Assembly (NCBI RefSeq): GCF_004349355.1
Contig: NZ_SMFK01000006.1
Span: 1-64,000, forward strand
DNA from: Flavobacterium cellulosilyticum
GTDB taxonomy: Bacteria; Bacteroidota; Bacteroidia; Flavobacteriales; Flavobacteriaceae
Length of the DNA: 64,000 nucleotides
Reading direction: 5' to 3'
The notes beneath the pieces are model-generated. The model saw only the letters and a list, made by a program, of their open reading frames with translations. It had not been told where the DNA came from and searched no databases. The position numbers and the translations under genes are program-made. This document shows positions 1 through 64,000 of the stretch, in pieces. The stretch's first letter is position 1. Every line of letters starts with the position of its first letter.

Positions 1-263
1 AAAAAACTACCGATAAAATTATTGGTTTTGCTAGACTTGCCAAATGGCACGAAAAAGTAAATCAATCAGGGTTCAAGTCTTTCAATACAATATCCCGAAC
101 AATAATCAATCATTACCAAACCATATTGAATTATTTTGATAACAGAAGTACAAATGCTTCGGCTGAGTCTTTCAATGCCAAAATAAAAGCATTTAGATCT
201 CAATTCAGAGGGGTTAGAAATATTGAGTTTTTCCTTTTTAGACTAACAAATATTTATGCTTAA
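1..263 (+). CDS. Transposase, C-terminal part only (ISAon1/ISL3-like), cut by the window edge
   Basis: An open frame enters from the left edge (codons in phase with base 3) and stops at TAA 261-263. The roughly 86 visible residues include 'NASAESFNAKIKAF' and 'FRGVRNIEFFLFRLT', the typical end of Bacteroidota DDE transposases of the ISL3/ISAon1 type, with the late catalytic Glu in 'SAESFNAK'. The enzyme would cut and rejoin the ends of its own insertion sequence. The segment just after the stop (about 264-300) probably holds the right end of the element, but the partner end lies outside the window, so neither the terminal inverted repeat nor a target duplication can be verified. The family name is from memory of the motif; the transposase call itself is strong. 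Confidence 0.8.
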   Translation, partial: KTTDKIIGFARLAKWHEKVNQSGFKSFNTISRTIINHYQTILNYFDNRSTNASAESFNAKIKAFRSQFRGVRNIEFFLFRLTNIYA

Positions 264-418
264 TTTTTGTCGCTCCACAGGTTTTGGGATTGATCCATTA
301 ATCTTTGCTTTCCAATACTAAAAACCATTAATAGCTTCTTCCAAAGCTAATTGTAAAATTTAAATTCAATTTGAGAACCGATAAAGCCTACGCCTCGTGT
401 ATTTGAAATTTACTTTTT

Positions 419-862
419 TTAAGTTGGTAATTTAAAAGCCTGTCTTGCAATCAATATCCACTTATTTTTTTGTTTTTGCCAGACGAGTATTATCCCAATT
501 TTAATATCCTTATCCACACCACCGTCTTTAGTATGTGCGACTAAATTATGTCTCACAATAGCAACTTTACCAATTACTTCAATTGTTTGATTTTGAAATT
601 CTATGCTTACAAAATCAGATTCGCCATTAATTAATTTCTCAATAAAAATGGATTGATTTTGAACCACTCCACTGGAATGTCCATAACTCAAATTTTTTGA
701 GGTTAATTCTGTAAGTTTGTTTGCATCAGGATCAATTAAAGCTTGACGTAAACTTTCAACTCTAACAGCAATTTCCGTCTCCTCTTTGTTTGCATATTTA
801 ATTTGTGTCCAACCCGAAAATTGGAATAAAACTACCGCAAGGATTGTAAAAAAAAACTTCAT
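419..862 (-). CDS. Secreted NTF2-like (DUF4440/SnoaL-type) protein
   Basis: 147 residues. An N-terminal signal peptide (about residues 1-19, ending near 'FSGWTQ') is followed by a single NTF2-like cone domain: an N-terminal helix ('VESLRQALIDPDANKL'), a conserved 'LSYGHSSG' turn, and curved beta strands ending in 'WQKQKNKWILIARQAF', which is the usual DUF4440 C-terminal strand pair. Proteins of this fold bind small ligands or act as accessory or enzymatic domains; no substrate can be read from the sequence. It probably acts in the periplasm. It ends the minus-strand unit, with its start one base from the stop of the upstream aminotransferase gene (864), so the two are probably co-transcribed. 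The fold is fairly clear; the function is unknown. Confidence 0.75.
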   Translation of the reverse strand: MKFFFTILAVVLFQFSGWTQIKYANKEETEIAVRVESLRQALIDPDANKLTELTSKNLSYGHSSGVVQNQSIFIEKLINGESDFVSIEFQNQTIEVIGKVAIVRHNLVAHTKDGGVDKDIKIGIILVWQKQKNKWILIARQAFKLPT

Positions 863-863
863 T

Positions 864-1997
864 CTATTGGTTTAAAAATTCTAAAACTGAATCTGTAATG
901 AAATTGATTTGCTCATCTTGTAATTCGGTGTGCATTGGCAAAGAAATCACTTCTTTCACCAACTGATTGGTTACCGGAAAATCTTCTTCTTTGTAACGTA
1001 CATCCAAATATGCTTTTTGCAAATGCAAAGGAATTGGATAATAAATGGCGCAAGGAATTCCTTTGTCCAACAAATGTTGCATTAATCCATCTCTGTCGGC
1101 ATTGATAATTCGCAGCGTATATTGATGAAAAACATGACAGTCACAAATATCACAAATACTTGGTGCGATTATGTTTTCTTGTCCTTCAAAAGCCGAAGTA
1201 TATTTTCTCGCCGCATTTTGACGCGCCGCATTGTATTGATCCAACAAAGGCAATTTAGCATTCAAAACCGCTGCTTGAACACTGTCCAACCTTGAATTTA
1301 CGCCCACCACATCGTGATGATAACGCTCGTACATTCCGTGATTTACAATGCCTCGAATTTTGTGTGCCAAAGCATCGTCATTAGTAAAAATGGCTCCACC
1401 ATCACCGTAACATCCCAAATTCTTGGAAGGAAAAAAGGAGGTTGAACCAACGTTTCCAATAGTTCCCGCTTTCTTTTTGCTTCCGTCAGAAAACTTGCAA
1501 TTAGCTCCAATGGCTTGTGCGTTGTCTTCAATAACATAAAGATTGTGTTCTTTGGCAATAGCCATAATTGCTTCCATATTGGCAGCGCGACCAAACAAAT
1601 GTACTGGCACAATCGCTTTGGTTTTTGGGGTAATCGCTTTTTTGATTCCTTCGATGGAAATATTCATATTGACCAAATCGACATCGACCAAAACCGGCTT
1701 AAGTTGCAATAAAGCAATAACTTCAACGGTTGCGGCAAAGGTGAAATCGGCGGTAATAACCTCATCGCCTGGTTTTAAATCCAGACCCATCATGGCGATT
1801 TGCAAAGCATCGGTTCCGTTTGCGCAAGGAATTACGTGTTTTACATGAAGATATTCTTCGAGATTTTTTTGAAATTGGTGAACTTGTGGTCCGTTAATGT
1901 AGGTGTTGGTGTCGAGTACTTCTTGAATTGAATTATTTACAACTTCTTTTATTTTTTCATATTGACTTTTTAGGTCAACCATTTGCAATTTTTTCAT
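864..1997 (-). CDS. DegT/DnrJ/EryC1/StrS-family sugar aminotransferase
   Basis: 377 residues, the normal length of this PLP-dependent (fold type I) family, which transfers an amino group from glutamate to a keto-sugar nucleotide for surface polysaccharide or LPS sugars. Visible motifs: 'CANGTDALQIAM' (about 58-69, PLP phosphate cup), 'VIEDNAQAIGA' (about 155-165, the Asp that contacts the pyridine N), 'SFFPSKNLGCYGDGG' with the Schiff-base Lys at about 192, and 'VNSRLDSVQAAVL' near 235. The substrate sugar cannot be told from sequence. It is divergent from waaA across a 154-bp gap, which fits a role in envelope glycan synthesis, and is followed after 1 bp by the NTF2-like gene. Confidence 0.92.
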   Translation of the reverse strand: MKKLQMVDLKSQYEKIKEVVNNSIQEVLDTNTYINGPQVHQFQKNLEEYLHVKHVIPCANGTDALQIAMMGLDLKPGDEVITADFTFAATVEVIALLQLKPVLVDVDLVNMNISIEGIKKAITPKTKAIVPVHLFGRAANMEAIMAIAKEHNLYVIEDNAQAIGANCKFSDGSKKKAGTIGNVGSTSFFPSKNLGCYGDGGAIFTNDDALAHKIRGIVNHGMYERYHHDVVGVNSRLDSVQAAVLNAKLPLLDQYNAARQNAARKYTSAFEGQENIIAPSICDICDCHVFHQYTLRIINADRDGLMQHLLDKGIPCAIYYPIPLHLQKAYLDVRYKEEDFPVTNQLVKEVISLPMHTELQDEQINFITDSVLEFLNQ

Positions 1998-2151
1998 TTA
2001 ACCTTTTGTTTAATATTTGTCTAAACACGTTTCCAACTCTCTTGGCGTTTGCTGTTTTTTTTATAATTTAAAAACAAAAATAGGTATTTTAGCATAATGA
2101 TTTTATAGATATTTAAAAGAAAACGTATTTTAGCCCCAGAAAATTTCTGAT

Positions 2152-3378
2152 ATGCTATTCCTCTACAATATAATTGTTCAAATTGCGAATTTTTCATTGA
2201 AAATTGTCGCTTTATTCAATCCGAAAATAAAACTTTTCATTAGTGGTCGAAAGCCTGTTTTTGAGATTTTGAAAGAAAAAATAAAACCTTCAGATAAAAC
2301 TATTTGGTTTCATGCAGCCTCACTTGGAGAATACGAACAAGGATTGCCCGTTATAGAAAAGATAAAAGAAAAATATCCAACCCATAAAATCATAATCAGC
2401 TTTTTCTCGCCTTCAGGATATGAAGTGCGCAAAAACAATAGTATTGCTGATGTCACCATCTATCTGCCGTTGGACACAAAAAGAAATGCAGCAAAATTCA
2501 TAACATTGGTTCACCCTGATTTAGTTTTCTTTATTAAATATGAATTTTGGCCAAATTATTTGAATCAACTTCGAAAAGACGAAATACCAACGTATTTAAT
2601 TTCTGGTATTTTCAGAAAAAATCAAATATTCTTTAAATGGTATGGCGGTTTTTACAGAAAAGCTTTAGAAACCTTCACTTATTTTTTTGTTCAAAATGAA
2701 GTTTCAAAAAAATTATTATTGCAAATGGGCAAAACTAATGTGGCGATTTCTGGTGACACTCGCTTTGACAGAGTCGCTTCGATTTTGGAAAAAGACAATT
2801 CAATAGATTTCATTTCCAAATTCAAAAACGACACTTTAACAATAGTAATTGGGAGCTCTTGGCCAAAAGACGAGAGTTTATTAGTTAGTTTCATCAATCA
2901 AACTTCTCACAAAGTAAAATTTATTATTGCTCCTCACAATATTAAATCCGAACAAATTCAAGAATTAAAAAACAGTATATCAAAAAAAGTAATCTTGTTT
3001 TCTGAAAAAGAAAACAAAAATTTAGCTGATTTTGATGTATTTATCATTGATACTATCGGAATTTTAACCAAAATATACAGTTACGCAGATATTGCGTATG
3101 TTGGTGGAGGTTTTGGTAACCCTGGCGTTCACAATATTTTAGAGCCAGCCACATTTGGAGTACCCATCATTATTGGTCCCAACTATAGTCATTTTGCTGA
3201 AGCAACTGCATTAGTGCATCTAGAAGGTTGCATCTCAATTTCTACCAAATTAGAACTTTTAGATGCTTTTTCAAATTTGATTGCTAACGATGCTATTCGA
3301 CACGAAAAGGGACATATATGTAGCACTTTTGTACAAATGAACAAAGGAGCTACCAATTGTGTTTTAAAACAGCTATAA
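2152..3378 (+). CDS. waaA: 3-deoxy-D-manno-octulosonic acid (Kdo) transferase
   Basis: 408 residues, GT30 family. WaaA transfers Kdo from CMP-Kdo to the lipid A precursor on the cytoplasmic face of the inner membrane, the first step of LPS core synthesis. A hydrophobic N-terminal segment (about 1-22) serves as membrane anchor. 'WFHAASLGEYEQG' (about 52-64) holds the predicted catalytic Glu60. 'LVFFIKYEFWPNYL' and the C-terminal 'GGGFGNPGVHNILEPA' (about 317-332) match the family nucleotide-binding region. The ATG at 2152 gives a normal N terminus. It faces away from the aminotransferase gene; no terminator hairpin is seen after it. Confidence 0.95.
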   Translation: MLFLYNIIVQIANFSLKIVALFNPKIKLFISGRKPVFEILKEKIKPSDKTIWFHAASLGEYEQGLPVIEKIKEKYPTHKIIISFFSPSGYEVRKNNSIADVTIYLPLDTKRNAAKFITLVHPDLVFFIKYEFWPNYLNQLRKDEIPTYLISGIFRKNQIFFKWYGGFYRKALETFTYFFVQNEVSKKLLLQMGKTNVAISGDTRFDRVASILEKDNSIDFISKFKNDTLTIVIGSSWPKDESLLVSFINQTSHKVKFIIAPHNIKSEQIQELKNSISKKVILFSEKENKNLADFDVFIIDTIGILTKIYSYADIAYVGGGFGNPGVHNILEPATFGVPIIIGPNYSHFAEATALVHLEGCISISTKLELLDAFSNLIANDAIRHEKGHICSTFVQMNKGATNCVLKQL

Positions 3379-3730
3379 TTAATGATATTCCGTTCTCGAT
3401 TTCAAAAAACCACATAAAGCAAATACCTTTTTTGACAAAAATTAATTTTTACACCCCGAAATTTGAATAATAAATATTTTCTGACCTCTTTTTTTAAAAA
3501 AAATAAAACACTCTTTACTGCATAAAAGCTATAAAGCCACAGTACCACTGTCCTTATTAGGTCTAATACTAATTTTATTAACGAATATAAACCTTCGAGA
3601 ATGGATCAAATTACAGCTGAATCCATAAATCAATATTATTTTTTAAAAAAAATATAAAAAAATATTTTACGTATTAAAAAATTTATATCTTTGCCCCGAA
3701 TTAATAATTAACCTTTTATAATTAAGTAAG
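3379..3730. other. AT-rich gap between waaA and the mini-lipoprotein
   Basis: 352 bp with no plausible gene in any frame. The only interpretable element is the promoter box at 3686-3693 in front of the mini-lipoprotein. The middle is A/T-run rich without an obvious hairpin terminator for waaA. Confidence 0.5.
3686..3693 (+). promoter_or_regulatory. Bacteroidota -7 promoter box (TATCTTTG)
   Basis: TATCTTTG fits the Flavobacterium -7 consensus TAnnTTTG and lies 37 bp before the ATG of the mini-lipoprotein. No clear TTG -33 box sits about 19 bp upstream. Confidence 0.6.
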
Positions 3731-3910
3731 ATGAAAAAAGTACTTTTAAGTTTAGCCGTTGTTGCTGTTTTGACTATTGTATCATGTAAAAAAGCTGAAG
3801 AAGCTCCTGCTGAAGCAGTAACTGTTGATACTACTGCTGTAATTGTTGATACTACTGCTGTAGTTGTTGACTCAACTACTACAACAACTGACACAACTTC
3901 TGTTAAGTAA
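3731..3910 (+). CDS. Small Thr/Val-rich repeat lipoprotein
   Basis: 59 residues. An N-terminal lipoprotein signal ends in the lipobox 'LTIVSC' (Cys19), so the mature protein should be lipid-anchored in the envelope. After 'KKAEEAPAEA' the whole remainder is an imperfect repeat of V-D-T/S-T-T-A-V units ending in a Thr run. It looks unstructured, with no catalytic domain. Promoter box 3686-3693 precedes it and a good terminator (3936-3963) follows, so it is a monocistronic and probably well-expressed gene. Small lipoproteins of this type are common in Flavobacterium; function unknown. The complementary strand is also open here, only because the sequence is a low-complexity repeat. Confidence 0.8.
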   Translation: MKKVLLSLAVVAVLTIVSCKKAEEAPAEAVTVDTTAVIVDTTAVVVDSTTTTTDTTSVK

Positions 3911-3935
3911 TTCTAAATTACAATCAGAAAAAAAA

Positions 3936-3963
3936 TAAGCCATGCTCTGCGTGGCTTTTTTTT
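3936..3963 (+). terminator. Rho-independent terminator of the mini-lipoprotein gene
   Basis: Stem AAGCCATGC / GCGTGGCTT (one T-G wobble) with a TCT loop, followed by eight T. Confidence 0.85.
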
Positions 3964-4035
3964 GTTTTAAACCGAAACAACTAATTAAGTTGCTATTTAA
4001 AAATTACATTCTCCAATTATAACAAATATATAAAT

Positions 4036-4067
4036 GCCATTTTACTTCAGTAATATGGCTTTTTTTT
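4036..4067 (+). terminator. Second terminator-like hairpin
   Basis: GCCAT-T-TTAC / GTAA-T-ATGGC (one T-T mismatch) with a TTCA loop and eight T. It lies only about 70 bp after the first terminator, so it either backs it up or ends a short untranslated RNA starting between the two. Confidence 0.65.
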
Positions 4068-4085
4068 ATTCGAAATAATTCTATT

Positions 4086-4410
4086 TTGAACCAATTTAAA
4101 GACAAATTACAACAACTAGAAGTCAATAACACTAATATCAATAAACAGAACGTATTATAGAATTACTTGAATTTCATTTTGACATTGAAAAAATCTAAGA
4201 TTTATTTCAAGATTTAAGAAATGTAAAAAAACTGATAAAACAATTAGACATTCAAGGTTGACTCAGACATATACATTTAAAACACCATTACAAAATAGAC
4301 ACATATTAGTTGAATAAATCAAAAAGCAGCAATTAACCGAACATTTGATTTAACAAGAAATTGAGCAACAATAAAAGAGATTTAACACAATAACAAGATT
4401 GTGAATTCCT
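4086..4410 (+). pseudogene. Possible decayed coding sequence
   Basis: From 4086 the + strand reads 'LNQFKDKLQQLEVNN', then after a frame change near 4145 'ERIIELLEFHFDIEKI', stop, 'DLFQDLRNVKKLIKQLDIQ', stop. Near 4325 it resumes with 'KKQQLTEHLI', stop, 'QEIEQQ'. These runs have the heptad-like, charged composition of helical protein rather than random AT-rich DNA. No family is recognised. It may be the lost N-terminal part of the neighbouring PAS protein or an unrelated dead gene. Chance cannot be excluded in such AT-rich sequence. Confidence 0.3.
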
Positions 4411-4596
4411 AAAAAAAACAATACAAACATAGACGCACAAACCTCTAAAGATTAATTAATAACCCCATTTACATTTACAATTAAAAATAAAAACCATAAT
4501 TATGATAAACTTCAATTGTAAGAATTTTAAATACGTTACTTTTAATTGGGAGTAAATCTAAATCAAATGAAAAACTTCGAATAAACTAAAAAATTA

Positions 4597-5178
4597 TTGA
4601 ATGAATCCAATTTGTTTTATATTATAGTGATCGATATGGATGGTAATTATTCATATATAAATAACAATTATGCAAAAGTATTTTCACATATAAATAACAA
4701 TTTTATTGGACAGCCATATCATATTACAATGCATCCTGACGATATGAACACTTGCCTCGAAGTTTCTACCAAATGTTTTGAGAATCCAGATAAATTATTT
4801 CTGGCGACTATAAGAAAACACAACGGAGAAGGAGGTTATGTTTATACTCAGTGGGAATACAAAGCAATGTTTGATGACAAAAAAAATCCAGCTGGAATAT
4901 TTTGCATAGGACATAACATTACAAAATATGTTGGCGAAGAACTACAATTAAAAAATGCAAAAGAAGAAATTGAAAAAAATAGTGCTATAATGAAAAAGAT
5001 TGTTTTTCAACAATCACATCTTATTTGCGCACCATTAAGTAATATAATTGGGCTCACTACTATTTTAGACAAAACATTATTAGATAGCAATACAAGTAAT
5101 ATTTGCGACATGATATTAGAAAGCACCAACCAACCTGATAAAGTTATTAGAAATATCATAACTACTGCTAGAACCTAA
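4597..5178 (+). CDS. PAS protein with a HisKA-like segment, no ATPase domain
   Basis: 193 residues. One PAS domain (about 3-115: 'FYIIVIDMDGNYSYINN' start, 'HPDDMNTC' helix, 'TQWEYKAMFDD', 'GIFCIGHNIT' last strand) is followed by a coiled coil and a HisKA-like dimerisation segment. The latter has 'QQSHLICAPLSNIIGL' with His141 at the H-box position; the usual SHELRTPL is degenerate but keeps Ser-His and Pro-Leu. The protein stops right after this helix pair, so the HATPase domain of a true sensor kinase is missing, and it begins abruptly in the PAS domain. It may be a stand-alone partner for another kinase or the remains of a longer kinase; the decayed sequence upstream favours the latter. 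Soluble, no signal peptide. Whether it is expressed is uncertain. Confidence 0.6.
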   Translation: MNESNLFYIIVIDMDGNYSYINNNYAKVFSHINNNFIGQPYHITMHPDDMNTCLEVSTKCFENPDKLFLATIRKHNGEGGYVYTQWEYKAMFDDKKNPAGIFCIGHNITKYVGEELQLKNAKEEIEKNSAIMKKIVFQQSHLICAPLSNIIGLTTILDKTLLDSNTSNICDMILESTNQPDKVIRNIITTART

Positions 5179-5613
5179 TTTAATTTTTTAAGGGCAAGGT
5201 TCCATCATGGATGACATTGTAACTAAATCATGTAATAGATGATACAAACCATTCAAAAACAAAACAATTCATTTTCAACTTTCTATTACTGGTGTTTGAT
5301 ACAATAAAATTATACACTTGTAAACATTTCCCGTATACACTTCATGTCTGTAAACTTCAATCAATTTAAATTAAAGTTTATTAATCAAACCTTTTTCAAA
5401 GTCTAATTAATTCATTTGGCTGATTTTAATTGAGATTAAAAGATTAAACTCAATTTTTATAATTATAATATAAAGTAGATTAACCTTAATTATTTGGAAT
5501 TTAAAAAACCATTACATAAACATAATTAATAATTAGGTTTGACTCAAAACAAACTTAATAAAAAAGACTAGAAATAAGGCGAAAACGAACTGACAGGGTG
5601 AGGATTTGAGATC
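5179..5613. other. AT-rich gene-free stretch
   Basis: Nothing with coding character and no hairpin that I can support. It separates the PAS gene from the terminator of the minus-strand tRNA unit. Confidence 0.5.
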
Positions 5614-5673
<60 letters not shown>

Positions 5674-5680
5674 CTTTCGT

Positions 5681-5741
5681 TGTACTCAGAGCGGGACTTG
5701 AACCCGCACGAACATTGCTGTTCACTGGATTTTAAGTCCAG
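5681..5741 (-). pseudogene. Truncated tRNA-Leu(UAA): 3' half only
   Basis: On the minus strand: anticodon arm CTGGA-CTTAAAA-TCCAG (anticodon TAA), then a class II variable arm (GAAC-AGCAAT-GTTC), then T arm GCGGG-TTCAAGT-CCCGC, then the acceptor 3' strand TCTGAGT with discriminator A. The 5' half (acceptor 5' strand and D arm) is absent: directly upstream, separated by about 9 nt, is the CCA end of tRNA-Gly. No ACTCAGA partner strand is present nearby. This cannot fold as a tRNA, so it is a remnant or a deletion product (or an assembly error beside the homopolymer). Confidence 0.75.
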
Positions 5742-5750
5742 CGTTTGGTG

Positions 5751-5826
5751 TGGAGCGAAAAACGGGGCTCGAACCCGCGACCTCGACCTTGGCAAGGTCG
5801 CGCTCTACCAACTGAGCTATTTTCGC
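5751..5826 (-). tRNA. tRNA-Gly(GCC)
   Basis: 76 nt with encoded CCA. Acceptor GCGAAAA/TTTTCGC, D arm with AGCTCAGTTGGTAGAGC, anticodon arm CGACC-TTGCCAA-GGTCG (anticodon GCC), T arm CGGGG/CCCCG-type with GTTCGAG, discriminator T. All arms pair. It is the first gene of a short minus-strand unit that ends in the 5614-5673 terminator. Confidence 0.95.
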
Positions 5827-5972
5827 ATTCGCATTCTAATTAAGAACTCAATACTTGTTCTGTATTGCGGATGCAAATTTAAGACATTAATTCAATTACA
5901 CAAGTCTTTTTTACAAAAAAAACAACACTATTTCATAATCTTCTGATAACCTAAACTTTAAATACTAAAGAA

Positions 5973-8579
5973 TTATTTTCTAACTAACATTCTTTTTATT
6001 TCATTGAGCTTCATCAAAGCTTCTACTGGTGTAATGGTATTGATATCAATATTTAATATTTCTTCCTTAATTTCTTCTAATAAAGGATCATCTAGATTAA
6101 AGAAACTCATTTGCATTTCATCTTTTGAAGACTTCACTCCGCTTAAAACCTCACTAGAATGGTCTTTTTCTAATTTCTTCAATAATTTTTGCGCTTTCAA
6201 AATTACAATTTGCGGCATTCCTGCCATTTTCGCAACATGTATACCAAAACTATGTGCACTTCCACCCTTTACTAGTTTCCGAATGAATAGGACCGTGTCT
6301 TTTAATTCCTTGACTGCAACATTATAGTTTTGAATCCTCGGCAATGATTCGCTCATTTCATTCAATTCGTGATAATGCGTTGCAAATAATGTTTTAGGCT
6401 TAGATGGATGTTCGTGTAAAAACTCAGCTATGGCCCAAGCTATTGAAATCCCATCGTACGTACTTGTTCCCCGACCAATTTCATCTAAGAGCACTAAACT
6501 ACTATCAGAGATATTGTTAAGGATAGAGGCTGTTTCGTTCATTTCGACCATAAAAGTAGATTCCCCCATCGAAATATTGTCACTCGCACCAACTCTAGTA
6601 AATATTTTGTCGATAATTCCCATTCTTACATTGTCTGCAGGCACAAAACTTCCCATTTGAGCCAATAATACTATTAAAGCCGTTTGTCGCAAAATAGCCG
6701 ACTTTCCAGACATATTGGGCCCCGTAATCATAATCAACTGTTGTGTTTCCCTATCTAAGAAAACATCATTTGCAATATAAGGAGTTCCAACAGCCAATTG
6801 CTTTTCTATAACAGGATGTCTTCCGTTTTTAATATCCAACTCGAAAGATTCATCTAATTCTGGACAGCTATATTTATTTTCTATTGCTAATTGGGTAAAC
6901 GAACACAAACAATCCAATTGCGCTACCAAATTAGCATTCATTTGAACCGGCTTAATGTATGTTGCAATCCAACTCACCAATTGCTCAAATAATTCCGATT
7001 CAATCTTATGAATTTTTTCTTCGGCACCAAGAATTTTTGTTTCGTATTCTTTTAATTCTTCGGTGATATATCGCTCCGCATTGACTAATGTTTGTTTTCG
7101 GATCCATTCTGGCGGAACCTTGTCTTTATGCGTATTTCTAACTTCAATATAATAGCCAAAGACATTATTAAACGAGATTTTAAGAGACGTAATCCCTGTT
7201 CTTTCGGATTCTCTTTTTTCAATTCCATCCAAGAATTCTTTTCCTGAAGTTGAAATCGCTCGTAAGTCATCTAACTCTGCATTAATCCCTTTAGCAATCG
7301 CATTTCCTTTGGCTACAGCCACAGGAGCATCTTGATTTAAGGTAGTTTTTATTTTTTCTCGCAATAAATCACAACTATGCAAACTATCACCGATACTTTT
7401 TACAGCATCTTGAGGACTTTCTAAAGACAAGGTTTTTATTGGAATTATTGCATCAAGAGATTCTTTTAAATAGACTATTTCTCTTGGCGACACTTTCCCA
7501 GCAGCAATTTTAGAAATCAAGCGTTCTAAATCTGAAATCTGCTTTATTTGATGTTGTATTTTGTGCAATACCTCTTTATTATCTTTTAAATAAGAAACTA
7601 CTTGATGACGATTTCTAATTTTATGGATATTCTTTAATGGCAGTGCTAACCAACGTTTCAACAATCGTCCACCCATTGGCGAAAGCGTTTTATCAATCAC
7701 ATCCAAAAGCGTAACTGCATTGGGATTGTAGCTGTGATACAATTCTAAATTCCTAATGGTAAAACGATCCATCCAAACGTATTCATCTTCTGCAATTCGC
7801 TGAATTGCAGTGATATGTTGAACGCGATTGTGCTGGGTTTCTGACAAATAATATAAAATTGCACCAGAAGCAATTATCCCTTCATTTAATTCCTCTATTC
7901 CAAAACCTTTTAATGAAACAGTTTGAAAATGTTTCGTTAATAAATCGAAGGCATAATCTTCTTTGTATATCCAATCTTCGAGATAAAAACTATGAAAATC
8001 ATCTCCAAAGATTTCTTTGAATTCACTTTTCTTATTTTTAGGAATAAGAACTTCGCTTGGGCTAAAATTTTGCAAAAGCTTATCTACATATTCTGCATTT
8101 CCTTGAGATGTAAGAAATTCACCCGTAGACACATCAAGAAAAGAAATTCCAATCGATTTATTAGCAAAATAAATAGCCGCCAAAAAATTATTTGTTTTGG
8201 ATTGCAAAACCTCATCATTCATCGAAACTCCAGGCGTAACAAGTTCTGTCACTCCGCGTTTCACAATGGTTTTAGTCATTTTAGGATCTTCAAGCTGATC
8301 ACAAATCGCAACACGAAGTCCTGCTTTAACTAATTTTGGTAAATACGTATTTATTGAATGATGAGGAAAACCTGCTAAGGCTGTTTCTGTTTCGGAACCT
8401 GCTCCTCTTTTAGTTAAAGTTATTCCAAGAATTTTTGAAGCGCATACTGCATCTTCTCCAAATGTTTCATAAAAATCTCCCACTCTAAACAATAAACAAG
8501 CATCAGGATATTTCCTTTTGATTTCATTATATTGTTTCATTAACGGTGTTTCCTTGACCAATTTCTCTTTAGATGACAA
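5973..8579 (-). CDS. mutS: DNA mismatch repair ATPase MutS
   Basis: 868 residues, full length. MutS dimers bind mismatches and small loops and recruit MutL. Domain I carries the mismatch-wedge motif 'GDFYETFGEDA' (Phe36, Glu38). A connector, lever/clamp helices and the C-terminal ATPase follow: Walker A 'GPNMSGKSAILRQ' (about 618-630), 'STFMVEM', Walker B 'LVLLDEIGRGTSTYDG' and 'LFATHYHEL'. The C terminus has the helix-turn-helix dimerisation segment. It stands alone on the minus strand downstream of a 150-bp divergent gap shared with the DUF1573 gene, and about 150 bp before the tRNA unit. Nothing unusual in length or motifs. Confidence 0.98.
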   Translation of the reverse strand: MSSKEKLVKETPLMKQYNEIKRKYPDACLLFRVGDFYETFGEDAVCASKILGITLTKRGAGSETETALAGFPHHSINTYLPKLVKAGLRVAICDQLEDPKMTKTIVKRGVTELVTPGVSMNDEVLQSKTNNFLAAIYFANKSIGISFLDVSTGEFLTSQGNAEYVDKLLQNFSPSEVLIPKNKKSEFKEIFGDDFHSFYLEDWIYKEDYAFDLLTKHFQTVSLKGFGIEELNEGIIASGAILYYLSETQHNRVQHITAIQRIAEDEYVWMDRFTIRNLELYHSYNPNAVTLLDVIDKTLSPMGGRLLKRWLALPLKNIHKIRNRHQVVSYLKDNKEVLHKIQHQIKQISDLERLISKIAAGKVSPREIVYLKESLDAIIPIKTLSLESPQDAVKSIGDSLHSCDLLREKIKTTLNQDAPVAVAKGNAIAKGINAELDDLRAISTSGKEFLDGIEKRESERTGITSLKISFNNVFGYYIEVRNTHKDKVPPEWIRKQTLVNAERYITEELKEYETKILGAEEKIHKIESELFEQLVSWIATYIKPVQMNANLVAQLDCLCSFTQLAIENKYSCPELDESFELDIKNGRHPVIEKQLAVGTPYIANDVFLDRETQQLIMITGPNMSGKSAILRQTALIVLLAQMGSFVPADNVRMGIIDKIFTRVGASDNISMGESTFMVEMNETASILNNISDSSLVLLDEIGRGTSTYDGISIAWAIAEFLHEHPSKPKTLFATHYHELNEMSESLPRIQNYNVAVKELKDTVLFIRKLVKGGSAHSFGIHVAKMAGMPQIVILKAQKLLKKLEKDHSSEVLSGVKSSKDEMQMSFFNLDDPLLEEIKEEILNIDINTITPVEALMKLNEIKRMLVRK

Positions 8580-8698
8580 AATTTTTGTTTTAAATTTAAT
8601 AGAAAGCGAATTTATAAATTTTAAAGCGAATAATGAATAGACAATAAAATTTAAAATATTTTTAAGATAAATTTAGGAGGAGGTTTCAATTTTTTCTA

Positions 8699-8706
8699 TA
8701 AATTTG
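8699..8706 (+). promoter_or_regulatory. -7 promoter box (TAAATTTG) for the DUF1573 gene
   Basis: Fits TAnnTTTG and lies 26 bp before the ATG at 8733. The -33 position is not convincing. Confidence 0.5.
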
Positions 8707-8732
8707 TCTTTCAATTATAAATTATATTGACG

Positions 8733-9194
8733 ATGAAAAAAATTATTACACTTTCGATAGCACTATTGGCATTTAGTTTTTCTAATGCACAAGAAACTAC
8801 TAAAATTACAAAATCTAGTAAAAAAACAGGAGCTAAAATTACAGCAGCTATTCCAAAAGTACAAGGAGCTGGAATGGTTTTTGAATCTGAAACTATCGAC
8901 TATGGAACAATTGCCCACAATGCAGATGGAAAACGCGAATTTGTTTTTACTAATAACGGAAACAAGCCATTAATCATTACAAATACTCAAGGATCTTGTG
9001 GCTGTACAGTACCAACTTCTCCAAAAGAACCAATCTTGCCAGGTGCAAAAGCTGTTATTGGTGTTAAATATGCAACTGACAGAGTTGGTGCTTTCACAAA
9101 AACGGTAACCGTTACTTCAAATGCAGAAGGAATGCCAACCAAAGTTTTAACAATAAAAGGAACTGTTTTAGGAGATGATGCTCCAAAAAGCTAA
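8733..9194 (+). CDS. Secreted DUF1573 (Ig-like fold) protein
   Basis: 153 residues from the ATG at 8733; a TTG two codons earlier (8727) is less likely because the signal peptide starts cleanly with MKKIITL. A signal peptide (about 1-20, 'FSFSNAQ') precedes a Lys/Thr-rich linker and one DUF1573 domain with the family marker 'QGSCGCTVP', the 'YGTIAHNADGKREFVFTN' N-terminal strands and 'VTSNAEGMPTKVLTIKG' at the end. Such small periplasmic or surface proteins are very common in Bacteroidota; their biochemical role is not established. A strong terminator follows at 9214-9247. Confidence 0.88.
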   Translation: MKKIITLSIALLAFSFSNAQETTKITKSSKKTGAKITAAIPKVQGAGMVFESETIDYGTIAHNADGKREFVFTNNGNKPLIITNTQGSCGCTVPTSPKEPILPGAKAVIGVKYATDRVGAFTKTVTVTSNAEGMPTKVLTIKGTVLGDDAPKS

Positions 9195-9213
9195 ATTCAA
9201 AAACTGATATTTT

Positions 9214-9247
9214 AAAAAAAAGCTTCCTTTTTATGGAAGCTTTTTTT
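9214..9247 (+). terminator. Terminator after the DUF1573 gene
   Basis: AAAAAAAGCTTCC / GGAAGCTTTTTTT, long A-T extended stem with a TTTTTAT loop. An in-frame ATG at 9233 lies in this hairpin and is not a credible start for the next gene. Confidence 0.9.
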
Positions 9248-9271
9248 ATGTTTACTAACAATCTATCCCGT

Positions 9272-9808
9272 ATGCGAAAATTAGAAAATAACGAACTCGG
9301 TCGAAAATCAGTTGACGATTTTAAACAATCCAAAAAAACACCTATCATTTTAATATTAGATGATATACGCAGTTTGCATAACATTGGATCTGTATTTAGA
9401 ACTGCCGATGCTTTTTTGATCGAAAAAATTTATTTGTGTGGTATTACTGCTACTCCACCCAATAAAGAAATTCACAAAACAGCTCTTGGAGCAACAGAAA
9501 CTGTCGATTGGGAACACCATGAAAATGTCCTGGAAACGATTCAAAAATTAAAATCCGAAAAAATTACTGTACTAGCCATAGAACAAGTTGAAAGCGCGTT
9601 TTTTCTTCAAGATTTTGAAGTTGAAACGAATAAAAAATACGCCTTGATTTTTGGAAATGAAGTATACGGTGTTTCACAAGAAGCTGTAGCATTGTGTGAT
9701 GGTTGCATCGAAATCCCACAATTGGGCACCAAACATTCTTTGAACATTTCTGTAAGTGCTGGAATTGTGGTTTGGGATTTATTTAAAAAATTGAATTGGA
9801 ATTTGTAG
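9272..9808 (+). CDS. TrmH/SpoU-family RNA 2'-O-methyltransferase
   Basis: 178 residues with the chosen start ATG 9272 ('MRKLENNELGRKS'); upstream in-frame ATGs at 9233 and 9248 overlap or abut the preceding terminator. SPOUT methyltransferase with the three knot motifs: 'LDDIRSLHNIGSVFRTAD' (motif 1, catalytic Arg), 'ALIFGNEVYGVSQEAV' (motif 2) and 'IPQLGTKHSLNISVSAG' (motif 3). It uses SAM to methylate ribose 2'-OH in tRNA or rRNA; the exact nucleotide cannot be inferred. It lacks the extra N-terminal RNA-binding domain of RlmB-type enzymes. Confidence 0.9.
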   Translation: MRKLENNELGRKSVDDFKQSKKTPIILILDDIRSLHNIGSVFRTADAFLIEKIYLCGITATPPNKEIHKTALGATETVDWEHHENVLETIQKLKSEKITVLAIEQVESAFFLQDFEVETNKKYALIFGNEVYGVSQEAVALCDGCIEIPQLGTKHSLNISVSAGIVVWDLFKKLNWNL

Positions 9809-9865
9809 CTTTGGAAAAGTTAATTTAGCAACATTTACTTTTTAACTTGTCTTATATTTTTTGAA

Positions 9866-12800
9866 ATGAAAAAGCTACTCCTAATTGTTTTACTTCTATC
9901 TAATTTTCTTGGACATGCTCAACAATACACCTTAATACCAGATGTGAATTTTGAAAAAGCTTTGATTTCCATAGGGATTGATAGTGGTATTCCTGACGGG
10001 AAGGTACTTACTGCTAATGTGAGTGGAGTGACTGATTTGAACCTTGCTGTTAAAAACATAACAGATTTAACAGGGATTCAAGATTTTTCTTCATTAACCT
10101 TTTTATCTTGTGAAGGCAATAAATTAACCAGTCTAGATGTTTCAAAAAATTTGGCTCTAAGCACTTTGTATTGCTATTCTAATCAAATTACAAAATTGGA
10201 TATCTCCACAAATACAGCTTTAACTGGTTTAGGCTGCTCTACTAATCAAATATCCAGTTTAGACCTCTCTAAAAACATTCATTTAGTCTCACTGATGTGT
10301 TTTAATAACAAATTAGTAACATTGAACTTAAAAAATGGAAATAATACAAATTTCGCTAGAGCTCTTTTTGATCTAAAATTAAACCCTGCTCTAACCTGCA
10401 TACAAGTAGACAACAAGTTATATTCCGATACTAATTGGTCTTCTTCTAAAGACGCCACAGCTAGTTATTCAGAAATTTGCAATGCTAAAGTTACGGCCAT
10501 AGCTCCGCCTGTAATTACGGCAACAGGAAATCAAATCTACTGCTCTGGAACAACTCAAAAAATAGTTGAAACCATTTCAATTACAAATGATCCAGCCGAA
10601 CCGGATACTGATGCAGTTAATATTCAAATTTCTTCGGGTTATGTATATGGACAAGATCAATTAAGCTTAACAGGTATCCACCCCTCTATTGCATCTAGCT
10701 GGGTTTCGTCTGAGGGAAAGTTAAAATTATACAGTATAACTGGAAATAAAATTCCTTATTCTGATTTTGTAGCTGCAATTAAAGATGTTCAATTCGATAA
10801 CAACAACACTTCTCCATCGGGAAACAGAACTTTTTCAATAAGTTTAGGTACAGGTCAGCTTAGTTACTTACCAAGCAATGGCCATTATTACGAATATGTG
10901 GCTGCATTAGGAATAAATTGGACTGCCGCAAGAGATGCCGCTGCCCTGTTAAACTATTATGGTATACAAGGTTATTTAGCCACATTAACAACTGCCGACG
11001 AAGCACAATTAGCAGGAGCTCAAGCACCCGGAACAGGCTGGATTGGAGGCAGTGATGCTGCTACTGAAGGTACGTGGAAATGGGTTACGGGGCCAGAGGC
11101 TGGAACTACTTTCTGGATTGGAAAAAATAATGGTACCGTAACAGCTCCTTTTTTTTATGCCAATTGGAATGCGCCAAATGAACCTAACGACTCCAAAAAC
11201 AATGAAGATTACGCTCATGTAACATCACCAGCAGTTGGACATCCAGGAACTTGGAATGATCTTCCAGAAGCAGGAGACCCTATTACCTCTTACAATTACT
11301 ATCCTAAAGGATACATTGTAGAATATGGAGGAATGCCTAGAGATCCTGTATTAAATCTATCAGCAAGTACCACAATTACAATTCCAAGAATTGAAACCAC
11401 AACTTCAAAATCACTTTGTAATTCTGGAAGTGTGAATCTGCTAGCAACAGCATCAAATGGCAGTGTTTATTGGTACACTAGCAAAACTGGAGGCTCATCA
11501 ATTTTTACCGGAAACACTTTTACTACACCAACATTATACACCACTACTTCGTATTTTGTTGATGCAACAAATGGAAATTGTTCAAACACTCCAAGAACTG
11601 AAGTTATTGCGACAATTAATTCCATTCCAAATATTAGTTCAACTTCTCCAGCTTTTCGATGTGACGCTGGAACCTTAACATTAGGAGCTGTTGCTTCATC
11701 TGGAATTATAAATTGGTATGACGTCCCAACTGGTGGAACTTCATTAGCTACCGGAACAACATTTTTAACTCCTAGTATTTCAACTTCAAAAACATATTAT
11801 GTTGATGCTACTTCAAATGGTTGCACTAGTACAAGTCGAACTGCTATAATGGCAACTGTAAATAATTCGCCTATAATCACTTTTACATCGCCAGCTTCCA
11901 TATGCGGATCAGGAACTCTAACTCTTGAAGCTGTTGCTTCTGCTGGAAACATAAGATGGTATGATTTACCCAGTGGAGGAACTTTATTATATTCTGGGAA
12001 TTCTTTTACTACACCAACGATTAACGCATCAACTACCTATTATGCAGAAGCTTTTACTTCTGATTGCACAAGTATACCACGAACTCCAGTTGTAGCAACA
12101 GTTAATACTATACCAATAATTACATCAACTACTCCATCATCAGTTTGTGATTCTGGAACCGTTACATTATCCGCAGTTGCTTCGGCTGGAAGTATACGCT
12201 GGTATGATGCTATTGGAAATGTAGTGGCAACAGGAAATTCTTTTACAACTCCATTTATTACAACTACAACTTCTTATTATGTTGAAGCTTTCACTGCTAC
12301 TTGTGTAAGTCCTACACGAACCGCTGTTATTGCTACAGTAAATAGCACCCCAACAATCACCTCAACATCACCAGCATCAGTTTGCGATTCAGGAACTATA
12401 TCACTAGGTGCAACCGCCTCAGGTGGAACTATCAATTGGTATAATGCTACTGGAAATGTTATAGCCATTGGAAACAGCTTTACAACCCCAATTCTTACTA
12501 CAACTACAAATTATTATGTTGATGCAGAGGTATCAGGTTGTAAAAGTCCAAAAAGCCTAATTACAGCAACTGTGTATCCTGTTGACACCAAAACAGAGGA
12601 GTTAATTTTGTGCCAAGGTGAAACAATGAAATTAGATGCAGGGGTTTCTGGAATGAAATATGTTTGGTCGCCAGGTGGTGAAACAACACAAACCATAGCA
12701 GTTTCTACTATAGGAGACTATAGCGTAACCATAAGCTCGCCAACAGTTATTGCCTGCTATTCGAAAAAAAATATTAGTGTCATAGAACATCCAGCACCTA

Positions 12801-13255
12801 TTATCAATCCCATTGAAGTAAATGAAAACACCATTACCATTACTCTCGAAAAAACAGAAAGCTACTATGAGTATTCGATAAACGGCCTAGATTTTCAAGC
12901 TTCAAATACATTCTCTTATATTCCAAGTGGTCAATACACAGCGTTCGTAAGAGATAATAATGGATGCAATTTAGTTTCACAAAATTTCACCATATTCACA
13001 ATTGCAAAATATTTCACACCAAATAATGATGGACAAAATGATGTATGGGAAATTAAAGAAATGAAAAATTATCCCCATTCAAGACTGGAGATTTATGATA
13101 GATATGGCAAACTATTAAAGCAACTTAACTCCTCAAGTTTAGGATGGAATGGCACCTTTAATGGTCTTAACTTACCTGCAGATGATTATTGGTACCGCTT
13201 AAAATTAGATAATTCAAAACCTGAAATAAGAGGTCACTTTACTTTAAAAAGATAA
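9866..13255 (+). CDS. T9SS type B secreted surface protein: LRR + C-type lectin + Ig-like repeats
   Basis: 1129 residues. In order: signal peptide (about 1-19); short leucine-rich repeats (about 55-180, 'LTSLDVSKNLALSTLYC' type); a cadherin/Calx-like strand region; a C-type lectin-like domain (about 340-490) with 'WNAPNEPNDSKNNEDYAH' and 'GTWNDLP', which retains the EPN and WND calcium/sugar motifs of mannose-type lectins; five or six Ig-like repeats of about 80 residues (490-900, each with 'I-W-Y-D ... TTP ... YYV-A'); a PKD-like segment; and a C-terminal gliding-motility-associated type B sorting domain ('YFTPNNDGQNDVWEI' ... 'GHFTLKR'). It is therefore expected to be exported by T9SS and held on the surface with a PorP/SprF partner. 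Likely a sugar-binding adhesin; the ligand is not known. Confidence 0.9.
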   Translation: MKKLLLIVLLLSNFLGHAQQYTLIPDVNFEKALISIGIDSGIPDGKVLTANVSGVTDLNLAVKNITDLTGIQDFSSLTFLSCEGNKLTSLDVSKNLALSTLYCYSNQITKLDISTNTALTGLGCSTNQISSLDLSKNIHLVSLMCFNNKLVTLNLKNGNNTNFARALFDLKLNPALTCIQVDNKLYSDTNWSSSKDATASYSEICNAKVTAIAPPVITATGNQIYCSGTTQKIVETISITNDPAEPDTDAVNIQISSGYVYGQDQLSLTGIHPSIASSWVSSEGKLKLYSITGNKIPYSDFVAAIKDVQFDNNNTSPSGNRTFSISLGTGQLSYLPSNGHYYEYVAALGINWTAARDAAALLNYYGIQGYLATLTTADEAQLAGAQAPGTGWIGGSDAATEGTWKWVTGPEAGTTFWIGKNNGTVTAPFFYANWNAPNEPNDSKNNEDYAHVTSPAVGHPGTWNDLPEAGDPITSYNYYPKGYIVEYGGMPRDPVLNLSASTTITIPRIETTTSKSLCNSGSVNLLATASNGSVYWYTSKTGGSSIFTGNTFTTPTLYTTTSYFVDATNGNCSNTPRTEVIATINSIPNISSTSPAFRCDAGTLTLGAVASSGIINWYDVPTGGTSLATGTTFLTPSISTSKTYYVDATSNGCTSTSRTAIMATVNNSPIITFTSPASICGSGTLTLEAVASAGNIRWYDLPSGGTLLYSGNSFTTPTINASTTYYAEAFTSDCTSIPRTPVVATVNTIPIITSTTPSSVCDSGTVTLSAVASAGSIRWYDAIGNVVATGNSFTTPFITTTTSYYVEAFTATCVSPTRTAVIATVNSTPTITSTSPASVCDSGTISLGATASGGTINWYNATGNVIAIGNSFTTPILTTTTNYYVDAEVSGCKSPKSLITATVYPVDTKTEELILCQGETMKLDAGVSGMKYVWSPGGETTQTIAVSTIGDYSVTISSPTVIACYSKKNISVIEHPAPIINPIEVNENTITITLEKTESYYEYSINGLDFQASNTFSYIPSGQYTAFVRDNNGCNLVSQNFTIFTIAKYFTPNNDGQNDVWEIKEMKNYPHSRLEIYDRYGKLLKQLNSSSLGWNGTFNGLNLPADDYWYRLKLDNSKPEIRGHFTLKR

Positions 13256-13266
13256 GTACTATTTAT

Positions 13267-14403
13267 TTATTGACTAATTTTATTTTGAATTTGGTCCAAA
13301 ATATAAAGATAATCTTCTTGATTTTTTACAAAATCTCTTTCGGAAACATCGATAATTAAAACATTCAAATCTTTTTGTGATTTTATATAATCGAGATATC
13401 CATTATTGATTTTATCTAAATACTCAGCAGAAATATTTTGTTCGTAATCCCTACCCCTTTTCTTTATATTGTGTAGCAAACGCTCCGTGTTTTGATATAA
13501 ATATATATACAAATCTGGTTTTGGCATTTCTCGATACACAATATCGAACAAGGTTCTGTACAATCTGTATTCATCATCTGCCAGTGTTATTTTGGCAAAA
13601 ATTAAGGATTTAAAAATATGATAATCGGCAACTAAGAAGTCCTTAAACAAATCAAATTGTGCTAAATCATCTGACAACTGTTTGTATCTATCTGCCAAGA
13701 AAGACATTTCAAGAGGAAAAGCATATCGGTTTTGATCTTCGTAAAATTTGGGTAAAAAAGGATTGTCAGCAAAACGTTCTAAGACTGTTTTTGCGTTAAA
13801 ATCTTGGGCAATTTGTGTTGTTAATGTTGTTTTTCCTGCTCCAATATTCCCTTCAAAAGCAATATAATTAAATTGCTCTAATGGAATTTTATCTAATGGA
13901 TTTTCTAGTTTTTTTACCAGCATACAATCACTTTTATCAGGAGATAGTAATAGTAATTCTGGCAGTTTTTTAAGGAAAACGGGGTGTTTCCAATCTAAAT
14001 TCAAATCCAACATTGGCACTAAAACAAACTTTCTATTTTGCATTAACGGATGCGGAACTTGAAGGTCCTCTGAATCAATAATTTCATCATCAAATGTAAT
14101 CAAATCAACATCTATAAGTCGTGACTGATACCCCAAATTTTCTCCTCGAACACGACCAAGCTTCTGTTCTATTTTTAATATTTTGGATAAAACAGCGTGT
14201 GATGAACTATAGGTATGCAAAACCAAAGCGCAATTGTAAAATGAGTCACTTTCAAAACCCCATGATGCTGATTCGTACAAGTTCGAAACTTTAATAATAG
14301 TTCCGATTTCTTGATGCACCAATTGCAAACAATTTTCAATGTTTTGAAGGCGGTTGCCTTGATTAGTTCCGAGAGATAAAACGACCTGATGCTGTGATTT
14401 CAT
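13267..14403 (-). CDS. folK: Fusion: HPPK (FolK) + deoxynucleoside kinase
   Basis: 378 residues from ATG 14403; an in-frame GTG lies 3 codons upstream. The N-terminal part (about 1-155) is 6-hydroxymethyl-7,8-dihydropterin pyrophosphokinase: 'LSLGTNQGNRLQNIENCL', 'GFESDSFYNCAL' and 'QSRLIDVDLITFDDE' with the Asp pair that binds Mg. It makes the pterin diphosphate for folate. The C-terminal part (about 175-378) is a deoxynucleoside kinase: P-loop 'FEGNIGAGKTTL' (near 185), 'ERFADNPFLPKFY', 'LADRYKQL' and 'YRTLFDIVYREMPKPDLYIYL'. It phosphorylates salvaged deoxynucleosides. The fusion is a recurring architecture in Flavobacteriaceae, so a frameshift or annotation artefact is unlikely. It is divergent from sppA. 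Confidence 0.93.
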   Translation of the reverse strand: MKSQHQVVLSLGTNQGNRLQNIENCLQLVHQEIGTIIKVSNLYESASWGFESDSFYNCALVLHTYSSSHAVLSKILKIEQKLGRVRGENLGYQSRLIDVDLITFDDEIIDSEDLQVPHPLMQNRKFVLVPMLDLNLDWKHPVFLKKLPELLLLSPDKSDCMLVKKLENPLDKIPLEQFNYIAFEGNIGAGKTTLTTQIAQDFNAKTVLERFADNPFLPKFYEDQNRYAFPLEMSFLADRYKQLSDDLAQFDLFKDFLVADYHIFKSLIFAKITLADDEYRLYRTLFDIVYREMPKPDLYIYLYQNTERLLHNIKKRGRDYEQNISAEYLDKINNGYLDYIKSQKDLNVLIIDVSERDFVKNQEDYLYILDQIQNKISQ

Positions 14404-14442
14404 ATTAACCACAAATTAACTAAAACAAATTTAGAATAGAAC

Positions 14443-14450
14443 TATATTTG
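14443..14450 (+). promoter_or_regulatory. -7 promoter box (TATATTTG) for sppA
   Basis: Perfect TAnnTTTG in the divergent gap, 85 bp before the sppA ATG. No TTG at the -33 position. Confidence 0.45.
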
Positions 14451-14534
14451 CTGTCGTGTTAATAAATATTTTTACGTTTTGAAATATTAAAATGTAACAT
14501 ATAAACACTTATCATTACTTATAAAAAAAACATT

Positions 14535-16295
14535 ATGAGATTTTTAGGAAATGTATTGGCAACAATCATAGGGTTATTTATTTTTTTAATGCTCTTCATT
14601 TTTGGAATAGCTATTATTTCAACAATTTTTGGAGGAGATACAGTTGAAATATCCATAAAAAACAATTCAGTTATCGAATTAAATTTAGAACACATTAAAA
14701 ACGATTATGCTGGTAAATACAAAGATCCATGGATTTCTTTTTTATCAGACGGAGAAAAACTAGGCGTTTCTGACATTATAAATGCTATTGATGCAGCAAA
14801 ATCAGACAGTGACATTAAAGGTATTTCAATTTTGAATGATGGATCCGATTTAGGAATGGCACAAAGAAAAGCCTTACGTGACGCTCTTGAAAATTTTAAA
14901 AAATCAGGAAAATTTGTCATGGCCTACGCCAATTCTTATTCGCAAAAGGAATATTATCTCAACTCGGTTGCAAATACTATTTACCTAAATCCTGTTGGCG
15001 ATTTTGATTTTAAAGGATTATCCGCAGAAATTATGTTTTTCAAAGATTTACAAGAAAAAACAGGTGTTAAAATGGAAGTTATTCGACACGGAAAATACAA
15101 AAGTGCCGTAGAACCTTTTCTGGAGAACAAAATGAGTGATGCCAATAGAGAACAAACCTTAGCATTATTAAATTCCATTTGGAGTTCGATTACCACTGAC
15201 ATTTCGAAAAGCAGAAACATTTCAATTGCTAAATTGAATGAAATTGCCAATGGTCTTCTTGCCAGAAGTCCCGAAATGGCCAAAGCCGAAAATTTAGTTG
15301 ACGTAGTGGCCTATGAAGACGAATATCATGATGCCATTCGAAAAGCGTTGAAAGTGGACAAAGACAAAGATTACAACAAACTAAGTATTTTAGATTATGC
15401 TCGAAAAGTAGCTACAACCTCAGGTCAATTTGAAGTAAAAAATAAAATTGCAATTATCTATGCCCAAGGTGTAATCATGAGTGGCGAAGGGGATGTAAAT
15501 AAAATTGGCGAAGGCTCCATGCGTCGTTCCTTGATTGAAGCTCGTAAGGACACTAACGTTAAAGCAATTGTACTTCGAATTGACAGTCCGGGAGGAAATG
15601 CATTGACATCAGATTTAATCTGGAGAGAAATCGAAATAACTAAAAAAACAAAACCTGTCGTAGTTTCTATGGGTAATTATGCCGCATCCGGGGGATATTA
15701 TATAGCATGTAATGCCAATACAATTTTCGCTGAAAACAATACCATTACTGGTTCTATTGGTGTTTTTGGTGTATTGCCAAATTTCACACAATTAGCAACA
15801 AAAATTGGCATTCATACTGAACAAGTAAAAACAAATGAAAATGCTGCTGAATATAGTCCTTTTTTACCAATGGATGACAAATTTAAAGCAGTCACTACTG
15901 AAAGTGTAGAACAAGTGTATAACATCTTTGTATCTCACGTTGCCAAAGGTCGAAAAATGTCTTTTGCTCAAGTGGACTCCATTGCTCAAGGAAGAGTTTG
16001 GTCAGGCTCTCAAGCTTTAAAAATTGGACTAGTGGATAAAATTGGCGGATTAGACGCTGCATTAAAGGAAGCAGCCAACTTAGCCAAAATAAATTCCTAT
16101 AAGACTCAAAACTTTCCAGAATTCAAAAAAAATATTAATGATATTTTAGAAAATTTACCTTTTGCAAAATCGAAAGAAACCTTCCTAAAAGAAGAGTTAG
16201 GTGACGAAAATTTTAGAATATTGAATCAAATAAAAAAAATACAATCTCAAAGAGGAGTTCAAGCAATGATGCCTTTTGAAATAAACATACAATAA
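14535..16295 (+). CDS. sppA: Signal peptide peptidase SppA, 67-kDa (tandem) type
   Basis: 586 residues. Membrane-bound serine protease (S49) that degrades cleaved signal peptides. One N-terminal transmembrane helix (about 7-32) anchors it, with both S49 repeats on the far side. The N-terminal repeat carries the general-base Lys in 'VIRHGKYKSAVEPF' (about 187-190). The C-terminal repeat carries the nucleophile in 'SMGNYAASGGYYIAC' (Ser near 384). The Ser in one repeat and Lys in the other is the arrangement of the E. coli 67K enzyme, so a tetramer with shared active sites is expected. It has its own promoter box upstream and a strong terminator at 16321-16357. Confidence 0.95.
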   Translation: MRFLGNVLATIIGLFIFLMLFIFGIAIISTIFGGDTVEISIKNNSVIELNLEHIKNDYAGKYKDPWISFLSDGEKLGVSDIINAIDAAKSDSDIKGISILNDGSDLGMAQRKALRDALENFKKSGKFVMAYANSYSQKEYYLNSVANTIYLNPVGDFDFKGLSAEIMFFKDLQEKTGVKMEVIRHGKYKSAVEPFLENKMSDANREQTLALLNSIWSSITTDISKSRNISIAKLNEIANGLLARSPEMAKAENLVDVVAYEDEYHDAIRKALKVDKDKDYNKLSILDYARKVATTSGQFEVKNKIAIIYAQGVIMSGEGDVNKIGEGSMRRSLIEARKDTNVKAIVLRIDSPGGNALTSDLIWREIEITKKTKPVVVSMGNYAASGGYYIACNANTIFAENNTITGSIGVFGVLPNFTQLATKIGIHTEQVKTNENAAEYSPFLPMDDKFKAVTTESVEQVYNIFVSHVAKGRKMSFAQVDSIAQGRVWSGSQALKIGLVDKIGGLDAALKEAANLAKINSYKTQNFPEFKKNINDILENLPFAKSKETFLKEELGDENFRILNQIKKIQSQRGVQAMMPFEINIQ

Positions 16296-16320
16296 AACAT
16301 TTTAAACAATTAATCATATA

Positions 16321-16357
16321 AATTCCGTTTGAGTAAATAACTTAAACGGAATTTTTT
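16321..16357 (+). terminator. Terminator of sppA
   Basis: 14-bp stem AATTCCGTTTGAGT / ACTTAAACGGAATT (one G-T type mismatch), 5-nt loop, followed by a T-run. Confidence 0.9.
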
Positions 16358-16383
16358 TGATAAAAGCTAAACACCTATTTTTG
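16356..16383 (+). promoter_or_regulatory. Promoter for the AsmA-like gene
   Basis: TTTG (16356-16359), 16-bp spacer, TATTTTTG (16376-16383) matching TAnnTTTG, about 50 bp before the ATG. The -33 box lies in the T-tract of the sppA terminator, so its identity is less certain than the -7 box. Confidence 0.5.
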
Positions 16384-16433
16384 TATAGTAAGGCAAGGTT
16401 TTTATAATTCAATTAAAAATAAAAAATAGCAAT

Positions 16434-19088
16434 ATGATAATGAAAATAGTTAAAATCACTGGAATAATTGTTGTTACACTTGTTTTGGCCTTATTTGCAA
16501 TCCCCTATTTTTTCAAGGACCAAATTAAAGCTAAAATTTCCCAAGCAATAAACGAAAATGTAGATGCCAAAGTCTCATTTGCGGAAGCGGATTTAAGTTT
16601 ATTCGAAAATTTTCCCAATGCAACTGTTTCAATTGGAAAATTGGTTATCATCAATAAAGCCCCATTTGAGGGAGATACTTTGGTTTCATTAGACGAATTA
16701 AAATTAAAAATGTCGATCAAAGAACTTTTTAAAGGTAAAAATGAATCGATGAATATTCAAGGAATTTCTTCAAAAAACGGATTGATAAACATCATTTTCA
16801 ATAAAGACGGAATTGCTAATTACGACATTGCATTAAAAAATAAAAAAGAAAATGACACAGCAAAAAGCAAAGCCTTGTCATTGAAAATCCAACAGTATAA
16901 AATTGAGAATTTCAAGTTCAAGTATTTTGACGAAAAATCAAAAATCAAGATGATAATCGACAGTTTGAACCACGAAGGAACTGGTGATTTTGCTGCACAA
17001 AAACTTGATTTAGTAACAAAATCGACTGCAAAAATATCGTTAGATTTGGATAAAGTCAATTATATGCGAAATGTTTCGCTGACCTTAGATGCCGTTTTAG
17101 GCATCGATTTAGAGAATAGTAAATATACTTTTAAGGAAAACAAAGCGCTTATCAATCAATTACCATTAGAATTTGATGGATTTATACAAATGGTAGATGC
17201 AGGTCAGGAATACGATTTAAAATTCAAAACGCCAACCTCATCTTTCAAGAACTTTTTAGGGCTCATTCCTTCAGTTTATGCCTCACGTTTAGACAATGTA
17301 AAAACAACTGGTGATTTTACTATTATTGGCTTTGCCAAAGGATTGTATTCTGACACAACTGTGCCTAAATTCAACATTGAAATTGCATCGAACAATGCAT
17401 CGTTTCAATATCCCAATTTACCAAAATCTGTCAAAAACATTGTAATAGATACGAAAATCATTAATGAAACAGGTATCTTAAACGATACTTATGTCAATCT
17501 CGACAAACTATCTTTCAGCATTGATCAAGATGTTTTTAATGCTAAAGCCAATATTAAAAACATTACTCAAAACGCATTAGTCGATGCTGTTTTGAAAGGA
17601 ACAATCAATTTAGGAAATGTGTCAAAAGCGTATCCAATTAAATTAGAGAAACCATTATCAGGAATTTTAAAAGCGGATGTAACTACAAAGTTTGATATGC
17701 AATCAGTAGAAAAAAGTGACTATCAAAACATCAATAATGCGGGTACAATGAGTTTGTCGGGATTCAAATATACTGACGAAAATGGCAAAGAAATGATTAT
17801 TAGCAATGCATTAGTACAGTTTAACCCAAGTCAAGTGAACTTGAAACAGTTTAATGCTTCAACAGGAAAAAGTGATTTAAGTGTAACCGGAGTTTTGGAA
17901 AATTTCTACGGTTTTATATTTAAAAATCAGGAATTAAAAGGAAACTTCAATATGGTTTCCAATCAAATAGCAGTGAGTGATTTTATGACTTTTGGCGAAA
18001 CTAAAAAAACCAACCCGAGCGACAGCGAACAGCCAAAGCAAACAAAAAATGCCGAAGCCATGAAGATTCCGGCTTTTCTTAATTGCACCCTTACCGCAAA
18101 AGCAACTACAGTTTTATACGATAATTTGACCTTGAAAGACGTTTCAGGAAAATTGATTGTTAAAGACGAAAAAGTAACATTAGAAAATGTAAAATCTTCC
18201 ATTTTTGGAGGGATAATTGCTGTAAATGGTTCGGTTTCCACCAAAGGAAAAACGCCAACATTCGACATGGATTTAGGACTCAATCAAGTCGATATTGCCC
18301 AATCTTTCACACAATTAGAAATGTTAAAAAAAATCGCACCTATTGCGGGAATTATCAACGGAAAATTGAATTCTACTATCAAGTTTAACGGGAACCTTAA
18401 TTCTACAACTATGTCTCCTGATTTAAAATCGCTTTCTGGAGATTTGTTAGGACAACTACTTTCGACTACTATCAATTCCAGTAATTCTACATTATTGACA
18501 GCTTTGACATCAAACATCAAATTTCTTGATTTGAAAAAAATTAATTTAAATGATATAAAAGCGGCAATTACTTTCAAAGACGGGAAAGTAAATGTGAAAC
18601 CTTTTGATATAAAATACCAAGATATAAAAGCGACAATTGGTGGAACACATGGTTTCGATCAAAGCATGAATTACAGTTTGAAATTTGATGTTCCTGCAAA
18701 ATATCTTGGATCCCAAGCCAATGCAATAATAGCCAAATTGACTCCTGCAGATGCTGCAAAATTGGAAAACATCCCCATTAATGCATTGATGACTGGTAGT
18801 TTTTCTAACCCAAAAATCACAACCGATATAAAATCTGCAGTCACAAACTTGACTACTCAACTGTTTCAACAACAAAAAACCAAGTTAATTGAAAAAGGCA
18901 CATCATCCCTTACTGATTTAATTAATAAAAATAAAAAACCTGGTGATACGACAAAAACTGTTATTCCTGCTACCAAAGAAGAAGTAAAAGAAAAAGCCAA
19001 GGAAGAAGTTACTAAAAAAGCCAGTGATTTACTAAATGGCTTATTCAATAAAAAGAAAAAAGTCGAAGAACCTACACCAGCAGAATAA
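16434..19088 (+). CDS. AsmA-family inner-membrane/periplasmic protein
   Basis: 884 residues. A single N-terminal transmembrane helix (about 5-27) is followed by the AsmA N-terminal domain ('VSFAEADLSLFENFPNATVS', the family signature), a long beta-taco-like middle, the AsmA_2 C-terminal domain (about 600-800) and a Lys/Glu-rich tail ('KAKEEVTKKASDLLNGLF'). AsmA-like proteins (TamB, YhdP, AsmA) are thought to form bridges that move phospholipids between the inner and outer membranes; direct evidence in Bacteroidota is limited. ATG 16434 and ATG 16440 are both possible starts. It is monocistronic between the sppA terminator and the 19172 hairpin. Confidence 0.85.
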   Translation: MIMKIVKITGIIVVTLVLALFAIPYFFKDQIKAKISQAINENVDAKVSFAEADLSLFENFPNATVSIGKLVIINKAPFEGDTLVSLDELKLKMSIKELFKGKNESMNIQGISSKNGLINIIFNKDGIANYDIALKNKKENDTAKSKALSLKIQQYKIENFKFKYFDEKSKIKMIIDSLNHEGTGDFAAQKLDLVTKSTAKISLDLDKVNYMRNVSLTLDAVLGIDLENSKYTFKENKALINQLPLEFDGFIQMVDAGQEYDLKFKTPTSSFKNFLGLIPSVYASRLDNVKTTGDFTIIGFAKGLYSDTTVPKFNIEIASNNASFQYPNLPKSVKNIVIDTKIINETGILNDTYVNLDKLSFSIDQDVFNAKANIKNITQNALVDAVLKGTINLGNVSKAYPIKLEKPLSGILKADVTTKFDMQSVEKSDYQNINNAGTMSLSGFKYTDENGKEMIISNALVQFNPSQVNLKQFNASTGKSDLSVTGVLENFYGFIFKNQELKGNFNMVSNQIAVSDFMTFGETKKTNPSDSEQPKQTKNAEAMKIPAFLNCTLTAKATTVLYDNLTLKDVSGKLIVKDEKVTLENVKSSIFGGIIAVNGSVSTKGKTPTFDMDLGLNQVDIAQSFTQLEMLKKIAPIAGIINGKLNSTIKFNGNLNSTTMSPDLKSLSGDLLGQLLSTTINSSNSTLLTALTSNIKFLDLKKINLNDIKAAITFKDGKVNVKPFDIKYQDIKATIGGTHGFDQSMNYSLKFDVPAKYLGSQANAIIAKLTPADAAKLENIPINALMTGSFSNPKITTDIKSAVTNLTTQLFQQQKTKLIEKGTSSLTDLINKNKKPGDTTKTVIPATKEEVKEKAKEEVTKKASDLLNGLFNKKKKVEEPTPAE

Positions 19089-19136
19089 AAGCACAAATTT
19101 CTGGGTGAAGGATTACTTCACTAGTCTTTTATTTTT

Positions 19137-19260
19137 TATTGGAGTTCAGCGAACTACATTTGAAAGCGGAGTTTTTTTTATCCCATTTTTTTATGGGATA
19201 AAAAAAAACGGGAACGCAAATCCCGACCCGAAGTTTTTACGGAGGGTCATGCCAAAATTA
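19137..19260. repeat. Probable interspersed repeat built around a perfect palindrome
   Basis: The intergenic sequence has a GC-richer style unlike its surroundings. It carries GGGATTTGCGTT (minus strand, 19213-19224), which matches 11 of 12 bases of GGGGTTTGCGTT in the element at 29706-29820. In both, a variable hairpin lies next to this box. This looks like a dispersed flavobacterial repeat, possibly REP-like; copy number cannot be judged from one window. Confidence 0.45.
19172..19208. terminator. Bidirectional terminator between AsmA-like gene and DUF2797 gene
   Basis: TTTTTTTTATCCCAT / ATGGGATAAAAAAAA, 15-bp perfect stem with a six-T loop; T-run in either direction. The flanking genes are convergent. 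Confidence 0.85.
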
Positions 19261-19292
19261 AAATACTGTTAATCGTAGAATTTATAGTTTTT

Positions 19293-20087
19293 TTAGACAT
19301 TGATATTTACAACATAACCTTCGGAACTTCTAACATTAAAAACGGTACCGTCTTCAAAAATTAAGTATTGTCCTTTTATTCCAGTTAGTTTCCCTTGAAA
19401 ATTAGGCGTTTTATCTAAACTTAAACTTTTTATTTTTGTTGGATATTGTAAAACAGGAAAATGCATTTCATACAATTCATTTTTCTGAGAATAGAAAAAC
19501 TCTTGCACTTCTGAGGGAATTAAGTTTTCGACTTTCAATCTTTCGGCAATTAAATCGACTTGTTCCACATTATTTTGAAGCATTTTGCGCCAGTTGGTTT
19601 TATCTGCATAATGATTTTTTAAAGCAACTTCAGTAATTCCTGCTAAAAAACGATTGGGAACTTCTACAATTGAAATAGCTTGAGTTGCACCTTGATCTAT
19701 CCATCGTGTTGGCATTTGTGTTTTACGGGTCACTCCTACTTTCACTTCGCTTGACAAAGCCAGATAAACTATGTGGGGTTGCAATTGCACCTTTTCCTCA
19801 TAAACTAAATCCCTATCTTGAATTCCAAGATGTGCTGTACTTAATTCAGGTTTCATAATCCAATCACCCACAGCGGGACTCGAATAAAAACAATCATAAC
19901 AAAATCCTTGTCTAAATATTTTCTTTTTCTTGCCACAATTCAAACATTGATAACCCAAGAAATTAATTTCTAAATCCTTGTTAAGCAATTGATTTACATT
20001 TAAAAAACTATTTTCAAAAACTAAATAATATTGAATTGGATTCGCAAATTCTGTTTGCATTTTGGTAAGTACACCTTCGTATGTCAT
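19293..20087 (-). CDS. DUF2797 family protein with a C4 zinc motif
   Basis: 264 residues, the usual length of the family. Near the N terminus 'CLNCGKK' and 'CYDC' (Cys48, 51, 63, 66) form a four-cysteine zinc site. The central 'VYLALSSEVKVGVTRKTQMP' and 'RWIDQGATQAISIVEVPNR' resemble a GIY-YIG-like segment, which is how the family is sometimes described (inference). No biochemical function is established. Cytoplasmic: no signal or membrane segment. It ends toward a bidirectional terminator (19172-19208) and is divergent from the GH3 gene. Confidence 0.85.
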   Translation of the reverse strand: MTYEGVLTKMQTEFANPIQYYLVFENSFLNVNQLLNKDLEINFLGYQCLNCGKKKKIFRQGFCYDCFYSSPAVGDWIMKPELSTAHLGIQDRDLVYEEKVQLQPHIVYLALSSEVKVGVTRKTQMPTRWIDQGATQAISIVEVPNRFLAGITEVALKNHYADKTNWRKMLQNNVEQVDLIAERLKVENLIPSEVQEFFYSQKNELYEMHFPVLQYPTKIKSLSLDKTPNFQGKLTGIKGQYLIFEDGTVFNVRSSEGYVVNINV

Positions 20088-20162
20088 ATGATTTTTGATT
20101 GTAAATTAACAAATTCTGATTTTAGATCGCAATATTTTTCAGAATCTTTAAAGTAAATAGAA

Positions 20163-20189
20163 TTGTTTTTATAAAAAACACTATTTTTG
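20163..20189 (+). promoter_or_regulatory. Promoter for the GH3-family gene
   Basis: TTG (20163-20165), 16-bp spacer, TATTTTTG (20182-20189) matching TAnnTTTG; the ATG lies 80 bp further on. Confidence 0.5.
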
Positions 20190-20269
20190 ATACAAATACA
20201 AAGTTAGCATTTGTCAATTGAAAATCAAATCTAAAATCTAGAATCAATATTCTAATATCTTAAATCACT

Positions 20270-21796
20270 ATGCCAATAACCGTATTCAATTCAATAGCCT
20301 CTTGGATGCTCAAACAAAGAATTCATCAAATTGAACTTTTCTTGAAATATCCCAATGAAGTTCAGGAGGAATTATTAATGGATTTGATTCGGGCTTCAGA
20401 ATACACTTTATTAGGCCAAAAATACGATTACTCTTCTATCTATTCATATGCTACTTTTTCCGAAAGAATTCCCGTTTCTACCTATGAAGAATTACAGCCG
20501 CTTATAGAAAGAACCCAGAATGGAGAACAAAATATATTTTGGGAAACACCCATTAAATGGTTTGCAAAATCAAGTGGAACAACCAATGCCAAAAGCAAGT
20601 TTATTCCCGTAAGCCCAGAATCATTAGAAAATTGTCACTACAAAGCGGCCAAGGACTTATTATGCATGTATTTAAACAACAATGAAAATTCTGAAATATT
20701 TGTAGGTAAAAGCTTAAGACTAGGTGGAAGTTCACAAATTCATGAAAATAACAATACTTTTTTTGGGGATTTATCTGCTATATTAATTGAAAACATGCCT
20801 CTATGGGCCGAATTTAGCAGCACACCAAACAATAAAATTTCCTTAATGAATGATTGGGAAACAAAACTTTGTTCTATCATAAAACAAGTAAAATATGAAA
20901 ATGTAACTAGTTTTGCGGGAGTTCCCTCTTGGATGTTAGTATTATTGAATCGTTTACTCGAGGAAACTGGCAAAGGAAATTTACTGGAATTATGGCCAAA
21001 TCTTGAAGTTTATTTTCACGGAGGAGTAAGTTTTGAACCTTATCGCGAGCAATATCAGAAGATTTTACCCAAAAAAGATTTCAAATACTACGAAATATAC
21101 AATGCCTCTGAAGGTTTCTTTGCCATTCAGGATTTGAATTATTCCGATGATTTATTACTAATGCTGGACTATGGAATCTTCTACGAATTTATACCTATGA
21201 ATACCTTTGGAAAAGCTAATCAAAAAACAATTCGATTATCCGAAGTGGAACTTTGTAAAAATTACGCTATTGTTATCACTACAAACTCTGGTTTATGGCG
21301 TTATTTGATAGGCGATACCGTTCGTTTTACTTCATTAAAACCCTATAGAATCAGAGTGACTGGAAGAACCAAACACCACATCAATGTTTTTGGGGAAGAA
21401 ATAATGGTCGAAAATACGGACCAAGCTATTGCTAAAACTTGCCAAATTACACATTCAGAAATTGTTGATTATACGGTCGCTCCCATTTTTATGAAAGACA
21501 AAGAAAAAGGAGCGCACGAATGGATGATTGAATTCAAAAAGAAACCACATGATATGGTTCTATTTCAAAAAGTATTAGACGAAACATTGCAATCCTTGAA
21601 TTCTGATTACGAAGCCAAACGCCACAATAACATGACTCTAAATCAGTTAGTAATCAATGTAGCACGTGAAAAATTATTTTACGAATGGCTAAAAGAAAAA
21701 GATAAATTGGGCGGGCAACATAAAATTCCAAGATTATCCAATCAACGTGATTATATAGAACAATTGAAAAATATGCAGATAACTGTACCTCTTTAA
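20270..21796 (+). CDS. GH3-family acyl-adenylating protein
   Basis: 508 residues. Belongs to the GH3 branch of ANL adenylating enzymes, best known in plants for joining amino acids to jasmonate or auxin. The ATP-binding loop is 'WFAKSSGTTNAKSKFIPVS' (about 102-120). Others are 'YNASEGFFAIQD' (A5-like acceptor loop), 'GLWRYLIGDTVRF' and the hinge/C-terminal 'RVTGRTKHHINVFGEEIM'. A carboxylate is expected to be activated as an acyl-AMP; the bacterial substrate is unknown. No signal or membrane segment. The mini-lipoprotein starts 1 bp after its stop, so the two share a transcript. The family assignment is strong; function is open. Confidence 0.9.
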   Translation: MPITVFNSIASWMLKQRIHQIELFLKYPNEVQEELLMDLIRASEYTLLGQKYDYSSIYSYATFSERIPVSTYEELQPLIERTQNGEQNIFWETPIKWFAKSSGTTNAKSKFIPVSPESLENCHYKAAKDLLCMYLNNNENSEIFVGKSLRLGGSSQIHENNNTFFGDLSAILIENMPLWAEFSSTPNNKISLMNDWETKLCSIIKQVKYENVTSFAGVPSWMLVLLNRLLEETGKGNLLELWPNLEVYFHGGVSFEPYREQYQKILPKKDFKYYEIYNASEGFFAIQDLNYSDDLLLMLDYGIFYEFIPMNTFGKANQKTIRLSEVELCKNYAIVITTNSGLWRYLIGDTVRFTSLKPYRIRVTGRTKHHINVFGEEIMVENTDQAIAKTCQITHSEIVDYTVAPIFMKDKEKGAHEWMIEFKKKPHDMVLFQKVLDETLQSLNSDYEAKRHNNMTLNQLVINVAREKLFYEWLKEKDKLGGQHKIPRLSNQRDYIEQLKNMQITVPL

Positions 21797-21797
21797 A

Positions 21798-21929
21798 ATG
21801 AAAAAATTGTTACTAATAATGTTCTTATTATCGGTTTTGGCCTCCTGCGGACCACATAGAATGAGTTGTGGCGCTAGAGGGATTTGTAATTCCTTGTCCA
21901 AGGGAGAATTACTTAAATACAAAACATAA
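21798..21929 (+). CDS. 43-residue lipoprotein
   Basis: Begins 1 bp after the GH3 stop and ends before a strong terminator. 'MKKLLLIMFLLSVLASCG' is a complete lipoprotein signal with Cys17 as the lipidation site, leaving a mature peptide of only about 27 residues with two further Cys ('MSCGARGICNS'). No domain is recognised. The clean signal peptide, coupling to the upstream gene and the terminator directly after the stop support that it is real. Confidence 0.75.
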   Translation: MKKLLLIMFLLSVLASCGPHRMSCGARGICNSLSKGELLKYKT

Positions 21930-21930
21930 A

Positions 21931-21963
21931 AAATCCCGCATTGAATTTTTCAATACGGGATTT
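21931..21963. terminator. Bidirectional terminator between mini-lipoprotein and serB
   Basis: 15-bp stem (AAATCCCG.ATTGAA with one mismatch) and a 3-nt loop; A-run on one side and T-rich on the other. The flanking genes are convergent. Confidence 0.85.
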
Positions 21964-21983
21964 ATTTATTCTGAGTACCGTTG

Positions 21984-23219
21984 TTATTCCTCCATCATAT
22001 CTATATGTCTGTCGTGGTAACCTAAAAGATATAAAACACCGTCAAGACCTAAACTAGAAATTGAAGATTCAGCATTTTCTTTAACTTTTGGTTTCGCATG
22101 AAAAGCAATTCCTAAACCTGCTAAATTCAACATGGGTAAATCATTTGCACCATCACCTACAGCAATAGTTTGATTGATATGTATCCCTTCTTTTTCTGCA
22201 ATCGCTTTTAAATATTCAGCTTTTTTAGCTCCATCTACAATTTCACCTAAATATTTACCAGTCAATACGCCATTTTTAATCTCCAATTGATTGGCGTGAA
22301 CGTAATCAATCCCTAATTCTTTTTGTAAATATTCCCCAAAATAGGTAAAACCACCGGATAATATAGCGGTTTTATAACCGTAATATTTTAATGCTTTCAT
22401 TAAACGATGTGCACCTTTAGTTATAGGGAGGTTTTCAGCCACTTTTTGAAGTACCTCTTCACTCAAACCTTCTAACAAAGCCATTCGTTGTTTGAAGCTT
22501 TCATTAAAATCAATTTCGCCATTCATAGCAGATTCTGTAATGGCTCTAACTTGTTCACCCACACCATTCAATTCAGCCAATTCATCGATAACTTCAGTTT
22601 GAATTAAAGTCGAATCCATATCAAAACAAACCAATCGACGATTTCTTCTGTACATATTATCTTCTTGAAAAGAGATATCTACATCTAATCTCCCGGAGAT
22701 TTCCATAAAACTAGCCGTCATCTTCGATTTATCAACGATATTTCCTGTAACAGATAATTGAACACAAGAACGAGGATATTCTTCTTTTTCAACGACAGAG
22801 ACTCTTCCTGTTAGTCTAATGATGGAATCAATATTCAATTTTTGATCAGACATTATTTTAGTCACAGCCGCCAATTGTACTGCTGTCAATGTTTCACCCA
22901 AAACATTGATGATATAGCGTTGTTTGCGTTGTGCTTTTACCCAATTTTCATAATCAGGTATCGTAATAGGAATAAATTTAACATTAATCCCTAATTCATA
23001 GGCTTTGAACAACAAATCTTTTAAAACAGGACCAGAAGTGGAACCCGATTGTATTTCAAATAAAATTCCCAAAGAAAGTGTATCGTGAATATCGGCTTGC
23101 CCGATATCTAAAACGATGGCATCATAATTTGCCAATATGGATGTTAAACCAGCTGTTACTCCTGGTTTGTCCTGACCAGATACTTTTAATAAAATAATCT
23201 CTTTATCCTCTGTTGCCAT
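21984..23219 (-). CDS. serB: Phosphoserine phosphatase with N-terminal ACT domains
   Basis: 411 residues. Last step of serine synthesis: phosphoserine to serine. The N terminus holds two ACT-type regulatory modules (about 6-85 and 100-180; 'VSGQDKPGVTAGLTSIL' is a typical ACT start). The HAD phosphatase follows: 'CFDMDSTLIQTEV' with nucleophile Asp200 and Asp202, 'LSGGFTYFG', and 'GDGANDLPML' for Mg binding. Allosteric control by serine is plausible but inferred. It is convergent with the GH3/lipoprotein pair, and the clpX terminator lies just upstream of it. Confidence 0.95.
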   Translation of the reverse strand: MATEDKEIILLKVSGQDKPGVTAGLTSILANYDAIVLDIGQADIHDTLSLGILFEIQSGSTSGPVLKDLLFKAYELGINVKFIPITIPDYENWVKAQRKQRYIINVLGETLTAVQLAAVTKIMSDQKLNIDSIIRLTGRVSVVEKEEYPRSCVQLSVTGNIVDKSKMTASFMEISGRLDVDISFQEDNMYRRNRRLVCFDMDSTLIQTEVIDELAELNGVGEQVRAITESAMNGEIDFNESFKQRMALLEGLSEEVLQKVAENLPITKGAHRLMKALKYYGYKTAILSGGFTYFGEYLQKELGIDYVHANQLEIKNGVLTGKYLGEIVDGAKKAEYLKAIAEKEGIHINQTIAVGDGANDLPMLNLAGLGIAFHAKPKVKENAESSISSLGLDGVLYLLGYHDRHIDMMEE

Positions 23220-23295
23220 TTTTATTTATATAGGTTTACGGGGAACAAAAATCGGTAATCTATTGTTGATAAAAAAGTATATCGAGGGATTTTTC

Positions 23296-23334
23296 AAAAA
23301 GAAACCCGACAGCTTTGAAAATGCTGTCGGGTTT
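23296..23334 (-). terminator. Terminator of the clpX unit
   Basis: Perfect 12-bp stem AAACCCGACAGC / GCTGTCGGGTTT; on the minus strand it is followed by CTTTTT. It lies 25 bp beyond the clpX stop. Confidence 0.85.
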
Positions 23335-23358
23335 AAAATTTTATAAATCAAAAAAAAA

Positions 23359-24591
23359 TTACGAAGCGATTTCTAATCGCTTCAATAAATTTCTATTTAA
23401 AGTTTCTTTAGCGTATTCTTCATCGATAGTTAAAACTTTTTCATCAGAACTTGGTAGTTCATACATAGCATCGGTTAAGATGGCCTCGCATAAAGAACGT
23501 AATCCACGGGCTCCTAATTTGTATTCTAATGCTTTTTCGACAATAAAATTCAAAGCTTCATCAGTAATTGTAAACTCCACCTCATCCATCAAAAACAATT
23601 TCTTGTATTGTTTAATTAAGGCATTTTTTGGTTGCGTCAAAATCGCTCTCAAAGTTTCTCTATCTAAAGGATCCATGTGGGTCAAAACTGGCAAACGGCC
23701 AATAATCTCAGGAATCAATCCAAAGTCTTTGATGTCTTTCGGGATGATATATTGCAACAAATTGTCTTTATCAATGTTATCCACATTTTTAGAGGTAGAA
23801 TAACCTACAGCTTGACGATTCAGTCGTTTTGAAATAATACGTTCTACACCATCAAAAGCACCACCAGCAATAAACAAAATATTCTGAGTGTTAACCTCAA
23901 CAAATTTTTGGTCTGGATGCTTTCTTCCTCCTTTTGGGGGAACATTTACCACCGTTCCTTCCAATAATTTCAATAAGGCTTGTTGTACTCCTTCTCCAGA
24001 AACATCACGTGTGATTGATGGATTGTCGCTTTTACGTGCAATTTTATCAATTTCATCAATAAAAACGATTCCTCTTTCGGCTTTTGCCACATCATAATCA
24101 GCAGCTTGAAGCAAACGAGTTAGGATACTTTCTACATCTTCACCTACGTAACCTGCTTCTGTAAGAACAGTTGCATCAACAATTGCCAAAGGAACGTCAA
24201 GCATTTTCGCAATAGTTTTTGCTACCAATGTTTTTCCGGTTCCAGTTTGACCTACCATTATGATATTACTTTTTTCAATCTCTACATCGTCGTTTAATTC
24301 TTGTTGCATTAAACGTTTGTAGTGGTTGTAAACAGCGACTGCCATAACTTTTTTAGTTTGGTCTTGACCAATAACATATTGATCTAGAAAAGCTCTGATT
24401 TCTTTTGGTTTTTTTAAAACTAAATCGGTTGGTAAATTTGATTTTCCGCTTGATTTTAATTCTTCTAGTACTATTCCATGGGCTTGCTCAATGCATTTAT
24501 CACAAATGTGCGCATCAATTCCGGCAATCAATAAATTGGTTTCCGGTTTTTTTCTTCCACAAAATGAACATTCTAATTTTGGTTTAGCCAT
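23359..24591 (-). CDS. clpX: ClpX, ATPase subunit of the Clp protease
   Basis: 410 residues. Unfolds tagged proteins and feeds them to ClpP. The N-terminal zinc-binding domain has Cys8, 11, 30 and 33 ('CSFCGRK', 'CDKC'). AAA+ domain: Walker A '[12 protein letters not shown]' (Lys120), pore loop 'AGYVGEDVE' (about 146-154), Walker B '[12 protein letters not shown]' (Asp179-Glu180) and C-terminal '[13 protein letters not shown]' with the sensor-2 Arg. It lies downstream of clpP on the same strand; the 79-bp gap contains a 14-bp inverted repeat without a T-tract (24619-24653), which may adjust expression between the two. Confidence 0.98.
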
Positions 24592-24618
24592 CTTTTTAGA
24601 TTGCAGATTTTAGATTTT

Positions 24619-24653
24619 AGATTTCAGATTGCAAAAACCGCAATCTGAAATCT
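24619..24653. repeat. Perfect 14-bp inverted repeat inside an AGATTT-type microsatellite
   Basis: AGATTTCAGATTGC / GCAATCTGAAATCT with a 7-nt spacer in the clpP-clpX gap. It is surrounded by further copies of AGATTTTAG/ATCTGAAA. No T-run, so not a terminator. Related strings occur near 20118, 20225 and 55160. Confidence 0.7.
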
Positions 24654-24670
24654 GAAACCTGATATCTGAT

Positions 24671-25345
24671 TTAACTTCTTCTCAACACTTCATCAATCAT
24701 TCCATACTCTTTCGCTTCATCTGCAATCATCCAATAATCGCGTTCACTGTCTTTGTGAACTTTATCAAATGTTTGTCCCGAATGTTGTGAAATAATTTGA
24801 TATAATTCGTCTTTTAATTTCAACATTTCACGAAGGTTAATTTCCATATCCGTTGCAACACCTTGTGCTCCACCAGACGGTTGGTGTATCATGACTCTTG
24901 AATGTGGTAATGCCGAACGTTTTCCTGCTGCTCCAGCACACAATAATACGGCTCCCATCGAAGCGGCCATTCCAGTACAAATTGTAGCTACATCGGGTTT
25001 GATGTATTGCATGGTATCATAAATACCCAATCCTGCATAAACGCTTCCTCCTGGAGAGTTCAAATAAATTTGAATGTCTTTTGAGGCATCAGCACTTTCT
25101 AAGAATAATAATTGCGCTTGAACGATATTTGCAATTTGATCGTCAATTCCTGTTCCTAGGAAAATAATTCTATCCATCATTAATCTCGAAAAAACGTCTA
25201 ATTGTGAGATATTCAACTGACGCTCTTCTATAATATAAGGTGTCATATTGGTTGGATTCATTGCTGCTACGATTTTATCGTAGTACATTGCGTTTACACC
25301 TTGGTGTTTTGTAGCAAATTTTTTAAATTCTTTTCCGTAGTTCAT
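24671..25345 (-). CDS. clpP: ClpP, proteolytic subunit
   Basis: 224 residues from ATG 25345. The frame stays open to an ATG at 25411, but that extension is translated from a short tandem repeat and is not expected in ClpP. Catalytic triad: Ser129 in 'GMAASMGAVLL', His154 in 'VMIHQPSGGA' and an Asp near 203 ('KDSERDYWM'). 'YLNSPGGSVYAGLGIYD' is the conserved strand and handle start. Forms the double-heptamer barrel with ClpX. The order tig-clpP-clpX on one strand is the common bacterial arrangement. Confidence 0.97.
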   Translation of the reverse strand: MNYGKEFKKFATKHQGVNAMYYDKIVAAMNPTNMTPYIIEERQLNISQLDVFSRLMMDRIIFLGTGIDDQIANIVQAQLLFLESADASKDIQIYLNSPGGSVYAGLGIYDTMQYIKPDVATICTGMAASMGAVLLCAGAAGKRSALPHSRVMIHQPSGGAQGVATDMEINLREMLKLKDELYQIISQHSGQTFDKVHKDSERDYWMIADEAKEYGMIDEVLRRS

Positions 25346-25354
25346 TTTGTTATG

Positions 25355-25388
25355 TTTGAAAGTTTGAAAGTCTAAAGTTTGAAAGTCA
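25355..25388. repeat. Short tandem repeat upstream of clpP
   Basis: Imperfect repeats of GTTTGAAAGT(C/T) with a TCTAAA variant, just before the clpP start. The same family appears near 25600 and at 55425-55460. Confidence 0.65.
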
Positions 25389-25498
25389 CTTAACCCCAAG
25401 GCAAAGTTCATACCTTTCTTTAATTGATGCCAATTTGTCTTCTTTTGAATGTTTAAAAATTTTAAGTTGTTGCATAAAAGCTAAATTTTTAAACAAAA

Positions 25499-25524
25499 GA
25501 GCGCCAAAAAAAATTCTGACGCTC
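25499..25524 (-). terminator. Possible terminator of tig
   Basis: GAGCG.CA / TG.CGCTC stem with an A/T loop; on the minus strand it is followed by TTTTGTTT. It lies about 115 bp after the tig stop and is weaker than the others. Confidence 0.5.
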
Positions 25525-25639
25525 AAATATAACTATTTTTTATTACTCTGTATTTGTAATAAAATCATAAAATTTAAAAAGTAAACAAAAGCATTTTTAT
25601 ACTTTTCAACTTTAAGACTTTTGACTTTACAACTAAAAT

Positions 25640-26965
25640 TTATTCTCCGTGGGACGCAGCAATAAATTGCTCGTAAGTAACTTCTTTAGTTGTTGGATTG
25701 GCTTTTTCTTTGAAAATATCCAATAATTTCTCAGCAACCGCTTGGTCAGAAAGTTTTTTTACCTCATCTTGATTAGACAAAACTCTTGCAACAATTCCTT
25801 GAACTTCTTCATCAGTAGGATTTGTTTGTCCAAATTGTGCCATTTGCTGACGGATAGATTTAGAAGTAAACGCTTTCAAATCTTCGAAAGTGATTTTTAC
25901 GTCACTTTGAGACAAAGCTTTTCCTTCAATCAATTGAAAGCGCAATCCTTTTTCTGATCTTGCATATTCTACAACAGCCTCTTCGGGTGTTAATTGTTTT
26001 TCACCAACTGTTTGCAACCATTTAATCAAGAATTCTGAAGGCAAATCGAATTTTGTATTTTCGATTAAAAATTCAGTTACATCACTTAATAGTTTTTGAT
26101 CTGCTTGTTGCGCAAATTGACTTTCAGCGTCTTCTTTGATTTTTGCTTTCAATTCTTCAAGAGAAGCAACTGTTCCTGCTCCGAATAATTTATCAAACAA
26201 TTCTTGATTTAATTCAGCTACTTCAGTAGAATTGATGTTACTTATAGTAAAGTCAACATCTACTTCAAGTCCGTGAACATCATCATGAGCTACTTTCATA
26301 ACATCCATTAATTGATGATCATCTTCGAATAAACCTTTAGTATTTACCGTTACGACGTCGCCTACTTTTTTACCAATAAATTTATCAGCAGTAGCTTTAT
26401 CTTTAAAGATAGCTAAAGAAATAGTTGCTGGGTTATTAATTCCTTTCTCTTCATTTGTGAAAGTACCAGAAATATCAAAACCAGCTTCAACAACTTCCTG
26501 AGGAATTGCTTTTCCGAATTGTTTTTGAATGCGCTCTACTTGACCGTCAATCAATTTATCATCTGCTGAAACTACATATTTAATTATGTTATTTTTAGCT
26601 TCAAGATCTATTTCAAAATTAGGAACTAATCCTATTTCATATTCAAAAGTTAGTTCTTCAGCATCCCAATTAAAGTTTTCGTTTACTTTCGGAAGTGGAG
26701 TTCCAAGAAGGTTTAATCTTTCAGATTGCAGGTAACGCTCTAAAGCTAAATCAACTACTTTTTTAACTTCTTCTTGTTTAATGGCGCGACCGTATTGTTT
26801 TTCAACAAGATCTTTTGGCACTGCACCTTTTCTAAAACCTTTAACGGTTGCCAATGGCATTTTTTCGTTTATTCTTTTTGCTACTTGACCTTTGTAATCC
26901 ATTTGAACAACTGTCAATACAATTGTTTCGTTTACTGCGTCTGATGCTACTCTTTTAATATCCAT
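25640..26965 (-). CDS. tig: Trigger factor (ribosome-associated chaperone)
   Basis: 441 residues. Binds the ribosome exit tunnel and shields nascent chains. The N-terminal ribosome-binding domain has 'VKGFRKGAVPKDLVEKQYG' (about 43-61), matching the family GFRxGxxP loop. A divergent FKBP-like PPIase segment sits around 150-235 ('ISGTFTNEEKGI', 'FIGKKVGDVV'), and a long helical C-terminal chaperone domain follows. As in other Bacteroidota the PPIase domain is poorly conserved, so prolyl isomerase activity is doubtful. First gene of the tig-clpP-clpX block, with a promoter box in the inverted repeat upstream. Confidence 0.93.
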   Translation of the reverse strand: MDIKRVASDAVNETIVLTVVQMDYKGQVAKRINEKMPLATVKGFRKGAVPKDLVEKQYGRAIKQEEVKKVVDLALERYLQSERLNLLGTPLPKVNENFNWDAEELTFEYEIGLVPNFEIDLEAKNNIIKYVVSADDKLIDGQVERIQKQFGKAIPQEVVEAGFDISGTFTNEEKGINNPATISLAIFKDKATADKFIGKKVGDVVTVNTKGLFEDDHQLMDVMKVAHDDVHGLEVDVDFTISNINSTEVAELNQELFDKLFGAGTVASLEELKAKIKEDAESQFAQQADQKLLSDVTEFLIENTKFDLPSEFLIKWLQTVGEKQLTPEEAVVEYARSEKGLRFQLIEGKALSQSDVKITFEDLKAFTSKSIRQQMAQFGQTNPTDEEVQGIVARVLSNQDEVKKLSDQAVAEKLLDIFKEKANPTTKEVTYEQFIAASHGE

Positions 26966-26991
26966 TTCTGTCTTTAATTTACATAATAAAA

Positions 26992-27027
26992 TTGGGTTGC
27001 AAAATTATAAAATTTTTACAACCCAAA
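26992..27027 (-). promoter_or_regulatory. tig promoter within an imperfect inverted repeat
   Basis: On the minus strand TAATTTTG (27000-27007) fits TAnnTTTG, with TTTG 16 bp upstream (27024-27027). The same stretch is an inverted repeat TTGGGTTGCAAAATT / AATTTTTACAACCCAA, so the core promoter is nearly palindromic. An operator is possible but unproven. Confidence 0.45.
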
Positions 27028-27086
27028 CAAATTTTTAATCCATTGAATTTTAACTCCTTATTTGTTCTAGAATTCTAAGGAAGTTT

Positions 27087-27431
27087 CTATTTATCTTCTC
27101 CAATAATTTTATACATAATTGACTGCAATATGGACAATACAAGACTAAAAAAGAGCGCTGTCCAAAAGGAGTTCACACTGAAGCCACCCACTATATTGTC
27201 ACAAACCAGTATAATTACCGCATTAATCACCAATAAAAAGAGACCTAAAGTAACAATAGTAAATGGCAGAGTCAATATTACCAAAATTGGTTTAATGAAA
27301 ATATTGAGCAATCCTAAAACAACTGCAACAATAATTGCAGTTTTAAAATCCGCCACATAAATTCCTGACATTATTTTAGGAATAAGTATAACTAAAACAG
27401 CTGTGATAATAATTCTAAAAAGGAGTTTCAT
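27087..27431 (-). CDS. Small four-helix membrane protein (phage holin family IV-like, PF04020 type)
   Basis: 114 residues made of four hydrophobic segments (about 4-22, 28-50, 55-78, 88-108) with the family pattern 'VLGLLNIFIKPILVILTLP' and 'TIVTLGLFLLVINAV'. Despite the family name these proteins occur throughout bacterial chromosomes and are not evidence of a prophage; no phage genes are nearby. Role unknown, inner membrane. It lies upstream of tig on the same strand with about 120 bp between, and is divergent from the T9SS cargo gene. Confidence 0.8.
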   Translation of the reverse strand: MKLLFRIIITAVLVILIPKIMSGIYVADFKTAIIVAVVLGLLNIFIKPILVILTLPFTIVTLGLFLLVINAVIILVCDNIVGGFSVNSFWTALFFSLVLSILQSIMYKIIGEDK

Positions 27432-27532
27432 AAATAATTGTAATTTAAAGTTACTATAAAAGTAAATTAATTAATATTAAAACCGTTGATTTTTTGTTAT
27501 CTTCGTTTTGAATAAAATTTAACACACAAGTT

Positions 27533-28861
27533 ATGAAAAAAAAATTACTTTCTATATTAATATTAATTTCATTCGGAGCTAACGCCCAATTTTGGAGTGA
27601 AAAAGCTACTGGCTTTACTACACCTCAAAGAGGACTATTTAGCATCTCAATTGTTGACACCAATGTAGTTTGGGCATTAGCAGATGACAGCACTAAAGAT
27701 CCTGTAGATTTGAAGATTAAAGAATTTACCCTAAGTACCGATGGAGGAAATACCTGGACTCCTGGGTCAATTGATTTGGGAATCGCTACAAATGAATTAG
27801 GAATTTCTTCTATTACTGCTGTATCCTCTACAACTGCCTGGGTTTCTGTACATCCTGACACATTTGGTACTTCACAGCGTGGCGGGATTTGGAAGACAAT
27901 TAATGGCGGAATAACTTGGACGAAACAACCTTCCGCTTTATTTAACAGCGCTGCCTCTTATGCTAACTTTGTTCATTTTTGGGATGCCACTAATGGAATT
28001 ACCCAAGGCGATCCAGAAAGTGGTGAATTTGAAGTTTACACTACAAATAATGGCGGAACAAATTGGACAAGGGTCGATGGTGCTACTATTCCAAACCCAA
28101 ATATTAATGGAGAATACGGTTATGCGAATCTTTATACTGTTTATGGCAACACGATTTGGTTTGGAACTGATATGGGTAGAATTTACAGATCATCTGATAA
28201 AGGATTAACATGGAACGCTTATAACTCTGTTTATAGTACCGATTTCAATTTGGACAGTTTTACTTTTTCTGATACAAACAAAGGCCTTATGATGACCTAT
28301 AATCCAGTAAACCTTTATAGTACTTCCGATGGAGGCGCTACTTGGAATCCTGTTTCAAGAACAGGAAATGTTTACAATACTGATATTTCCTATATCCCTG
28401 GCACTTCAACAGTTATTTCATGCTCACTTGCAAACCCATTAGGATCATCTTATAGTCTAGACGATGGCCTAACATGGACAACCATTGACGGAATTAAACA
28501 CGGAACAATGAAATTTTTAAATACCACTTTTGGATTTTCAGGAGGATTTAATACAAATGCAACCACAGGAGGAATTTTTAAATATTCTGGAATCCCTTTA
28601 AAAAATGCAAGTTTTGAATTGAAAAACCATATTACGGCGTATCCAAACCCAACAAATGGCATCTTACATATAGATTCAGAAATAGCATCAATCAAAAATA
28701 CTGCTGTGTTTGACTTATTAGGCAAACAGGTTTTTGATAAGAAATTCAGTTCTTTAAATAAAGCCGATTTAGATTTAAAATCACTTCAAGCTGGAACATA
28801 TCTTTTAAAAGTTTCTTCTGAAAATGGAAAAACAGAAACTATTAAGATTCTTAAAAACTAA
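27533..28861 (+). CDS. T9SS type A secreted beta-propeller (BNR/Vps10-like) protein
   Basis: 442 residues. Signal peptide (about 1-18, 'ISFGANAQ'). Repeated Asp-box/BNR-like motifs: 'STDGGNTWTPG', 'TINGGITWTK', 'TNNGGTNWTR', 'SSDKGLTWNA', 'TSDGGATWNP', 'SLDDGLTWTT', spaced as blades of a beta-propeller (about 45-350). The C-terminal type A sorting domain is 'AYPNPTNGILHIDSE' ... 'GTYLLKVSSENGKTETIKI', which directs secretion through T9SS and later cleavage. Blades of this type occur in sialidases and in photosystem-assembly or Vps10-like proteins; no sialidase catalytic residues can be assigned, so the activity is open. Followed by a strong terminator. Confidence 0.88.
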   Translation: MKKKLLSILILISFGANAQFWSEKATGFTTPQRGLFSISIVDTNVVWALADDSTKDPVDLKIKEFTLSTDGGNTWTPGSIDLGIATNELGISSITAVSSTTAWVSVHPDTFGTSQRGGIWKTINGGITWTKQPSALFNSAASYANFVHFWDATNGITQGDPESGEFEVYTTNNGGTNWTRVDGATIPNPNINGEYGYANLYTVYGNTIWFGTDMGRIYRSSDKGLTWNAYNSVYSTDFNLDSFTFSDTNKGLMMTYNPVNLYSTSDGGATWNPVSRTGNVYNTDISYIPGTSTVISCSLANPLGSSYSLDDGLTWTTIDGIKHGTMKFLNTTFGFSGGFNTNATTGGIFKYSGIPLKNASFELKNHITAYPNPTNGILHIDSEIASIKNTAVFDLLGKQVFDKKFSSLNKADLDLKSLQAGTYLLKVSSENGKTETIKILKN

Positions 28862-28881
28862 ATCAAATTAGATTAAAAAAC

Positions 28882-28920
28882 AAAATCTCCTTTTCTGTCA
28901 GCAGAAAAGGAGATTTTTTT
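28882..28920. terminator. Bidirectional terminator
   Basis: Perfect 16-bp stem AAAATCTCCTTTTCTG / CAGAAAAGGAGATTTT with a 4-nt loop and T-run. It separates the convergent T9SS cargo and hydrolase genes. Confidence 0.92.
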
Positions 28921-28928
28921 ATGGAGAA

Positions 28929-29690
28929 TTATTCCAAAAACGAACTTGCTATTTCATAAAAAAGTTTTGGGCTTTCGGCATGCAGCCAATGACCTGCATT
29001 TGGAATAGTCTCGAACTCGGAATCAGGAAAATATTGCTTTATATTTTCGAAATCTTCGTCAAGAATATAATTAGAATTTCCGCCTCGAATAAAAAGTGTC
29101 GGTTTGTCAAAAATGGCATTCTCAGGAAGTGGTTTTCCTATTTCATCCATTTTGGCATTAAAAACAGCCAGATTAAATCGAAAGCTAAGTTGACCTGGCT
29201 CAAGCCAATACAAGCTTTTTAATAAAAATTGTCTGGTCCCAAAATCGGGTATATATTCTGAAAGTACAGTCTCGACTTCGTTTCGACTCGGCTTTTTGGA
29301 AAAATCCACTGCATTCAATCCCGCAAAAATAGTTTGATGGTGTTGTGGATAAAATTTTGGACCAATATCCGCAACTATTAATTTTTCGACCATTTCAGGG
29401 TATAATGCTGCAAAAAGCATCGCCGTTTTCCCTCCCATCGAATGTCCAAGAATATTTATTTTTTCTAGTTTATTGGTTTTGCAATAGTCAAAAACATCCT
29501 GAGCCAATATTTCGTAATTAAATTCATCCGAATGAAAACTCTTGCCATGGTTGCGCAAATCCAACAAATGAACTTGGTAACCATTAGCAGCAAATTGTGT
29601 TCCCATTGTTTTCCAATTATCGGACATTCCTAGAAATCCATGTAGAATTAGGAGTGGTTTGCCTTCGCCTTCTATTTTTGAATAAAGCAT
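28929..29690 (-). CDS. Alpha/beta hydrolase (YbfF-like esterase)
   Basis: 253 residues, one alpha/beta hydrolase domain without signal peptide. 'LHGFLGMSDNWKTMG' (oxyanion loop), 'DLRNHGKSFHSDEF', the nucleophile elbow 'LGHSMGGKTAM' (Ser near 97) and 'NAGHWLHAESP' with the catalytic His near 236. The arrangement is that of the YbfF/acyl-CoA thioesterase-like group; substrate unknown. Same strand as pdxJ but separated from it by a 163-bp repeat-bearing gap. Confidence 0.88.
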   Translation of the reverse strand: MLYSKIEGEGKPLLILHGFLGMSDNWKTMGTQFAANGYQVHLLDLRNHGKSFHSDEFNYEILAQDVFDYCKTNKLEKINILGHSMGGKTAMLFAALYPEMVEKLIVADIGPKFYPQHHQTIFAGLNAVDFSKKPSRNEVETVLSEYIPDFGTRQFLLKSLYWLEPGQLSFRFNLAVFNAKMDEIGKPLPENAIFDKPTLFIRGGNSNYILDEDFENIKQYFPDSEFETIPNAGHWLHAESPKLFYEIASSFLE

Positions 29691-29705
29691 ATTTTATCAG
29701 GTTTA

Positions 29706-29820
29706 TGGGGTTTGCGTTAAGGATAGTAGTGAAAATACTTTTATTATATAAAGCGATAGCGGAATATAATAAAAGATTGTAACGAATAGCCTGACCCGCT
29801 TTTTCTGCGGGTAACGCCCA
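29706..29820. repeat. Interspersed palindromic repeat element
   Basis: Starts with GGGGTTTGCGTTAAGG, then a perfect 12-bp inverted repeat CTTTTATTATAT / ATATAATAAAAG (29738-29749, 29764-29775), then AACGAATAGCCTGACCCG and a small hairpin CCCGC/GCGGG. The composition is unlike the adjacent AT-rich spacer. The conserved-flank and variable-hairpin layout fits a dispersed non-coding repeat seen in Flavobacterium genomes (from memory). Confidence 0.55.
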
Positions 29821-29853
29821 CCAGAGTGCCAGTAAACTGACTTGTAAATTATT

Positions 29854-30567
29854 TTATTTTAATTTTTGTAAATACATATTCACTACATTATCTAATCCTA
29901 GATAAATGGCCTCTGAAATAAGGGCATGACCTATTGAAACTTCGAGCAATCCAGGGATATTTTGATTGAAAAACTGAATATTATCCAAACTTAAATCATG
30001 TCCGGCATTGATTCCTAATTCTAATTTGTTTGCCAAAATAGCAGCTTTTACATAAGGATCAATTCCGTTTTTGTTACCTAAGCTATATTGATGTGCAAAA
30101 GCTTCAGTATATAATTCTATTCTATTAGTTCCGATGTTTTTTGCACCTTCAATCATTTCGAGCACTGGATCAACAAAAATTGAAGTTCTGATTCCGTTAC
30201 GATGAAATTCTTGAACAATTTCAGTTAGAAAACTTTTGTGTTTTACAGTATTCCAACCTGCATTTGAAGTTATGGCGTCAATTGCATCAGGTACTAAGGT
30301 AACTTGAGTTGGTTTTATTTGAAGAACCAAATCAATAAATGTTTTTTCTGGATTTCCTTCAATATTATATTCGGTATAAACGATCGATTTTAAATCACGT
30401 GCATCTTGATACCGGATGTGTCTTTCGTCAGGTCTTGGATGAATCGTAATTCCTTCACCACCAAATTTTTGAATATCTGTAGCTACTTTTAATAAATCAG
30501 GTACATTACCGCCACGAGCATTTCTTAAAGTAGCTATTTTGTTAATATTTACACTTAACTTTGTCAT
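29854..30567 (-). CDS. pdxJ: Pyridoxine 5'-phosphate synthase
   Basis: 237 residues. Condenses 1-deoxyxylulose 5-phosphate with 3-amino-2-oxopropyl phosphate to pyridoxine phosphate. TIM barrel with family motifs 'LSVNINKIATLRNARGG' at the N terminus, 'GITIHPRPDERHI' (about 36-48), 'FVDPVLEMIEGA', 'IELYTEAFA', 'GINAGHDLSLDN' and 'EVSIGHALISEA'. The DXP-dependent B6 route is therefore present. Divergent from the CBS/nadK unit. Confidence 0.97.
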   Translation of the reverse strand: MTKLSVNINKIATLRNARGGNVPDLLKVATDIQKFGGEGITIHPRPDERHIRYQDARDLKSIVYTEYNIEGNPEKTFIDLVLQIKPTQVTLVPDAIDAITSNAGWNTVKHKSFLTEIVQEFHRNGIRTSIFVDPVLEMIEGAKNIGTNRIELYTEAFAHQYSLGNKNGIDPYVKAAILANKLELGINAGHDLSLDNIQFFNQNIPGLLEVSIGHALISEAIYLGLDNVVNMYLQKLK

Positions 30568-30678
30568 TGGAATACTTTTTGAAGATATTTATAGAATTTG
30601 AAATGCAAAAATACAAAGTAAAACTAGGTGTTATTGCATATTATTGATTATTTTGCATCAAATATATTTAACCAATTT

Positions 30679-31338
30679 ATGACAGATATTATAAACTATA
30701 TTAACAATGACATAAAAGCAATAAACATCAAGGAATCCGTTTCAGATGTTCAGCACTTTTTTAGCGAATTAACTTTCTCTCATTTTCCTGTGGTTGAAGA
30801 GGAAGTTTATATTGGAAGTATAGAATCCGAAGATATTATAAGCTTTGACAGCTCAAAAAACTTAGCTGATTATCGCTATTCCCTAGATGGTTTTTTTGCA
30901 AGAAACAATATGATATGGCTAGAAGTTTTGGAGGTTTTTGCAAAAAACAATACTAATTTAGTTCCAGTTTTAGACGAAACTAACAAATACATTGGTTATT
31001 ATGAAATAAATGACATAATGAGATTTTTTAATGACACCCCTTTTTTAAAAGAAAAAGGAGAAATTATTATTGTTAAAAAAAGAACGTTGGATTTTTCGAT
31101 TAGCCAAATAGCTCAAATTATTGAAAGCAACAATGGTCAAATTTTAGGTTTATTTATATCTGATTCTGATGTTGATTTTTCACAAATTACTATCAAAATG
31201 AGTTTAGGAGTAGTAAACGAAATTATTCAATCTTTAAGAAGATATGATTATGAAATTATTTCTGAACATAATGAAGATAATTACATCAATACTTTAAAAG
31301 AACGTTCCGACTATTTAGACAAATACCTTAATATTTAA
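30679..31338 (+). CDS. CBS-domain protein upstream of nadK
   Basis: 219 residues from ATG 30679; the frame is open to a possible upstream start at 30628, but 'MTDIINYINNDIKAINIKES' is the conserved-looking beginning. Two CBS motifs in the first about 130 residues ('VQHFFSELTFSHFPVVEEEVYIG' with gaps, and 'NLVPVLDETNKYIGYYE') form a Bateman module. A C-terminal ACT-like part (about 140-210, 'QIAQIIESNNGQILGLF') follows. Such AcuB-like proteins usually sense adenine nucleotides; the target is not known. 9 bp from nadK, so probably co-transcribed. Confidence 0.8.
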   Translation: MTDIINYINNDIKAINIKESVSDVQHFFSELTFSHFPVVEEEVYIGSIESEDIISFDSSKNLADYRYSLDGFFARNNMIWLEVLEVFAKNNTNLVPVLDETNKYIGYYEINDIMRFFNDTPFLKEKGEIIIVKKRTLDFSISQIAQIIESNNGQILGLFISDSDVDFSQITIKMSLGVVNEIIQSLRRYDYEIISEHNEDNYINTLKERSDYLDKYLNI

Positions 31339-31347
31339 TAAAAAACA

Positions 31348-32232
31348 ATGAAAGTAGCCATATTCGGTAAATACTATCAAAATAGCACGGAGCCAATAAT
31401 TAAAGACATCTTTGTTTTTTTTAATTCGAACAATGTAGAAATGGTTATTGAATCCTATTTTTTGAATGTTTTGTATGAGAAAAAAATAATAGAAAAAGAA
31501 TACAATACGTTTTCATCTCACACTGAGTTGGACAGTAGTTTTGATATGCTCATAAGTATTGGTGGCGATGGTACTATTTTGAGAGCAGCTACTTTAGTTC
31601 GTGATTCTGGAGTTCCAATCTTAGGTATTAATGCTGGAAGATTAGGTTTCCTGGCTACCGTTCAAAAAGAAAATATTTCAGAGTTTATGCAATTTATCAT
31701 TGATAAAAAATACACCATTTCTAAGAGAACTTTATTAAGCCTAACTTCTTCGCCAGAAAACGAATCGATTCAAGAAATTGACTTTGCATTAAATGAAATT
31801 TCTGTTAGTCGAAAAGACACCACTTCGATGATAACAATTGAAACCTATTTAAACGGCGAATTCTTGAATTCCTATTGGGCAGACGGCTTAATAATAGCCA
31901 CACCCACTGGCTCTACAGGATACTCAATGAGCTGTGGCGGTCCAATTTTAACACCAGATGTAAGAAGTTTTGTTGTTACTCCAATCGCACCTCACAATTT
32001 AAATGCTCGCCCATTAGTAATTACAGATGACACAGAAATAAGATTAAAAGTTTCAGGTAGAGAGGAAAATTATTTAGTATCATTAGATTCAAGAATTACT
32101 TCTGTAAATAACGATACCATATTGACTATTAAGAAAACACCATTTCAAATAAATATGATAGAAATTCCAGATGAAACCTTTTTAAAAACACTTCGGAACA
32201 AATTATTTTGGGGAGAAGATCGAAGAAATTAA
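31348..32232 (+). CDS. nadK: NAD kinase
   Basis: 294 residues. Phosphorylates NAD to NADP. Contains 'SIGGDGTILRAAT' (GGDGT at 72-76, catalytic Asp), 'GINAGRLGFLAT', 'NEISVSRKDTTSM' and 'TPTGSTGYSMSCGGPIL', all in the standard order. Its position between a CBS/ACT sensor gene and the porG-uppS-bamA block is conserved in many Bacteroidota. A separate promoter follows before porG (32356-32384), so read-through is possible but not required. Confidence 0.97.
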   Translation: MKVAIFGKYYQNSTEPIIKDIFVFFNSNNVEMVIESYFLNVLYEKKIIEKEYNTFSSHTELDSSFDMLISIGGDGTILRAATLVRDSGVPILGINAGRLGFLATVQKENISEFMQFIIDKKYTISKRTLLSLTSSPENESIQEIDFALNEISVSRKDTTSMITIETYLNGEFLNSYWADGLIIATPTGSTGYSMSCGGPILTPDVRSFVVTPIAPHNLNARPLVITDDTEIRLKVSGREENYLVSLDSRITSVNNDTILTIKKTPFQINMIEIPDETFLKTLRNKLFWGEDRRN

Positions 32233-32355
32233 ATCATTTTTAATACTCATTATACGAATACACTTGTTTTACTCGTTTCTCTAGTATCGAATCCAAAATA
32301 GCTTTCAGATTTTGTATCTATTTTTCAATAAATGACACATTTAATCTATTGAGTA

Positions 32356-32384
32356 TTGATTCGTGTTGATAATTATTATATTTG
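32356..32384 (+). promoter_or_regulatory. Promoter of the porG-uppS-bamA-skp operon
   Basis: TTG (32356-32358), 18-bp spacer, TATATTTG (32377-32384) matching TAnnTTTG. It lies only 17 bp before the porG ATG, so the leader would be about 10 nt. Confidence 0.65.
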
Positions 32385-32401
32385 CACGCAATTCTAATTA
32401 A

Positions 32402-33076
32402 ATGTATAAACTTTTCAAAATTATTTTATTGTTATCCTTTTGTATTACTAATGCACAAATTCACGAAATCGGTGGTTTTGCAGGCGGCAGTAACTATATT
32501 GGAGATGTTGGTTCAACAACTTATATTTCACCAAACAAGCCTGTTCTAGGTCTTTTTTACAAGTGGAATAAAAGTCCAAGGCTTGCCTACAGATTTGCAC
32601 TCACAGGAGCATATATTTCTGGATATGACAAAAACTCTAAAGAACCTAGTAGAAATCTACGAGGATATAATTTCACTAATAGTATAAAAGAAGTATCTTT
32701 AGGCCTTGAATTTAATTTTTTTGATTTTAACTTACACGATCCTAAAAGAAAATTTACACCCTATGTGTTTTCGGGTTTAAATTATTTAAGGTATCATGAA
32801 GCTTACGTTTCAACAAACATTAATACAAAAAGAGAAACATCCGGATCCTTAGCAATTCCAATACATTTGGGAGTAAAAACAAATGTGTTACCACATTTTA
32901 TATTAGCTTTTGAGGTTGGAGCAAGGTATACGCTTACCGATAATTTAGATGGCAGCAATCCAAAAGACGAAAGCTTGTTAAAATTTGGAAATATAAATAA
33001 TAATGATTGGTATGTTTTCTCAGGATTAACACTAAGTTATACTTTTGGAAACAAACCATGTTATTGTGTAGATTAA
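32402..33076 (+). CDS. porG: PorG-like outer-membrane protein (DUF6089), T9SS component
   Basis: 224 residues. Signal peptide (about 1-18), then an eight-strand type outer-membrane beta-barrel ('EIGGFAGGSNYIGDVGSTTYI' in two parts, alternating aromatic strands, final 'WYVFSGLTLSYTFG'). The C-terminal 'CYCVD' gives two cysteines after the last strand. In Porphyromonas gingivalis the gene at this same position, directly before uppS-bamA-skp, encodes PorG, which links the PorK/PorN ring to the outer membrane; the assignment here rests on fold plus synteny. The operon ties T9SS ring assembly to the BAM machinery that inserts it. Confidence 0.82.
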   Translation: MYKLFKIILLLSFCITNAQIHEIGGFAGGSNYIGDVGSTTYISPNKPVLGLFYKWNKSPRLAYRFALTGAYISGYDKNSKEPSRNLRGYNFTNSIKEVSLGLEFNFFDFNLHDPKRKFTPYVFSGLNYLRYHEAYVSTNINTKRETSGSLAIPIHLGVKTNVLPHFILAFEVGARYTLTDNLDGSNPKDESLLKFGNINNNDWYVFSGLTLSYTFGNKPCYCVD

Positions 33077-33080
33077 TAAA

Positions 33081-33821
33081 ATGAATTTACTAGAAAAAAT
33101 AGACCTAACTAATTTACCAAAGCACTTAGCCATTATTATGGATGGGAATGGTCGTTGGGCAAAACAAAAGGGGTTAATAAGAGCTTTAGGACATGACAGT
33201 GGTACAAAATCTGTAAAAAAAACCATCGAAAGCTGCGCTAAAATTGGCATTGAATACCTTACATTATATGCTTTTTCTACAGAAAATTGGAAACGACCAA
33301 AACTAGAAGTAGATGCTCTTATGAGAATTTTAATAAAATCCTTAAAGAAAGAGCTAAAAACACTTCAAGAAAACAACATCAAATTAAATGCTATTGGTAA
33401 TTTAGAAAAACTACCAAAATCTGCTCAAAATGAGCTTTTTGATGTTATAAATAAAACAAAAAACAACACCCGAATGACACTAACTCTTGCGCTAAGTTAT
33501 GGCTCTAGAGAAGAATTAGTAAGCGCAATTAGAATCATTAGTGATAAAGTTAAAAATAATATAATTTCAATAGACTCTATTGACGATTCAATAATAAATG
33601 AGCATCTTTACACGCGAAATTTACCTGAAGTAGATTTATTAATACGAACAAGTGGAGAACATAGAATAAGTAATTTTTTGTTATGGCAAATCGCATATGC
33701 AGAATTATACTTTACGGATATATTATGGCCCGACTTTAAAGAACAAGATTTATATGAGGCTATTATTAGTTATCAAAAAAGAGAACGTAGATTTGGAAAA
33801 ACAAGTGAACAAATTAAATAA
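33081..33821 (+). CDS. uppS: Isoprenyl (undecaprenyl diphosphate) synthase
   Basis: 246 residues. Makes the cis-polyprenyl diphosphate carrier for peptidoglycan and LPS glycans. 'LAIIMDGNGRWAKQKG' with catalytic Asp21, 'LTLYAFSTENWKRP', and the C-terminal 'LLIRTSGEHRISNFLLWQ' plus 'YAELYFTDILWPDF' are diagnostic of cis-prenyltransferases. 4 bp after porG. The following bamA frame is open far into the 3' end of this gene, but a start so far inside uppS is unlikely. Confidence 0.97.
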   Translation: MNLLEKIDLTNLPKHLAIIMDGNGRWAKQKGLIRALGHDSGTKSVKKTIESCAKIGIEYLTLYAFSTENWKRPKLEVDALMRILIKSLKKELKTLQENNIKLNAIGNLEKLPKSAQNELFDVINKTKNNTRMTLTLALSYGSREELVSAIRIISDKVKNNIISIDSIDDSIINEHLYTRNLPEVDLLIRTSGEHRISNFLLWQIAYAELYFTDILWPDFKEQDLYEAIISYQKRERRFGKTSEQIK

Positions 33822-33828
33822 TTTTTTA

Positions 33829-36510
33829 GTGTTACAAAAAAGCTTAAAAATAGCCCTTAGTTTTATTATTTTAGGGAGTTTTTCTCAAATTACAGCTCAA
33901 GAAAGAGTACCTTATAATCAAGGAAAAACATATATTCTTGCAAAAGTAAATGTTATTGGCAAAATAAGTTTTAATCCTCAAACCGTATCTACTTTTGCTG
34001 GTCTTGAAAAAGGTCAAGAAATTACAGTTCCTGGCGAGGAGATAAGCAACGCAATTAAAAAACTAGGTAAATTAGGTCTGTTTGATGAAATTTCATTTTA
34101 TATAAATAAGATAGAAAATGACAGTATCTATCTCGACTTACAAGTTGATGAATTACCTAAATTAAATGAAGTTAAAATTGTAGGAGTTAGCAAAAGCAAA
34201 ATTGAAGGATTAATAAAAGACAATAGCCTTACAAAGGGCAAAATTGTTAACGAAAATTTAATAACAACAACAAAACACTACATTGAAAATAAGTATAAAA
34301 AAGACGGTTACTTTAATACTAAAGTAAATATCAACACTGTTATTGACACTTCAGCTGCTAACCAAGTCAATATGATTGTTAAAATTGACAAAGGAGATAA
34401 AGTCAAAATAAAAAAAATAGAATTTATTGGCAACAAAGAAATTAGCGATCAAGCATTGCGTTCTGCAATGAAAGACACAAAACAAAAAAAGCTGCTGACT
34501 TTAAAAGCATCAAAATTTATAAAAGCAAAATACGAAACTGATTTAGAAAAAGTTATTTCTGCCTATAAAGAAAAAGGATATAGAGATGCCAGAATACTAT
34601 CGGATACCGTTGCTTTTGATTCCAACCTGAATGCGATAAATATTAAAATTAAAGTTGAAGAAGGACATAAATATCGTTTTGGAAACATAAAATTCTTAGG
34701 AAACACTGTCTATTCAGACCAAGGACTTAAAGGAATGTTAGGTATCAATAAAGGAGATACTTATAATGGTGTTTTACTAGAAAAAAGAATTGCTGATAAA
34801 TCAAAACCTGATGGAGATGATATTACCAATTTATATCAAAACAATGGATATTTATTTTCAACCATTAATGCAGTTGAAGTAAAAACTGCAAATGACTCTA
34901 TCGATTTTGAAATTAGAATTACCGAAGGTCCAATCGCATATTTCAATAAAATAACAGTTACAGGAAATGACAAAACAAATGACCATGTTATTTACAGAGA
35001 ATTAAGAACCAAACCTGGCGAAAAATACAATAAAGAATTATTGATTAGAACAATACGCGAAATAGGACAGCTAGGGTTTTTTGATCCAGAAACAATAGAG
35101 CCAAAATTTAAAAACGTCGATCCTTCAGCTGGAACAGTTGATATTGAATACCCATTGACGGAAAAGGGTGCAAGTCAGATAGAATTGCAAGGAGGTTATG
35201 GAGGCAGTGGTTTCATAGGAACTTTAGGCTTATCTTTTAACAATTTCTCAGCTAGAAATATATTTAATAAATCTGCATACAAACCTCTACCTATGGGAGA
35301 TGGCCAAAAAGTTTCTTTACGTTTACAAGCAAGCTCTTACTATAGAACCTATAGCGCTTCATTTTCAGAGCCTTGGTTTGGCAAGGTTAAACCTGTAAAC
35401 CTTACTACATCTATTTCTTACACAAGCCAATATTATAATAATTATCAAACCTATCAAGTAGATAAAAGCAAAAGTTTTAATATTCTAACACTTTCCATTG
35501 GAATAAATAAAAGACTTAGTATTCCAGATGATTACTTTGGATTATCACAGTCTATCAGTTACCAACATTATGACCTTCATAATTACAACACTGGATTATT
35601 TACATTTGGAAATGGTGCATCTCGAAATTTAGCTTATACAATTGGACTATCAAGAAGTAATAAAGGAGTAAATCCAATTTTTCCAACTTATGGAGCAGAG
35701 TTTAGCTTGATGGGTAAATTTACATTACCCTATTCCTTGTTTAATGGAATAGATTACGCAACTCTAGGTGAAAAAGAATCATACAAATATAAATATTCTG
35801 GAACATCTTATGTAGGTTCTAATGGTATTGTGGTAAACTCAGGAGATTATTTAGAAAAAATACCATCTTCTACAACTCCTAACCCAAATAGTGTGACAAA
35901 TTTTAATAATGCTGTTGCCGATCCTGCAAAAGTGGACCAAAAGAAATACAATTGGTTAGAATATTACAAAATAAAATTTAAAGCGGATTGGTATACAAAA
36001 GTTTATGGTAAATTAGTACTCCGTTCTTTGGTAGAATATGGTTTTCTGGGTGCATACAATAAAGACAGAGGCGTAATTCCGTTTGAAAGATACTACATCG
36101 GTGGTGACGGAATGGCAAATTATTCAATGGATGGCAGGGAAACAATTGCCTTAAGAGGATATCCAAACAGTTCACTGACTCCAGTTAATTCAACCGGGGA
36201 ATCAATTGGGGCAACAATATATAACAAATATTCGTTAGAATTGAGATACCCAATAACACTAAAATCATCCGCATCAATATATGCATTAACTTTTTTAGAA
36301 GCAGGTTCATCGTTTGATAAATTTAAAAATTACAATCCTTTTTCTTTAAATCGTTCTGCTGGACTTGGTTTAAGAGTATTTATGCCTGCATTTGGGTTAT
36401 TAGGAATAGATTTTGGTTATGGTTTTGATGGATTACCACAGGGTAATGGAACATTAGGAACAAAAGCTAATGGTTGGGAAACGCATTTTATTATTGGACA
36501 ACAATTTTAA
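33829..36510 (+). CDS. bamA: BamA, outer-membrane protein assembly factor
   Basis: About 893 residues. Core of the BAM complex that folds barrels into the outer membrane. Start chosen at GTG 33829, 7 bp after the uppS stop, because it gives a clean signal peptide ('LQKSLKIALSFIILGSFSQ', cleaved after ITAQ). GTG 33805 (17-bp overlap) is the alternative, and ATGs at 33697/33757 would put over 60 bp of the gene inside uppS. Five POTRA-like domains (about 30-430; 'LGLFDEISFYI', 'KYKKDGYFNTKVNI', 'VSAYKEKGYRDARIL'-like, 'NDHVIYRELRTKPGEKYN') precede a 16-strand Bac_surface_Ag barrel ending 'THFIIGQQF'. Extracellular loops in the barrel are long (e.g. residues about 650-710). Confidence 0.95.
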   Translation: MLQKSLKIALSFIILGSFSQITAQERVPYNQGKTYILAKVNVIGKISFNPQTVSTFAGLEKGQEITVPGEEISNAIKKLGKLGLFDEISFYINKIENDSIYLDLQVDELPKLNEVKIVGVSKSKIEGLIKDNSLTKGKIVNENLITTTKHYIENKYKKDGYFNTKVNINTVIDTSAANQVNMIVKIDKGDKVKIKKIEFIGNKEISDQALRSAMKDTKQKKLLTLKASKFIKAKYETDLEKVISAYKEKGYRDARILSDTVAFDSNLNAINIKIKVEEGHKYRFGNIKFLGNTVYSDQGLKGMLGINKGDTYNGVLLEKRIADKSKPDGDDITNLYQNNGYLFSTINAVEVKTANDSIDFEIRITEGPIAYFNKITVTGNDKTNDHVIYRELRTKPGEKYNKELLIRTIREIGQLGFFDPETIEPKFKNVDPSAGTVDIEYPLTEKGASQIELQGGYGGSGFIGTLGLSFNNFSARNIFNKSAYKPLPMGDGQKVSLRLQASSYYRTYSASFSEPWFGKVKPVNLTTSISYTSQYYNNYQTYQVDKSKSFNILTLSIGINKRLSIPDDYFGLSQSISYQHYDLHNYNTGLFTFGNGASRNLAYTIGLSRSNKGVNPIFPTYGAEFSLMGKFTLPYSLFNGIDYATLGEKESYKYKYSGTSYVGSNGIVVNSGDYLEKIPSSTTPNPNSVTNFNNAVADPAKVDQKKYNWLEYYKIKFKADWYTKVYGKLVLRSLVEYGFLGAYNKDRGVIPFERYYIGGDGMANYSMDGRETIALRGYPNSSLTPVNSTGESIGATIYNKYSLELRYPITLKSSASIYALTFLEAGSSFDKFKNYNPFSLNRSAGLGLRVFMPAFGLLGIDFGYGFDGLPQGNGTLGTKANGWETHFIIGQQF

Positions 36511-36541
36511 AACAAATAAAATTTTCTAATACAATAAAGTT

Positions 36542-37780
36542 ATGAGAAAACATATTTTATTAACAATTTTTGCACTGATTATCGCAAACACATTTCAGGC
36601 TCAAACCAGAGGCACAAAAATAGGTTATATTGACATGGAATACATTTTACAAAATGTACCTGATTATAAAGAAGCTCAAAACCAATTAGAACAAAAAGCC
36701 CAGAAATGGAAGCAAGAAATTGAAGTTAAAAAGAATGAAATAGAAAAGTTAAAAGAAGCTCTAAAAGCAGAAAAGGCTTTATTAACAAAAGGACTTATCG
36801 AAGAAAGATTATCCGAAATCACTTTTCTTGAAAATGAAATGTTAGATTTTCAACAAAAAAGATTTGGGCCTTACGGAGATTTAATGACCCAAAAGGCGGG
36901 TTTAACAAAACCTATTCAAGACCAAGTATTTACTGCCATACAAGATATTGCTGAAGCTAAAAAATATGATTTTATATTTGATAAAACTTCGGATTTAACG
37001 ATATTGTTTGCTGCAAATAGATTCGACATAAGCGATCAGATTATCCGAGTATTAAACCGAGTTGAAAAAAGAGAACAACTGACAAAAAAACAACTCAAAG
37101 AGGAAGAAGCAAAAGAACAGAAACAAGATGCGATTGATGAGAACCCAGCTTTGGCAGGCAGGCAAAAAGCATTAGATGACAGAAAATTAGCTAGAGATAA
37201 AGCAATTGAAGATAGAATATTATTACAAGAAGAAAAGAAAAAAGCTGCCGCAGACAGAAGAGCACAAATCCTAGCTGATAGAGAAGCTAAAAAAACAGGA
37301 ACATCTACAGCAGTTCAAAAAACCGCAACTCCTTCAAGTAATGAAACTGACAAAGAAGCAGCAAAATCAGCTGCTGCAGAAGCAAGACAAAATCAACTAG
37401 ACGCAAGAGCTAAGGTACTGGAAGATAATAAAAAAGCATTAGAAGAAAGAAGAAATAAAATTCTTCAAGATAGAGAAGATGCAAAAAAAGCAAAAGAAGA
37501 ACAATTAAAAACAACTTCTACAACCAATAAAAATATTGAACCAATAAAAACTGGCACGATTTCTGAAAGCAATAAAACAGAAGAAAAAACAATAGTCAAG
37601 GATACAATTATAGAAAATAGCAAAACTCCAACTGAAATTGCTAGAGAAGAACAAATTGAAAAAAGAGCTAAAATAATAGAAGACCGTAAAAAAGCATTAG
37701 AAGATAGAAGAAATAAAATTCTTCAAGATAGAGAAGATGCAAAAAAAGCCAGAGAAGAACAATTAAAAACAACAAAATAA
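36542..37780 (+). CDS. Skp/OmpH-family periplasmic chaperone with a long repetitive tail
   Basis: 412 residues, more than twice the usual Skp length (about 160-170). Signal peptide (about 1-20), then a normal OmpH/Skp core (about 25-175: 'IGYIDMEYILQNVPDYKEAQ', long coiled coil, 'YDFIFDKTSDLTILFA'). After it comes a very charged coiled tail (about 190-412) made of units of the type 'KALEERRNKILQDREDAKKA'. Two units are nearly identical at DNA level (37430-37515 and 37688-37774). Skp holds unfolded barrel proteins on their way to BamA, consistent with the place after bamA. The tail's role is unknown. Confidence 0.9.
   Translation: MRKHILLTIFALIIANTFQAQTRGTKIGYIDMEYILQNVPDYKEAQNQLEQKAQKWKQEIEVKKNEIEKLKEALKAEKALLTKGLIEERLSEITFLENEMLDFQQKRFGPYGDLMTQKAGLTKPIQDQVFTAIQDIAEAKKYDFIFDKTSDLTILFAANRFDISDQIIRVLNRVEKREQLTKKQLKEEEAKEQKQDAIDENPALAGRQKALDDRKLARDKAIEDRILLQEEKKKAAADRRAQILADREAKKTGTSTAVQKTATPSSNETDKEAAKSAAAEARQNQLDARAKVLEDNKKALEERRNKILQDREDAKKAKEEQLKTTSTTNKNIEPIKTGTISESNKTEEKTIVKDTIIENSKTPTEIAREEQIEKRAKIIEDRKKALEDRRNKILQDREDAKKAREEQLKTTK
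37430..37774 (+). repeat. Near-identical internal repeats in the long skp gene
   Basis: The about 86-bp segment 37430-37515 recurs at 37688-37774 with only a few substitutions (e.g. GAAAGA versus GATAGA), and a third, older version lies around 37155-37240. This indicates recent in-frame duplication of the coiled-coil unit. Confidence 0.8.
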
Positions 37781-37810
37781 AATACCAATAATTAATTAAT
37801 ATTTAAAACG

Positions 37811-38311
37811 ATGAAACAAATCAAAACTTTACTAATTGCTGCAATACTTATTATAGGAGTCAGCCAATCTATTAATGCACAAGCAAAAACTGCTCATGTT
37901 GATGTAAACGACATTATGTCAAAATTGCCAGCTATGCTTGACGCTCAAAAGCAACTTGAAAAATTAAGTACAACTTATGATGCTGACTACAAAAAAATGG
38001 CAGAAGAATTTCAAACAAAATTAAAAAAATACGATGCTGAAGCTGCGACAGTAACTGAAGTTATAAATGCAGATCGTCAAAAAGAAGTTCAAGATATGCA
38101 AAAAAGAATCCAAGATTTTGGACAAAATGCACAAAAAGAATTACAACAAAAACAAGAAGACATCACAAAACCTATTTATGAAAAAGTAAGAGCTTCTATT
38201 CAAAAAGTAGGTAAAGCAAAGGGTTTTCAATATGTTCTTGATGGATCAACTCTTTTACTTGCTGATGGACCAAACTTGACAGCAGATGTGAAAAAAGATT
38301 TAGGTTTCTAA
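37811..38311 (+). CDS. Skp/OmpH-family periplasmic chaperone, standard length
   Basis: 166 residues. Signal peptide (about 1-23, 'SQSINAQ'), short beta strand 'KTAHVDVNDIMSKLPAM', a central coiled coil rich in Lys/Gln/Glu, and the closing 'GFQYVLDGSTLLLADG'. Trimeric Skp-like holdase for outer-membrane proteins. Lies 30 bp after the long paralogue and is followed by a strong terminator (38331-38370), which ends the porG-uppS-bamA-skp-skp operon. Confidence 0.93.
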   Translation: MKQIKTLLIAAILIIGVSQSINAQAKTAHVDVNDIMSKLPAMLDAQKQLEKLSTTYDADYKKMAEEFQTKLKKYDAEAATVTEVINADRQKEVQDMQKRIQDFGQNAQKELQQKQEDITKPIYEKVRASIQKVGKAKGFQYVLDGSTLLLADGPNLTADVKKDLGF

Positions 38312-38330
38312 AATCCTTTCTTATACTAAT

Positions 38331-38370
38331 AACCGCCCACCAAAATATTTGGATTGGGCGGTTTTTTTTT
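38331..38370 (+). terminator. Terminator of the bamA/skp operon
   Basis: AACCGCCCA.CCAAA / TTTGG.TTGGGCGGTT stem, GC-rich for this genome, followed by nine T. Confidence 0.92.
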
Positions 38371-38404
38371 AATATAAGTTTTAGGAAATTTAATTTGTAG
38401 TACT

Positions 38405-38412
38405 TAACTTTG
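38405..38412 (+). promoter_or_regulatory. -7 promoter box (TAACTTTG) of murI
   Basis: Matches TAnnTTTG. Only 5 bp separate it from the murI ATG, so the transcript would be leaderless or nearly so. No TTG is obvious at -33. Confidence 0.5.
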
Positions 38413-38417
38413 AATCT

Positions 38418-39194
38418 ATGGATGACAATAGACCTATCGGAATTTTTGACTCAGGAATTGGGGGGACATCCATATGGGCTGCTATACATAAATTACTTCC
38501 TAACGAAAAAACCATCTATTTAGCTGACAGCAAAAATGCTCCTTACGGCCAAAAGTCAAAAGCTGAAATTATCACCCTTAGCATAAAAAACACTGATTTA
38601 TTACTTACTATGAATTGTAAGTTAATTGTAGTTGCTTGCAACACTGCAACTACTAATGCGATTCAAGAATTACGATCTAAATACACGCTTCCATTTATAG
38701 GAATAGAACCTGCGATTAAGCCCGCAGCTACTAATTCAAAAACACAAAAAATAGGTATTTTAGCTACTAAAGGAACTTTGAACAGTGAACTTTTCAACAA
38801 AACTGCTGAGATGTTTCAAAATACAAAAATTATTGAGCAAGTTGGCTACGGTTTAGTTCAACTTATTGAAGAGGGCAAAATCAATTCACGAGAAATGAGT
38901 AAATTACTTCGCTCCTATCTCGCTCCAATGATAGAAGCAGATATTGACTATCTTGTATTAGGATGCAGTCATTATCCTTATTTAATTCCACAAATAAAAA
39001 AGATACTTCCTCCAAACATTCAAATTATTGATTCTGGAGAAGCTGTTGCTAGACAAACTTATGCAGTGTTAAAAGATAAAGTAGGATTTACAAATAGCCC
39101 CGAAAATGAAGCTGTATTTTATACAAACTCCAATACAAAAGTACTTTCTAATATACTTGAAAACAGGTATACAGTAATTGAAAAAGACTTCTAA
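38418..39194 (+). CDS. murI: Glutamate racemase
   Basis: 258 residues. Provides D-glutamate for peptidoglycan. 'IGIFDSGIGGTSIWAAI' at the N terminus, catalytic Cys74 in 'VVACNTATTNAI', second catalytic Cys183 in 'LGCSHYPYL', and 'NAPYGQKS'. It sits after the skp terminator with its own promoter box very close to the ATG, but the order bamA-skp-skp-murI is conserved in Bacteroidota. Convergent with the gamma-carbonic anhydrase-like gene. Confidence 0.96.
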   Translation: MDDNRPIGIFDSGIGGTSIWAAIHKLLPNEKTIYLADSKNAPYGQKSKAEIITLSIKNTDLLLTMNCKLIVVACNTATTNAIQELRSKYTLPFIGIEPAIKPAATNSKTQKIGILATKGTLNSELFNKTAEMFQNTKIIEQVGYGLVQLIEEGKINSREMSKLLRSYLAPMIEADIDYLVLGCSHYPYLIPQIKKILPPNIQIIDSGEAVARQTYAVLKDKVGFTNSPENEAVFYTNSNTKVLSNILENRYTVIEKDF

Positions 39195-39204
39195 AAAATT
39201 GGAT

Positions 39205-39723
39205 TTACTCTTCAGTTTTGTACCAACCGGAATACATTACATAATTATTTGCAATACGTCCTATCTCGCCAGCAAAATCCGATTGATTAATGTCCTTAAC
39301 TTTCTTAGCTGGAACTCCCGCATAAATACTGCCGGACTCCACTATAGTGTTTTGAGTTACTACAGCGCCAGCTGCAATAATTGAATTACTTTCTACAATA
39401 CAATTATCCATAACAATTGCACCCATCCCTATTAATACATTATCGTGTATCACACAACCATGAACCATTGCATTATGCCCAATTGACACATTATTACCAA
39501 TAATTGTAGGGTGTTTTAGATACGTACAATGAATAATGGCTCCGTCCTGTATATTTACTTTATTGCCAATAGTAATAACATTAACATCACCCCGAATTAC
39601 TGCATTAAACCAAATACTACACAAATTACCAAAGGTAACATCACCAATAATTGTTGCGTTATCGGCTACATAACAATCCTCAGGTATAAAAGGTGTTTTT
39701 CCGTTTAAGGTTTTAATTAACAT
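39205..39723 (-). CDS. Gamma-carbonic anhydrase-like left-handed beta-helix protein
   Basis: 172 residues with hexapeptide repeats throughout ('IIGDVTFGNLCSIWFNAVI', 'NVNIGDGAIIHCTY'-type turns). Three histidines in 'AIIHCTYLKH', 'SIGHNAMVHGC' occupy the zinc positions of the trimeric gamma-CA/YrdA/CaiE group. The fold and metal site are clear, but many members have no measured carbonic anhydrase activity, so the enzymatic name is provisional. Cytoplasmic. Downstream of the PorP/SprF gene on the same strand with a 24-bp gap. Confidence 0.9.
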   Translation of the reverse strand: MLIKTLNGKTPFIPEDCYVADNATIIGDVTFGNLCSIWFNAVIRGDVNVITIGNKVNIQDGAIIHCTYLKHPTIIGNNVSIGHNAMVHGCVIHDNVLIGMGAIVMDNCIVESNSIIAAGAVVTQNTIVESGSIYAGVPAKKVKDINQSDFAGEIGRIANNYVMYSGWYKTEE

Positions 39724-39747
39724 AGGTAAAAAGAATTAAATTTCGAA

Positions 39748-40746
39748 CTAATTAATTGCCGGACAATTACATTCATACTTTTCTTTACTACAAAACAAAT
39801 CGACTCCTAATGTGATTTGATGAAAACCACCTGAAGCAAAATTAACTGGGCCAGATAAATAGGAATAGGTATAAGCAAACATAAACTTACCATAATTCAT
39901 ACCAACAATTGGCGTAATGTATTGAAGTTTCTGAGAAGAAACTCCATTACCACTAAGATATTGAGCGCCATCAAAACTTCTACGATAGGACAAAACAGCC
40001 CAAAGTCTACCAAAATCAAAACTCTTATAAGCTTTCATATTCAGGTCAATCGCTTTTTCTTTAGTTTTATCAACATATTGAAATAAAATAGAAGGTTCCC
40101 ATAATATCTTGTATTTATCTCCAAAAACATAACCTGAACTTAATAAAAATTTTCTTAAATTATCACTTTCATATTCGGTGTAAATTTTTCTTCTTGTTTC
40201 AATTGCATTTTTTACTGTTCCGTGAACATAAAAATCTAAAAAATTATAAGATGCACCTATATCAAGGTTGAAATAAGATGCTTTTTGAACAATCGTTCCA
40301 TTTATAATTGGATCATAATCACCTGATTGCAAAAACGCAGTTTCATCTAAATTGCTTTGAATAAAATCAGCACTTATACCGAATGATAATTGATTTAAAT
40401 CTATATTATCTCTTGAAAACATCAAATGATGAGCATAAGTTAGCTTCATTCCTGACTGAGAATGATATCCGTTTTTATCATTAAATAAAATAATACCAGC
40501 ACCCGATTTTTCAGAAATTCTTCCATTAAAACTTGCCGTTTGCAATGCCGGCGCATCTTCTTGCCCAAACCATTGTTTACGAGAGGTAAGTCGTATTTTA
40601 GCACAATTTGCAGCCCCAGCCATTGATGGATGAATTAAGTAATAATTATCCGATAAATAATCAGAATATACAGCAATCCCTTCTTGAGAAAAAGAATATT
40701 GGCTTATTATGAAAAATGCTATTAAAAACTTAACTTTATGAATCAT
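39748..40746 (-). CDS. PorP/SprF-family T9SS outer-membrane protein
   Basis: 332 residues. Signal peptide (about 1-20), then the PorP/SprF N-terminal signature 'YLIHPSMAGAANCAKIRLTSRKQW', 'TASFNGRISEKSGAGIILFND' in part, and a 14-strand-type outer-membrane barrel. It ends with 'CSKEKYECNCPAIN', giving three Cys after the barrel. Family members pair with T9SS type B substrates to hold or export them (SprF with SprB). Here no type B partner is adjacent; the nearest is the lectin/Ig protein at 9.9 kb, so any pairing is speculative. Confidence 0.9.
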   Translation of the reverse strand: MIHKVKFLIAFFIISQYSFSQEGIAVYSDYLSDNYYLIHPSMAGAANCAKIRLTSRKQWFGQEDAPALQTASFNGRISEKSGAGIILFNDKNGYHSQSGMKLTYAHHLMFSRDNIDLNQLSFGISADFIQSNLDETAFLQSGDYDPIINGTIVQKASYFNLDIGASYNFLDFYVHGTVKNAIETRRKIYTEYESDNLRKFLLSSGYVFGDKYKILWEPSILFQYVDKTKEKAIDLNMKAYKSFDFGRLWAVLSYRRSFDGAQYLSGNGVSSQKLQYITPIVGMNYGKFMFAYTYSYLSGPVNFASGGFHQITLGVDLFCSKEKYECNCPAIN

Positions 40747-40879
40747 AAAAAAAAATTAGATTGAGATTACGTTCCATTGAATTTAACGTAAAAAAGAATG
40801 TTTTATTTAAAAATTACAATTTAAAGTTAAATTACTCTTTAAAAAATCAAATATAGGTAATAGTAGAAAATAACTTCGT

Positions 40880-40887
40880 TAAATTTG
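40880..40887 (+). promoter_or_regulatory. -7 promoter box (TAAATTTG) of the Nfu gene
   Basis: Matches TAnnTTTG, 18 bp before the ATG at 40906. No TTG at -33. Confidence 0.5.
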
Positions 40888-40905
40888 TAAAAAATTAAAC
40901 CGACT

Positions 40906-41805
40906 ATGTCTAAAATATCAATAAAAGAAACGCAAAACCCTACTATTTTAAAATTTGAATTTGAAGATTTCATTACTCAAAACGAAAGTTTCGAATTTAA
41001 AAATATTGATGAAGCCCAAAATTCACCTTTGGCACAGCAATTATTTTATTTGCCATTTGTAAAAACAGTTTATATCTCTGCAAATTTTATTGCCATTGAA
41101 AAATTTAGTATAGTAGAATGGGAAGATGTTCAAGATGCTGTGGTGGAACAAATAGAACAATTTGTTGCTAATGGTGGAATTATAATTAAACCATCAGAAA
41201 ACAAAACAAAAAAACAGCCTGTAACCGTTTATGGCGAAACAACACCTAATCCTGCAGCATTAAAATTTGTGGTTAGCCGAATGTTGACAAAAAATGCAAT
41301 CGAATTTAAAAATATCGATGAAACCGCCGCATCACCTTTAGCAAAAGAATTATTCAAATTTCCTTATGTAAAAGAAGTGTTTATGGATGAAAACTACATT
41401 TCAATTACTAAGTACGAAGTCAACAACTGGCAAGAAATCACATTAGAATTGAGAACATTTATAAAACAATATATTGAAAATGGCGGAACTGTTCTTGACG
41501 AAAACTCAATAGCTGACAGAATTCAACAAGAATCAATCAAAACAGAAAATTTCGACAAATTAGATGTTACATCACAACAAATCATCAATATTTTAGAAGA
41601 ATATGTAAAACCAGCGGTTCAAGCAGATGGCGGAAATATTGCATTCAATTCTTATGACGAAGCAACTAAAACCGTTAATGTAACACTACAAGGCGCCTGT
41701 AGCGGCTGCCCATCATCTACTTTTACATTAAAAAGTGGAATTGAAAATATGTTAAAAAGCATGCTTAATGATGAAAGCATAATGGTTGAAGCTGTAAACG
41801 GCTAA
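40906..41805 (+). CDS. Nfu/NifU-type Fe-S scaffold with duplicated N-domain
   Basis: 299 residues. Two tandem Nfu_N domains (about 6-95: 'ETQNPTILKFEFEDFITQNE', 'SPLAQQLFYLPFVKTVYIS'; and about 105-190: 'ETTPNPAALKFVVSRML', 'SPLAKELFKFPYVKEVFM') are followed by the C-terminal NifU domain (about 220-299) with 'GACSGCPSSTFTLK', Cys265 and Cys268 as cluster ligands. It would assemble and pass on [4Fe-4S] clusters. Most bacterial Nfu have one N-domain or none, so the duplication is notable, though it recurs in Flavobacteriaceae. Monocistronic, followed by dodecin with its own promoter. Confidence 0.92.
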   Translation: MSKISIKETQNPTILKFEFEDFITQNESFEFKNIDEAQNSPLAQQLFYLPFVKTVYISANFIAIEKFSIVEWEDVQDAVVEQIEQFVANGGIIIKPSENKTKKQPVTVYGETTPNPAALKFVVSRMLTKNAIEFKNIDETAASPLAKELFKFPYVKEVFMDENYISITKYEVNNWQEITLELRTFIKQYIENGGTVLDENSIADRIQQESIKTENFDKLDVTSQQIINILEEYVKPAVQADGGNIAFNSYDEATKTVNVTLQGACSGCPSSTFTLKSGIENMLKSMLNDESIMVEAVNG

Positions 41806-41875
41806 TTTCAAAGACCAGAAATAAGTCATAACTTTCTGAATATAAATGATTTATAAATTATTTTTTGATAATTTA

Positions 41876-41907
41876 TTTTGAAAAGGCCGAAATATTAATT
41901 ATCTTTA
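41876..41907 (+). promoter_or_regulatory. Promoter of the dodecin gene
   Basis: TTTTG (41876-41880), 19-bp spacer, TATCTTTA (41900-41907); close to the Bacteroidota TTTG-N19-TAnnTTTG consensus, 24 bp before the ATG. One of the best promoters in the window. Confidence 0.7.
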
Positions 41908-41931
41908 ACTCTAATCATAAATCACAAAGAT

Positions 41932-42132
41932 ATGTCTGTATTAAAAGTAATCGAAATTCTTTCAAGTTCGTCAACTAGCTGGGAAGAGGCTACTCAGAAA
42001 GCAGTTGCTAAAGCTTCAAAATCGGTAAATAATATTCGTTCCGTTTATGTAAAAGAACAAACTGCAACAGTAAAAGAAGGTAAAGTAGTTGAATTTAGAG
42101 TCAATCTAAAATTAACATTTGAACTTGAATAA
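41932..42132 (+). CDS. Dodecin (flavin-binding dodecamer)
   Basis: 66 residues, the full dodecin length. 'VIEILSSSSTSWEEATQKAV' helix and 'SVYVKEQTATVKEGKVVEFRV' strands match the beta-alpha-beta-beta fold. The Trp in 'TSWEEA' is the residue that stacks on the flavin isoalloxazine rings in known dodecins. It stores or buffers flavins in the cytoplasm. Own promoter and own terminator (42153-42182), so expressed as a single unit. Confidence 0.93.
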   Translation: MSVLKVIEILSSSSTSWEEATQKAVAKASKSVNNIRSVYVKEQTATVKEGKVVEFRVNLKLTFELE

Positions 42133-42152
42133 TCAAATGCAATAAAACTATT

Positions 42153-42182
42153 TAAGCGTTTCATTTGAGACGCTTTTTTTTT
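42153..42182 (+). terminator. Terminator of the dodecin gene
   Basis: AAGCGTTTCA / TGAGACGCTT stem (one mismatch), TT loop, then eight to nine T. Confidence 0.9.
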
Positions 42183-42225
42183 GAATTTATTTATAGAAGC
42201 TTGTTGAACCAAAAACGAAATTCCT

Positions 42226-44241
42226 ATGAATGAACTTTCGCAAGAATCCAGTCCTTATTTATTACAACACGCGAATAATCCTGTAAATTGGAAAGCATGG
42301 AATCCTACTTCATTGGTAGAAGCTCAACAAGAAAATAAACTCATCATTGTCAGCATAGGATATTCGGCTTGCCATTGGTGTCACGTTATGGAACATGAAA
42401 GCTTCGAAGATCAAGAAGTCGCTAATGTTATGAATTCTAATTTCATCAACATTAAAGTCGATCGAGAAGAAAGACCCGATGTTGATGCCGTTTATATGAA
42501 AGCAGTGCAAATAATGATTCGTAGAGGTGGTTGGCCCTTAAACATAGTCACACTCCCAGATGGAAGACCTGTTTGGGGCGGCACATATTTCAAGAAAGAA
42601 GACTGGATTCAATCGCTAAACCAATTGCAGGAATTATATCAAACTACGCCTGAAAAAGTGATTGAATACGCCGAAAAATTACATCAAGGAATTCAATCTA
42701 TTAGTATAATTCAAAATACAAAAGTAGAAACAGTAATAAATCAAGAGGAAATTAGCCGATTAGTTGCAAATTGGAAAGAAGATTTTGATATGGATTTTGG
42801 AGGAATGGCACGTTCTCCGAAGTTTATGATGCCAAATAATTATCACTTTTTATTGCGATTTGCTTTCCAAAAAAAGGATATGACATTATTCGATTTTGTG
42901 AATCTAACCTTGACTCGAATGGCGTATGGAGGTATATTTGATACCGTTGATGGCGGGTTTTCACGATATTCAGTAGATAATAAATGGCATGTTCCCCATT
43001 TTGAAAAAATGCTGTATGACAATGGACAATTAGTTTCATTATATAGTGACGCCTATAAATTGACTGAAAATCCATTGTATAAGGAGGTCATCGAAAAAAC
43101 ACTTTCTTTTGTCGAAAGAGAATTAATGAATCCCGAAGGCGGCTTTTATTGTGCTCTAGACGCCGATAGTTTGAACAAAGAAAATCACTTAGAAGAAGGT
43201 GCTTTTTATGTCTGGACTATTCCCGAGTTGAAAACTATTATTGGAGCCGATTTCGAATTATTCAGCGAGGTTTTCAACATTAACACTTTTGGTTTATGGG
43301 AAGATGAAAATTATGTTTTGATTCAAAACAAAAGTCTAAATGACATTGCGATCAAAAATAACTACACTGTTTCTGATCTAAAAAACAAAAAGAAACTGTG
43401 GGAAAAAGCACTTCGCATCGAAAGAGAAAAACGATCAAAACCAAGATTGGATGATAAAAGTTTAACCTCCTGGAACGCACTAATGCTAAAAGGATATGTT
43501 GACGCTTACAAAGCTTTGGAAAACCCAACTTATTTAGAATTAGCTACTAAAAATGCCCAATTTATCATAACTAATTTATGGTCGATTGAAGGCTATTTAT
43601 GGCACAATTACAAAAACAAAAAAAGTACCATCAACGGATATTTAGAAGATTACAGCCTTTTAATTGCAGCACTTATTTCATTATACGAAGTGACTTTTGA
43701 TGAAAAATGGCTTATTAATGCCAAACAATTAATGGATTATAGTTTTGAGCATTTTTATGATAAGGATTCAGGTTATTTTACTTTTACTTCCAATTTGGAT
43801 GAAGCTTTGATAGCTCCTCATTTTGAAACAGAAGACAATGTAATTCCAGCATCAAATTCAGTTATGGCAAAAAACTTGTTTCATTTAAGTATTTATTTCG
43901 AGAATTCGCATTATGAAAAAACAAGTCAACAAATGCTTCAAAACATTTTACCTAATATTTCCTATCCATCAGCTTATTCCAATTGGATGGATTTGGCTTT
44001 GAGTTTTTCAGAAGAAAATAAAGAATTGGCTATTTGTGGAAATTTAGCATTGGATTATTCTAAGCAACTAAATAAACTATATTTTCCAAACATTGTTCTG
44101 GCTGGAACGAAAAAAGAATCTAACCTTCCCTTTTTAAAAAATCGTTTTAAAGAAACTGAAACCCTTTTTTATCTTTGTGAAAACAAAGCCTGTTTGGCTC
44201 CAGTTACTGATTTTCAGCAAATTATTAAAAACTTGCAATAG
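42226..44241 (+). CDS. YyaL/DUF255 thioredoxin-fold + six-hairpin protein
   Basis: 671 residues. The N-terminal DUF255 thioredoxin-like domain (about 1-165) has 'SACHWCHVMEHESF' (CxxC at Cys49 and Cys52) and 'DREERPDVDAVYM', 'GGWPLNIV', 'GGTYF'. The rest (about 190-670) is an (alpha/alpha)6 toroid like N-acylglucosamine epimerases or glycosidases ('SPKFMMPNNYHFLLR', 'DTVDGGFSRYSVDNKWHVPHF', 'HFEKMLYDNGQL', 'DDKSLTSWNALMLKGY'). Homologues (spermatogenesis-associated 20 in animals) have no settled activity. No signal peptide, so cytoplasmic. Confidence 0.92.
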   Translation: MNELSQESSPYLLQHANNPVNWKAWNPTSLVEAQQENKLIIVSIGYSACHWCHVMEHESFEDQEVANVMNSNFINIKVDREERPDVDAVYMKAVQIMIRRGGWPLNIVTLPDGRPVWGGTYFKKEDWIQSLNQLQELYQTTPEKVIEYAEKLHQGIQSISIIQNTKVETVINQEEISRLVANWKEDFDMDFGGMARSPKFMMPNNYHFLLRFAFQKKDMTLFDFVNLTLTRMAYGGIFDTVDGGFSRYSVDNKWHVPHFEKMLYDNGQLVSLYSDAYKLTENPLYKEVIEKTLSFVERELMNPEGGFYCALDADSLNKENHLEEGAFYVWTIPELKTIIGADFELFSEVFNINTFGLWEDENYVLIQNKSLNDIAIKNNYTVSDLKNKKKLWEKALRIEREKRSKPRLDDKSLTSWNALMLKGYVDAYKALENPTYLELATKNAQFIITNLWSIEGYLWHNYKNKKSTINGYLEDYSLLIAALISLYEVTFDEKWLINAKQLMDYSFEHFYDKDSGYFTFTSNLDEALIAPHFETEDNVIPASNSVMAKNLFHLSIYFENSHYEKTSQQMLQNILPNISYPSAYSNWMDLALSFSEENKELAICGNLALDYSKQLNKLYFPNIVLAGTKKESNLPFLKNRFKETETLFYLCENKACLAPVTDFQQIIKNLQ

Positions 44242-44290
44242 AATAAAAGAAATGTTTACTATTGTATAAAAATTTTAAAATTAAAGAAAC

Positions 44291-44815
44291 ATGGGAGTAA
44301 CATCATTTTTTAAAAATATTTTTGGTTCTGCTAAAGAAAAAGTAAGTGAGCTTGCAGACTTATCCGAAAATGCATTAGATCAAGCTAAAGAAGTTGCATC
44401 ACCAATTATAGAGAAAGCAGGCGATGCAATTGAGAATGCAGTAGATTCTGCAAAAGAAGTTGTCACGCCAATACTTCAAAAAGCAGGAGAAATGACAAAT
44501 CAAGCTAAAACATCAGCTACTGAATTTACTGATAAAGCTGGAGAGACTTTAGAACATGCTTTAGAAAAAGCAAAAACTACAGTAAGTGAGTATTCTGAAA
44601 AAATAGGAAATACCATTGGTGATATTGTAGAACAAACAAAAATAGCCGTAACTCCAATTCTAGAAAAAGCAGAAGAATTAGCAAATCAAGCAAAAAATAA
44701 TGCAAGTGAATTTTTAGAAAAAGCAGGAGAACTTGCTAAAAGTTCAATTGAAAGTGTAAAGGAAAAAGAAACAAAATTGAAGGGTGATTCAGAAACCACT
44801 AAAACTCTTGAATAA
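44291..44815 (+). CDS. Amphipathic repeat protein (LEA/apolipoprotein-like)
   Basis: 174 residues, no signal peptide. After a short 'MGVTSFFKNIFGSAKEKV' start the whole protein is repeats of an 11-residue type in longer blocks: 'AKEVASPIIEKAGDAIENA', 'AKEVVTPILQKAGEMTNQA', 'TKIAVTPILEKAEELANQA', each followed by 'K-ASEF-EKAGE-L'. Strong Lys/Glu/Ala periodicity and no Cys or Trp point to a long amphipathic helix, as in LEA group 3 or YtxH-like proteins. Such proteins often protect membranes or proteins in stress; this is inference. It lies next to an MscS channel gene, which would fit osmotic stress. Confidence 0.65.
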   Translation: MGVTSFFKNIFGSAKEKVSELADLSENALDQAKEVASPIIEKAGDAIENAVDSAKEVVTPILQKAGEMTNQAKTSATEFTDKAGETLEHALEKAKTTVSEYSEKIGNTIGDIVEQTKIAVTPILEKAEELANQAKNNASEFLEKAGELAKSSIESVKEKETKLKGDSETTKTLE

Positions 44816-44865
44816 TTAACAAAAGAAGAAACAGGATATTTATTTTTATAAAATAATTTTATTGG

Positions 44866-44873
44866 TATCTTTG
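44866..44873 (+). promoter_or_regulatory. -7 promoter box (TATCTTTG) of the mscS-like gene
   Basis: Perfect TAnnTTTG, 48 bp before the ATG at 44922. The predicted start of transcription falls just before the hairpin at 44886-44911. Confidence 0.55.
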
Positions 44874-44885
44874 CCACTTCAACCT

Positions 44886-44911
44886 ATCCCTCTCATTTGA
44901 GAGGGATTTTT
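44886..44911 (+). terminator. Terminator-like hairpin between promoter and start codon of the mscS-like gene
   Basis: Perfect 10-bp stem ATCCCTCTCA / TGAGAGGGAT with a TT loop and five T. It lies downstream of the -7 box and upstream of the ATG at 44922, so it would form at the very 5' end of the mRNA. Either it ends transcription of the preceding repeat-protein gene, or it acts in the leader. Confidence 0.65.
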
Positions 44912-44921
44912 ATTAGACAAA

Positions 44922-45743
44922 ATGAATCTCAACACCAATAATGTTAGCAGTTATGCTGATACTTTTATCAAAACATTAGTAGATTATTCGCCAAAAATAA
45001 TTTCAGCATTCATAATTCTATTCTTGGGACTTTATGCCATCAGGCTTATCAATAGAATCATTAGAAAAATAATGGTAAAGCGAGAATTAGACCCAACTTT
45101 GACTAATTTTTTAGCTGATATTTTACTTTGGGTTTTAAGAGTACTATTGTTCGTGTCTTTTATAGATAAACTAGGAATAGGAACCTCTTCTTTTGTCGCT
45201 ATCTTAGGGGCAATGGGACTTGCAGTAGGATTATCACTACAAGGTTCTCTATCTAATTTTGCTGGTGGAATGTTAATTATTGTTTTCAAACCGTTCAAAG
45301 TAGGTGATACTATCGAGGCTCAAGGTACTGTTGGAACAGTTAGTGAAATTCAAATATTTGTTACTAAATTAATTAATTCTAACAATCAAACCATTTTTAT
45401 TCCAAATGGTTCCTTGTCTAATGGTACAATCACCAACTATTCAATGCAAGGATCTCGAAGAGCAGATTTGACAATTGCTATATCTTATGACACCAATATC
45501 AAAAAAGCAAAAGAAATCATTTTTGAAGTTTTAAATAACAACCCAAAAATTCTAGAAACACCCGCAGCTACGGTTATTGTAAAGAATTTAAGCGAAAGCT
45601 CTATTGAATTAGCCGTTAGGCCTTGGGCAAAAATTGAAGATTTCTGGAATGTTTACTCTGACACATTAGAAAACTGTAAATCAGCATTTGATGTCGCAGG
45701 AATTGAAATACAACCTTTTGTAAAAGAATCTTCTAAGAAATAA
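44922..45743 (+). CDS. MscS-family mechanosensitive channel
   Basis: 273 residues, the size of E. coli MscS (286). Three transmembrane helices (about 22-42, 62-82, 88-115); TM3 carries the Gly/Ala pattern 'AMGLAVGLSLQGSLSNFAGG' that lines the pore. The beta domain has 'FKVGDTIEAQGTVGTVSEI' and 'TIFIPNGSLSNGTITNYS', and a C-terminal alpha/beta cage follows. Opens under membrane tension to release solutes after hypo-osmotic shock. Convergent with tsaB, only 4 bp apart. Confidence 0.95.
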   Translation: MNLNTNNVSSYADTFIKTLVDYSPKIISAFIILFLGLYAIRLINRIIRKIMVKRELDPTLTNFLADILLWVLRVLLFVSFIDKLGIGTSSFVAILGAMGLAVGLSLQGSLSNFAGGMLIIVFKPFKVGDTIEAQGTVGTVSEIQIFVTKLINSNNQTIFIPNGSLSNGTITNYSMQGSRRADLTIAISYDTNIKKAKEIIFEVLNNNPKILETPAATVIVKNLSESSIELAVRPWAKIEDFWNVYSDTLENCKSAFDVAGIEIQPFVKESSKK

Positions 45744-45747
45744 ACAA

Positions 45748-46416
45748 CTACTTCTTAGAAACAGTCATCATAAAATCTTTCAAATAATACGGCTCAAAAT
45801 AGGCGACATCTACGTTGTCGTTTTTTTTATATTTTCCAAAACTTAGCAAACTCATTTCATTAGCCGAAGGATATTTGATTCTTTCCAAAAAAATAAAATT
45901 TTCTTTATTTAAAACAGGTTTGCATTTCTCAGCACAATCACCCACAAAATAAAGTGTTTCATTCAATTTTTCAAAGGAATTTTCAGTGATTATTTCGGCT
46001 TGAACTTCTCTGATTTTTTCAAAATTAGGAGTGAAAATTGCACTATACACTTCCATTCTTCGGGCATCAAGCATAGGAATAATCAATCCACAAGAAATAG
46101 TCGCTTGAGAAGCCAACACTTGCAGTGTGTCAACTGCAATCAATGGAATATTCAAAGCAAAACACAATCCTTTAGCCGCAGAAACACCAATACGCAATCC
46201 CGTATAAGAACCTGGACCTTGACTCACAGCAATTGCCGATAAATCTTGAAAAGTGATTCCAGCTTCTATTATGATTTCTTCGATAAAAACGTGCAGTCGT
46301 TCCGCGTGAGAATAACCTTCTTCGGCAATTTCTTTGCAAATTATTGTTTTTCCTTCTTGTGCCAAAGCGACAGAACAATTCTTAGTAGCAGTTTCAATGT
46401 TTAATATGTAAGACAA
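45748..46416 (-). CDS. tsaB: TsaB, tRNA threonylcarbamoyladenosine (t6A) synthesis
   Basis: 222 residues. Partner of TsaD in making t6A37 on ANN-decoding tRNAs. ASKHA fold: 'LNIETATKNCSVALAQEGK' (phosphate 1), 'AVSQGPGSYTGLRIGVSAAKG' in two parts (family hallmark GPGSYTGLR), 'VDTLQVLASQA', 'MLDARRMEVYSAIF'. No O-sialoglycoprotease metal site, as expected for TsaB. Downstream of the efflux operon on the minus strand, separated by a 64-bp repeat-rich gap. Confidence 0.94.
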   Translation of the reverse strand: MSYILNIETATKNCSVALAQEGKTIICKEIAEEGYSHAERLHVFIEEIIIEAGITFQDLSAIAVSQGPGSYTGLRIGVSAAKGLCFALNIPLIAVDTLQVLASQATISCGLIIPMLDARRMEVYSAIFTPNFEKIREVQAEIITENSFEKLNETLYFVGDCAEKCKPVLNKENFIFLERIKYPSANEMSLLSFGKYKKNDNVDVAYFEPYYLKDFMMTVSKK

Positions 46417-46421
46417 AATGA

Positions 46422-46443
46422 GTTTAAGGTTTAAGGTTTAAGT
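46422..46443. repeat. GTTTAAG tandem repeat
   Basis: Three copies of GTTTAAG(G) between tsaB and the second adaptor gene; an intergenic microsatellite like those near clpP and clpX. Confidence 0.6.
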
Positions 46444-46480
46444 TTCTCTCGAATCTTTCTACCTGATTACTGATCACTGA

Positions 46481-47764
46481 TTACTTTTTAACTTCCTTTT
46501 CTATGGTCACTATGTCACCCGAATTTAAATCCTTAGAAACGGTGGCATAGGGTCCTGTAATGACAACATCTCCTTTTTTAAGTCCTGTAAGTACTTCGAT
46601 ATTGGCATCATCCTGAATACCTGTTTTGATGATTCGGATTTTAGCTTTATTACCTACTTTCACAAAAACACATTCCAATTTTTTATCGCTTTTTGGAACT
46701 GTGTTTTTATCGTCTATATCTTCAATTTTATACCCCTTAACAGCCGTTGTGTCTGATTTTATCACAACTGAACTGATTGGTACAGCCAAAACATTAGTTC
46801 TGGTTTTTGTATTAATATCAACTGTAGCAGTCATTCCTGGTCTAAAAGGAGAATAAGATACAGGTTTACCATCTAACAAAGCTTGATAAGATTCTTTTAA
46901 AATTCTAATTTTAACTTTAAAATTGGTTACTTGATCAGCAGTCAATGCAGAACTAGCAGAATTAGAAATACTGGTAACAACCCCTTTAAACTGTTTTTTC
47001 AAATAAGCATCCACTTCAACTTTTGCTTCATCACCTACTTTTATTTTCACAATGTCATTTTCGTTTACATCGACTTCCACTTCCATATTATTCAAATTGG
47101 CAACACGCAGAATTTCGGTACCAGCCATTTGTTGCGTTCCTAAAACACGTTCCCCCAATTCCACATTAAGTACAGAAATAGTTCCATCAGCAGGTGCATA
47201 AATAGTAGTTCTGCCCAAATTATCTCTAGCTTCATTTACAGTTGCCGAAGCACTTTGAACATTAAAATAGGCTGATTGTTTCGTTGCTTTTGCTACTTCA
47301 AAAGTAGCTATAGTTTTATCCCAATCAGACTTAGAAATAATTCCTTTATCGAACAAGGTTTTGTTTCTATCATAATTTGCTTTGGATTCTTTAAACGATG
47401 CCTCAGCTTGAGTTAATCCAGATTTTGTTCCAGATAAATTAGCAACCGATCTGTTTAATCCCGAAGTATATAAATCTGGATTTATTTTAACTAATAAATC
47501 TCCTTTCCTGACTACTTGCCCTTCTTTTATAGGTAAAGCAATAATTTCTCCGGAAACCATTGATGCTATTTTAACCTCAATTTCGGGTTGAATTTTCCCA
47601 GTTGCAGAAACTGTTTCTAAAATGGTCATAGTATTAACATTGGCAATTTCTACAGATTTACCATTGTCTTTATTTCCAATAACTCCTTTTTTTGATAGTA
47701 TTATTAATATAGCAATTATAACTATAGCACCGCTAATTAATAAATAAATGGATTTTTTTGACAT
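46481..47764 (-). CDS. Periplasmic adaptor protein 2 (MacA/HlyD-like)
   Basis: 427 residues. One N-terminal transmembrane helix (about 6-24), then the membrane-fusion fold: lipoyl half-motifs ('VKIASMVSGEIIALPIKEGQ', 'TIYAPADGTISVLNVELGER'), a coiled-coil hairpin (about 105-180), a beta-barrel ('EVEVDVNENDIVKIKVGDE') and a membrane-proximal domain ('RIIKTGIQDDANIEVLTGLK'). It bridges an inner-membrane transporter and a TolC-type channel. Last gene of the six-gene efflux operon, 6 bp after the TolC gene. That the operon holds two adaptors suggests a hetero-oligomeric or second complex. Confidence 0.92.
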   Translation of the reverse strand: MSKKSIYLLISGAIVIIAILIILSKKGVIGNKDNGKSVEIANVNTMTILETVSATGKIQPEIEVKIASMVSGEIIALPIKEGQVVRKGDLLVKINPDLYTSGLNRSVANLSGTKSGLTQAEASFKESKANYDRNKTLFDKGIISKSDWDKTIATFEVAKATKQSAYFNVQSASATVNEARDNLGRTTIYAPADGTISVLNVELGERVLGTQQMAGTEILRVANLNNMEVEVDVNENDIVKIKVGDEAKVEVDAYLKKQFKGVVTSISNSASSALTADQVTNFKVKIRILKESYQALLDGKPVSYSPFRPGMTATVDINTKTRTNVLAVPISSVVIKSDTTAVKGYKIEDIDDKNTVPKSDKKLECVFVKVGNKAKIRIIKTGIQDDANIEVLTGLKKGDVVITGPYATVSKDLNSGDIVTIEKEVKK

Positions 47765-47770
47765 TTTAAT

Positions 47771-49141
47771 TTAGTTTTTAAGGATTGGAATTCCAAAATA
47801 GAATTCTAGTATTTTTATTTTGAAAATGTAATCGTATTTTGATCTCAAAACATCTGATTGAGCATTCGAAAGTAATGTTTGAGATTGATTAAAATCGAAA
47901 GAGTTCATCATTCCCACTGCATATTTTTCTTTGGCATAATTATAAGCTTCTTGTCTTGCTTCTAGAGCCACGAGTGAGGATTCATAGGCATTCAAACCTC
48001 CTTTAGCATCCGTAAAAGCGGTGTAAACATTTCTTTGCAAATCCAATTCTTGTTGTTCTACCACAATTTTTGACTTTTCTAAATTTACTTTGGAACGCTC
48101 CACATTATTTTTTGCTGAAAATCCATTAAAAATAGGAATGGATAATTGCGCACCAAAAGACTGCCCTTTATTATTGCCAAATTGTTCGAAAAAAGGAGCT
48201 GGACTTTTTGTTCCAATTAATTTACCTGACGCATCAAAATCAGGAACATCAGCATAAGAAACTCTAGAATTAAAATTATAAAAACCTCTCAAATTGGGTT
48301 GAAAACCTCCTTTGGCGATAGCAACATTCTTCTCGGCAATTTCTAAATTGGTTTGGGCAATTTTCAGAACTGTTCTAGTTTCTTTTGCTTTATCATAAAT
48401 AATCAAAGGTGTTTGTGACAAAATGTTGTTTTCGTCTTTGGCAGTAGTTTCATCAGTTATTTCAAAATTTTCAAAATCCTTAAGTTGCAACAATTGAGTT
48501 AAACTTAATTTAGAAATTAACAAAGCATTTTCAGCAGTGATAACCTTTTGATTGTCTAAAGCCACAGTTGCTTTTATGTCTAATAAATCGCCACGAGGAA
48601 CAGAACCGGCTTTTACTAATTCTTCAGAACGCGACAATTGTTTTTCATTGATGGCTTTTTGATCCAATTGAACTTTTAAATTCTCCTTATTAAACAGTAC
48701 TTGCAAGAAAGCGTTCGCAACATTAAGCGCAATATCTTCTTGCATTTTTAATAATTGATATTTTGCAGCTACTAACGATAGATTTGCTTTTCTAAGCGTA
48801 TTTTGGTTTTGCAATCCTTTATAGATATCCACACTAACATTTGCACCGGCCGAAGTAAACTGTGTGGTTTGATTTCGTAAAAGCCCTGTTGTAATATCCT
48901 GATTTAAACCAATATTCCAAGAATGAGAGGCATTAGCATTTAGTGAAGGTAGAAAACTCCCAAAAGCTCCTTTTCTATCAATGGCTGCAGTTTCTGAATC
49001 TAATTGAGTTTGTTTGATTGTAATATTATTATCAACAGCATATCTAACACATTCTTCTAAAGTCCATTTTTTTGTTTGTGCTTTAAGTGACAAACCAATT
49101 AGCAAAATAAAAACGAGACTGATACAACTATTCTTTTTCAT
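47771..49141 (-). CDS. TolC-family outer-membrane channel
   Basis: 456 residues from ATG 49141; the open frame extends 11 codons upstream, but 'MKKNSCISLVFILLIGLSLK' is a clean signal peptide (cleaved after KAQ). Two OEP repeats (about 35-230 and 250-450) with the usual long helices: 'WTLEECVRYAVDNNITIKQ' start, 'ADVPDFDASGKL' loop, and the repeat-2 turn 'EKYAVGMMNSFDFNQSQTLL'. Forms the trimeric exit duct for the ABC/adaptor pumps on either side. Between the two adaptor genes. Confidence 0.94.
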   Translation of the reverse strand: MKKNSCISLVFILLIGLSLKAQTKKWTLEECVRYAVDNNITIKQTQLDSETAAIDRKGAFGSFLPSLNANASHSWNIGLNQDITTGLLRNQTTQFTSAGANVSVDIYKGLQNQNTLRKANLSLVAAKYQLLKMQEDIALNVANAFLQVLFNKENLKVQLDQKAINEKQLSRSEELVKAGSVPRGDLLDIKATVALDNQKVITAENALLISKLSLTQLLQLKDFENFEITDETTAKDENNILSQTPLIIYDKAKETRTVLKIAQTNLEIAEKNVAIAKGGFQPNLRGFYNFNSRVSYADVPDFDASGKLIGTKSPAPFFEQFGNNKGQSFGAQLSIPIFNGFSAKNNVERSKVNLEKSKIVVEQQELDLQRNVYTAFTDAKGGLNAYESSLVALEARQEAYNYAKEKYAVGMMNSFDFNQSQTLLSNAQSDVLRSKYDYIFKIKILEFYFGIPILKN

Positions 49142-49224
49142 ATTATTTGAATAAAAACGTAGTGATAAACACAACGCAAATTTAACACTTTTTTTAAGAT
49201 TGAAATTCGTTTTAAACTACAATC

Positions 49225-50340
49225 TTAAGGTTTTTTCTCCTCTGTTTTCAGGCCTTGGTTCCAAACTTTGATTTTATCAGAAGATTTTACTCCACTTATA
49301 ATTTCTACATAAATTCCATCACTTACTCCTAGAACAATATCTTTTCTCACGAATTTCTGAGCCGATGTTTCGACCTCTACATAAGGTTTTTGAGTTTTGG
49401 AATCAAATTGTATCAATGATTCTTTTACCGATAAAACTTCATCTGCTTTTTCTAAAATAATGGAGGCATTGGCACTTAATCCTGCTCTTATAAAAGTGTC
49501 ATCTCTATTAGTTAATTTGGCTTTAATTTCAAACTGGATAGCGCCGTTTTCTGTCTTGCCTTTTGGTGCAATATCCGTTAAAACACCATCAAATTTTTTG
49601 TTTTCAATGGCTCCAACTGTAATTTCGATTGGTAATTTTTCTTTTATTTTACCCACTTCGGATTCATCTATTTTTCCAATAAATATCATTTGACCAACAT
49701 CAGCAACACTCGCAATGGTTGTTCCTTCGTTGAAATTATTACTTTCAATCACTTGATTTCCTACTTTTACAGGCACTTCAAGCACCATTCCGTTCACTGT
49801 TGAACGTATTAAAGTATTGGCATAATTCCCTAGACTTGAACTTGTACCTGTTTTTACAATCTCATAACTTTGTTTGGATGCAGCATAATTTTGCTTGGCT
49901 TGTTTATACGCTAATTGTGTAGCATCGAAATCATTGGCAGAAATCACTCCTTTATCGAATAACGTTTTTTGTCTTTGGAATAATTTTTCTTGATTATCTA
50001 AAGCGATTTTTGTAGTTTGAACCTGATTTTGTGTATTGCTCAAATTCGAAATATTGGCAACTACTTTTATTTTAGCAATTAAATCTCCTGCTTTTATATT
50101 TTCCCCTGCTTTTATATAAACTGCTTCAATTATACCCGAAATATTGGGTTTAATAAGTACTTCTTCATCTGGAACAATGTTTCCAGTAGCGATGGTACTC
50201 TTGATAATTGTTTTAATTTCTGCTTTTTCTGTTTGAAAAACTATTGGAGATTCTTGGTTTTTAGCATACAAATAATACAAAGCCCCAAAAAAGGTCAATG
50301 CAATTAATATTAAAATTGTTACTGTAATTCCTTTTTTCAT
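49225..50340 (-). CDS. Periplasmic adaptor protein 1 (MacA-like)
   Basis: 371 residues. N-terminal transmembrane helix (about 4-24), lipoyl halves ('VLIKPNISGIIEAVYIKAGE', 'TLIRSTVNGMVLEVPVKVGN'), coiled-coil hairpin ('QEKLFQRQKTLFDKGVISAND'), beta-barrel domain ('MIFIGKIDESEVGKIKEKLP') and membrane-proximal part ('KDIVLGVSDGIYVEIISGVK'). Follows the two ABC permease genes by 41 bp and precedes TolC by 83 bp; the most natural MacA partner for this ABC pump. Confidence 0.93.
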   Translation of the reverse strand: MKKGITVTILILIALTFFGALYYLYAKNQESPIVFQTEKAEIKTIIKSTIATGNIVPDEEVLIKPNISGIIEAVYIKAGENIKAGDLIAKIKVVANISNLSNTQNQVQTTKIALDNQEKLFQRQKTLFDKGVISANDFDATQLAYKQAKQNYAASKQSYEIVKTGTSSSLGNYANTLIRSTVNGMVLEVPVKVGNQVIESNNFNEGTTIASVADVGQMIFIGKIDESEVGKIKEKLPIEITVGAIENKKFDGVLTDIAPKGKTENGAIQFEIKAKLTNRDDTFIRAGLSANASIILEKADEVLSVKESLIQFDSKTQKPYVEVETSAQKFVRKDIVLGVSDGIYVEIISGVKSSDKIKVWNQGLKTEEKKP

Positions 50341-50381
50341 AGTAATAATTATTTTATTCGATTTATATTTTGATTGATCTT

Positions 50382-51647
50382 TTATTCTGTTCTTAACGCA
50401 TCAACTGGTTTTACATTTATAGCGGTTTGAGCTGGAATAAAACCGGCTAATAAACCCGAACCTACTAATATAATTAACGCAAAGAAAACTACTGATAAAT
50501 CGACACTTGGATTGGCAAACATCGTCCCTTCGCTAGGCATTGAGTCTAAAATTTTGTTGACGAGTATCAAAACTCCCGTAGCAGTTCCAATTCCTAGCAT
50601 TCCCGCTGATATCGTTAAAAAGATAGCTTCTAATAAAATTTGAGAACGAATTGCAGCTGGCGTTGCTCCCAATGCTCTTCGAATTCCGATTTCTTTGGTA
50701 CGCTCTTTTACCACGATGAGCATTATATTTGAAATCCCAATTACACCCGAAAGCAATACCAATGTTCCTACAAAATAGGCTATAAATTTTAAAATAGTAA
50801 AGAGTCCCAATATTTTACTGAATTCTGCATACAAGTCAAAATTTCCTATAGCTCGTTCATCAGCAGGACTAATTATGTGTCTCTCTTTTACATATTCAAG
50901 AATTTTTGGTTTTAAATCGGTTATAGAGGCATTATCTTTTGCCGTAATAGCCATCCAACCTACTCTATCACCATAATTGAAAGATTGCTGAAAAGTAGTA
51001 AAGGGCATAAAGATATTCTTTTGAGCCTCTTCTGCATTGCCGTTATTATTTGATTTCGAATTATAAACACCAACCACCAAAAAATTTACACCGTTGACTT
51101 TAATGTAAGTTCCAATAACTTCCTCCCCTTTATTATATAATTCGGCAACTACACTTTTACCAATAACTGCAATTTTCCGTTTCAATTCAATATCTTGATA
51201 ATTAACAAATCGTCCTTTAATTATTTCCATGGACTCTTGTTTAACATATTCTGGATAATCACCATATACATTATAGGCAGCTGTTTTTGTCCCTCTAACT
51301 ACGTTGTTTACTCCATTATGACCTCCTAATTGGTTTCTTGGCGAAACATACAATAGATCTGGAAATTTATGCTTCAAAGCTGGAACATCATCATTATTAA
51401 AATTAAAAGGACGATTTTTAGGCAATCCTTTATAGGCTTTAGAAGTAGCTTGTGTCCACATAAACATGGTATTTGTTGCTATTCCTGAGAATCCTTTTTT
51501 CACACCGTTTTCCAATCCATTCCCTGCAGCGAGCAATATTACCAATATAAAGATTCCCCAAAAAACACCAAAGGCAGTTAATATCGTCCGAAACGTATTT
51601 GCCGTCAATGCTTCTAAAATCTCATTCCATTTATCTCTATCAAACAT
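50382..51647 (-). CDS. MacB-like ABC permease B
   Basis: 421 residues without an ATPase domain. An N-terminal transmembrane helix (about 18-42) precedes a large periplasmic MacB_PCD domain (about 45-265), then three C-terminal helices of the FtsX domain (about 285-410) with 'VVKERTKEIGIRRALGATPA', the coupling segment of this family. MacB-type transporters drive substrates from the periplasm through TolC by mechanotransmission. Paired with the homologous permease immediately upstream (2 bp gap), presumably as a heterodimer served by one ATPase. Confidence 0.93.
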   Translation of the reverse strand: MFDRDKWNEILEALTANTFRTILTAFGVFWGIFILVILLAAGNGLENGVKKGFSGIATNTMFMWTQATSKAYKGLPKNRPFNFNNDDVPALKHKFPDLLYVSPRNQLGGHNGVNNVVRGTKTAAYNVYGDYPEYVKQESMEIIKGRFVNYQDIELKRKIAVIGKSVVAELYNKGEEVIGTYIKVNGVNFLVVGVYNSKSNNNGNAEEAQKNIFMPFTTFQQSFNYGDRVGWMAITAKDNASITDLKPKILEYVKERHIISPADERAIGNFDLYAEFSKILGLFTILKFIAYFVGTLVLLSGVIGISNIMLIVVKERTKEIGIRRALGATPAAIRSQILLEAIFLTISAGMLGIGTATGVLILVNKILDSMPSEGTMFANPSVDLSVVFFALIILVGSGLLAGFIPAQTAINVKPVDALRTE

Positions 51648-51649
51648 AA

Positions 51650-52894
51650 TTATTCGTCTCTTAATGCTACAATAGGTTTAATTTTTGCTGCTCTATAAGC
51701 AGGGAAAAATCCGGCCAAAGCTCCTGAAAAAATTAATAATATCATTGTTGTTATTGCGGTACCAAAATCTACTTCAGGATTCAAAAAATAATCGCTTTTT
51801 ATGTTTGGCCCTACTAATTCTAAAAGCATTAAACTAGATAACAGTCCAATAAACCCCGCAATTGTGGTTATAAAAATAGATTCATGCAAAATCATTCCAA
51901 CTATTGATAAAGGTGATGCTCCCAATGCTTTTCGAATTCCAATTTCTTTGGTTCGTTCTTTTACAATGATCAACATAATATTACTTACCCCAACTACACC
52001 GGCGATTATGGTGCATATACCCACCCACCAAAAAAACAATCGGATATATAAATTCAAATCATAAAACTTCTTGACATTTTCAATTGTACTATTAATTCCT
52101 ATTGCGCTAGTATCATCAGGAGCAATCGTATTTTTACTTTTTAACATTTGACCCATTTGAGTGGTGAATTTCACAGATTCGGCTAATGCTTCTTGATAAG
52201 TGTCCGTTTTCTTCAAAATAAAAGACATATCACTAATTTTATCACCATCCCCAAAAACTTTTTGCACTGTAGTTCTAGGCAAATAAACTCTAGTTTCCTC
52301 TCGTTCTCCACCTGGATCAGTAAAAACGCCTACGACTTGAAAACTAACATTACTAATTGCTATCTGTTCGCCTATAGCATTACGATCTTTGAATAAATCC
52401 TGTTTTAGTTTCAGACCAATAACTCCTACTTTTGTATTATTTATTAAATCATTACTATTGATAAATCTACCATCAATGATACTCAATTTTTCAATGGTTT
52501 GATGATCTGGTGAAACACCCTGACAAGCATAGGTTCCGGTTTCCTTTCCGTAGACTATATTTCCATTCCAAATATTAAATTTTGCGCTTTTTTTGTCTAT
52601 TTGATCTTCAAATTTCTGCGTTGACAGTTCAAAATCATTATTACGAAGTTGTATCCGTCGTCCAGGATTCATCCCTTTATATTCTTTTGTTGTCGTTCCT
52701 GCCCAAAACCATATAACTCCTTCTGCATCATTGGCGAACTGTGCCGAAATTCCATTTTGAAGTCCTTTTCCAACTCCAAGAAGGATAACTAAAATAAAAA
52801 TACCAGAAGCCACAGAAATTCCCGTGAGGACGGTCCTCAACTTATTTTTGGCAATAGCCTCAAATATTTCCTGCCAGCGTTCTATATTAAACAT
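51650..52894 (-). CDS. MacB-like ABC permease A
   Basis: 414 residues, same layout as its downstream paralogue: TM helix (about 18-42), periplasmic domain (45-260), FtsX part with 'IVKERTKEIGIRKALGASPL'. Its start overlaps the ATPase gene end by 8 bp, a sign of translational coupling. The two permeases are clearly divergent in their periplasmic domains, so they are not a recent duplicate. Substrate (antibiotic, peptide, lipid or lipoprotein) cannot be inferred. Confidence 0.93.
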   Translation of the reverse strand: MFNIERWQEIFEAIAKNKLRTVLTGISVASGIFILVILLGVGKGLQNGISAQFANDAEGVIWFWAGTTTKEYKGMNPGRRIQLRNNDFELSTQKFEDQIDKKSAKFNIWNGNIVYGKETGTYACQGVSPDHQTIEKLSIIDGRFINSNDLINNTKVGVIGLKLKQDLFKDRNAIGEQIAISNVSFQVVGVFTDPGGEREETRVYLPRTTVQKVFGDGDKISDMSFILKKTDTYQEALAESVKFTTQMGQMLKSKNTIAPDDTSAIGINSTIENVKKFYDLNLYIRLFFWWVGICTIIAGVVGVSNIMLIIVKERTKEIGIRKALGASPLSIVGMILHESIFITTIAGFIGLLSSLMLLELVGPNIKSDYFLNPEVDFGTAITTMILLIFSGALAGFFPAYRAAKIKPIVALRDE

Positions 52895-53588
52895 AAGATG
52901 ATGCTCTCACTTGTTCTATTAATTTATCGTCTATTATAACTCCATCTTTTAGAACCACATTTCTTTTGCACATTGCGGCAATATCCGGTTCGTGGGTTAC
53001 AATCAAAATCGTTTTTCCTTCATCATTTATCCCTTGAATCAATTCCATTACTTCATAGGATGTTACCGTATCCAAAGCTCCTGTTGGCTCATCGGCCAAA
53101 AGCACTTTAGGGTTTGATGCCATCGCTCTAGCAATCGCAACACGTTGTTTTTGACCACCCGAAAGTTCATTAGGCAAATGATGTGAATGAGAGGACAATC
53201 CCACTTTTTCAAGATAACTCATCGCTATTTCGTTTCTTTCTTTTCTTTTTATTCCTTGATAATATAATGGCAATGCAACATTATCTAAAGCAGATTTATA
53301 ATTAATCAAATTGAAAGATTGGAATACAAATCCTAAAAATTGATTTCTATATTTTGAAGCAATGGTTTCATTTAAATTTTTTATGGGAATAGAATCGAGA
53401 TTATAATATCCAGAATCTGCTTCATCAAGAATTCCTAATATGTTGAGCAATGTAGATTTACCAGAACCAGACGAACCCATAATAGCAACTAACTCTCCTT
53501 CTTTGATATTGAAGTTAATTCCTTTGAGCACGTGTAATTCAGAATTTCCCATTTTATAGGATTTATGTAAGTCTTTAATCTCAATCAT
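52887..53588 (-). CDS. ABC transporter ATPase (MacB/LolD type)
   Basis: 233 residues. Walker A 'GSSGSGKSTLLNILG' (Lys44), Q-loop 'FVFQSFNLI', signature 'LSGGQKQRVAIARAMASNP', Walker B plus switch 'VLLADEPTGALD', H-loop 'ILIVTHEPDIA'. First gene of the operon ATPase-permease-permease-adaptor-TolC-adaptor; the stand-alone ATPase with two half-permeases is the split form of MacB. Divergent from the DUF4403 gene across 173 bp where the operon's promoter must lie. Confidence 0.95.
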   Translation of the reverse strand: MIEIKDLHKSYKMGNSELHVLKGINFNIKEGELVAIMGSSGSGKSTLLNILGILDEADSGYYNLDSIPIKNLNETIASKYRNQFLGFVFQSFNLINYKSALDNVALPLYYQGIKRKERNEIAMSYLEKVGLSSHSHHLPNELSGGQKQRVAIARAMASNPKVLLADEPTGALDTVTSYEVMELIQGINDEGKTILIVTHEPDIAAMCKRNVVLKDGVIIDDKLIEQVRASSYV

Positions 53589-53733
53589 ATCTATTTGAAT
53601 TTAAACACAATATTACTTATTTTGAAAAGAAAATTGTATTAAGAAATCGTTAATACTATTTTATCATATAATTTATAAGACTTCATCATCGTAAAAATGT
53701 TACAACTTAAGTTCGAAAATTGTGTTGTTTTAT

Positions 53734-53741
53734 TAATTTTG
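53734..53741 (+). promoter_or_regulatory. -7 promoter box (TAATTTTG) for the DUF4403 gene
   Basis: Matches TAnnTTTG, 20 bp before the ATG at 53762; TTG sequences upstream are at the wrong spacing. Confidence 0.45.
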
Positions 53742-53761
53742 CTTCATCTAAATAAAAAAAA

Positions 53762-55159
53762 ATGTCGAAATTAATTTCCATTCTGTTTGTTTCTTTTTTT
53801 ACGATTTTGATTGTAAGTTGTTCTTCTTCCAATAAAATAATGGCATTAAAACCTGAACCAGATGATGCCAGTCCATTAATATATGAAAATGAACCTTCAT
53901 TTATTAATTTGCCAATAATTGTCAAATTAAAAGATATAGAGAACCGTACTAATGGGCTATTAAATGGATTAATTTATGAAGACAACACCATTGAAGACGA
54001 CGACATTGAAATGAAAGTATGGAAATTAGCTCCTATTTCTATAACCAATGAGAACGGGAAAATAAAAACCGTATTACCTTTAAAGGCATTGATCAAATAT
54101 CGCATTGGGACAAAAACTTTAGGTGTTGAGTTGTATAACACCAAGGAATTCAACCTTAATGGAACGATTACTTTGATAAGCCATGTTGCTTTGACCAATT
54201 GGAAAGTAAACACTAAAACAGAATTTAAATCTTTAGATTGGAATGAAAGTCCAACCATGGTAGTTTTTGGAAAAAATGTTCCAGTAACGTATCTTATCAA
54301 TCCAACAATAAAACTTTTTAGAACTAAAATCGAAAAAAAAATAGATGATGCGATTGAAAAATCTATGGATTTCAAACCTAATGTTTTAACAGCATTAGAA
54401 AAAATATGCACTCCTTTTCTAATGAGCGAAGCCTATGAAAGTTGGTTGCAAATTGTTCCATTCGAAATTTACTCTACCGAAGCCAAACTTAAAAACGATA
54501 CGTTTTTAATGGATATGGGAATGAAATGCACTATGGAAACGGTAATAGGAAGTCAACCTAAATCAAAATTTGATGCTTCAAAAATAACCATAAAACCAGT
54601 GACAAGACTTCCAAATCAAATTACTGCAAATGTCGCTGCAGTTTCTACTTATGCAGAAGCATCAAAGATTATGACAAAGAATTTTTCAGGTCAAGAATTT
54701 ACTTCTGGTAGCAAAAAAATTACTGTTAAAAAAGTGACTATTTGGCATAAAGACGGCAAAATGATTATTGCCTTAGATGTTTTAGGAACTATAAACGGAA
54801 CAATTTATTTGACTGGTTTTCCACAATACAACGAACAAACAAAAGAATTGTATTTTGATAAATTAGACTATGTCTTGGACACCAAAAACAAACTAATGCG
54901 AACTGCTAATTGGTTAGCTCAAGGTTTAGCTTTAAGAAAAATTCAGGAAAATTGTCGTTATTCTATAATTCCTAATTTAGAAGAAGGAAAACAAAACATA
55001 TTGAAATACCTAAACAATTATTCGCCAATGCCAGGTGTATATATCAATGGTAAAACAGAAGATATTAAATTTCAAAAAATACAATTGACCAATAAAGCCA
55101 TTATTGCCTTTATAAAAATTAATGGAACTATTAGTGTAGCCGTAGATGGATTGAAGTAA
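53762..55159 (+). CDS. DUF4403 family lipoprotein
   Basis: 465 residues. Lipoprotein signal with lipobox 'TILIVSC' (Cys20 region), then one long domain of the DUF4403 family ('FINLPIIVKLKDIENRTNGL' near 60; 'VALTNWKVNTKTEFKSLDW'; 'SPMPGVYINGKTEDIKF' near the end). The alternating strand pattern resembles tubular lipid-binding (TULIP-like) proteins, but this is only an impression. Expected at the periplasmic side of an envelope membrane. Single-gene unit, divergent from the efflux operon; possible functional link unknown. Confidence 0.82.
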   Translation: MSKLISILFVSFFTILIVSCSSSNKIMALKPEPDDASPLIYENEPSFINLPIIVKLKDIENRTNGLLNGLIYEDNTIEDDDIEMKVWKLAPISITNENGKIKTVLPLKALIKYRIGTKTLGVELYNTKEFNLNGTITLISHVALTNWKVNTKTEFKSLDWNESPTMVVFGKNVPVTYLINPTIKLFRTKIEKKIDDAIEKSMDFKPNVLTALEKICTPFLMSEAYESWLQIVPFEIYSTEAKLKNDTFLMDMGMKCTMETVIGSQPKSKFDASKITIKPVTRLPNQITANVAAVSTYAEASKIMTKNFSGQEFTSGSKKITVKKVTIWHKDGKMIIALDVLGTINGTIYLTGFPQYNEQTKELYFDKLDYVLDTKNKLMRTANWLAQGLALRKIQENCRYSIIPNLEEGKQNILKYLNNYSPMPGVYINGKTEDIKFQKIQLTNKAIIAFIKINGTISVAVDGLK

Positions 55160-55214
55160 TTTCAGATTTCAGATGGTAGATTTCAAATAGAAATTCCCAA
55201 TGCATATGTTCTAC

Positions 55215-55466
55215 TTATTTTTTATTTTTTCTCATTCGGTATACAGCATAACCAATAACTCCAACAAGTAAATAGGGAACAACCATAAGGTAAATAATAC
55301 CGTCATTTACCGCTTGTGCTTGTGCTAGATTACTTTCACCGGACAAAGCTGCTCGACACATAGCGCATTGGGCGTTAGCTGAAAATTGTAAGAGCAAAAA
55401 ACATAGGACAAAAAATATATTTTTCCTTTGGACTTTCGCCTTTTGACTTTCGACTTTTTTAAACAT
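55215..55466 (-). CDS. Small membrane protein with a CxxC motif after its signal segment
   Basis: 83 residues. 'MFKKVESQKAKVQRKN' is a highly charged start encoded by a GAAAGTC-type microsatellite, followed by a hydrophobic signal segment ending 'FSANAQ', then 'CAMCRAALSG', and one transmembrane helix (about 55-76) with a basic tail. The start codon overlaps the DUF420 stop by 8 bp (ATGTTTAA), which supports both the start and translational coupling. The CxxC next to a SCO/oxidase-assembly operon suggests a redox or metal role, unproven. Last gene of the oxidase unit. Confidence 0.7.
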   Translation of the reverse strand: MFKKVESQKAKVQRKNIFFVLCFLLLQFSANAQCAMCRAALSGESNLAQAQAVNDGIIYLMVVPYLLVGVIGYAVYRMRKNKK

Positions 55467-55998
55467 AATAAGGAGATATCATTAAATAAACTACAACACC
55501 CGTAACGGCAACATACAACCAAATTGGAAAAGTGATTCTCGCAATTTTTTTATGTTGATCAAATTTTTCAGAAAGTGCTCGTACATAAGTTATCAAAACC
55601 AAAGGAATAACCGCAATAGAAAGTAAAATATGTGAAATTAAAATTATAAAGTAAACAAATTTTACGACTCCTTCTCCTCCAAACTTTGTTGAATCGGATG
55701 TCATATGATACGCTACATACATCACTAAAAAGGCAACTGACAGAGCAATTGCCGACGTCATTAATCGCTGGTGTAGTGCTTTGTTTCCATTTTTAATGGC
55801 AATCACGCCTGCAACTAAAACAATAGCTGTAATGCCATTTATTCCTGCATATATGGGTGGTAAAAAAGAAAGCGGTTCTACATTGAATCCAAAATCTTTT
55901 AGTTTAACACTAAAAAGTAGCGCTACGACAACTGGAATTAAAGTGGAAACTATTATTATTAATTTACTGTATTTTTGTTCTAATGAATTCTCTTTCAT
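55459..55998 (-). CDS. DUF420 membrane protein
   Basis: 179 residues, five predicted transmembrane helices ('LIIIVSTLIPVVVALLF', 'GINGITAIVLVAGVIAI', 'SAIALSVAFLVMYVAYH', 'VKFVYFIILISHILLSIA', 'WLYVAVTGVVVYLMI'). Conserved His in 'ALHQRLM', 'YVAYHM' and 'ISHILL' match the heme/copper-site-like histidines of the CtaM/DUF420 group, found beside caa3-type oxidase genes and required for oxidase assembly in some bacteria. Starts 2 bp after the SCO gene stop. Confidence 0.88.
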   Translation of the reverse strand: MKENSLEQKYSKLIIIVSTLIPVVVALLFSVKLKDFGFNVEPLSFLPPIYAGINGITAIVLVAGVIAIKNGNKALHQRLMTSAIALSVAFLVMYVAYHMTSDSTKFGGEGVVKFVYFIILISHILLSIAVIPLVLITYVRALSEKFDQHKKIARITFPIWLYVAVTGVVVYLMISPYYV

Positions 55999-56000
55999 TC

Positions 56001-56687
56001 TTATTCTTTTAATAAAATTGCAATATCCTGTTGAATGTCTCTCACCCCTTTTTTGTCTAAACCGTCATAATATAAAATAGGATTCCCATAATCATCTTTT
56101 CTACAACGTATGTTTCCATTTTTATCGATTAATGCAAACAAACCTGAATGTTCAAATCCTCCACGGGCTTTATTATTTTCGCCAGCATAAAGATTAAAAC
56201 CTTTGTTAGACAAATCAAATATATAGGTTTTATCACCAGTCAAGAAATTCCAATTTTCCGATTTCACTCCTAATAATTCTCGATGCGATTTTAAAACGGA
56301 AGGAGTATCATGTTCTGGATCAATAGAAATAGAAACAATTCCGAAATTAGGATTTCCAAAAAAAGTCTTTTCTATATCAAGCAAACTCAAGTTCATTTTA
56401 GGGCAAATTGTAGGACAAGTAGAAAAGAAAAATTCTAAAACATAAACTTTACCTTTATATGTTTCATTTGAAATCATCAAGTTGTCTTGGTTTTTCAATT
56501 CAAATTTTGGAGCAGGTCCAATTAGAATTAAATTCTTATCCGTTTTTGAAGAATTACTAACTTTATCTAAGCGATCCCCTTTTACGATTTCATTGTTTTG
56601 TATTCTATCGACTATTTTTGGAACAGCATAAATTCCAAAAATTAAAATGATAAATGAAATACCAATATAGGATTTGTTTTTAAGCAT
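56001..56687 (-). CDS. SCO1/SenC-family copper chaperone
   Basis: 228 residues. N-terminal membrane anchor (about 8-25), then a thioredoxin-like SCO domain: 'FFFSTCPTICPKMNL' with Cys91 and Cys95, and a distal His in 'GGFEHSGLFALID', the three copper ligands of the family. 'VSISIDPEHDTPSVLKSH' is the conserved central region. Delivers or reduces copper for the CuA site of cytochrome c oxidase. Within the oxidase operon, 11 bp after the Cys-less thioredoxin-like gene. Confidence 0.95.
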   Translation of the reverse strand: MLKNKSYIGISFIILIFGIYAVPKIVDRIQNNEIVKGDRLDKVSNSSKTDKNLILIGPAPKFELKNQDNLMISNETYKGKVYVLEFFFSTCPTICPKMNLSLLDIEKTFFGNPNFGIVSISIDPEHDTPSVLKSHRELLGVKSENWNFLTGDKTYIFDLSNKGFNLYAGENNKARGGFEHSGLFALIDKNGNIRCRKDDYGNPILYYDGLDKKGVRDIQQDIAILLKE

Positions 56688-56698
56688 TTTCTTTAGGT

Positions 56699-57340
56699 TT
56701 AAAGCTGTTTAGTAGCATTATGATTCTTCTTTAAGGCAGCACGGTATTCATATAAGATAACTCTAAAATCATCTAACATCTCATTACTTAATTCTGATGG
56801 ATGAAAAGTATCATACCCTTCTTTGTATCCTTTCTTTTCTTTTCTACCTCTTAAATTTCTTTCTTTATCAATAATATAAACTTTAGGTGTACCAAAATCA
56901 GAATCTAAATTCCCAACAAGTTTTAGTTGTTTATAATACGCTTCAATTTCTTCTGGCGAAGTAAACAAAAAGTGCCATTGGCTAACATCTGTGAAAGCCG
57001 ACAAAGCATCTACAATTTTCTGTGCATCGTTTTCAGTACCTAGAGGACAAATAACTACAAATTGTAAATCCTTGAAAGTATGGTATTGTTGGTATATCTT
57101 TTGATTTAAATTAAAAAAATTACCTCTATTTTTTAAAATATTAGTACCTGAAAAACCAAGAATAGTAATTTTATCGTTAAGACTTACTTTCTCATTTTGC
57201 AAAGACTTCCATTTACCAAAATCATTTACCTTAGGTGTAATTACTGGTAACTTTGTAAAACTATTGATTCCAGAGGCGAAAAAAAGATAAGCAACAATAG
57301 GCAATATAAAAAGAACAAAAAGAACTATGTTTTTTTTCAT
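56699..57340 (-). CDS. Thioredoxin-fold membrane protein lacking the redox cysteines
   Basis: 213 residues. N-terminal membrane anchor (about 5-23), then an apparent SCO/thioredoxin-like fold: 'KITILGFSGTNILKNRGNFF' stands where SCO has its CxxxC, 'LQFVVICPLGTENDAQK' for the second strand, and 'FGTPKVYIIDKERNLRGRK' for the cis-Pro strand and the conserved 'IDKxGxLR' end. Only one Cys remains (in 'VVICPLG'). It is therefore unlikely to bind copper or do disulfide chemistry, and may be a partner of the adjacent true SCO. Not a known named family to me. Confidence 0.65.
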   Translation of the reverse strand: MKKNIVLFVLFILPIVAYLFFASGINSFTKLPVITPKVNDFGKWKSLQNEKVSLNDKITILGFSGTNILKNRGNFFNLNQKIYQQYHTFKDLQFVVICPLGTENDAQKIVDALSAFTDVSQWHFLFTSPEEIEAYYKQLKLVGNLDSDFGTPKVYIIDKERNLRGRKEKKGYKEGYDTFHPSELSNEMLDDFRVILYEYRAALKKNHNATKQL

Positions 57341-57370
57341 TTTTAATGAAATTATTTTGGGTACAAAAAT

Positions 57371-57393
57371 AAAAAATCCCGAGGCTATCGGGA
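57371..57393 (-). terminator. Terminator-like hairpin after the subunit IV gene
   Basis: TCCCGA-GGCTA-TCGGGA; on the minus strand followed by six T. It lies inside the oxidase unit, so it may reduce expression of the downstream assembly genes. Confidence 0.8.
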
Positions 57394-57415
57394 CTTTTAT
57401 TGAATTAATATTTTG

Positions 57416-57766
57416 TTAAAAATTCCACTTAATAGTTGAATTTTTAAAAACACCAAAAATATAATGCGCTTCTGTTAAAAGAATAAAAAGCAAATAAATT
57501 ACTAAAAATATTAAAGGCCAAATTACCGCATTCCTAAGAGTTGAAGCTTCTCCTTCCATATGCATAAAAGCATATACTATATAATAAGCTTTTACCAATG
57601 TTAATATAATAAATAACCAGTTTAATAAATTCAAACCTAAGAAACTATTCAAGTGTAAAGCTTCTGGTTTTAAAATTCCAAAGAAAACCTCAACAATTGT
57701 TATTACGGATAAGATTCCGAAAACAGTCCAAATTCTTTTTGTGTTCGATACGTGTTCGTGTGACAT
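57416..57766 (-). CDS. Cytochrome c oxidase subunit IV (caa3/CyoD-like)
   Basis: 116 residues, three transmembrane helices ('IWTVFGILSVITIVEVFFGI', 'FLGLNLLNWLFIILTLVKAY', 'VIWPLIFLVIYLLFILL'), with 'YYIVYAFMHMEGEASTLRN', the usual link between helices 2 and 3 in CyoD/CtaF-type small subunits. Structural subunit of a heme-copper oxidase. 19 bp after the large subunit III gene. Confidence 0.9.
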   Translation of the reverse strand: MSHEHVSNTKRIWTVFGILSVITIVEVFFGILKPEALHLNSFLGLNLLNWLFIILTLVKAYYIVYAFMHMEGEASTLRNAVIWPLIFLVIYLLFILLTEAHYIFGVFKNSTIKWNF

Positions 57767-57785
57767 AATAATTACTTTTTGTAAA

Positions 57786-58814
57786 TTAAACTAGATAGAA
57801 AACTGTGAATACGAATACCCAAACTAAATCAACAAAGTGCCAATAAAGCCCTACTTTTTCTACCATTTCATAACTTTTTCTTTTTTCGTATGTTCCTATA
57901 AGAACATTAAAAAATATAATAATATTTATTATTACACCAGAAAAAACGTGAAATCCGTGAAAACCAGTTATAAAGAAAAAGAAATCGGCAAATAACTTAC
58001 TACCATATTCATTTCTTGTTAAATTAGCGCCTTCAACAACTAATTTAGCTTGTGACAAACGTTTTTCAGACTCAGCTCTGGTTAAAATTGTTTTGTGTTT
58101 GTGTTTTGTTAATTCATGATTAATTGTAGCGTTTGACTTGTCTGCAGCACTTTCTTCGTAAATCACTTCTGTTCTAACTAATAAATCAGGATGTGCTTTG
58201 AAACCAGCTTCCACCTCAGCTACAGAATAAGTAGGCAAAGCATCTTCGCTCATAAACCATTTACCTTCGCTTCTTGTCAATTGAACTCTTTCTTCAGGTA
58301 ATCGAACAGCAAAATCAGCTAAAGCTACACGATGCCCTTCTTTATCAACAAACTGAAGCAAACTACCTCCTTTTGTTTCTATTGCACCATATTCTCCTTT
58401 AATGAAGTTTTTCCATTCCCATGCTTGCGAGCCAACGAAAATTAATCCTCCAATAATTGTAAGAAACATATAAAGTACTACTTTATCCTTTTTCATTTGA
58501 TGTCCTGCATCAACGGCAAGTACCATTGTAACTGATGAAAATATCAATACAAATGTCATAAATGCCACATAATACATTGGTGCCGAAACGCCATGCATAA
58601 AAGGGAAGTGAGTAAACACTTCATCGGCTAAAGGCCAAGTTTCAATAAATTTAAATCTTGAAAATCCATAAGCGGCTAGGAATCCTGAAAATGTCAAAGC
58701 ATCTGATAGGATAAAAAACCACATCATTAATTTGCCGTAACTTGCTCCCATTGGCTGAGTATCTCCGCCTCCCCAAATTTTCTCACCACTATTTGCAGTT
58801 GTAACTGTCTCCAT
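57786..58814 (-). CDS. Cytochrome c oxidase subunit III with a large soluble insertion
   Basis: 342 residues, against about 195-200 for a typical five-helix subunit III. The helices 'LMMWFFILSDALTFSGFLAA', 'YYVAFMTFVLIFSSVTMVLA', 'VVLYMFLTIIGGLIFVGSQAW', 'LFADFFFFITGFHGFHVFSG' and 'VEKVGLYWHFVDLVWVFVF' are all present. Between helices 3 and 4 lies a charged, non-hydrophobic segment of about 115 residues (about 132-250). The conserved subunit III Glu/His positions ('FHGFHV', 'WHFVD') are intact. Long versions of this kind recur in Flavobacteriaceae, so it is probably a real feature. Confidence 0.92.
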   Translation of the reverse strand: METVTTANSGEKIWGGGDTQPMGASYGKLMMWFFILSDALTFSGFLAAYGFSRFKFIETWPLADEVFTHFPFMHGVSAPMYYVAFMTFVLIFSSVTMVLAVDAGHQMKKDKVVLYMFLTIIGGLIFVGSQAWEWKNFIKGEYGAIETKGGSLLQFVDKEGHRVALADFAVRLPEERVQLTRSEGKWFMSEDALPTYSVAEVEAGFKAHPDLLVRTEVIYEESAADKSNATINHELTKHKHKTILTRAESEKRLSQAKLVVEGANLTRNEYGSKLFADFFFFITGFHGFHVFSGVIINIIIFFNVLIGTYEKRKSYEMVEKVGLYWHFVDLVWVFVFTVFYLV

Positions 58815-58856
58815 AAAAGTTATTCGTTAAAAAGTTCCCAAATCTACAATTTTTTC

Positions 58857-59444
58857 TTATTTAAAGAAAAATAAAAATAAAAATAAATACACCCACAATA
58901 AGTCCAGAAAGTGCCAATACATTGCACCTAACTCAATACCAATAGTTTGAGTCGAATTATATTTTCCTTTTAATTGTTTAAAAATAATAATTATTAGCGC
59001 AATTAAACCTCCAAAAAGGTGTGCTAAATGCACCACAGTCACAATATATAAAAATGTTGTTGTTATTGAACTTTCGGCACCAGTAAAATAGTAACCATTA
59101 GCAACAATCTCACTAAAACCTACAAATTGCAATATTACAAAAGTTATTCCGAGTGCCAATGTAGTCAAAAGAAATGCAGTAGTTGCACTTTGATTGTCTT
59201 TTTTAATGGCTTTTTTGGCCAAATGAAAAGCAATGCTACACCCTATTATCACAGCGGTACTAAAGTAAAAAGCTGTGGGCAATTGAAAATCCTTCAACCA
59301 ATCCGCTCTGGATTTACTTACTACAAATGCACTTGTAAGTCCCGCAAACATCATCGTCATACTTATCATTGCGAACAAAAGCAATAATTTATATGATCTG
59401 TCTGATCTGGTTTTATGCTCTTCGGATGTCATTGTTGTTGTCAT
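58857..59444 (-). CDS. Cytochrome c oxidase subunit III, standard length
   Basis: 195 residues, five transmembrane helices. 'MISMTMMFAGLTSAFVVSKS', 'AFYFSTAVIIGCSIAFHLAK', 'VVHLAHLFGGLIALIII' and 'GAMYWHFLDLLWVYLFLFLF' match the family. Second subunit III gene of the operon; the two are paralogues, perhaps both part of one enzyme. Follows heme O synthase by 2 bp. Confidence 0.92.
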   Translation of the reverse strand: MTTTMTSEEHKTRSDRSYKLLLLFAMISMTMMFAGLTSAFVVSKSRADWLKDFQLPTAFYFSTAVIIGCSIAFHLAKKAIKKDNQSATTAFLLTTLALGITFVILQFVGFSEIVANGYYFTGAESSITTTFLYIVTVVHLAHLFGGLIALIIIIFKQLKGKYNSTQTIGIELGAMYWHFLDLLWVYLFLFLFFFK

Positions 59445-59446
59445 AA

Positions 59447-60349
59447 CTATCTTAAAATTTTATCAAATATATATATTAATTGTAATAAAGTAATATAGGA
59501 AACACTTACTAACATTAAGGTTCTAGCCGCTTTTGCCGTTCTCAGCTTATATAATTTTACTGCATAAAAAAGCATCCAAATTCCAAGCAAAAATACTAAA
59601 ACCGCTGCAATTGGTGTAATAAATAATTGCCCTGTATAACCTAATGCCGGCAAAAGTGATGCTATTATTAACCAAACTGTATATAATATGATTTGCAATG
59701 CGGTTCCTTTGTCTTTTTTACCTGTTGGCAACATAAAAAACCCTGCTTTTTCATAATCTTCAAATAAAAACCAACCTATTGCCCAAAAATGTGGGAATTG
59801 CCAGAAAAACTGAATTAAAAATAAAGTTCCTGCTTCGATTCCAAAATTACCTGTTGCTGCGACCCAACCCAACATAAATGGAATTGCACCAGGAAAGGCA
59901 CCCACAAAAACCGACAAAGATGTCATTGTTTTTAATGGCGTATAAACACTAGTGTACAAAAAGATGGAAATCGCACCAAACATGGCTGTTTTTGGATTGA
60001 TGGTATACAATAATACCAATCCAATAATGGTAAGAATACTGGCGATAATCAAAGCAACATTTGGAGACATTTTCCCTGCGGGAACGGGACGATTTTTGGT
60101 TCGATCCATCAAAGCATCCAAATCTTTTTCGATAACTTGATTGTAAGCGTTTGATGCACCTACCATACAATAACCTCCAACTGCTAATTTTAGTAAAAGT
60201 ATCCAATGTAAGGCTTGAAAATCAGTTACGCCAAGTAAAAATCCAGCAATTGACGAAAAAACAACACTAATAGCTAAACCGGCTTTAGTTATGGCTTTGA
60301 AATCAGTATAAATAGATTTTATGGAAATGGTATTTGAAGTACTATTCAA
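59447..60349 (-). CDS. cyoE: Heme O synthase (protoheme IX farnesyltransferase)
   Basis: 300 residues, UbiA prenyltransferase fold with about nine transmembrane helices. First Asp-rich motif 'NAYNQVIEKDLDALMDRTKN' (about 67-86; NxxxDxxxDxxxxR) and second 'YTDFKAITKAG' at the N terminus, 'FLFEDYEKAGFFMLPTGKKD' for the polar loop. Adds farnesyl to heme B to give heme O for oxidase assembly. First gene of the subunit III-III-IV/SCO/DUF420 unit. Confidence 0.96.
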   Translation of the reverse strand: MNSTSNTISIKSIYTDFKAITKAGLAISVVFSSIAGFLLGVTDFQALHWILLLKLAVGGYCMVGASNAYNQVIEKDLDALMDRTKNRPVPAGKMSPNVALIIASILTIIGLVLLYTINPKTAMFGAISIFLYTSVYTPLKTMTSLSVFVGAFPGAIPFMLGWVAATGNFGIEAGTLFLIQFFWQFPHFWAIGWFLFEDYEKAGFFMLPTGKKDKGTALQIILYTVWLIIASLLPALGYTGQLFITPIAAVLVFLLGIWMLFYAVKLYKLRTAKAARTLMLVSVSYITLLQLIYIFDKILR

Positions 60350-60484
60350 AATTAAGTTTATTTGCTTTTTTAAAACTTTGGCAAAAGTAGTTTATCGAAA
60401 GGGATTTGGCAAATAAAAAAAACACAACTATCAAAGGTTATGGTTTGATATTTTAGAAATATCAATTCATTTTACTTTGAGTCA

Positions 60485-62608
60485 TTAATAATCAAAATAC
60501 CAATTAAACACATCCGAGCGAATGCCTATTGAAAACCAAGTTGTACTTTCTTTAAAGACCGTTGCTGTGTTTTGATTTGGATTGAAGTTTCTATAAATAA
60601 AACTTCCAAAAAATTTTAGATTTGTGGTTGGATTTACTAAATAACCCGTTTGTAAATCAGCAATAAAAATACTGGTTTTGTTTCCTTGGCCTACAGTTAC
60701 TCCAGAATTAGCATAGCGATCTACATCATAATCTCTGTAAATGTTACCTCCATAATTCGAATATTCACCTGATTCCGCAAAATCCAAACCTCTTGTTCCA
60801 ATAGTGAATTTGGCATCGGCAAAAATTCTACCTTTATGATAACGGGCAATCGCTAGGAATTCTTCAAAGTTCGCTCCCCATTGATGCCCCACGCTTTGAT
60901 TGTTGTGCCCATAGTTTGTAATTGGATCACTGTGTGAATACACATAAGGGCGCACATGATTGTATTCTAACTGCAACAACAAATTATCGACTTTGAATGC
61001 ATTATAATATTTTACCCCCAGTTGGTATGCAAATTTATTTTTCCAACTGTTTTTCACCCCTTTAACTTCACTAAGTGAAAACTCATCTAAAAGAAATTGT
61101 CCATAAAAATTAATCTGGTTGTTCCATTTGTATTTTGAAGTTAAGGCTAAAACTGCATTTCCTGTTCTAGCCGAAGAAGCAAATTCAACAGAACGATAAA
61201 AAATAATGGGATTCACAAAATGCATATCAAACCCTCTATTATTAGAATCGGTCCAAATTACTGATTCAAAAAAACCTATGTTCCATCTATTAGTAACATT
61301 CAAACTCAAATAATGGTTAGCCATAAATTTTGTTGCATACGTTCGTTCCAAAGTCACTTCAGGACGAACATCTTTGAGCCACATATAGGTATTGGTATAT
61401 TTTATTTTCCAAAAATTGGTATTGATTTTAAAATAAGGATACGGACTTGCACCATCACCTTCTAACAAAGAGCGGTATCCATCACCTATAAAATTACGGC
61501 CATATCCCAATTGTAAATCAATAAATTTTGAAGGCGTAAAAGTTAAATTAGCGTCTGCCGATGGAAAATCGTAAGCATCGGTTTTGAATTCTTTTGAAAT
61601 TCCAATTCCCGGAATAATAGATGGATTACCTCCTGCAGGTTTAATAGAATTAGCATAACGGTTATAATAATTCGCGAATCTTCCCTGACTTTCAAAGACA
61701 GTTGCAGTAAAGTTCAGTTGCGAACCTAATCCTCCTCTTATATTTAAACCTCTTGTATTTACGAAAGTGTTTACTTGTTTATTTCCAGATGCCTTACCTA
61801 TTTGTAAATCAAAAATTGGATTTAGCGTGAACCAATAGTCTTCACCTTGAATTTCAACTAAATTTTCGTTCCATAATTTTCTTTCCCACCAACCAGAAGC
61901 AGTTTTCTTCAATTTCTCATTTTCAGCAGCGAGATTATAATATTTAGCAACTTCTATATAAGTATAAGGCTTAGAAGCAGTGTGATTATTGGCTCCCATT
62001 TGATTCATGGCAGCATCAAACTGCGCATAATAACTATGAGAAAAAGGAATATTCAAATGACTCTCGAATTGTGGATTATTGAATTTTTTATATGCAATAC
62101 TATCTAGTTCAGGAAGTACACTATCTTCCTTTGAAGTTGTTATAGTAACCGCTACACTTTCTAATTTTATTTCATCCGGGTTTTGTAAAGGAATCGAAAT
62201 CGTAATATTGTATTTGGTGTAGGTAGGTTTCCCGTTGTAAGTAGACGGTTGAATTTTTGGCAATTTAGCAAAAACTCTTTTGGCTTCCTGAATAAGAGCT
62301 TCATCTAAGGCATTTACATAAATAACTTTAAAGGTACCATTAACATCAACTTCAAAAAGTACTTTTATTTTTCCTTGAAAATTATTTTGCACTAAACTTT
62401 CAGGAACAACAAAATTCTGAAAAACAAAAGATTGTACCTGATAATAAAAACAATTTTCCAATACTTTAGATTGCAAATTTTGGCAATTTGAAAAAACCGG
62501 GAATTGATCAGCTGAAATAAGAGATTGTTTTGATTTATCATTCCCTTCTTGTGCAAAAGCCACAAAAGCACAAAGAGATAAAAACAATGTTTGCAATCCT
62601 TTTTTCAT
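60485..62608 (-). CDS. remB: Outer-membrane beta-barrel protein, probable gliding motility protein RemB
   Basis: 707 residues from ATG 62608; the frame is open 24 codons further into the deoC 3' end, but 'MKKGLQTLFLSLCAFVAFAQ' is a clean signal peptide. Residues about 70-150 resemble a TonB C-terminal-like/energy-transducer fold ('GKIKVLFEVDVNGTFKVIYV'). The remainder is a long alternating beta-strand region ('INGRG'-type, 'YRDYDVDRYANSGVTVGQGN', final 'WFSIGIRSDVFNWYFDY') ending in an aromatic residue, as outer-membrane barrels do. The name RemB is from memory of F. johnsoniae gliding mutants and of its deoC neighbourhood; it needs a database check. The barrel nature is much more secure than the name. 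Confidence 0.6.
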   Translation of the reverse strand: MKKGLQTLFLSLCAFVAFAQEGNDKSKQSLISADQFPVFSNCQNLQSKVLENCFYYQVQSFVFQNFVVPESLVQNNFQGKIKVLFEVDVNGTFKVIYVNALDEALIQEAKRVFAKLPKIQPSTYNGKPTYTKYNITISIPLQNPDEIKLESVAVTITTSKEDSVLPELDSIAYKKFNNPQFESHLNIPFSHSYYAQFDAAMNQMGANNHTASKPYTYIEVAKYYNLAAENEKLKKTASGWWERKLWNENLVEIQGEDYWFTLNPIFDLQIGKASGNKQVNTFVNTRGLNIRGGLGSQLNFTATVFESQGRFANYYNRYANSIKPAGGNPSIIPGIGISKEFKTDAYDFPSADANLTFTPSKFIDLQLGYGRNFIGDGYRSLLEGDGASPYPYFKINTNFWKIKYTNTYMWLKDVRPEVTLERTYATKFMANHYLSLNVTNRWNIGFFESVIWTDSNNRGFDMHFVNPIIFYRSVEFASSARTGNAVLALTSKYKWNNQINFYGQFLLDEFSLSEVKGVKNSWKNKFAYQLGVKYYNAFKVDNLLLQLEYNHVRPYVYSHSDPITNYGHNNQSVGHQWGANFEEFLAIARYHKGRIFADAKFTIGTRGLDFAESGEYSNYGGNIYRDYDVDRYANSGVTVGQGNKTSIFIADLQTGYLVNPTTNLKFFGSFIYRNFNPNQNTATVFKESTTWFSIGIRSDVFNWYFDY

Positions 62609-62621
62609 ATTGTGTTTTTTT

Positions 62622-63365
62622 TTAGTAATCGTCTGCAGCTTTTTGTCCATTTGCAATAGCACTTGCCCCAGAGGTTCCAATGCGTTTCACCCCTAGACGG
62701 ATCATTTCGACTGCCTCGTCATAGGTTCTCACTCCTCCAGCAGCTTTTACTGGGAGTGGAGAGGCGTTTTCAAGAATCAATTTTACAGTTGGAACAGTTG
62801 CTCCATTTGGAAGATTATTTTCTGTTTTGAAAAACCCAGTGGACGATTTAACAAAAACTGACGAATAACTTTCCTCCTTAAAATTAGTGATGACACAATT
62901 TTTAATCAATGCTGAAAGTTGAATTATTTGCTTATCCGTTAATGCAGCCACTTCGATAATCCATTTCACAATTTTGTTGTGGGTCAATCCAAGCTGAGTG
63001 CATTTGAGAATTTCTTCTTTGACTAAATCTACATTACCTTCTTTAAACACCTCATAATTACATACAAAATCAAGATCGTCCGCTCCATCCTGGATTGCTT
63101 TCATTGCTTCGGCTAGTTTGGCTTCTAATCCTGCTTTACCTTCAGGAAAATCAATTACGGTTCCTATTTGCACGGATGATTTGGCTTCAACTATCATTTT
63201 ACGAGATAAAGTGACCATATCTGGCCTAATCATAATCAATTTGAAATTTTCATCAATTGCTTCTTGAATAAATTTTTTGACTACCACTGTATTTTCGGCT
63301 TCACTTAGCCCAGCTTGAGAAGGTGTTTTTAAATAAGTTGAATCTAAGTATTGTTTAATATTCAT
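62622..63365 (-). CDS. deoC: Deoxyribose-phosphate aldolase
   Basis: 247 residues. Cleaves 2-deoxyribose 5-phosphate to glyceraldehyde 3-phosphate and acetaldehyde in nucleoside catabolism. 'YLDSTYLKTPS' start, 'GTVIDFPEGKAGLEAKLAEA', 'DDLDFVCNYEVFKEGNVDL', the Schiff-base Lys in 'SVFVKSSTGFF' (about 172) and 'VKAAGGVRTYDEAVEMI' with the second active-site Lys. TIM barrel, cytoplasmic. It lies between remB-like and vanZ on the minus strand. Confidence 0.96.
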   Translation of the reverse strand: MNIKQYLDSTYLKTPSQAGLSEAENTVVVKKFIQEAIDENFKLIMIRPDMVTLSRKMIVEAKSSVQIGTVIDFPEGKAGLEAKLAEAMKAIQDGADDLDFVCNYEVFKEGNVDLVKEEILKCTQLGLTHNKIVKWIIEVAALTDKQIIQLSALIKNCVITNFKEESYSSVFVKSSTGFFKTENNLPNGATVPTVKLILENASPLPVKAAGGVRTYDEAVEMIRLGVKRIGTSGASAIANGQKAADDY

Positions 63366-63387
63366 TTTGAAATATTTATTTTCGCAA

Positions 63388-63774
63388 TTAAATTTTATCT
63401 ACAATTCCACTGCACTTATTTAAAATCAAAATTGAAACAATCGCTAAAGTTGCTCCAGTTAAATTGGCCAAAACATCAAAAACATCAGCAGTTCTAGTGG
63501 TGGTAAAATACTGCTGCATTAATTCAATCGCAACTCCCAAAACAAAGGAGCCAACAAATGACATTATAAGAAGTCTAAAGTTGCTAAAATGATTCCATTT
63601 CTTTTTAAAATATAAAAACCATAGTATTGTAAACACAAAATGAAGGAAAGCGTGAATCACTTTATCTAAATTTTCTATGTTCACTTGCGGTAAATCACTA
63701 GATTTTATTAGACATAAAAACAATATAAATCCAGTCCAAAATACCGCCAAATAAAAAAAAATATTTTTAAGCAC
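63388..63774 (-). CDS. VanZ-family membrane protein
   Basis: 128 residues, four transmembrane helices ('IFFYLAVFWTGFILFLCLI', 'VIHAFLHFVFTILWFLYF', 'LLIMSFVGSFVLGVAIEL', 'VLANLTGATLAIVSILIL'). 'NLDKVIHAFLHFVF' and 'GVAIELMQQYFTTTRTADVFD' are VanZ family motifs. GTG start at 63774, overlapping the gcvH stop by 8 bp (GTGCTTAA), which indicates translational coupling. Function of the family outside glycopeptide resistance is unsettled; no van cluster is near. Confidence 0.88.
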   Translation of the reverse strand: MLKNIFFYLAVFWTGFILFLCLIKSSDLPQVNIENLDKVIHAFLHFVFTILWFLYFKKKWNHFSNFRLLIMSFVGSFVLGVAIELMQQYFTTTRTADVFDVLANLTGATLAIVSILILNKCSGIVDKI

Positions 63775-64000
63775 CTACTAAATTTTTGTATGATTCACTA
63801 GAAAGCAAAGAATCAACTTCGTCTAGATTTGCAATTTTAATTTTTATCATCCATCCAGCTCCATAAGGATCAAGATTCACACTTTCTGGCGTGTTTTCTA
63901 ACTCGTCATTAAATTCAATAATTTCTCCAGATAAAGGCAGGAACAAATCTGAAACCGTTTTTACTGCTTCAACAGTACCAAATATCTCATCTTTTTCTAA
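63767..64000 (-). CDS. gcvH: Glycine cleavage system H protein, C-terminal part
   Basis: 78 codons are visible, the N-terminal part including the lipoyl-lysine lies beyond the right edge. 'FGTVEAVKTVSDLFLPLSGE', 'EFNDELENTPESVNLDPYGA' and 'GWMIKIKIANLDEVDSLLS' are characteristic of GcvH, which carries the aminomethyl group between the P, T and L proteins. TAA at 63767-63769. It overlaps the vanZ start. Confidence 0.95.
   Translation of the reverse strand, partial: LEKDEIFGTVEAVKTVSDLFLPLSGEIIEFNDELENTPESVNLDPYGAGWMIKIKIANLDEVDSLLSSESYKNLVGA

Follow-up and report, generated by a model that had tools for sequence, protein, structure and literature searches.

Has Flavobacterium cellulosilyticum lost its gene for tRNA-Leu(UAA), or has the gene been lost only from its assembled sequence? 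The question arises in a 64,000-nt stretch of one contig, here called the window, in which direct reading of the minus strand gives tRNA-Gly(GCC), then CACCAA, and then a 63-nt part of tRNA-Leu(UAA). Neither the 5' acceptor strand nor the D arm is present at the locus. A preliminary description had reported a 3' part of tRNA-Leu(UAA) next to tRNA-Gly, with those two elements missing, and both observations are borne out: the first by the sequence and by 70 of 80 relative loci with an identical gene part, the second by direct reading and by ARAGORN and Rfam, neither of which makes a call at 5744-5682. The assembled piece cannot function as a tRNA.

The assembled locus and its counterparts in relatives

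The features of the locus are collected in Table 1.

Table 1. Features at and around the truncated tRNA-Leu(UAA) in the window.
Feature	Coordinates	Strand	Basis or remark
mutS, upstream neighbour	5973-8579	minus	all five MutS domains, Pfam MutS I-V
tRNA-Gly(GCC), intact	5826-5751	minus	ARAGORN; Rfam RF00005, 70.5 bits over 5826-5754
Putative deletion junction, CACCAA/ACGCT	5740-5750	minus	sequence and comparison with intact relatives
3' part of tRNA-Leu(UAA), 63 nt	5744-5682	minus	identity to the gene of relatives
ACGC, base of the anticodon stem	opens 5744-5682	minus	
tRNA-Leu(UAA) anticodon stem-loop, CTGGACTTAAAATCCAG	5741-5725	minus	arm named by eye
tRNA-Leu(UAA) class II variable arm	5724-5708	minus	arm named by eye
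tRNA-Leu(UAA) T arm	5707-5691	minus	arm named by eye
tRNA-Leu(UAA) 3' acceptor strand, TCTGAGT	5690-5684	minus	followed by A at 5683 and C at 5682
Terminator hairpin, GCCGTAAAGAATTAA / TTAATTCTTTGCGGT, with 29-T run	5614-5674	minus	

The 63-nt stretch occurs once in the window, and its identity to the corresponding gene part in 70 of the 80 distinct relative loci indicates that it is neither a chance match nor decayed. By eye, tRNA-Gly is preceded by the C-terminus of MutS in 84 of 86 rows, the window included. Given this arrangement and the five MutS domains of the neighbour, the locus is identified by sequence as the orthologous mutS - tRNA-Gly - tRNA-Leu locus. The terminator core CCGTAAAGAATTAATTTTTAATTCTTTGCGG is common to the window and to genomes G139, G325, G292 and G204. 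The homopolymer reported beside the locus was confirmed, and the T run that follows the terminator hairpin measures 29 nt (5642-5614, minus strand); such a run may reduce read quality at the locus. The run is longer than that of the relatives whose loci were printed.

At the same place relatives carry a spacer, then GCTCGGATGGTGAAATTGGTAGAC, then ACGCTGGACTT, as read in sets of 28 and 29 loci that have some genomes in common, with one locus of the second set (L149) parsed only at the later interval analysis. These loci were chosen by match rank or by hand rather than as a random sample, and the genus genome sets are themselves samples of a larger group. Comparison with the tRNA-Gly/tRNA-Leu pair of relatives, which had been proposed as a check, finds an intact gene there, whereas in the window its 5' acceptor strand and its D arm are both gone. 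Where no insert is present, the interval between the two genes is 38-45 nt in relatives as against 14 in the window, and the missing piece is estimated from these lengths at about 24-31 nt. The earlier suggestion of a deletion of about 35 nt thus agrees with the junction in kind, but the size is not upheld. Nor can the CCA of tRNA-Gly be fixed as standing in place of the leucine 5' half, as had been stated: many relatives read TCGCTCAAAACC after tRNA-Gly, so that CCACACCAA is ordinary spacer.

The ACGCT at the junction is a putative 5-nt microhomology. If the old spacer ended in AAAC before GCT, the junction is compatible with a 26-nt deletion between two ACGCT repeats, which is a fit and not a proof; among 63 distinct relative intervals, 7 have AC immediately ahead of the gene's GCT. 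The deleted length would be larger if a repeat array of the kind found in relatives had been lost as well.

The tRNA set and the demand for UUA decoding

The 36 contigs of the assembly add up to 4,657,187 bases, with completeness rated at 100% and contamination at 0.15%. Scoring of the best 150 of 405 candidates yielded 38 tRNAs, and among the matches listed the only leucine anticodons are GAG, TAG and CAA. Every other tRNA required by the code is present, with three CAT genes not told apart. A 15-mer from the anticodon arm has its sole exact match in the genome at this locus, the intact 5' side of tRNA-Leu(UAA) has no genome match with up to 3 mismatches allowed, and a shorter 5'-half pattern finds across the whole genome only the start of tRNA-Leu(CAA), with 3 mismatches. 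The preliminary description had reasoned that another Leu-UAA gene must exist if the truncation is real. Neither the tRNA set nor the 15-mer nor the 5'-half patterns reveals one in the assembly, and the genome-wide tRNA check for an intact Leu-TAA gene comes up empty among the candidates scored in the 36 contigs.

The genome nevertheless makes heavy use of the codon that this tRNA reads. A script selected 48 open frames within the window, each 150 codons or longer; in these, TTA accounts for 766 of 1686 leucine codons (45%) and is found in every one of the 48. Under established decoding rules UUA requires a UAA anticodon, and tRNA-Leu(CAA) reads UUG. Such use of TTA implies that the living genome should differ from what was assembled here.

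Comparison across the genus sharpens the anomaly. Entire intervals were read for the loci printed and for those of the interval analysis. A 29-mer search with up to two mismatches, which is no proof that every gene is intact from end to end, finds the intact tRNA-Leu(UAA) stretch in 381 of 398 genomes and in 329 of 333 good ones, and F. cellulosilyticum is the only one of the 398 that is more than 95% complete and lacks it. Of the 17 genomes without the stretch, one is that of the window, at 100% completeness, another three reach 94-95%, and the remaining thirteen fall below 90%. Among the three at 94-95%, one (G361) has a contig end inside the interval between tRNA-Gly and tRNA-Leu, another (G317) has a contig end 170 nt past its mutS match, and a third (G240) has no mutS match either, among the matches listed in a mutS search that left 60 of the 398 genomes unscored.

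It could be supposed that F. cellulosilyticum truly has no tRNA-Leu(UAA) and reads UUA by means of, say, a modified tRNA-Leu(CAA) or separately made halves. Genuine loss would be remarkable: UUA, the strain's commonest leucine codon, would then be read by another route. It is also very unlikely, and the supposition as a whole is hardly credible. The tRNA-Leu(CAA) of the window's genome is identical in 33 of 60 other genomes searched, 98% identical in four and 81% in one, and 22 of the 60 have no match at the threshold used. An adapted tRNA-Leu(CAA) was rejected on the grounds that the gene is unchanged relative to those 33 relatives; with that identity, nothing hints at an altered decoding system.

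Possible explanations: artefact, hidden copy, integration or functional half

An essential tRNA is indispensable to the cell, so the gap most likely reflects an assembly or library error where deletions occur easily, and not some novel type of RNA. The explanation judged probable is that the locus holds the orthologous tRNA-Leu(UAA) gene and that the deletion is either an artefact of the assembly or library or confined to a minority, with the intact gene kept in the cells; the assembled deletion would then differ from the state of the living genome. The deletion could have arisen by slippage on a structured template during library amplification, by a false join made by the assembler or at a gap-filling step, or as a minority deletion within the culture. 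By any of these routes an intact gene would stand at the same locus in the cells and UUA would be read normally. In relatives the same interval often contains hairpin repeats, within or immediately ahead of which three assemblies break off. Assemblers are not known to join sequences over 5 nt on their own, so that an artefact requires the assumption of an unusual step. Among the origins first proposed, a deletion fits the junction, and an assembly or library fault best explains the absence of an intact copy; an integrative element is not favoured, as set out below.

The deletion may alternatively be real and fixed, in which case an intact tRNA-Leu(UAA) would reside in unassembled DNA and the piece in the window would be a fresh tRNA pseudogene. 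The sites proposed for the hidden copy are a collapsed tandem Gly-Leu duplicate at this locus, a place behind an rRNA operon, or a lost plasmid. This account is possible, if doubtful, and ranks second to an artefact. Many genomes of the genus do have a second intact tRNA-Leu(UAA) stretch, and three to five are present in some species, in places close to one another (for example G172, G309 and G027). Four of the five rows nearest to the window by path in the mutS tree (G331, G299, G241 and G236) have two intact stretches each and the fifth (G110) has one, which makes the hidden copy a serious rival. Twelve second-copy loci were picked (L156-L167), six at draft contig starts and six in one-contig genomes. 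In all twelve, tRNA-Leu(UAA) follows tRNA-Phe. A 5S rRNA is found in eleven, ten times before tRNA-Phe and once after tRNA-Leu; the six from one-contig genomes also show the end of the 23S rRNA. A match to Flavo-1 RNA lies near two of them (L158 and L165).

Against a hidden copy, four 5S genes are assembled in the genome of the window with no tRNA in the 1500-nt assembled downstream flank of each, and the one tRNA-Phe in the assembly (C1:116176) has no adjoining tRNA-Leu; an intact second copy behind an rRNA operon, the arrangement of other species, was sought there and not found. The remaining required anticodons are all assembled, and the high mutS scorers G325, G204, G272 and G292 have a single intact stretch, at this locus only.

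A tRNA-targeting integrative element could have left the 3' half as a duplicate at its att site, as had been suggested. tRNA genes are frequent integration sites and partial copies are a known outcome, according to PMC9897764. Such an element leaves an intact gene along with the fragment, however, and no intact gene is found in the assembly. A second copy of the 3' half was likewise not found in the genome (best 40 of 73 candidates; other matches extend to about 20 nt at most). Six neighbouring proteins scanned between 864 and 9808, namely a DegT-family aminotransferase, a Kdo transferase, a PAS protein, MutS, a DUF1573 protein and a SpoU methylase, include no integrase. The fragment also occupies precisely the orthologous position, with tRNA-Gly on one side, the terminator on the other and mutS as neighbour. 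With no second 3' half among the candidates scored, no assembled intact partner gene and no integrase among the six neighbours, integration is scarcely to be expected here and the suggestion was set aside.

The 3' half might itself be used, either in a split tRNA whose 5' half is encoded elsewhere or as a tRNA-half-like RNA in front of the terminator. Its undecayed state is in keeping with such use, and from its position between tRNA-Gly and the terminator it could be transcribed. Apart from the start of tRNA-Leu(CAA), however, searches that allowed up to 3 mismatches gave no 5' half in the genome. A single 7-mer in the 400 nt around the piece on its own strand, at 5956, is able to pair along the entire 3' acceptor strand, and by eye no D-arm-like sequence follows it. 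A split or permuted tRNA was accordingly rejected, given that there is no 5' half in the genome and no convincing acceptor-strand partner nearby, and use of the half in either form is highly improbable. The same truncation was also sought in other species by a pattern scan of GTDB r220 contigs, which detects only pieces after TTCGCT and may leave out the window's own genome; the 20 stretches recovered are all intact genes, in which TTCGCT includes the gene's own first bases.

Repeat units in relatives and published parallels

The interval between tRNA-Gly and tRNA-Leu exceeds 80 nt in 30 relative genomes and has a contig end inside it in two more (G247 and G361). Most of these 32 intervals hold units of about 65 nt, made up of the first 12 nt or so of tRNA-Leu and an AT-rich hairpin with an A-rich end, although the tRNA-Leu-like start is demanded by the cutting pattern itself. 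Loci with units include L146, L138, L127, L140, L198, L210 and L227. By eye, the longest intervals have four units, of which the first copies are worn, and G026 has two units with the species' own variant GCTTGGGTGGTG, the same as in the G026 gene. An exact unit pattern matches 32 of the 398 genomes, 23 at this locus and nine elsewhere that resemble chance, as compared with 4 matches in 3 genomes for the reversed control. A looser pattern yields at least one unit in 24 of the 30 uncut intervals and 32 units in total, mostly of 65-67 nt. Folding gives z values of -2.0 or below against 100 shuffles for 22 of these 32 units, which are related and not independent, and RNAalifold on a MAFFT alignment of the units returned no consensus structure (0.0).

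The array trait changes often along the mutS tree. The 29 rows labelled as arrays, a label given to any interval of 80 nt or more regardless of content, require at least 17 changes, 10 of which are forced by well-supported branches. The tree was built without L099 and L205, in which the chosen open frame is by eye not MutS, without L225 (less than 700 nt) and L074, L208 and L213 (no frame), and without repeated rows. The window has a long branch at a fork that the tree does not resolve, and its five closest rows by path have no array; species with arrays do share the terminator core of the window. Contigs break off within the array or immediately ahead of it at L204 (G247), L212 (G361) and L214 with L213 (G137), and in G137 the rest of the locus is on another contig. 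In the genome of the window, no repeat unit was found by the exact pattern, and a similarity search whose query held about 135 nt of array gave nothing significant (best 40 of 90 candidates). A past array in this genome is conceivable; the missing units and the array-free tree neighbours count against the artefact reading.

Repeats at the tyrT locus of Escherichia coli copy the 3' end of a tRNA-Tyr gene and are the nearest known parallel to the units with a tRNA-Leu start; literature searches gave nothing on them. A literature search for tRNA-Leu repeats in Flavobacterium likewise gave no paper, a weak indication that the units are new.

Among the partial tRNA genes of prokaryotes, those described in PMC9897764 come from the integration of mobile elements, with partial and complete copies side by side, or from CRISPR spacers. 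The piece in the window resembles those fragments in being a recognisable part of a tRNA that is unable to work as one, and differs from them in that the assembly holds no intact copy and shows no sign of an element. The paper also treats the Arg-GCG gene of Pyrococcus furiosus, for which a missing base was ascribed to mutation or to an error in the reference and the gene was considered very likely to be functional (PMC9897764). Both are single-copy essential tRNA genes with missing sequence, but one nucleotide is missing in P. furiosus as compared with about 24-31 nt in the window. For a deletion flanked by short direct repeats, slippage on a hairpin template is a candidate route: archaeal polymerases are reported to slip in this way in vitro (PMC4134008), in work on other polymerases and templates rather than on this locus.

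In relatives this locus has hairpin repeats copied from the beginning of tRNA-Leu, and these deserve separate study. For the interpretation of truncated tRNA genes, codon usage and the full tRNA set should be checked before a piece is named a remnant or a functional half. The locus in F. cellulosilyticum suggests that a genome rated 100% complete can miss an essential tRNA when a minor error falls on a site prone to deletion.
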